Shown here one piece after another: positions 1 through 24,327 of a stretch of DNA of 24,327 bases. Numbering within the stretch: position 1 is the first letter of the stretch; every line of letters starts with the position of its first letter. The notes under the pieces are model-generated. The model was not told where the DNA came from and searched no databases. It saw only the letters and a program-made list of their open reading frames with translations. The stretch spans positions 1 through 24,327 of the IMG/VR virus record IMGVR_UViG_3300030104_000103. One strand, written 5' to 3'. A program made the translations under genes and the position numbers. The stretch is from a virus.

Positions 1-191
1 ATTCTAAACTCTGAGTTTTGTTGTAAATCTTTTTCAAATAATTCTAATTTTGTGCTGTGCTGGTTGAGCTTCTCATTAATGCCGAAGTAAGCCCAGGTTC
101 CAATCGCGACCATACAGATCAACGAAGCTACCGTCTTCATAGGCATTTGCACCTTGGCTTCCTCAGAAATTGTAAGCGGTTTATTTGCCAT
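1..191 (-). CDS. Small membrane protein, partial (C-terminus beyond left edge)
   Basis: An open frame on the minus strand starts at ATG 191-189 and is still open at base 1, giving at least 63 residues. The start is well supported: GAGG lies 8 bases upstream. The N-terminus begins MANKPLTISEEAKVQMPMKT, followed by a hydrophobic stretch of about 16 residues (ASLICMVAIGTWAYFG), then a charged, probably helical tail (NEKLNQHSTKLELFEKDLQQ). This layout, one membrane helix followed by a coiled coil, is common in small marine-phage membrane proteins and fits a holin-like, spanin-like or envelope-anchored role. I cannot tell which. The start overlaps the stop of the preceding 60-codon gene by 11 bases, so the two are probably translationally coupled. 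The existence of the gene is fairly sure; the function is unknown. Confidence 0.75.
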   Translation of the reverse strand, partial: MANKPLTISEEAKVQMPMKTVASLICMVAIGTWAYFGINEKLNQHSTKLELFEKDLQQNSEFR

Positions 192-363
192 TGTTTACCT
201 CGTTTTCAAAACTTATGTCTGTGCCATGATCTTTTTGATGTTTATAAGTTCTCTTAGAATTTTTCTTTTTACATTTACAACGCGGTGCAAAAAATAAATT
301 ATCTATCCACGCAGTGTATCTATCTAACATGTCACAAAATTTTAATATAAATCTATCAATCAT
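181..363 (-). CDS. Hypothetical 60-aa Cys/Lys-rich protein
   Basis: This short protein has a hydrophobic-aromatic N-terminal half (MIDRFILKFCDMLDRYTAW), a cysteine pair inside a basic patch (PRCKCKKKNSKR) and a polar C-terminus. The start codon overlaps the end of the upstream 192-aa gene by 8 bases, and its own end overlaps the next start by 11 bases. That is typical of compact phage operons and argues that it is real. The basic CKCKKK patch could bind nucleic acid or acidic lipid, but this is a guess. I recognise no family. Confidence 0.55.
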   Translation of the reverse strand: MIDRFILKFCDMLDRYTAWIDNLFFAPRCKCKKKNSKRTYKHQKDHGTDISFENEVNNGK

Positions 364-934
364 CTTTTGGTTTAGGTAAAGGTAATATCACACTTTCGTC
401 TTCAGTTAAATACTTTGGTATGACAAGCTTCTTTTTATTGGATTTTATGAACTTATCTCCCATTAATTGTACGTCTGGATTCTCTTTTTTGTACTCATCT
501 TTCATATCATCCCAAAGGCTTTTTGAGTTATCAGGTCTAGTGTTATCTCTTGCAGGAGTTACACCTCTACATTTTGATACAAGTAAAGCAAAGTTCTCAT
601 TCAAAGCTAGACTAGGATTGCTGTTAACCCTACCACACATTTTCATTAACTCTAATTGTTGTTTAATTGCTACATTTTCTTTTGAAGTCTTACAATCTGT
701 ACCTAGATATTTTCTGTATGTAAATCTTATACCTTGTTGTTCGTTTGTACTACTGTCGCTATAATTATAATCAGTGTCTCTTCTTTCTGTGCTTATTTCC
801 ATTTCACCACATCGTACACCATACTCGTTAAGGTATTCGTTTCTAGGATATGCAGGTTCTACAAACAAAGCTAACATTGTAAGAGCTAAAATAAGTAATC
901 CTGTAAAATAATAATTCATCCTGGCTATCTCCAT
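356..934 (-). CDS. Exported or membrane-anchored protein with four cysteines
   Basis: A 192-residue protein with an N-terminal hydrophobic segment (about residues 8-26, YYFTGLLILALTMLALFV). This is either a signal peptide or a membrane anchor. The rest is polar and has four cysteines (about residues 42, 81, 100 and 122), spaced as if for two disulfides in the periplasm. The C-terminus is rich in Lys and Pro. There are two possible starts. ATG 934 has only a weak AGG upstream. ATG 919 (residue 6) has GGAG 9 bases upstream and gives a more conventional signal peptide, so I slightly favour 919. The gene sits in a row of small membrane and exported proteins, which suggests an envelope role such as lysis, superinfection exclusion or host-surface modification. 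No family is named. Confidence 0.7.
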   Translation of the reverse strand: MEIARMNYYFTGLLILALTMLALFVEPAYPRNEYLNEYGVRCGEMEISTERRDTDYNYSDSSTNEQQGIRFTYRKYLGTDCKTSKENVAIKQQLELMKMCGRVNSNPSLALNENFALLVSKCRGVTPARDNTRPDNSKSLWDDMKDEYKKENPDVQLMGDKFIKSNKKKLVIPKYLTEDESVILPLPKPKDD

Positions 935-940
935 AATTCA

Positions 941-1240
941 TTACCTATTTAAATCCTTAATATCATAGTCGTGTTCTCTAACTTGATCTGCTAATTGTCT
1001 ATATAAATTTTCTGCCATTTGCCACGTAGATTCTGCAGAAGTTAATCTTGTATTTTGATCTACAATTTTATCTTCAGCAACTTTTAAATCTCTTTTAAGA
1101 TCTACAATTTCTTGTTGATTGGTGTTAATAGTATCTGTAAGATTAACAATGTAACGAACGCCGGTAAAAGTTCCAACTAACACTGAAGCTACTACAGGTA
1201 CTAATACAAAATTCTTTTTTAATAGATCTGCTAAATTCAT
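941..1240 (-). CDS. Membrane-anchored coiled-coil protein
   Basis: A 99-residue protein. Residues 1-9 are polar and basic, residues about 10-32 form one transmembrane helix (NFVLVPVVASVLVGTFTGVR), and the rest is a long amphipathic helix with heptad-like spacing (QQEIVDLKRDLKVAEDKIV) that probably forms a coiled coil. A single N-terminal helix plus a periplasmic or cytoplasmic coiled coil is a layout shared by spanin-like and holin-accessory proteins, but the sequence alone does not decide between them. The start overlaps the stop codon region of the 50-aa CxxC gene, with a modest AGG about 4 bases upstream. Function unknown. Confidence 0.7.
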   Translation of the reverse strand: MNLADLLKKNFVLVPVVASVLVGTFTGVRYIVNLTDTINTNQQEIVDLKRDLKVAEDKIVDQNTRLTSAESTWQMAENLYRQLADQVREHDYDIKDLNR

Positions 1241-1244
1241 AGAC

Positions 1245-1397
1245 CTACCAAACTTGACCGTGTAATTGATTTAATTGCTGACAACGTGGACAAGACTTTT
1301 TAAATCTAGCTACGTGCACTGCACATTTTTCAATAACTTCAGGTATAATTTTTTTTGATCTAAATAAATTAAAAAATTTTTTAATCAGTCGTATCAT
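1245..1397 (-). CDS. Small 50-aa CxxC protein (easily missed gene)
   Basis: ATG 1397-1395 to TAG 1247-1245 encodes 50 residues: a basic N-terminus (MIRLIKKFFNLFRSKKIIP) followed by ECAVHVARFKKSCPRCQQL in outline. It has a CPRC knuckle plus another Cys and a His about 10-13 residues earlier, which could make one small zinc site. The start is strongly supported by GAGGAG six bases upstream, one of the best ribosome sites in the window. It overlaps the end of the 219-aa gene by 17 bases, and the next gene begins at 1240, so it fills what would otherwise be a 140-base gap. Function unknown; nucleic-acid or protein binding through the zinc knuckle is possible. Confidence 0.7.
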   Translation of the reverse strand: MIRLIKKFFNLFRSKKIIPEVIEKCAVHVARFKKSCPRCQQLNQLHGQVW

Positions 1398-2040
1398 TTT
1401 TTTTCTCCTCAATTTCATAGAAAAACTTGTCGGTATCCTCTGTACGCCAAGCTCTACTATCCTCTACGTTCCACTCGTTTGTTTGCACTTTCCAATCAGG
1501 AATATTATCTTTTACAGTAAAAGAAGGAATGTCCCATATACATCGATTGTTTGGTTGTGCTGCAAAATTGCCGTCGTCTAACGCAATAATGTGTGCGCAC
1601 TTGTGTTCGTGCGGTATCTCTGAATGATCAGTGTCGACTATGTTACTCTCTGGGTGTGCAAAGTCAACAGTAAATAAATATTTTCCTGCGTGCCATTTTT
1701 TATCTTTTCCTATATACTTACCGGCTTGTCCATCTAAGATGTCCCAAGAAGTAATAGCAGGATAATAACTAAAAGAATTCCAGAGCTGAAGCTCATCAAG
1801 TCTACGTTGAGGAACATCCTCAGCCTTAAATCCACGTTGTATAAAAGCTGTGATAGGTAATCTATAAAAGATTGCACCATTCTCCATAATCGCGTGCCAA
1901 AGAATTGCTTTACCTGTAATAGCTGACATGCCAAAGATAATACAATCTTCAACTTCTCCATGATGTTTTTTAAGATCATATAGATACTCTCTTTTAATTT
2001 GTGCATATGTTACAGGAATGTTTGCATTTAAGTAAGCCAT
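1381..2040 (-). CDS. Conserved marine-phage protein, function unknown (219 aa)
   Basis: A soluble-looking 219-residue protein that begins MAYLNANIPVTYAQIKREYL. It resembles a family often found beside replication and lysis genes of marine podoviruses and myoviruses, with a conserved core around FYRLPITAF, LQLWNSFSYY and a C-terminal block ALDDGNFAAQPNNRCIWD. No catalytic motif is recognisable. It has no signal peptide or membrane helix. The start is supported by GTGGAG six bases upstream and overlaps the SET gene stop by 13 bases. The family match is from memory of similar phage proteins, not from a search. Confidence 0.75.
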   Translation of the reverse strand: MAYLNANIPVTYAQIKREYLYDLKKHHGEVEDCIIFGMSAITGKAILWHAIMENGAIFYRLPITAFIQRGFKAEDVPQRRLDELQLWNSFSYYPAITSWDILDGQAGKYIGKDKKWHAGKYLFTVDFAHPESNIVDTDHSEIPHEHKCAHIIALDDGNFAAQPNNRCIWDIPSFTVKDNIPDWKVQTNEWNVEDSRAWRTEDTDKFFYEIEEKKNDTTD

Positions 2041-2396
2041 AATTTCTCCACACTACCATCAAAATCATTATAGTTAATTGTTATTTCGTCGCCTATATTA
2101 ATATTTTTTAATGCTATACCATTGTCATCAACACTTGGCTCAGTGCTATGGTTTAAATATTTTTCATTGTCTACACCTAACACTAAAATTTTAGATCCTG
2201 GTTCTCTCTCATATGCATGAGTGTCAATTAATCTAGCAAGTGCTAATGGCATCTTTGGTAAATTATTTTGATTGAATTCAAACTCAAACTCAGGTCTAAC
2301 TTCTTTTATTTTTTCACCTTTTTTGACGTTTTCTTTGGCAAAGACCCCTACCCCGTGTATTATGCTTTTGTCGAGATAGGTATCTATCAGCAACAT
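2028..2396 (-). CDS. Compact SET-domain protein methyltransferase
   Basis: This 122-residue protein has the ordered signatures of a SET domain: HGVGVFA at residues 14-20 (the GxG S-adenosylmethionine-binding turn near the N-terminus), KYLNHS at 79-84 (the NHS motif that contacts the cofactor methionine) and GDEITINYND at 102-111 (the catalytic GEE-xxxxY region). SET enzymes transfer methyl groups from S-adenosylmethionine to lysine side chains. The protein is essentially a bare SET domain without pre- or post-SET cysteines, similar in size to the small viral SET protein of chlorella virus. Its substrate in a bacterial host is unknown; a host or phage DNA-binding or ribosomal protein are candidates. 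No clear ribosome site precedes the ATG, which lies 4 bases after the stop of the 33-aa gene, so translation is probably coupled. Confidence 0.85.
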   Translation of the reverse strand: MLLIDTYLDKSIIHGVGVFAKENVKKGEKIKEVRPEFEFEFNQNNLPKMPLALARLIDTHAYEREPGSKILVLGVDNEKYLNHSTEPSVDDNGIALKNINIGDEITINYNDFDGSVEKLWLT

Positions 2397-2400
2397 AAAA

Positions 2401-2502
2401 CTATATTACTATTGCGCCTACGATAAAGCCTGCAACAAAACAAACAATTTCTCTTCTGTTATGTAATTGCCAAACCATAAATTTATCTACATATTTTTTC
2501 AT
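2401..2502 (-). CDS. Small 33-aa membrane protein (easily missed gene)
   Basis: ATG 2502-2500 to TAG 2403-2401 encodes 33 residues. They form a basic amphipathic head (MKKYVDKFMVWQLHNRRE) followed by one short transmembrane helix (IVCFVAGFIVGAIVI) that runs to the C-terminus. AAGGAG lies five bases upstream of the start, an excellent ribosome site. The gene exactly fills the gap between PolA and the SET gene. Similar tiny membrane proteins follow polymerase genes in marine phages, but no function is known. The charge distribution predicts the N-terminus in the cytoplasm. Confidence 0.75.
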   Translation of the reverse strand: MKKYVDKFMVWQLHNRREIVCFVAGFIVGAIVI

Positions 2503-2511
2503 GTTTACTCC

Positions 2512-4350
2512 TTAATGTATGTCACCCCAGTTTTTACCGGACTCGTAGTCTACCTTGTTTGGTATCTCCAAGTCAACTGCTGATTCCATAACTTCTTTTA
2601 TTAACTTAGCTTGTTTATCATTCTCTACAGAAATATCTAGTTCATCATGTATTTGTATGTGAGGTATAATACCTTCTTTGTACAAATCTAACATAGATTT
2701 TTTAGTCATGTCTGCAGCTGATCCTTGTATTAATTTATTTAATGCTTTGTATGTATATGCACGTTTGATACCTGGACCATGTTCTTGTACTGCTTGTTCA
2801 AATGGTAATGCTTTATGCATACCAAAACTATTTGGTTCCCATAAATGGAAACGACAAAGTCTACCAAGTAATGTACGTATCTGTCCTCGTTGTTGTGCTC
2901 TGTTTGATACACTTTTCATTAATGTTCTAACAAAAGGTACTCTGTTATGGTAGACAGAAAATAATTCTTCTGCTTTGTCTTTTGACACACCAAGCTCTGC
3001 TTGTAGTTTAGCTTTACCCATGCCATAAAATAGACCTAGGTTAATTGTTTTAGCTTGATCTCTTGGTATTTGTGCCATCTTTGCAACGATAGTATGAAAG
3101 TCTGCATCACCTTCGTTGTATGCGTCTTTAACATTAAAGACACTAGAGTCTTGATCTAAGGATGCATAATGCACTACGAGTCTTGGTTCTTGTTGACTGT
3201 AGTCAAAGCATCCCCACTCGCAACCCGACTCAGGTATAAAGAGGGATCTGATCAAAGGACCTAAGTCTTTGTTGCGCGCAGGAATTTGTTGTAGATTAGG
3301 ATTGGAATAAGAAAATCTTCCGGTTACTGTTCCTCCACTATCAGATCTAATTTGATTTATATCTGCGTGTATTCTACCTTTATGTTCGTATTTAATAATT
3401 GTATCAATGAATGTAGTATGTGCCTTGTTAATCTCTCTAGCTTTTGCTATACATTTAACCAAAGGATGTTCATGAGAAGAAAGAAAATTTTTAGTAAATG
3501 ATGGAGAATTTGTTTTGGCGGTTAGGTCATATGGTAGGGACAGTTTTTGAAAAACTTTCTCGATACTGCGTGCTGCCCATATTTGAACATCTACTTGTGT
3601 TTCTTTTTTTATCTTGTGTAATAATTCTTTTTCTTGTTCAGCTAATTGTTGCTTTAATTTGTGAGCACCTTCTACGTCTACACGCACTCCTAAAAAACGC
3701 ATATCAACGAGGCAAGGAAAAAGTTGTGTCTCTAAATCAAAAATAGATCCTAGGTCCTGGTCGCTTAATTCTTTTTGCATGACTCTCCACAAAGCTAACG
3801 TTAACTCTGCATCACGTTCAGCATAGTTACCAACATACATTGCTGGCATTTTCCACATGTCTGCTTTAGGATCTAGTCCCCATTCTTTTGCAGCTGCAAC
3901 TAATTCTGTTTCGTTTTTACCTCGACCACAATAATCCCAACCTAAAGATCCAAGATCATATCTAAATCTATTTTCATTAACTAATGATGCAGCAATCATA
4001 GTGTCATATAAATTTCCATTTAATTTTATTCCCATCGAACGAATCCAACACACATCATACATTGCATTATGAAAAACTTTGTCTGCCGGACATTCACAAA
4101 TGTCCTTAAACCATTGTAAAACCTTGCTTTTTTCAAGGTTACCACCGCCTTCGTGATCGAAAGGAAAGTATCCTGCGTAGCCATCAACAGCAATTGCTAT
4201 GCCTACTACTTTACCTCTACCAACAATAGAACCTGTTCCTAAACTTTTTAAATCTGGATCATGTGTTTCTAAATCAATAGCAATTGTATCTGCTTGTCTT
4301 AAATCTGGAAATTCTGTAGGCTTTACCCACTCTGTTTGTGCTTCAATCAT
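2512..4350 (-). CDS. polA: Family A DNA polymerase with 3'-5' exonuclease domain
   Basis: This is the replicative phage DNA polymerase, 612 residues, without a 5'-3' exonuclease domain. The proofreading domain has Exo I DLETHD (D26, E28), Exo II HNAMYDVCW (N95, D99) and Exo III NYAERD (Y176, D180). The polymerase palm has motif A DYSQQEPR (D383), motif B RDQAKTINLGLFYGMG (R430, K434, Y442) and motif C IHDE (H568, D569, E570). It ends NWGDIH, like T7-type polymerases. The residue matching Phe762 of E. coli Pol I is Leu438. Thioredoxin-loop content is not obvious. The start overlaps the DUF3310 stop by 4 bases (ATGA). It lies downstream of the primase and helicase genes in the same operon, so these proteins probably act together. 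Confidence 0.97.
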   Translation of the reverse strand: MIEAQTEWVKPTEFPDLRQADTIAIDLETHDPDLKSLGTGSIVGRGKVVGIAIAVDGYAGYFPFDHEGGGNLEKSKVLQWFKDICECPADKVFHNAMYDVCWIRSMGIKLNGNLYDTMIAASLVNENRFRYDLGSLGWDYCGRGKNETELVAAAKEWGLDPKADMWKMPAMYVGNYAERDAELTLALWRVMQKELSDQDLGSIFDLETQLFPCLVDMRFLGVRVDVEGAHKLKQQLAEQEKELLHKIKKETQVDVQIWAARSIEKVFQKLSLPYDLTAKTNSPSFTKNFLSSHEHPLVKCIAKAREINKAHTTFIDTIIKYEHKGRIHADINQIRSDSGGTVTGRFSYSNPNLQQIPARNKDLGPLIRSLFIPESGCEWGCFDYSQQEPRLVVHYASLDQDSSVFNVKDAYNEGDADFHTIVAKMAQIPRDQAKTINLGLFYGMGKAKLQAELGVSKDKAEELFSVYHNRVPFVRTLMKSVSNRAQQRGQIRTLLGRLCRFHLWEPNSFGMHKALPFEQAVQEHGPGIKRAYTYKALNKLIQGSAADMTKKSMLDLYKEGIIPHIQIHDELDISVENDKQAKLIKEVMESAVDLEIPNKVDYESGKNWGDIH

Positions 4351-4556
4351 TTATAGTCTCTTTCAATAATCATTTCTATAAAGTGTATTGCCTTCAATAA
4401 ATCTTGTTTCTTTCCTTTATCGCGGTGGCGAATAATATATTTTATAGCACATCCCTCTGGGTATAACAACTCATTTTCAACTACAAACTTACTGGGTTGA
4501 ATTTTATATTTTTGGTAGTGACTCCCGCCATGCTGCTTGTTCCAAACTTTACTCAT
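4347..4556 (-). CDS. DUF3310 family protein
   Basis: A 69-residue protein matching the DUF3310 family, a small protein found widely in phages and sometimes loosely annotated as a nucleotide kinase. The family features are present: SHY at residues 12-14, KIQPSKF at 18-24, then GCAIKYIIRHRDKG at about 35-48 and a final amphipathic helix DLLKAIHFIE. Function is not established; it usually sits among nucleotide-metabolism and replication genes, as here. AAAGGAG 8 bases upstream supports the start, which overlaps the UvrD-like gene by 4 bases; the end overlaps PolA by 4 bases. Confidence 0.9.
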   Translation of the reverse strand: MSKVWNKQHGGSHYQKYKIQPSKFVVENELLYPEGCAIKYIIRHRDKGKKQDLLKAIHFIEMIIERDYK

Positions 4557-5998
4557 AGTTTAAACTCCTTTGATTTATTTTTGCATTTAATTACAAACAA
4601 GTTTTGCATTGTTCTTGTTGTTCCCACATACCAAACTCTAAATTCTTCGTCTTGTTTTGCCTGAGATTTTTTTGCTCCTTTAATTGTATTAGTAGTTTGA
4701 TTTAAAAATAAAACTACATTAGTTGCTTCTCCACCTTTTGCGCCATGTATAGTAGAAATTTTTATTCTTGGATCTTTAGATAAATCTTCTTTGTTAGTTA
4801 ACATTGCTTTCATGTACTCTTTTTGTGATAACGAACCTGTGTTAAACGCTTCGTACCATTCTTTAGTAAGATCCTTGTCGCCTGATACTCGTTCCTTGAT
4901 TCTTTGTTCTTGTACCTCGCCAATAGGTTCACCGCGTTTTAATTTATCCCAAGATAAAATATCTTCATACAAACTTTTACCAATACTATTTCCTTGAGCT
5001 GTACTAAAAAATAATCCTTTACGTTTTAAATAAGGAGCTATAGGTTTTAACAACGCTTTAGTTCTAGTAAGAATTAACCAGTCTCCTTCCGTTAAATCTA
5101 TGTCATTTAATTTATATCTTTCAAAAATATTTCCTACTTCTCCTTTAGGTAAATAATCTTTTTGTATTCTATTATAATAAATTCTGTTGATGATTCCTAA
5201 AGCTTTTTGTTGTACAATACTCGGCACTCTTTCAGATTTATTTAAAAGTATTTCTCTTGACTTCCAATAAATAAAAGAATCTACATCTGCACCAGCCCAA
5301 CCAAAGATAGCTTGATCATCATCACCTGCTACCCATACATCACACCCTGTATCTTTTTCTAGTTTTTCTATAATAGACCATTGTATTAATGACAGGTCTT
5401 GAGCTTCATCTACAAAAATAACTTTAAATTTAGGTATCTCATCACGATGTTGTTTTAAAAATTTTTCTAGCATATCGGTAAAATCAATTAGGCCGTATGT
5501 TTTTTTATAGTTTTTTATTTCTGTATCTATGGCTAGTAGTTTACTTCTTTCTATCCAGGTTAAATGTTCGTTAAGATCAAACTGATCTTCTACCGGTATT
5601 TGTTTAACCCTGGCTAAATTAATTAAACTTAAATATTCGCTATCAGATGAAAAGATTCCGTTAAAATTATTTGTTTCGTAAGCTGCGTATTTAATTTGTA
5701 TACCAGCACTCTCTCCTATTGCTTTGTAATTGCCCTCTTGCATTACGTTTTCTTCTTTTAATGATAAATTATTAAATGCTAATGAGTGCAAAGTTTGAAA
5801 GTACTTTACATCTTTTTTATCTAAATGATGATTTTGAGCTAGGAATCTATCTCGTGCTTCACCAGCTGCCTTACGTGTAAATGCAAAGTAACCTATTTGA
5901 TTTAAACGTGTGCCATCTTTTACATATTTATGTACAGTATTTAATAATCTTCTTGTCTTACCTGTGCCTGGTGGACCTACAACTTTATATCTAGCCAT
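4553..5998 (-). CDS. UvrD/PcrA-like superfamily 1 DNA helicase
   Basis: A 481-residue ATP-dependent DNA helicase. Motif I is GPPGTGKT (residues 8-15), motif Ia YFAFTRKAAGEA (about 37-48), motif II FVDEAQD (195-201), motif III GDDDQAIFGWAGA (225-237), motif V ISTIHGAKGGEA (about 412-423), and motif VI WYVGTTRT near residue 457. It is much shorter than bacterial UvrD (about 720 residues), so the 2B insertion is reduced. In this operon it follows the primase and precedes PolA, and no DnaB-type replicative helicase is visible in the window, so it may be the fork helicase or a Dda-like initiator or recombination helicase. Its start overlaps the primase stop (TAATG). Confidence 0.95.
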   Translation of the reverse strand: MARYKVVGPPGTGKTRRLLNTVHKYVKDGTRLNQIGYFAFTRKAAGEARDRFLAQNHHLDKKDVKYFQTLHSLAFNNLSLKEENVMQEGNYKAIGESAGIQIKYAAYETNNFNGIFSSDSEYLSLINLARVKQIPVEDQFDLNEHLTWIERSKLLAIDTEIKNYKKTYGLIDFTDMLEKFLKQHRDEIPKFKVIFVDEAQDLSLIQWSIIEKLEKDTGCDVWVAGDDDQAIFGWAGADVDSFIYWKSREILLNKSERVPSIVQQKALGIINRIYYNRIQKDYLPKGEVGNIFERYKLNDIDLTEGDWLILTRTKALLKPIAPYLKRKGLFFSTAQGNSIGKSLYEDILSWDKLKRGEPIGEVQEQRIKERVSGDKDLTKEWYEAFNTGSLSQKEYMKAMLTNKEDLSKDPRIKISTIHGAKGGEATNVVLFLNQTTNTIKGAKKSQAKQDEEFRVWYVGTTRTMQNLFVIKCKNKSKEFKL

Positions 5999-7566
5999 TA
6001 GTAATTACTTTCCTTTCTTACCACTGGTTTATATTCTATTTTATCTACATGTAATTGTACAACCTTACATACCTTAAGAGTTTTACCATCTACGTTTAAT
6101 GAATGATCAAACTCTACATTACATTTGTCTTTTAATTTTTGTGCAATCTTTTCTTCTGGTATTTTCCAACCATTGCCTAAGTGTTCAATAAAAGAATTAA
6201 ACCTAAAGTAATGATAGCCTTCTTCTGTATAACAAGAACCATTGTGTATTTGACTACGTTGATGTGCTTGTGGTCCATTAATACAATATTGAAATAGTTC
6301 TTCTTCTAATCTATCTTCTATCTGTGTGCCTTTAGGTGGTGTAATTTTTTGTCCATTTCTACGCCATTCATTTAATTTTGCTCTAAAGTCTTTTGGTTTT
6401 AATGGCTCAAAGTATACACCTGTCTGTTGCCATACTAAATTTAAAACTTCTTTCTGAGTTGTCATCAGTTTTGTATTAGTAATTACTACCTGTATCTTGT
6501 CATCGTTAGGCATAATAACATTAAACCTGTATTCAGGTTCTGCATAAGTTATCATTTCAAAATCTTGTATTTCTGGAAAGACAGAAATGCTATCTGACTT
6601 AACACCAAAAGGTCTTTTGTAACAAAGACTTCGCATACATTTATCTTTGATAGGATCTTCATAGCAAGTGTGTCCTGCAGTTTCTCCTTTCCATGCTTTT
6701 ATTTTAAGATCTAATTTTGCTTTGTCCCAAGGGTTTTCTAAATAACTATAGTTTGCAGCCGATACTTGATCAGGCCATTTGTCTTTGTATTTCTTTTTAG
6801 CAAAGACCATATAGTTGTACATAAACCTATCTCTACCATCATCAAGTTTTGTTTTAGAACACAATGCTAGACATGGTGGACCGTCATCAAATTCTTTGTT
6901 AGTGCCTACTAAGATATTGCTGTGTGTTTCTTCAACAAGTTTATCTAAAGTTTCTTTGTCAATCTTAGATTCGTTAGCAAATTTTATAAATGCTTCTACT
7001 GATAATTTAGAATTGTTTTTGTCTACTGCGTATCTATTAGAATTACCATTGTCATAGTATGGTAAGTTTATAAAGTTTCCTGGTTTTATGTCGCCTTTGT
7101 CATCCTTCTGTAATTCTTTCTGTTTAGGAAAAACCTCTGTCGTAGGCTTTAATCCCAGTGGTAGTAGAAAAGCCTTTAATGCTTCTATCAAATCCACCGT
7201 AGGGATAGCCTCCTTTAAAAATATATAACAATGTAGTCCACCACTTTTAGAAAGTATAGGAACTAATGGTAATTTGTATTGTTGAAATAATGCTAGATAA
7301 TTTTCTATTTTAAATGTTCCGTAGTCTGGTGGGTCAATGTCTATACAACCAAACTGTGCTGTCTTATCAATTCTACAAGGTTGTATACCAATAGATTTTT
7401 TTCCTTGTAAGTGATTTAGATAATCTGAATTAGTGACAGGTCTACCTGCCCATTCGTAGTTAGGTTTAATTTTGTTTTTATCAGTATCTAAAGATGTATT
7501 AGACATGTCGGCCATGCCAAAATCACCTTCATACCCTTTAAACAACTCTATAAATTCTTTATCCAT
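5998..7566 (-). CDS. Archaeo-eukaryotic-type primase-polymerase (AEP superfamily)
   Basis: A 522-residue protein whose N-terminal third has the AEP (PrimPol) catalytic pattern: FGCIDIDPP with D76 and D78 as metal ligands, then KSGGLHCYIF (S106-H112, the sGxH nucleotide-binding motif), EVFPKQ (144-149) and NFINLPYY (164-171). This arrangement is close to the primase domain of TOTE conflict systems and related phage primases. A middle segment carries C232, C236, C301, C310 and C315 (CLALC, then HTC and CMRSLC), a plausible zinc site. The C-terminal part may be a helical primase-associated domain. It would make primers for PolA. A GC-rich hairpin lies directly upstream. No DnaG-type zinc or TOPRIM motif is seen. 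Ends in ESNY, as does the neighbouring putative ssDNA-binding protein. Confidence 0.88.
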   Translation of the reverse strand: MDKEFIELFKGYEGDFGMADMSNTSLDTDKNKIKPNYEWAGRPVTNSDYLNHLQGKKSIGIQPCRIDKTAQFGCIDIDPPDYGTFKIENYLALFQQYKLPLVPILSKSGGLHCYIFLKEAIPTVDLIEALKAFLLPLGLKPTTEVFPKQKELQKDDKGDIKPGNFINLPYYDNGNSNRYAVDKNNSKLSVEAFIKFANESKIDKETLDKLVEETHSNILVGTNKEFDDGPPCLALCSKTKLDDGRDRFMYNYMVFAKKKYKDKWPDQVSAANYSYLENPWDKAKLDLKIKAWKGETAGHTCYEDPIKDKCMRSLCYKRPFGVKSDSISVFPEIQDFEMITYAEPEYRFNVIMPNDDKIQVVITNTKLMTTQKEVLNLVWQQTGVYFEPLKPKDFRAKLNEWRRNGQKITPPKGTQIEDRLEEELFQYCINGPQAHQRSQIHNGSCYTEEGYHYFRFNSFIEHLGNGWKIPEEKIAQKLKDKCNVEFDHSLNVDGKTLKVCKVVQLHVDKIEYKPVVRKESNY

Positions 7567-7580
7567 AATGATCCCGGGTC

Positions 7581-7610
7581 GGGGTAGTTAAACTCTCGCC
7601 TCCCTACCCC
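7581..7610 (-). promoter_or_regulatory. GC-rich hairpin / G-run element upstream of the primase gene
   Basis: The 63-base gap between the 251-aa gene and the primase is unusually GC-rich for this genome. In the transcribed strand it forms a perfect 7-bp stem (GGGGTAG with CTACCCC, loop 16 bases). An alternative stem pairs GGGTAGGG (7609-7602) with CCCGACCC (7583-7576) with one mismatch; the two stems exclude each other. Four G runs (GG, GGGG, GGG, GG) in 7602-7616 could also form a two-layer quadruplex. No U-tract follows, so it is not a classical terminator. A role in attenuation, RNA processing or translational control of the primase is inference. Confidence 0.45.
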
Positions 7611-7621
7611 TATCCTCATAA

Positions 7622-7648
7622 AGAGGAATCTAGTAATTAGATTCTTCT
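7622..7648 (-). repeat. Inverted repeat spanning the stop codon of the 251-aa gene
   Basis: GAATCTA (7626-7632) and TAGATTC (7638-7644) form a 7-bp perfect inverted repeat with a 5-base loop. It extends by three more pairs after one mismatch in the transcribed strand. It lies over the last codons and TAG stop of the 251-aa gene. It is AT-rich and lacks a U-tract, so it could be a weak terminator, an mRNA-stabilising 3' stem or a binding site. Confidence 0.35.
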
Positions 7649-8385
7649 GTAGTTGTAGCTGCAGCGTTACTCTGTTTTAAAGAGTTATGGAATTCTTTCG
7701 CCATTTGATATAGCGATGCGTTATCCACTTTCCTTGCCAGTGATACTCTGTACCCGTGCCAAGTAAAACTCCCTGAGTTTTCAACAGAACTTAAATTATA
7801 AATTCTAGAAAACATAGGTGCCGGTAAAGCTTTGCTAGTTTTAGGATCAGTTTCAAATTGATCTTGCATTAAAGAGTTCCAACCTCTACTCACTTTTAGT
7901 TGAGTAGATTTCATAGCCATTAAAGCTTTTTCTGGTTTCTCTCCGTTAATGATTACAAAATGATTTGCTGTTTTGATAATTTCATTACCATTATCTAAAC
8001 AATCTTTTCCTTGAGCATTCTTTTTTGTTTTAAGAAGAATATCAGCTCCTCTGTCAGGACTGACAGGTCTGCCCTCTCTTCTTTCAAAAGGTGCCCACTC
8101 TGGAAATGTCAATTTGTAAAAGCAAGGTATAATTTCTATACCCTTCTCTCCATCATACAGTCTTTTAGTTACTGTATTATAGAACATTCCTGCTTCTGCT
8201 CCTTCAACATAGTTCGCATGTTTCTTTTTAGTTTCATCCGAACCGCTTTGTAATAACTTAAGAAATGGTAAAGCTAAATCGTCTTTATCAATTGTCTCAA
8301 GTCCAGCACCAGCGTCTTGAATAAAATTCAATTCTGCCGGTAAGTTACCTTCTTTTTTAGTAACGTCACTTGTTTCTTGTGTCAT
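7630..8385 (-). CDS. Conserved phage protein, possible single-stranded DNA-binding protein
   Basis: A 251-residue soluble protein of a family common in replication and recombination modules of phages. Recognisable blocks are LALPFLKLLQSGSDE near residue 37-51, EGAEAGMFYNTVTKRLYDGEKG, and a central FPEWAPFERREG. The position just before the primase, helicase and polymerase, and a low-complexity polar C-terminus (NAAATTTEESNY), fit an ssDNA-binding protein, but the tail is not strongly acidic like SSB or T7 gp2.5. I place it in that role by context only. AGGA about 9 bases upstream supports the start, one base after the previous stop. It shares its last four residues, ESNY, with the primase. 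Confidence 0.75.
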   Translation of the reverse strand: MTQETSDVTKKEGNLPAELNFIQDAGAGLETIDKDDLALPFLKLLQSGSDETKKKHANYVEGAEAGMFYNTVTKRLYDGEKGIEIIPCFYKLTFPEWAPFERREGRPVSPDRGADILLKTKKNAQGKDCLDNGNEIIKTANHFVIINGEKPEKALMAMKSTQLKVSRGWNSLMQDQFETDPKTSKALPAPMFSRIYNLSSVENSGSFTWHGYRVSLARKVDNASLYQMAKEFHNSLKQSNAAATTTEESNY

Positions 8386-8386
8386 G

Positions 8387-8953
8387 TTATTTGTTCCTTG
8401 TTATTTTTGTTTTGTTTCCCTTAAACAGATTAAAATGTTCAGAAGGCAAATCTCCACCACTTTCAACTCGCTCTCTGTACAGTGCTTTTAATGTCATAGG
8501 TTCTACCTTTAATTTTTGTTGTGGTTGGTAGCCTTGACTTTCTGCAAGGTTAGCATAAGTGCTAGCCTTATCATCTTCGCCACGACCAAAGGAAACAGTA
8601 ATCTCATTCTTAATAAGATCACCCAGGTCATTGTCTCGAAGCCATCTAAACGCATTCTCCTTTTGTGCTACAGGAATTGTTGCGCTATAAACTTCTTTAA
8701 CTTCTATGGCAGAACCATCTTGAAGTTTAAGAGTTTTTAATTTCATCTGATCCATAATTTCAGGGATCACTTCTGCTGATATTTTATCTGCTTGAGCTTT
8801 CTTTTGTTTTAAAAGATGCTCCTCTTTTTCTATTTCAGATTCTAATCGTTGCAAATCTAAAACATATTTAGATAAATTATCTACGTTTGCTAATTCATTC
8901 ACTTGTTCTGGTGAATCTTCTACAAACATTTGTTGTAGGTTTTCATTACTCAT
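8387..8953 (-). CDS. Conserved phage replication-module protein, unknown function (188 aa)
   Basis: A 188-residue protein: an acidic N-terminus, a coiled-coil segment (about residues 26-57, KYVLDLQRLESEIEKEEHLL onward), a central FGRGEDDKA block and a C-terminal block (TLKALYRERVESGGDLPSEH followed by FNLFKGNKTKI) that recurs in many phage proteins of this position. Function is not known. AAGGAG 6 bases upstream is a strong ribosome site. The start overlaps the 122-aa gene end by 8 bases. It probably belongs to the same operon as the putative ssDNA-binding protein and primase. Confidence 0.75.
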   Translation of the reverse strand: MSNENLQQMFVEDSPEQVNELANVDNLSKYVLDLQRLESEIEKEEHLLKQKKAQADKISAEVIPEIMDQMKLKTLKLQDGSAIEVKEVYSATIPVAQKENAFRWLRDNDLGDLIKNEITVSFGRGEDDKASTYANLAESQGYQPQQKLKVEPMTLKALYRERVESGGDLPSEHFNLFKGNKTKITRNK

Positions 8954-9305
8954 CTATTTCTCCTTTCTCGTATAGATTTATTCTTATTGGATAGTACGTG
9001 CTTTCCTGTCTGTCCCATTTTAACAAATTATAAATTCCATTTGTTATATCGGATACTACTGAACATGCAATTCCAATTATAGCTGGATCGCCTGTTAATA
9101 ATAAATAATCTTCTTGCGTAAAGTTTTTTAACTTTTGTCTAAGATTATAAATTATAGGTCCAGGACTGAAAATTATTTGGGAATCTTCTTTCAACAAGAC
9201 TTTTATATCGCCATGTTTTTGAGCACCCATAATATTTATTTTAGGTCTACCTATTCTAGTGCCTGGAATTTCTTGGATAACATATACTTTTGATCTGTCT
9301 TTCAT
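8946..9305 (-). CDS. Conserved marine-phage protein, first gene of the replication operon (about 119 aa)
   Basis: A soluble protein with blocks KVYVIQEIPGTRIGRPKINI, GAQKHGDIKVLL, DYLLLTGDPAIIGIA and LLKWDRQESTYYPIRINLY. It resembles a conserved family that opens the replication modules of marine phages; its function is unknown. I choose ATG 9305-9303 as the start. The frame extends to a TTG at 9314, but the predicted minus-strand transcription start (about 9306, from the -10 box at 9318-9313) would leave that TTG outside the mRNA. No Shine-Dalgarno precedes either start, so the transcript is predicted to be leaderless or nearly so. Confidence 0.78.
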   Translation of the reverse strand: MKDRSKVYVIQEIPGTRIGRPKINIMGAQKHGDIKVLLKEDSQIIFSPGPIIYNLRQKLKNFTQEDYLLLTGDPAIIGIACSVVSDITNGIYNLLKWDRQESTYYPIRINLYEKGEIDE

Positions 9306-9307
9306 GC

Positions 9308-9341
9308 TTGACAATATAGGGACTAATCATTATATTGTCAA
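9308..9341. promoter_or_regulatory. Interlocked divergent promoter built on an 11-bp perfect inverted repeat
   Basis: TTGACAATATA (9308-9318) is repeated exactly, inverted, as TATATTGTCAA (9331-9341) around a 12-base centre. On the plus strand this gives -35 TTGACA (9308-9313), a 17-base spacer and -10 TATATT (9331-9336). On the minus strand it gives -35 TTGACA (9341-9336), a 17-base spacer and -10 TATATT (9318-9313). Each strand's -35 therefore overlaps the other's -10. Both are near-consensus sigma-70 promoters. They drive the plus-strand helicase (start 9357) and the minus-strand replication operon (start 9305). The geometry predicts that RNA polymerase can use only one direction at a time; the palindrome could also be an operator for a dimeric repressor. 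Confidence 0.85.
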
Positions 9342-9356
9342 CTAGAAAGAAGAACT

Positions 9357-10787
9357 ATGAATTATAAATTTAAAACTAAACCTTACGCGCATCAAATGAC
9401 TGCGTTAGAAAAGTCGTGGAACAAAAAAGTATTTGCGTACTTTATGGAAATGGGAACAGGTAAAACAAAGGTCGCTATAGATAATATAGCTATGTTGTAT
9501 GATAATGGTAAAATCAATGGTGCCTTAATTATTGCACCCAAAGGTGTGTATAAAAACTGGTATTCTCAAGAAATACCCACACATTTACCTGACCATATTA
9601 AACCTATTACTGTGTTATGGCAGTCTTTAATTAATAAAACACAACAAGATAAACTAGATACCTTATTTAAAACAGGTCATGATCTACATATATTAGTTAT
9701 GAATGTAGAGGCTTTTTCTACTAAAAAAGGTGTAGACTTTGCTGCTCGTTTTTTAAATTCTCACAATACTTATATGGCTATTGATGAGTCTACTACTATT
9801 AAAAACCCTGGTGCTAAACGTACAAAAAATATTGTATCTTTAGGTAAAGCTGCAAAGTACAGACGTATTCTTACAGGTTCACCAGTTACAAAATCACCAT
9901 TAGATTTATATAAACAATGTGAGTTTTTAGATGAATATTTATTAGACCATTCTTCTTATTATACATTTAGAACTAGATACGCAGTAATGCGTAAAGCTAT
10001 GTTTAATGGTAGATCCGTAGAAATAGTTGTTGGCTATAAAAATTTAGGAGAACTATCTGACAAACTAAAACCTTTTTCTTATCGTGTGTTAAAAGATGAT
10101 TGTTTAGATTTGCCTAAAAAAACTTTTATGAAACGTATAATTACATTATCTGCAGAACAAGACAAATTATACAAACAAATGAAACAAATGGCTTTAGCAC
10201 AACTCAATGGCAAAATGGTTACTAGTGCTAGTGCACTAACGCAATTAATGCGTCTACATCAAATAACTTGTGGTCATTTTAAAGCCGATGATGGTTCAAT
10301 ACAAACTATTAAAAACAATAGACTTAACGAGATTATGGAGCTGTTAGAAGAAGTAGAAGGTAAAGCAGTCATATGGGCCCACTATCAATACGACGTACAT
10401 GAATTAGTAAAAGCTATAAGTAAAGAATATGGAGAAGAAAGCGTAGTTACTTACTATGGATTAACGCCACAAGAGGAAAGACAGGACAATATTAAGAGAT
10501 TTCAGGATGACCCTAAGTGCCGGTTTCTTGTTGGAACCCCCTCTACGGGCGGCTATGGGATCACTTTAACGGCTGCTAGCACCATGATTTACTATTCTAA
10601 CGGATATGACCTAGAAAAACGTCAACAATCAGAAGCTAGAATTGATAGGATAGGACAAGAAAAACCCATGACATACATAGATATTATATGCGAAGATACG
10701 GTAGATGAACGTATTGTAAAAGCTTTACGTAAAAAAATAAACATAGCAACAGAGATAATGGGAGAACAATTAAAAGAATGGATATAA
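9357..10787 (+). CDS. SNF2-like superfamily 2 DNA helicase/translocase
   Basis: A 476-residue SF2 ATPase. The Q-motif region is PYAHQMTALE (9-18), motif I EMGTGKT (31-37), motif II DEST (143-146, a DEAH-box variant), motif III TGSP (173-176), motif V GTPSTGGYGITLT (about 393-405) and motif VI QSEARIDRIGQ (424-434). The RIGQ form of motif VI and the order of motifs are those of SNF2-family translocases, and compact versions are common in phages. These proteins track on double-stranded DNA, remodel protein-DNA complexes and aid replication or recombination. It is the first of only two plus-strand genes in the window, transcribed from the divergent promoter at 9308-9341 with a purine-rich AGAAAGAAG ribosome site 4 bases before ATG. 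Confidence 0.95.
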   Translation: MNYKFKTKPYAHQMTALEKSWNKKVFAYFMEMGTGKTKVAIDNIAMLYDNGKINGALIIAPKGVYKNWYSQEIPTHLPDHIKPITVLWQSLINKTQQDKLDTLFKTGHDLHILVMNVEAFSTKKGVDFAARFLNSHNTYMAIDESTTIKNPGAKRTKNIVSLGKAAKYRRILTGSPVTKSPLDLYKQCEFLDEYLLDHSSYYTFRTRYAVMRKAMFNGRSVEIVVGYKNLGELSDKLKPFSYRVLKDDCLDLPKKTFMKRIITLSAEQDKLYKQMKQMALAQLNGKMVTSASALTQLMRLHQITCGHFKADDGSIQTIKNNRLNEIMELLEEVEGKAVIWAHYQYDVHELVKAISKEYGEESVVTYYGLTPQEERQDNIKRFQDDPKCRFLVGTPSTGGYGITLTAASTMIYYSNGYDLEKRQQSEARIDRIGQEKPMTYIDIICEDTVDERIVKALRKKINIATEIMGEQLKEWI

Positions 10788-10987
10788 TTAAAATTTATAA
10801 AAACAATCGTGGGACTATTCTTAGAACGTTGGTCTATACCATAGGACATTTTTTTATCGCTGCTGGAACTCTCTTAGTTTTATCTGATGTGCCTGTAATA
10901 ATAGCAATGACTGATGCTATAGTAGAACCTTTGTTAAATTCAATTTGGTATTTTGTTTTAGACAAATGGTGGGCTAGTAAATCTTAG
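10778..10987 (+). CDS. Small membrane protein, DUF2061-like
   Basis: A 69-residue protein: a basic N-terminus (MDIIKIYKNNRGTILRTLVY), a hydrophobic helix (about residues 20-45, GHFFIAAGTLLVLSDVPVII) and a second hydrophobic segment ending in NSIWYFVLDKWW. The pattern resembles DUF2061-type small membrane proteins, with a conserved Glu-Pro and a Trp-rich end. Function is unknown. Its start overlaps the helicase gene by 10 bases, so it depends on the same plus-strand transcript. The gene stops at 10987 and the next gene converges on it. Confidence 0.7.
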   Translation: MDIIKIYKNNRGTILRTLVYTIGHFFIAAGTLLVLSDVPVIIAMTDAIVEPLLNSIWYFVLDKWWASKS

Positions 10988-11025
10988 AAAATGTAGGACT
11001 CGTATACGTAGCGCGCTGGAATTTT
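10988..11025. other. Convergent intergenic gap, no clear terminator
   Basis: Between the plus-strand membrane-protein gene and the minus-strand peptidase gene lie 38 bases. They contain two 8-base self-complementary motifs (CGTATACG at 11001-11008 and AGCGCGCT at 11010-11017) followed by a T tract (11022-11027). This is the place where both convergent transcripts should end, but the palindromes lack loops and I can draw only weak hairpins, so no terminator is called. Confidence 0.4.
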
Positions 11026-11511
11026 TTATTCTACGACTTTACCACCAGACCACTTCATTTCTGGTAAACCTTCAGTGTATTTTTTCCCGTCAAAAGTTAA
11101 CACTTGTTTTCTGTTTGAATCTGATTCGTGATAAGATATGTGGACCCATCCCCCTGCAGGATCATCCTTATCGTAGTACTCCATGATGAGCTGGTCAAAG
11201 TCCACGTTATTTTGTAGCCAGTAAGCTGTCTTAATGTTAGGAATGCCAAAAATTTCTAGGTCGACGGCTTGGCCCTTGGCATGCTGCGAAGTTTTTTTGC
11301 TGCCGATCGCTTCACATAATGCTTCACTACGATAGCCGCTAGTAATCGTAACAGGTTTGTCTGCCCACGCACGTAAAGGTTCGAGTACCTCATAACATAG
11401 ATCACCTAAACTTTTTATTTCTGCTGATCCTGGTGTGTTATCTATGCCCTTACGTTGAGCGGTCATTGAATTGGTCATCTCTCTAAGAGTAAAATGTTTT
11501 GAAAGTTGCAT
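11026..11511 (-). CDS. M15-family zinc peptidase (probable endolysin)
   Basis: A 161-residue peptidoglycan peptidase of the M15 (D-Ala-D-Ala carboxypeptidase / L-Ala-D-Glu endopeptidase) group. The zinc motif SQHAKGQAVDLE gives H77 and D84, and GGWVHISY gives the third ligand H124. The conserved TSGYR lies at 57-61. It begins MQLSKHFTLREM, a common opening of phage M15_3 endopeptidases. It has no signal peptide, so it would need a holin or other membrane lesion; the 65-aa membrane protein immediately upstream is the obvious partner. No Shine-Dalgarno is seen before the ATG, which lies 9 bases after the previous stop, suggesting coupled translation. Confidence 0.92.
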   Translation of the reverse strand: MQLSKHFTLREMTNSMTAQRKGIDNTPGSAEIKSLGDLCYEVLEPLRAWADKPVTITSGYRSEALCEAIGSKKTSQHAKGQAVDLEIFGIPNIKTAYWLQNNVDFDQLIMEYYDKDDPAGGWVHISYHESDSNRKQVLTFDGKKYTEGLPEMKWSGGKVVE

Positions 11512-11520
11512 AAAAATTTT

Positions 11521-11718
11521 TTATTGTGTGTTTGATAATAACATAAATATCATATTAGCCATACCCATAATTAACATTCCTGCGGACACTAATACAATTT
11601 TTTCAAGCCTACTTATTTGTGTCTCTATTTTGTGAATCTTGTCATGAGTTTGTTTTTGCATAATTCTACAAAGTTTCTCATGAGATTCTATTTTTTGTAA
11701 TGCGTTATCTTTAGCCAT
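11521..11718 (-). CDS. Coiled-coil membrane protein, holin or holin-accessory (XhlA-like layout)
   Basis: A 65-residue protein with a charged helical N-terminal half (ALQKIESHEKLCRIMQKQTH and onward to ISRLEKI) and one C-terminal transmembrane helix (about residues 42-61, VLVSAGMLIMGMANMIFMLL). This layout matches XhlA-type haemolysin or holin-accessory proteins. It is placed between the large ejection protein and the M15 endolysin, so a role in lysis is likely but is inferred from context. Its ATG overlaps the stop of the 1575-aa gene (TAATG). Confidence 0.7.
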   Translation of the reverse strand: MAKDNALQKIESHEKLCRIMQKQTHDKIHKIETQISRLEKIVLVSAGMLIMGMANMIFMLLSNTQ

Positions 11719-14700
11719 TATGTTGTTATGTTCCTTTGTTTTTTTCGTAATGCTTTTTCTGCGTTAGATAGTAAAGCTTCTTCTGTTGATGTCAAGCCGG
11801 TATCTTTGTTAACATTAGTTGGCAATGCTGCAGTTTTTACAACTTCTTGTGAAACATCAGCTGTTTCAACAGGTACATTGTTTGGAATAGTTATAGCTTC
11901 AGATACTTGTGTAGTTTTTTCTTCAGGTATAATACTTGATTGTGGTTCTACTTCTATTGGTTCTTTTTCTAATAGCTCTCCTGTTAAAAACCAATGTTCT
12001 AATTGTTCACCATTTAATCCTAATGGCACTCTCATCCATTTATTTTTAATACCAATCAATTCTGATCGATCAAAAATGTCAGTTAATTTAAGGTCACCAT
12101 ATTTTTCAGGATTATTTTTTTTAATTCTTTCTAACATTTTAGGATAAATAGATGTTACTTCTAATGGTGGTAAATTACTTGCATTAAACTTACCACTTAA
12201 CAACATATTAATTGTAACTTGGCTAAAACCTCTTCTGTTTCTAAGTTCTTTTACAATTTGATAACGCGATAATTTTAAATCGTCTTGTAAAAATTTTACA
12301 AATTCATACGCTCTGCTATATTCTCTGTACTTATTCATTTGTAAATCATTAAATTCTTTAGGTAATAAAAAAGGATCTTCTATTATTTTTTGTGGATTTG
12401 TTGTGTCTCTTTTAAAATCTTTATCGGCACTTGTAATTCTTCCAGTAAAATCATTAATTACATATGTAATACTGTTTATAGGGTTTTCTTTTTTAGCACC
12501 TAATCCTAAAAATAATTTTAACAATTCGTTAGTTGTGTTGTATTTATCTGCTGATTTAGTTAGATCTCCTTCTGCAGCTTTTAAAACTTTAGATACATTT
12601 TTAAATGTAGTAGGATTTATTGCATCAATTAAATGCGCTACACTTTTTCCTAATATAACATCAAAAGAATCATTTCTCATATCAAATATAATACTACCTG
12701 TTTTTGTTTCACCACCTCTTGCACCTGGCACACCAAAAGATTTAGGAGTAATATCTAATATTGCTTCTGTTAGAATAGCTTCTTCTAAGAATGGCTCAAA
12801 TAGTAATGTAAAACCACCTTTTTTCTTTTCATCATAATCATAAAAGAAACCTTTAAAAAATCTCGTATAGATTGCATCATCACTTTGATCCGTGTTAAAC
12901 ATCTTACTAGTTACTGCTTCTACTGCATCCTGCACTCCTTCAAAAGGTTGCTCTCGACTCCAGTTTAAAGTCCAAAATGTTTTATCATCACGTATTTTAC
13001 TAATAGGATATATAGTAGAGTTTTTATCATACCATGGTGAAAACCATCTTTGATATTTTCTAATAAAATCTTCGTCTATATTTGTAATAGCGCCTGTTGC
13101 TGCAAACAGTCCTTCTTGAAAACCATATAACGTAGCATTCAAACCTATTAATCTTCTTGCTCCCATTTGTCGTAAGAATGGGTTACTAGATGTTAGTTCC
13201 CTGGTACCATACGCTAGTGTATTGTATATGTTTCTAATTGTTTCTGATCTAAAGGCTACGAAATTACCAACTGGTAATCTTCTCCAGTTTCTAACTAAAC
13301 TAGGAACCATGTTATAGTTTGGATATACGTCAACAATATATTTAGCTGCAATTTCTTTTAACGCTTTACCGTATGTTTTCTCTGATCCATCTAAATTTAA
13401 TGGATTCCATTTCATTTTAAATACTTCTCTAAACTGATTAGATACAAGATCTTGCCATTTGTATGGCACTGTTCTGCCAGATTCTACCACGTAACCTAAT
13501 TTTTTAGCGGCCTCTGTAGTCAATCCTCTTATAGGTATGGCTGCTAGCATTTGTGATTTAGTAAACTCATAACCATATGCTTTCCACACGTTATCAGATG
13601 CTTGATAAAATTCTGTTGCTTTTCTAAAAATAGGATTTTGTAACATGTACTTAAACAATTGATCGGTGTTAGCAAATCTATTAGCAGCGATATCACCGAT
13701 GATTGCTTCTACCTCACCAGCTACAACTGAACTATCTATTATGCCTTCGTCAGAATATTCTTTTAATTTTTTTCTCATAACGTTAGGATTAATTCTTCCG
13801 CTACCTACAACTTCACCAAACACATATTTCATAGCATCTAGTACACTTGCATGGGCGCCAATGTGTCCTTGCATTAATGAAAAGAACATAGCAGTTTCAA
13901 AGTTTCTTGTTTGTGTCATTAAAGACAAAACTGTTTTACTTAATTGTGCTGTGGTTTTAGCTGCAAGAAAAGCTTTGTATGGTGCCCACTGCAATAAAAA
14001 ATCTGTAGCTAATGCATCACTTGCAATACCATTAGCAATCTCTGGTGTTGTAAAGTAATTACCTTTCTTACCTCTGGTATATATTTTTGCTATGTCAATG
14101 TTTGATGTTCTTGCTATAGTTTGTATTGGTACTAAAGATTTTGCTACATATTTTTGTACACCTTCCATAGCAAATTTTTCTGGGTCTGTTACAATCCAAC
14201 CAGATCTTAATCCTTCTTTTAATATTTGTTTGTGTGTAAACAAATGAGACAACAATTGCGCTTGTTGTGTAACAGTATCTGTAATAACAGTAATAGGATT
14301 ATTTATTTTACCCATTAAGTCTTCAATAACTTTTGGTAATGTTTGTTTTTTAGCTAAAATTTTATCTGGTGTAACTAAAGAAGTTATAGCCTGCATTCTT
14401 TTTATAGGACTAGCTCCTTCTTTACCATACTGTATAATTTCATCTACTTTTTGAGAAGCTAATCTAGATAGTTCTGGCCACAACTTACTTCCTTCTTTTA
14501 CATTTTTATATTTTTTATTTGTTTTTTTAATTAAATCTACAAAGTAATTAGTTGCTGCATTAATTTTAGTTTGATCTGGTTTAAAACTTCCTTGAAATAT
14601 TTCATAAGACGTAGTTAGATATTTACCCATACCGTCTACAATTTCTTTTTTTATTTCTTCACTTTTTACATACGGTTTAATTTCTTTACTTAATTTTTCT

Positions 14701-16445
14701 ATAGTTTTTTGTATGTCTACAACAGGTTGTCTTAAAACTTCTGGTAAATTTTTAAGAGGTATTTCACCTTTTAAATATTTTAGCACATCATCCCAATATT
14801 GTTTACCTGCAGATACACTTGATGTTGTAAAAACTTTATTACCAAATCCTTTGTTTAATAAATTGTATATAGATCTATCTATTCTTTTGAGATCAATTCC
14901 TATAGATTTTTTATATTTGTTAGTCATTCTCTCACCTTGAAGCATAATTTGTTTTGCTTCTTTAGTAAAAGGTCCCCTAACTCTTAACGGTGTAAGTATA
15001 AATTTATCTGCAGCAGCCATTAATCTTTCTGACATTGGACCCATAGTTGTAGAAAAGAATCCCCATTTTTCTAATGGTGGTATTTTTTGTGTAATAAATC
15101 CACCGCCTTTTTTAATAGCGTTAACTGTTTGAGGCACACCTGATTTTCTACTAGCTAAAATTTTAGACACAGGGTTAAGAACTAAAGTATTAAAAGGTGC
15201 AGCCGTTGTTTTATAAATCCCTTTGGCAGTTGCACCAGCTACTCCTATAATTTTACCAGCAGCTAATGTTAAACCACCAATTAATACTGTGCCTTCTGCA
15301 CCGTGTATTAATTTTCTTTTTAAAATTTCTGCAGCTTTTTTACTGTTACTTAATTTGTCAAATTTTTCTTTATCGATAGGTGGCATAAAACCAAAACCTT
15401 CTGTAAAGGTAGGTTTTTCTTCATCTGCTGTAATTGTTCTACCTACTCCATACTTTACAGGTAGACCCCAAAACCCCATTTTTTGTGCAATGCTTGATGC
15501 ATATTTTATATTACCAAACTGATCTGTTAGTGTTTTACCAGACTTATCTACTTTAGCTTTTTTCTTTGATAATCTTTCTACAATTTTTTTAGTAGTTCCC
15601 GGTGCTGCTTTTTTAGCAACATAACCAAAACCTTTTATTATTCTACCACCTAAAAATGTATCAATACCAAACTGTGTAAGCTCGTCAGTTAATTCTTGTA
15701 TAGCACTGTCTTGATTAAAAGGTTGTGATTTGTTTGGGTACTGAATATCATCAGCTCTTGGCCAATTGTTTTCTATATATTCTAATGCGTTAATTGCATT
15801 ATCAGGGCCAACGGCATCTACTAACATAGCAGCCCATCTAGTTATTTCTCTAGTTGTATCTAAAACAGGTTCTACAAGTCCAGATATAATTTTAGTAGAT
15901 GTTTTACCATAATATTCTTTTTGTTTAGCTTTTGCTATTTCGTCTTCTCTGTACGCAAGGTCATAAGATTTAGCTCCCTGTAATTCAAATGCAGTTAATC
16001 TATCTACTGTTTTTTCACTAAATAGTTCAGGGTTATCAGCTACAAACTTTAATCTTTTATTTGGATATAATAATATATTAGATTCGCCAGCTTCTTTAGC
16101 AGCTTTGATTGATCCATATTTTTGCACAACAGAAATATAATCTTTAACAACATCGGGGTTGTCTCTAAATATATCTAAGTATCTAAGAGTGCTATCTTTG
16201 TAATCTGCAGGTAAAGTGTTGACATAACTTCTTTCTTGAGTTGACAATAGATCAGGTTCCATCAACCCTTCTTCAATAAGCTTTTGATTTATTGTTTCAA
16301 CTTTTTCGTCAGCTTGTTTTGTAATTGACTCAAGATCAAGCTTCTCATTTATTTGAGACATGATCTCTTCTACTTTACGATCTAGTATAGCGTTTTTATC
16401 TTCGAGTTCTTTGTTGGGAAAAAAGTTTTTGTTTGAATCTGCCAT
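11718..16445 (-). CDS. Very large internal virion / DNA-ejection protein (1575 aa)
   Basis: The largest gene in the window. The N-terminus (about 180 residues) is charged and helical. A glycine/alanine-rich hydrophobic stretch occurs near residues 380-405 (IGGLTLAAGKIIGVAGATAK). A conserved block near residues 1040-1105 (YPNYNMVPSLVRNWRRLPVG, then NFVAFRSETIRN) is found in large inner-core proteins of marine podoviruses, so I assign it to the ejectosome that enters the cell envelope during DNA delivery. The C-terminus is acidic and low in complexity (IEVEPQSSIIPEEKTTQVSE). I see no confident lysozyme, transglycosylase or RNA polymerase motif. It follows the 371-aa gene with a 5-base gap and ends at the holin-like gene with a TAATG overlap. 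Confidence 0.72.
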   Translation of the reverse strand: MADSNKNFFPNKELEDKNAILDRKVEEIMSQINEKLDLESITKQADEKVETINQKLIEEGLMEPDLLSTQERSYVNTLPADYKDSTLRYLDIFRDNPDVVKDYISVVQKYGSIKAAKEAGESNILLYPNKRLKFVADNPELFSEKTVDRLTAFELQGAKSYDLAYREDEIAKAKQKEYYGKTSTKIISGLVEPVLDTTREITRWAAMLVDAVGPDNAINALEYIENNWPRADDIQYPNKSQPFNQDSAIQELTDELTQFGIDTFLGGRIIKGFGYVAKKAAPGTTKKIVERLSKKKAKVDKSGKTLTDQFGNIKYASSIAQKMGFWGLPVKYGVGRTITADEEKPTFTEGFGFMPPIDKEKFDKLSNSKKAAEILKRKLIHGAEGTVLIGGLTLAAGKIIGVAGATAKGIYKTTAAPFNTLVLNPVSKILASRKSGVPQTVNAIKKGGGFITQKIPPLEKWGFFSTTMGPMSERLMAAADKFILTPLRVRGPFTKEAKQIMLQGERMTNKYKKSIGIDLKRIDRSIYNLLNKGFGNKVFTTSSVSAGKQYWDDVLKYLKGEIPLKNLPEVLRQPVVDIQKTIEKLSKEIKPYVKSEEIKKEIVDGMGKYLTTSYEIFQGSFKPDQTKINAATNYFVDLIKKTNKKYKNVKEGSKLWPELSRLASQKVDEIIQYGKEGASPIKRMQAITSLVTPDKILAKKQTLPKVIEDLMGKINNPITVITDTVTQQAQLLSHLFTHKQILKEGLRSGWIVTDPEKFAMEGVQKYVAKSLVPIQTIARTSNIDIAKIYTRGKKGNYFTTPEIANGIASDALATDFLLQWAPYKAFLAAKTTAQLSKTVLSLMTQTRNFETAMFFSLMQGHIGAHASVLDAMKYVFGEVVGSGRINPNVMRKKLKEYSDEGIIDSSVVAGEVEAIIGDIAANRFANTDQLFKYMLQNPIFRKATEFYQASDNVWKAYGYEFTKSQMLAAIPIRGLTTEAAKKLGYVVESGRTVPYKWQDLVSNQFREVFKMKWNPLNLDGSEKTYGKALKEIAAKYIVDVYPNYNMVPSLVRNWRRLPVGNFVAFRSETIRNIYNTLAYGTRELTSSNPFLRQMGARRLIGLNATLYGFQEGLFAATGAITNIDEDFIRKYQRWFSPWYDKNSTIYPISKIRDDKTFWTLNWSREQPFEGVQDAVEAVTSKMFNTDQSDDAIYTRFFKGFFYDYDEKKKGGFTLLFEPFLEEAILTEAILDITPKSFGVPGARGGETKTGSIIFDMRNDSFDVILGKSVAHLIDAINPTTFKNVSKVLKAAEGDLTKSADKYNTTNELLKLFLGLGAKKENPINSITYVINDFTGRITSADKDFKRDTTNPQKIIEDPFLLPKEFNDLQMNKYREYSRAYEFVKFLQDDLKLSRYQIVKELRNRRGFSQVTINMLLSGKFNASNLPPLEVTSIYPKMLERIKKNNPEKYGDLKLTDIFDRSELIGIKNKWMRVPLGLNGEQLEHWFLTGELLEKEPIEVEPQSSIIPEEKTTQVSEAITIPNNVPVETADVSQEVVKTAALPTNVNKDTGLTSTEEALLSNAEKALRKKQRNITT

Positions 16446-16450
16446 TCATC

Positions 16451-17566
16451 TTATGTCATCTCGGTTTGCATAGGCAACACAAGACTCACCCCATATTTGT
16501 TATTGAAAGCATATACGTCCGCTTGGGTTGTTATTTGTGCAAAGTCCGCGAAGGCATTTTGATTATAGTAAATTAATTGTACAATTTCATCAGTTACTTC
16601 AGCTGGTATTTTAGCTCTAAATTCTGAATAAGGTATTGGTACACTTGCCTGTTGAGGTTCTTCTGCTACAGTTTGTTCTTCCATAACTGTTTCTGTTGCA
16701 ACTGGCATCGCACCCGTTGCTGGTGTACCCATTTGATAACCCGCTCTACCACCATCTGCTTTAAGGTCCACACCTAATGCACCTTGTATCTGTAAGAAAA
16801 TTCTTATTGCATCAGCAGCTGCTGTTGCTGGATCTCCTCCTCCTGCAATTAAAGCAGCAGTAATATTTGCTATATCTTTTTGTGTAGAAGTTCCTGCTAA
16901 TATATCTTTTAATCTTGTTTCGTATTCTGGTCCTCCGTCAGGATATAATTGTTTTAATTCTTTTATTTTTAATCCTGTTGCAGTTCTTGCTGGGTCAAAC
17001 TGAATTTTAGCAATGTCAAGTGCTCCTGAATTTTGTAGTTCTTGTACAGCTATTGCTGATTCTTCTTTTAAACCATATTCCGTACGTAATTTTTTCATAT
17101 CAAAACCTCGATCATCTAAACTTTTTAATCTTTCTTTTCTCTCTCCAATATCTTTTAGTTTAGCTGCGTCTTGTAAATCTTTTCTGTCTTTTCTAATTTT
17201 AGCTATGTTTTCTGCTTGTTCAAAACCAGCTTCACCTGTAGTTTTGTAACTACCATCAGGGTTTTTCATGTTAGCATAAGTTCCAAAAGAACTAATAATG
17301 TCATACATATTTGTTCCTTCTGGTGTTTTAACTACTTCTTGTTCTTCAACAGTTAACTCTTTCATTTTATCTTCGTAAGACATTGGTTTTTCAAATCCTG
17401 TTCTATTACCCATCATGTTCCCCATGATTGTACCACCACCGATAGTTCCACCACCATAGTATCTTGGTCTTGGTGTATCCATACCTGATGTAATACCAGT
17501 TCCTTGTGCAGAGTATCCCATTCCGCCTCTCATAAACATTGGTCTTTTTAAAATTTTATTATACAT
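16451..17566 (-). CDS. GG-rich putative structural/ejection protein (371 aa)
   Basis: A 371-residue protein opening with LKRPMFMRGGMGYSAQGTG, then a Gly-rich stretch (YYGGGTIGGGTIMGNMMGN), a long charged helical middle (about residues 115-225) and the motif DGGRAGYQMG at 271-280. It ends with a small domain around KIPAEVTDEIVQLIYYNQNA. The MRGG and DGGRxGY motifs recur in structural-module proteins of marine phages and also in the 474-aa protein two genes upstream. The position directly before the giant ejection protein supports an inner-core or scaffold role. No clear Shine-Dalgarno is visible. Function not established. Confidence 0.65.
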   Translation of the reverse strand: MYNKILKRPMFMRGGMGYSAQGTGITSGMDTPRPRYYGGGTIGGGTIMGNMMGNRTGFEKPMSYEDKMKELTVEEQEVVKTPEGTNMYDIISSFGTYANMKNPDGSYKTTGEAGFEQAENIAKIRKDRKDLQDAAKLKDIGERKERLKSLDDRGFDMKKLRTEYGLKEESAIAVQELQNSGALDIAKIQFDPARTATGLKIKELKQLYPDGGPEYETRLKDILAGTSTQKDIANITAALIAGGGDPATAAADAIRIFLQIQGALGVDLKADGGRAGYQMGTPATGAMPVATETVMEEQTVAEEPQQASVPIPYSEFRAKIPAEVTDEIVQLIYYNQNAFADFAQITTQADVYAFNNKYGVSLVLPMQTEMT

Positions 17567-17567
17567 A

Positions 17568-18449
17568 TTATGCCTGTTGTGTCCCTGGTGGAGGTGTTAA
17601 TGTTCTATACATATTAGCAAAACCACCGATACCTTGTACTACTGGATTTGGTGTAAATTTCTGTGTAGGTGATCCAGGCATTGCTCCTGCAATTGAACCA
17701 TATATATTTGCTACGTCTGTAATTCTTTGTTGTGGTAAGTCATAAGCTGTTTGTGCAGCTAGTGCTAACTGATTTAATTTTTGTTGTTCTAGTTGTTGGT
17801 CTTGTAATCCTAATGCTTCAAGTCCTGCAGCTTCTGTTTGTTGTAAACCTGGAACTGTTTGTGCCATAGTTTGTAAATTACCTAATTGTTGTTGCTGTTG
17901 TCCTAAAGCTTGTGTGTAACCTGTACCATATAGACCAGCAAGTAATGCTGCTCTGTTTCTATCTGATTGTGTTCTGTATTCTGCAGACTCCACACCTTGT
18001 CTTGCACCACCAAAAGCACCAGCAGTAAACGCTTGATCTGCAATACCTTTTTGTTGTATTGCTGCTTGTCTATCAAAATCTTGCATTGTTGTTCTAATGA
18101 CTTCTTGTTGATAAGGTGACATAAATTGTTCATAACCTGATGGGTCTAACAATTGTTGAGTTCCAATTTGATCAATGTAAGGTTGATAAGATGCAACACC
18201 TGTACCACCTGTAAAACCTGTAACTTGTCCTGTAGCATCTCTTTGTACAGCACCTAGTCCAGACATGTCTGCAACAGACTGAGCTGCTGCTTGTTGGAAT
18301 GCTGATTGACCTGCAACTTGAGGAGTTAATGCTCCTACATCAATAGGAGTTCCTAGTTGCCCGATACCATATTTAAGAATATTCTGTCCAAATGGTTGCA
18401 ACGTTGCGCTTGGTAATAGTCCAGCTGTGTTATAAGATTGTGTAGCCAT
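17568..18449 (-). CDS. Putative DNA-ejection / inner-core protein (293 aa)
   Basis: A Gln/Ala/Gly-rich protein with the block MSPYQQEV (110-117) followed about 27 residues later by GAFGGARQGVESAEY (144-158), then a Gln-rich helical region (YTQALGQQQQQLGNLQ). This paired motif is a recurring signature of small ejection or inner-core proteins in podovirus-type phages. The C-terminus is Pro-rich (LTPPPGTQQA). Placement between two other candidate core proteins supports the call. AAGGA about 10 bases upstream; the ATG overlaps the previous stop (TAATG). Confidence 0.72.
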   Translation of the reverse strand: MATQSYNTAGLLPSATLQPFGQNILKYGIGQLGTPIDVGALTPQVAGQSAFQQAAAQSVADMSGLGAVQRDATGQVTGFTGGTGVASYQPYIDQIGTQQLLDPSGYEQFMSPYQQEVIRTTMQDFDRQAAIQQKGIADQAFTAGAFGGARQGVESAEYRTQSDRNRAALLAGLYGTGYTQALGQQQQQLGNLQTMAQTVPGLQQTEAAGLEALGLQDQQLEQQKLNQLALAAQTAYDLPQQRITDVANIYGSIAGAMPGSPTQKFTPNPVVQGIGGFANMYRTLTPPPGTQQA

Positions 18450-19873
18450 TATGCTATCATCCTTTTAGCTGATGGTTTTGCTTCTAAATTTTTCATTGTG
18501 TCATACATTCTTTTTGCACCTTTTTGTACACTTCCACCACCTGCAGCTCTTACTGCGTCAGCTGTAAATACAAATTCGTTTTTAGATAATCTTGCTGGTA
18601 CATCGTCTTTTCTTTCGTACTCTCCAATTGGTACAAAGCCACCAGAGAATCTATAATCTTTTTCCATACCACCCATGTCCATGATACCACCGCCAGCTCT
18701 TTTAACTCTACCACCTTTAGCTGCTTGCATGATGCCTGTGTCTTGTTTAGGCATTTTTTTATTATTCATCATCATTTCTTTTAAATCTTCTAATTGTTCT
18801 TCAGTTAATAAATCTAAAGTTTTGCCATACAACATTAAAGCTAAATCATTTAACTCTGACTTAGGATCTGGTGCAGACACTGAATCGGATCCTAATTCCA
18901 TTCTTAAAAACTCATCAATTTCCATTATAGGCATTCCAGGTCTTTGTTCGTTCATTTCATATTTATAGTTTTCATATGCATCAATATCGTCTTGATCATA
19001 TTTACCTGGTTCATAAGAAACAGTCATTGCTTCTGTTTCTGATTCTTCAAAGTCTCCTTTAATCATGTCTCTCCAACCACCATCTTGAAAAAATAATTCA
19101 AATTCAAAATCAAATATAGATTTATCTGGTGTATCCATTTGAGACCATATCTGCATTGCATCAGCTCTATCACCACGGCCTGTAGAATAAAAAGCCATTT
19201 CCATTTTGTCTTCTTGCATTTCTTTATTCATGCCTTCGTTAAAACCCATACGTTTTACAACTTCTGGTGCTTTCTTTCTTAATGCTTCTATACCTGGACC
19301 ACCTCCTCCAGCAAGACCCATTTTAGCAACAACGTCAGGTCTAACTTTTCTAAGTGCTGTAATACCAGGGTTTGGATCTGGTGTACCATTTTTTAATCTC
19401 ATAATTCCGCCATCTTTTTTTTCTGGTATAGTATAAGCTTCTGGAGATAACTCTGATAAAACTAATGCTTCAGCTAATTCTCTGCTTAAACCTTTATCCA
19501 TTAATTCTTTTATTTTTGCTTCGTATCTTTCATTAGCACCTGAAGCTAAACCAATTCTTCCACCATCTTTTAATTTCATAATTCCTCCGTCTTTAACACC
19601 TGTTGCTTTTGTAAACGATGTTACATCTGCTTTTTTAGTTGGTAAATTTGCTACAGTCATAGGTGTAAGATTCAAGTCGATAGCTGCTTGTGCCTCTTGA
19701 CCTGCTGCTTCTGCAGCTGCCATATAGTCTGCGTATGCAGCTTCATCTAATTCATTTCTTCTTTTAGCATCTTTATAATCAAGGTATGCTTTACCAACAC
19801 CAACTGCAGTGTCTACTATTGGTTTATATTCTTTATATTTGTTATATGCGTCTGTTAAAATTGAAAGTACCAT
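18449..19873 (-). CDS. Structural protein with GG motifs and conserved DVPARLS-NEFV C-terminus (474 aa)
   Basis: The N-terminus is helical and Ala-rich (about residues 1-70). Residues 95-214 hold repeated motifs: DGGIMKLKDGG and DGGIMRLKNG, and two tandem 22-residue repeats starting PGITALRKVRPDVV (169) and PGIEALRKKAPEVV (193). The middle is acidic. The C-terminus contains GGRVKRAGGGIMDMGG (387-402) and then GGFVPIGEYE (411-420) and DDVPARLSKNEFVFTADAVR (423-442), a block recurring in virion proteins of marine and cyanophages. The role is probably in the inner core or tail, by context. AAGGA nine bases before ATG supports the start and lies within the end of the 26-codon ORF. Confidence 0.75.
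   Translation of the reverse strand: MVLSILTDAYNKYKEYKPIVDTAVGVGKAYLDYKDAKRRNELDEAAYADYMAAAEAAGQEAQAAIDLNLTPMTVANLPTKKADVTSFTKATGVKDGGIMKLKDGGRIGLASGANERYEAKIKELMDKGLSRELAEALVLSELSPEAYTIPEKKDGGIMRLKNGTPDPNPGITALRKVRPDVVAKMGLAGGGGPGIEALRKKAPEVVKRMGFNEGMNKEMQEDKMEMAFYSTGRGDRADAMQIWSQMDTPDKSIFDFEFELFFQDGGWRDMIKGDFEESETEAMTVSYEPGKYDQDDIDAYENYKYEMNEQRPGMPIMEIDEFLRMELGSDSVSAPDPKSELNDLALMLYGKTLDLLTEEQLEDLKEMMMNNKKMPKQDTGIMQAAKGGRVKRAGGGIMDMGGMEKDYRFSGGFVPIGEYERKDDVPARLSKNEFVFTADAVRAAGGGSVQKGAKRMYDTMKNLEAKPSAKRMIA
19232..19369 (-). repeat. Tandem 22-residue coding repeat
   Basis: Within the 474-aa protein, bases 19369-19304 and 19297-19232 encode two similar 22-residue units (PGI-ALRK—P-VV-KMG pattern) separated by two codons. 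About half the residues are identical, so this looks like an old internal duplication. Confidence 0.7.
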
Positions 19874-19877
19874 ATTT

Positions 19878-19958
19878 CTAATTCCTTAATGTGTGATTAT
19901 ATACTAAAACCGCAGGGATTCTACCTGAACCTACCAGTTTACTTAATTTTTTAGCCAT
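19878..19958 (-). CDS. Possible 26-aa small protein
   Basis: ATG 19958-19956 to TAG 19880-19878 gives MAKKLSKLVGSGRIPAVLVY followed by NHTLRN. It fills most of the 95-base gap between the 82-aa and 474-aa genes, and its end carries the ribosome site of the next gene. The coding looks organised (basic head, Gly/Pro turn, hydrophobic strand), but no Shine-Dalgarno precedes the ATG. It could instead be a leader region. TTGACG overlaps the start and could be part of a promoter, but no good -10 follows. Confidence 0.4.
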   Translation of the reverse strand: MAKKLSKLVGSGRIPAVLVYNHTLRN

Positions 19959-19968
19959 CGTCAATATA

Positions 19969-20217
19969 TTATAAGTCGCCACTCTCAGCTCCTAAACCTA
20001 AACTAGCTACTTTTATATGGACATCTCTTCTAATATGTTCTCTTTGAGTAGCAGTATTAGGGTCATTTACATCATTGTCTGCTTCAGCATCTGACATGTA
20101 TTCTGCACCTGTTTCTGTATTAGTTAAAGTAACCTCTACTTCAGGTGTTATGACATGGGTTCTTTTTCCATCTATCTTTTTGTATTCGCTTTTTGCTTCT
20201 TGCTCTATAAAAGGCAT
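19969..20217 (-). CDS. Conserved small structural-module protein (82 aa)
   Basis: A soluble, acidic 82-residue protein with a beta-rich N-terminal half (HVITPEVEVTLTNTETGAEY) and the stretch SDAEADNDVNDPNTATQREH, then RRDVHIKVASLGL. Similar small proteins lie between tail and ejection genes in marine phages, but no function is known to me. AGGAG 4-5 bases upstream supports the start. Confidence 0.7.
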   Translation of the reverse strand: MPFIEQEAKSEYKKIDGKRTHVITPEVEVTLTNTETGAEYMSDAEADNDVNDPNTATQREHIRRDVHIKVASLGLGAESGDL

Positions 20218-20224
20218 AGTTCTC

Positions 20225-20563
20225 CTATTGTCTACTTGTTTGTAGTACTGATGCAGTCATCTTTATAACATTAGTTGTAGCACATTGCATCTTTAATTTA
20301 TCGCCTGCTTCTAGTATCAATATATTATTAAAAGTCAGAACATCCACCCCATTACTGGCCCCTACTGCAACTACATCATATTCAAAATCAGTAGTGCTAG
20401 TAGCATCATATACCTTAAGAGTTACATCTAAAGCACTTCCATGAGTGTTAAATAGCTTTATTGTTTTTACAATAGTTGTAGTCTCCTCGGGTGACTCATA
20501 CATGTCCACATCAGACCCTGCTGCGTTAACTGTTTTTTGAATATTTTTATATACGTTTGCCAT
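20225..20563 (-). CDS. Small beta-rich structural protein (112 aa)
   Basis: A 112-residue protein with alternating beta-strand-like segments (TTTIVKTIKLFNTHGSALDV, then TLKVYDAT, DYVVAVGASNG-like turns and KMTASVLQTSRQ). This suggests a small beta-sandwich such as a head decoration, neck or tail accessory protein. It lies in the tail gene cluster. No Shine-Dalgarno is seen; its ATG overlaps the previous stop as TAATG, so reinitiation is likely. Family not identified. Confidence 0.65.
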   Translation of the reverse strand: MANVYKNIQKTVNAAGSDVDMYESPEETTTIVKTIKLFNTHGSALDVTLKVYDATSTTDFEYDVVAVGASNGVDVLTFNNILILEAGDKLKMQCATTNVIKMTASVLQTSRQ

Positions 20564-20727
20564 TAGGACATAAAGAAATTAAATCTCTCTTGTTGCTCCT
20601 TTTCTTGTGTTAAAAACGTTGAATTTAATTGTTCAATCAAAGATGTAATAGTTCTGTTTATTTGTCTTTGATTATCCTCTGTGTATTCTTTTCTTGGCTC
20701 TGGTAATCTTACTACTATTTTTGTCAT
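20563..20727 (-). CDS. Small helical protein in tail cluster (54 aa)
   Basis: I start this gene at ATG 20727-20725, which overlaps the stop of the 756-aa gene (TAATG) and has GGGAGAAG three bases upstream. An in-frame ATG at 20778 would add 17 residues that only shadow the larger gene. The product (MTKIVVRLPEPRKEYTEDNQ onward, then a helix INRTITSLIEQLNSTF) is short and mostly helical with heptad-like spacing, a layout seen in small tail or chaperone-like proteins. Function unknown. Confidence 0.72.
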   Translation of the reverse strand: MTKIVVRLPEPRKEYTEDNQRQINRTITSLIEQLNSTFLTQEKEQQERFNFFMS

Positions 20728-22997
20728 TATCTTCTCCCATCTGCTTGAACATCTACTTGGAAAGTACCATATCTCCATTTTTCACCAGCACTTTCGTTTT
20801 CTATTTTTACATTTGCATATCTTCCTCTTGCTCTAGTATCAAATTTAGTTGAACTAGCAACAACACTAAACGGACTATATTTACTTGTGCTTGCAGTAGA
20901 TGAAGGAAAGTCTTTTAATCCTATAGTTACTTTAGCTGTGCCATCTAATGTTTTAAAATCAGGAAAAAATCTTCTCATTGCTAAAAAGAATTCTCCCATT
21001 CCTTCTGATGTTTGTATTGCAAAATCATATGATTGTACAAAAGAAGTTAAAGCAGTCGTAGTTCCATCAGGGTTAATTTGATCTGTGCCTACTTCATGCT
21101 CAAAGTAAACTGTTTGACCTAACCCTGTTGAACCTACAATACTTGGAAAAGTTCCTGTAGAAGAACTGTTAAATTGTGTTGCATGTGGTCTTGGATATAC
21201 TGTTGAGTCAATCCAAGTAGTTCGAATTGAATTTGTATTAACTCCTGTATACCACACACCACCAGGTGTTTGACCAGATTCACCGTAATTATAAACTACA
21301 TATCTATCATTATATGCTGAATTAGATGTAGGATAATACCAAACAACTTCTGTAAATAAGTTATTAATACCGGCTACAACTTGTTGTCCTTTTGTTGTAT
21401 CAAAGTCATCAAATACATAATCTTCTACCATACAAGGTAAAGAGTTTACGGTACCATCAAATGCAAAGAAACCATTATTACCAATCCAATAAGCAACACC
21501 ATCTATTTCACAACATGCGTTTTGACCAATCAAGCCACAGTTTGTACCTACTTGTTCAAAGCCAAATGTAAAAGGTGCACCAATAAATTTCATGGTGTAC
21601 AAAGCATTATCTGTCCATACTAGAATATTTTCTTTTGCAACAATAGCTCCCATAATTTTTGTACCATCTTGTAATCTTTGGGAGCCAGCACTGTTTTCTG
21701 CAGTAGGTGCATATACATTTATTTGTTCTTGATTAGAAAATCTTATAAACATATCATCTTGTGTTTGAGGATCACCTATAGTTGTTTCTGTTCCAAAATG
21801 AATTAAGTGTCTTGTTGTTGGTGAAATTAATGTAGATCTAGATGCAGTAGGATTTCCTTCAGTCCCACTTATAGCTGTTACAAAATTTGTAGTTAATGTT
21901 GATGCACGAGTAGTAAAGTTTGCTGCAATAGAAGAGTCCCAAGTAAAAGTTTTACCATTAGAAATAGTTGCAACCAATACTTGACCAAAATTGTTTAGTG
22001 ACCAGAGACCTGGTTCTAGTGTAACGGTAGACGCTGCAACTGCATCACCCCAGTTACCCCATTCTGTTGCATCTTGAACTGTTGTATTAGTAGAATGAGC
22101 TTGACCATTAGATGTTCCAGGAGTTGCTGTTCCTTTAGCACCTCTAGTAATACCTAAAAATTGTGTAGAACTTTTTGATGTATATGTAATTAATTCTGCA
22201 GTTGGTAAAGTTCCAACAGCTATTGTACCTGCAGATGCAAATCCTGTAGTGCTGTCTACGGTTACTGCAGTTCCTGATCCACCTGTACCAGCAGTGTCTG
22301 CATTTAACGATCCATCTAATTCTGTGCTTTGTGATCCTGTAACATTTCCTCCATAGTTTCCAATACCAAAACCATATCCATATGATTGTGCTGAAGGACC
22401 TACCGCCTGATAAGGATTTACTGTACAAGAACTACCTGAAGTTAAATCTGATCCACCACCATTTGCTTCTGCTGATGGTGATGTAATTGTAAAAGTTGTA
22501 GAACTTGGAACTGTTATTACTTGACAAAGTTTATCTTCAAAAGTTGACGCTGCAATACTAGAACCTGTTGGCATAGTTACTGAATCTAATTCAACAATAT
22601 CTCCTATTTCTAAACCATGATTAGTAGACGTCGTAATTGTTACTGCAGTTCCTCTAGTTGTGCTAGTTGTTATAGTAGAACCAGTAAATTGTGTTTGTGC
22701 TCCTGCATTATTACTTCTGTAAGGAGTAATGTCATAAAGTTGACCTTCAAAATATATAAGTAAAAATTTATCGGTCCCTATTGCAACATATCTATTACCT
22801 TCTAAGTCAACAAAAGCATGTTGTTTTCTAGCTACACCACATATGGTGTCACTTAATAAAGAAGACCATCCTCCAACTTTTTCAGGAAGACTATATCTCC
22901 ATCTAGAGTTATCAGAATCTACCCATCGATCTGTTGCACCAACACCTGTGTCTTGTTTATCGACACCCGGTTGAAATTTCATTTCAAAAAGAGCCAT
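20727..22997 (-). CDS. Large tail/neck structural protein (756 aa), beta-propeller-like
   Basis: This protein begins MALFEMKFQPGVDKQDTGVG and continues with RWVDSDNSRWRYSLPEKVGG, an N-terminal pattern shared by large tail proteins of marine podovirus-type phages. The rest is very rich in Thr, Ser, Gly and short beta strands (for example TITTSTTRGTAVTITTSTNH), with repeated W-containing segments such as NGKTFTWDSS, LVWTDNALYTM and GVAYWIGNNGFFAFDG that suggest a propeller fold. A tail-needle-hub or P22 gp10-like stabilisation role is plausible but not proven. AAGGAG 8 bases upstream supports the start. It is followed by a chain of small overlapping genes. Confidence 0.75.
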   Translation of the reverse strand: MALFEMKFQPGVDKQDTGVGATDRWVDSDNSRWRYSLPEKVGGWSSLLSDTICGVARKQHAFVDLEGNRYVAIGTDKFLLIYFEGQLYDITPYRSNNAGAQTQFTGSTITTSTTRGTAVTITTSTNHGLEIGDIVELDSVTMPTGSSIAASTFEDKLCQVITVPSSTTFTITSPSAEANGGGSDLTSGSSCTVNPYQAVGPSAQSYGYGFGIGNYGGNVTGSQSTELDGSLNADTAGTGGSGTAVTVDSTTGFASAGTIAVGTLPTAELITYTSKSSTQFLGITRGAKGTATPGTSNGQAHSTNTTVQDATEWGNWGDAVAASTVTLEPGLWSLNNFGQVLVATISNGKTFTWDSSIAANFTTRASTLTTNFVTAISGTEGNPTASRSTLISPTTRHLIHFGTETTIGDPQTQDDMFIRFSNQEQINVYAPTAENSAGSQRLQDGTKIMGAIVAKENILVWTDNALYTMKFIGAPFTFGFEQVGTNCGLIGQNACCEIDGVAYWIGNNGFFAFDGTVNSLPCMVEDYVFDDFDTTKGQQVVAGINNLFTEVVWYYPTSNSAYNDRYVVYNYGESGQTPGGVWYTGVNTNSIRTTWIDSTVYPRPHATQFNSSSTGTFPSIVGSTGLGQTVYFEHEVGTDQINPDGTTTALTSFVQSYDFAIQTSEGMGEFFLAMRRFFPDFKTLDGTAKVTIGLKDFPSSTASTSKYSPFSVVASSTKFDTRARGRYANVKIENESAGEKWRYGTFQVDVQADGRR

Positions 22998-23009
22998 CTA
23001 TTTAGCTCC

Positions 23010-23735
23010 TTACGCTGTATTAGTTTTATATGCCCAACCTCTTGTAGAGTCTACATATACTAAGGTTATTGATTGACCGTTTGTGTTTAAGGTTAAATCA
23101 GATGTTGCTGAGTTAATTGGTTGTCCATTTCTACCTATTGTACAATTGTTTGAACCCCAAGTACCTCTTGTATCTAAAACACTAACTTCATCTCCGACTG
23201 TTGGAGATGCTGGTAAATTTATTACTATTGGATTGGCTGTTGTATTAGCAAAAATTTGAGCTCCAGCTACTGCTGTATAAGCACTATTAGCATCTGTTAT
23301 AGTTGCATAACCTTTTTCAATTATGCTCATTACTGTTTCTGTTCCATTTGATTTACAAAGAACAGTTGCTCCTGGTGGTATTTGAGTTGTGCTACCACTA
23401 GCTGTTAACACCCCTAAAGTTCTATTAGATGTGCCTCTTACGGTGTCATCTTTCATAATCCACACTCTAGTTACACCAGAACCTGATGGCATAGTAATTG
23501 TTCTATCCCCACCTAAAGTTCCATATAATCTTAAATATGCATTTTTACCATTTGATGTTGCACCATCCGTTAGTAGTAAGGTAACACTACCTGAAGCCAT
23601 ATCTACATCTAAGGCCCCTGTTGATGATTGTTCTAATATTTGTAAGTTGGTATTAGTAATACCACCCCATTGACCAGCTTTTTCGCCGGTTGTAATAATT
23701 TCTAATTGTATATCTGATGAATAACTTGATGCCAT
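23010..23735 (-). CDS. Tail-fibre-like protein (241 aa)
   Basis: The N-terminus has TTGEKAGQWGGITNTN (15-30), a recurring virion-attachment motif of marine-phage tail fibres. It is followed by beta-rich Ser/Thr/Gly repeats (GALDVDMASGSVTLLLTDGA). The C-terminal part (NPIVINLPASPTVGDEVSVL, then the GRNGQPI block and VYVDSTRGWAYK) looks like a short receptor-facing or trimerisation domain. At 241 residues it is short for a complete fibre, so it may be a tail-fibre adaptor or a distal short fibre. AGGAG 9 bases before ATG overlaps the previous stop. Confidence 0.78.
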   Translation of the reverse strand: MASSYSSDIQLEIITTGEKAGQWGGITNTNLQILEQSSTGALDVDMASGSVTLLLTDGATSNGKNAYLRLYGTLGGDRTITMPSGSGVTRVWIMKDDTVRGTSNRTLGVLTASGSTTQIPPGATVLCKSNGTETVMSIIEKGYATITDANSAYTAVAGAQIFANTTANPIVINLPASPTVGDEVSVLDTRGTWGSNNCTIGRNGQPINSATSDLTLNTNGQSITLVYVDSTRGWAYKTNTA

Positions 23736-23739
23736 AATT

Positions 23740-24192
23740 TTATACTCCTGGATCTATTGGTGTCCAGACCATGTTTGCTCCTGGTATTATTTCACTCCAT
23801 GTTATAGCTTGTGCCGTACCCGTAGCAAGCGTAAAAGTGCTTCCTGTAGGTGAAACATTAGCTTCTCCTGATACTGTAACAGTTCCTGAAGAAATTACAA
23901 CCTGATTTCCACTTGGAGTTATATTAGCATCTGCGCTTACTGTAACAGTGCCAATAGCTATTGCTACCTGAGAGCCAGTAACACCAAAGTTAGCATCTCC
24001 TCGAATTGATAAACTACCAAAACCAAGAGTTAATGGATTTGGATCAGGTATCTCTGTAATTGAATCTGCTACGATACCTGGATCTCCAATGCTAATAGTT
24101 ACCTGATTTCCTGTAACTGAAAAAGTTACGTCGCTATCTGGTCCTGATGTAGCAAATGGTAATGCTGATATTGCGTCAAATCCTAAACTCAT
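23740..24192 (-). CDS. Beta-repeat structural protein (150 aa)
   Basis: Begins MSLGFDAISALPFATSG and then carries a roughly 22-residue repeat: units near 21-43, 67-88, 89-110 and 111-132, with the pattern aN-x-x-x-TG-x-QV-x-I-x-x-GTVTVS. The C-terminus WSEIIPGANMVWTPIDPG is a typical ending of these marine-phage proteins. The repeat predicts stacked short beta strands, as in a fibre or capsid-decorating spike. AAGGA six bases before ATG follows the upstream terminator. It is the first gene after a terminator, so it may also need its own promoter. Confidence 0.7.
   Translation of the reverse strand: MSLGFDAISALPFATSGPDSDVTFSVTGNQVTISIGDPGIVADSITEIPDPNPLTLGFGSLSIRGDANFGVTGSQVAIAIGTVTVSADANITPSGNQVVISSGTVTVSGEANVSPTGSTFTLATGTAQAITWSEIIPGANMVWTPIDPGV
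23797..23994 (-). repeat. Three tandem 22-codon repeats
   Basis: Within the 150-aa protein, units at 23994-23929, 23928-23863 and 23862-23797 encode related 22-residue segments (DANFGVTGSQVAIAIGTVTVS-like, ANITPSGNQVVISSGTVTVS, ANVSPTGSTFTLATGTAQAI). Similarity is clear at protein level and partial at DNA level. Confidence 0.7.
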
Positions 24193-24203
24193 AAAAATTC
24201 CTT

Positions 24204-24241
24204 AAAAGGAGACAGGGGGTATGTGGTGGTGCCCTGCCTCC
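24204..24241 (-). terminator. Rho-independent terminator
   Basis: On the transcribed (minus) strand GGAGGCAGGG (24241-24232) pairs with CCCTGTCTCC (24217-24208): ten base pairs with one G-U wobble, a 14-base loop containing CACCACCAC, and a short U tract (24207-24204) at the stem base. It sits between the upstream partial gene and the tail gene cluster, where it would end or attenuate transcription of the upstream gene. The U tract is short, so read-through into the tail genes is likely. Confidence 0.75.
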
Positions 24242-24255
24242 ATCTAAGAATTATA

Positions 24256-24327
24256 TCATCGTTTAAACCAAGAAGGAAGACCTAAATGTGGACGTTTGTC
24301 AAACATATTATCTTTTGCTCCCGGTGT
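24256..24327 (-). CDS. C-terminal end of an upstream gene, partial
   Basis: An open minus-strand frame enters from the right edge and ends at TGA 24258-24256. The visible 23 residues are TPGAKDNMFDKRPHLGLPSW followed by FKR. The basic, aromatic end and the terminator directly after it support a real gene end, perhaps the capsid or another head protein, because head genes normally precede tail genes. The fragment is too short to name. Confidence 0.6.
   Translation of the reverse strand, partial: TPGAKDNMFDKRPHLGLPSWFKR

Follow-up and report, generated by a model that had tools for sequence, protein, structure and literature searches.

A 34-bp palindrome between the helicase and replication genes of a pelagiphage-like virus very probably carries two interleaved, opposed host-type promoters

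Bidirectional promoters have been described in E. coli, Salmonella, and other prokaryotes by Warman, Grainger, and colleagues as elements whose symmetry allows polymerase to bind in two opposed orientations (PMC12825309, PMC10268837). In the published class, the two directions share a -10 element, and start sites lie 7 to 25 bp apart, commonly 18 bp; bacterial promoters in general are said to conserve their -35 elements poorly (PMC10268837). Steric constraints bar simultaneous binding of polymerase at such promoters, and in five E. coli cases basal activity was too low for competition, which was seen only once one -35 element had been strengthened (PMC12825309). Overlapping core promoters of divergent genes with a short intergenic region are also described for Tn10 tetR/tetA (cited in PMC11686294). 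Pelagiphages of the HTVC023P type are reported to occur widely in the ocean (PMC9599517). The sole transcriptome study found that the early HTVC027P genes are all of unknown function and named no promoters (PMC12753301), and a literature search, covering mostly non-subscription papers, found no pelagiphage promoters of interleaved form.

The window analyzed here covers 24,327 of the 27,460 bases of a virus record, for which the complete genome is probably about 60,000 bp. Its source is a pelagiphage-like virus whose nearest named relatives are Pelagibacter phage HTVC027P and phage 023Pt_psg01, with HTVC023P more distant; HTVC027P and 023Pt_psg01 contain the same divergent junction, at the ends of their records. 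Positions 9308 to 9341 of the window read TTGACAATATAGGGACTAATCATTATATTGTCAA, with perfectly complementary 11-bp arms and a 12-bp center, and 28 of the 34 positions are identical to those of the reverse complement (Table 1). A reading made earlier from the sequence alone (the sequence-only reading) had claimed an 11-bp perfect inverted repeat with TTGACA and TATATT at 17-bp spacing on both strands, and this was confirmed; each set matches 11 of the 12 positions of the sigma70-type consensus. The same reading had each -35 element overlapping the -10 element of the other strand. Such an overlap is present, but it amounts to one base on each side (9313 and 9336), so that the elements abut with no wide overlap. 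The two -10 elements are separate and 12 bp apart, and the divergent starts, predicted from sequence only, are about 37 bp apart (near 9306 and 9343).

Table 1. Coordinates of the element and of neighboring features in the window
Feature	Position	Strand	Basis
Interleaved divergent promoter pair (predicted), palindrome TTGACAATATA-N12-TATATTGTCAA	9308..9341	none	sequence; arms kept in relatives
-35 TTGACA, helicase-side promoter	9308..9313	+	sequence
-10 TATATT, helicase-side promoter, 17-bp spacer	9331..9336	+	sequence
Predicted transcription start, helicase side	about 9343-9344	+	inferred
-35 TTGACA, replication-side promoter	9336..9341	-	sequence
-10 TATATT, replication-side promoter, 17-bp spacer	9313..9318	-	sequence
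Predicted transcription start, replication side	about 9305-9306, on ATG itself	-	inferred
SNF2/superfamily II helicase (PF00176, PF00271), first gene of plus-strand island	9357..10787	+	domain matches
Small protein, DUF2061 match just below curated cutoff; last of plus-strand island	10778..10987	+	
Pam3_gp32-like (PF23992), heads replication-side operon, predicted leaderless	8946..9305	-	start ATG 9305
Remaining replication-side block: Pam3_gp33-like, Pam3_gp34-like, primase, UvrD-like helicase, DUF3310, DNA polymerase A	2512..8953	-	

With a usable -35/-10 set on each strand, within one polymerase footprint and between divergent genes, the element belongs to the overlapping divergent sigma70 promoters, a known kind, in a geometry that is new. 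Like the bidirectional promoters, it is predicted to combine symmetry-based opposed binding, divergent transcripts, and steric exclusion. It differs from them in its consensus -35 elements in both directions, and it falls outside the published definition because its -10 elements are not shared and its predicted start spacing exceeds the 7- to 25-bp range. Divergent genes, overlapping core promoters, and a short intergenic region are shared with Tn10 tetR/tetA, from which the window differs in that no regulator gene was found among the genes scanned and the dyad as such shows no sign of selection. The early promoter regions of HTVC027P and HTVC023P are found at the corresponding junction, where a superfamily II helicase diverges from a replication block; the HTVC027P-type regions have a shared -10 element and the HTVC023P-type regions an apparent -35 overlap, and neither has the TTGAC...GTCAA pair.

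An 11-bp inverted repeat alone was present in 60 of 200 simulated windows, and the rarity of the palindrome was rejected as evidence because such repeats are common in DNA this AT rich. Promoter-like sites were not in excess (80 in the window versus 83 in shuffles), so single consensus matches at other positions carry little weight. Promoter scores came from a hand-entered matrix based on what is generally known of E. coli promoters, which may not fit the SAR11 sigma factor; with such a matrix, a site inside a gene, at 15223, scored slightly above the 34-bp element. Interleaved pairs of promoters, each matching at least 11 of 12 consensus positions, within 30 to 40 bp occurred in 0 of 400 simulated windows. 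Conservation in relatives is a stronger argument than this simulated rarity and, as far as sequence can tell, the decisive one.

Relatives were collected by means of the helicase and the first minus-strand gene and were reduced to 218 distinct upstream regions. A search of these relatives for the palindrome between the same genes, by which the sequence-only reading could be checked, found both arms kept: of 130 distinct regions, which are phylogenetically correlated and not independent samples, 122 had TTGAC...GTCAA ahead of this helicase, namely 77 of the 82 of window type and 45 of the 48 of psg01 type. Shuffles of the same upstream regions contained the pair in 19 of 26,000 cases. In the three psg01-type exceptions (L147, L188, and L200), the palindrome lies 196 to 247 bp upstream of the helicase, with a small plus-strand ORF between the two in L188 and L200; the element thus tracks the point of divergence and not the helicase. 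The five window-type exceptions carry an HTVC027P-type promoter. Within the 34-bp class, the arms were conserved at 1.91 bits versus 0.85 bits for the center, and mean -10 scores in the two directions were 2.76 and 2.18, compared with 0.32 and 0.37 in shuffles with fixed arms. The earlier proposal of divergent promoters facing the SNF2-like helicase island and the replication genes is therefore supported for promoters of sigma70 type, the arms of which are kept in relatives.

Among 2.9 million viral contigs scanned, the exact arms were found in at least 118 viral stretches, all of which adjoin the helicase and/or the Pam3_gp32-like gene; the span was 34 bp in 111 of the matches listed. Bacterial and archaeal genomes (257 Gb) yielded 10 matches to the exact arms, none beside these genes. 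The contexts of these matches were mixed, with no common gene pair, and they were rejected as instances of the same system. In 6 of the 10 bacterial contigs (L501 to L510), the arms also span 34 bp, which sets the spacers at 17 bp, and some of these matches may be genuine interleaved promoters.

The palindrome is likely to be explained by two overlapping host sigma70/RpoD core promoters that face in opposite directions and are interleaved, with starts as predicted. The rightward promoter would fire into the SNF2-like helicase and the leftward promoter into the replication operon. The mirror symmetry would then reflect the packing of two near-consensus promoters, with spacers of about 17 bp, into 34 bp, with no protein-binding dyad.

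A regulated switch, in which the palindrome serves as operator for a dimeric regulator, of phage or host, that picks the transcription unit, is an improbable reading, although the perfect 11-bp dyad in the window's lineage and the perfect arms of at least 11 bp in 24 distinct window-type regions are what it would predict. Overlapping divergent promoters with an operator between them are also known, examples being Tn10 tet (cited in PMC11686294) and the pLS20 conjugation switch (PMC4207663). Across the family, the dyad was not conserved as a dyad. The span of the arms is 33, 34, 36, 37, or 38 bp according to lineage, and a shift of up to 5 bp argues against a rigid dimer site, which should not tolerate such drift. 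Despite this drift, the best -10 element usually lies 16 to 18 bp from its own -35 element; for the 33-, 34-, and 38-bp classes the -10 peak stood at 16 to 17 bp in one direction or both, and for the 36- and 37-bp classes it was diffuse. Arm matching within loci showed no excess over that between loci at three redundancy levels (4.88 versus 4.70, 4.77 versus 4.71, and 4.94 versus 4.42 of 12 positions; P = 0.10 to 0.44), so the symmetry is what two similar promoters would give by themselves. One-sided changes are also tolerated: in five distinct regions TTGACACTATA stands opposite TTGACAATATA, which breaks the dyad and keeps a good -10 element, TATAGT.

No match to the HTH_3 regulator fold was found in the incomplete 27,460-base record, and no regulator was found among the scanned neighbor genes, several of whose proteins belong to no family; a switch is therefore unsupported, although a regulator may be encoded elsewhere in the genome. 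The product of the first replication-side gene resembles a CARF/SAVED-type fold in its predicted structure and not a helix-turn-helix. The sequence-only reading had seen in the palindrome an ideal dimer-binding operator and in the junction a built-in two-way choice. Neither claim is supported, given the behavior of the arms, the missing HTH_3 match in the 27,460-base record, and sister clades that keep the gene pair with nonpalindromic promoters. Arm drift, the lack of covariation, and these alternative geometries of sister clades fit two overlapping host promoters and not a dimer operator.

It is very unlikely that only one promoter works and that its mirror half arose incidentally from AT-rich, TTGAC-like sequence. 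Part of the psg01 clade has a poor replication-side -10 element at the right distance (e.g., TAAACG at 18), which speaks for a single promoter and against the interleaved pair. The right arm, however, is kept in the 122 regions noted above and in three others stays with the point of divergence; the -10 elements of the window are equally good in both directions, and long divergent gene blocks are headed on both sides, with no other intergenic space. Least probable of all is a DNA hairpin or cruciform, such as a replication origin or packaging site, since the strong fold of the window strand (z = -6.0 relative to shuffles), which adjoins the replication genes, was not general among representatives (average z = -1.15 with TTGAC/GTCAA ends fixed; 11 of 46 no better than shuffles), the center and stem sequence vary across clades, and no Rfam match was found.

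Under the interleaved pair of host promoters, polymerase with host sigma70 would bind in one of two orientations and never in both at once. Mutual exclusion at 9308 to 9341 is physically likely, and the consensus -35 elements in both directions make competition between polymerases plausible. With one orientation at a time, each genome copy would most likely fire stochastically either way, and such firing from early infection would lead to comparable initiation on both sides with no dedicated regulator. Because the elements are equal on both sides and no regulator was found, the simplest reading would be constitutive, roughly balanced, stochastic firing with no decision circuit. A more far-reaching proposal is that the element represents a distinct interleaved bidirectional class, in which -35 elements are packed against -10 elements so tightly that competition is real without activators, and that it acts as a regulator-free allocator that sets, for each genome copy, how many helicase transcripts are made relative to replication transcripts, one of the two mRNAs being leaderless through the packing. 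This proposal is tentative, and we hold it to be rather unlikely. If starts map as predicted, the published 7- to 25-bp range would miss the interleaved class.

The ORF list starts the first minus-strand gene at TTG 9314, inside the palindrome. The true start must be ATG 9305, because the conserved motif VYVIQE follows within a few residues and there is no earlier ATG. The gap between the replication-side -10 element and this ATG is 7 nt in the window. Across window-type regions, the -10 element ends 6 to 8 nt before the minus-strand ATG in 61 of 77, as measured from the best-scoring -10 element and thus not fully independently of the promoter call, though the distance from arm to ATG varies (most commonly 4, 7, or 8 nt). 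A gap of 6 to 8 nt places the predicted mRNA start at the AUG or one or two bases before it, and the replication-side mRNA is accordingly predicted to be leaderless in the window's lineage. In psg01-type regions the gap is mostly at least 17 nt, that is, with a leader. The helicase mRNA would have a leader of about 13 nt containing AGAAAG (9344..9349, plus strand), a purine-rich, ribosome-binding-like sequence that is kept in most relatives and may act in ribosome binding. This asymmetry between a leaderless replication side and a leadered helicase side is new relative to the first reading.

Sister clades arrange the predicted promoters of this junction differently. HTVC027P-type regions lack the right arm; toward the helicase they have TTGACT with TATATA, and toward the replication genes TTTACT (plus-strand AGTAAA; two regions have TTTGCT) opposite an overlapping TATATA. 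A -35/-10 set in each direction was found, by a loose pattern, in 39 of 39 of these regions with a TTGAC box, and AGTAAA could alternatively be kept for helicase translation. Predicted starts are 19 to 21 bp apart, inside the published range, and this version of the junction fits the shared -10 form of bidirectional promoters. A plus-strand ORF likewise sits immediately before the helicase in two HTVC027P-type regions (L278 and L285). HTVC023P-type regions appear to have a third layout with overlapping -35-like elements, a weak classification made by eye; in the tree, their labels come from a loose text pattern and are unreliable in that distant clade.

In the helicase tree, the window, psg01, and HTVC027P fall in one clade, and the interleaved form is spread over its two branches; the shared -10 form arises within this clade about three times (in L085, in L051, and in the HTVC027P group). 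Of two more distant phages, DSL-LC04 keeps the divergent pair and has no TTGAC...GTCAA motif, and Pam3 has the helicase and gp32-type genes both on one strand. A natural series is thereby available for one divergent gene pair: at least two geometries, the interleaved and the shared -10, are well supported, and a third is probable, with the shared -10 form having taken over from the interleaved one about three times. Such a series can help to show under which conditions overlapping promoters compete, and the helicase/replication junction provides a concrete starting point for the study of transcription initiation in pelagiphages.

The Pam3_gp32-like protein gave a confident AlphaFold2 model (pLDDT 87.5). 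Structural matches listed for this model were nearly all CARF/SAVED cyclic-oligonucleotide-binding domains (Z = 6.1 to 8.0), and the best Foldseek match was a viral SAVED ring nuclease (E = 7e-3); by sequence, the best matches of the protein to solved structures were chance-like. A DNA-binding fold was considered for this first protein of the operon and rejected, the arrangement found instead being CARF/SAVED-like, with modest scores. It is perhaps a single-domain CARF-like phage protein, a lead suggested by the model, as Z scores of 6.1 to 8.0 can reflect a mere common arrangement. Relatives of the protein were found in 111 phage records. Elsewhere in the replication neighborhood, a SET-domain protein (PF00856, E = 7e-8) was found at 2028 to 2396 on the minus strand, and the primase at 5998 to 7566 (minus strand) matched the archaeo-eukaryotic primase domain of TOTE conflict systems (PF22548, E = 2.7e-12).
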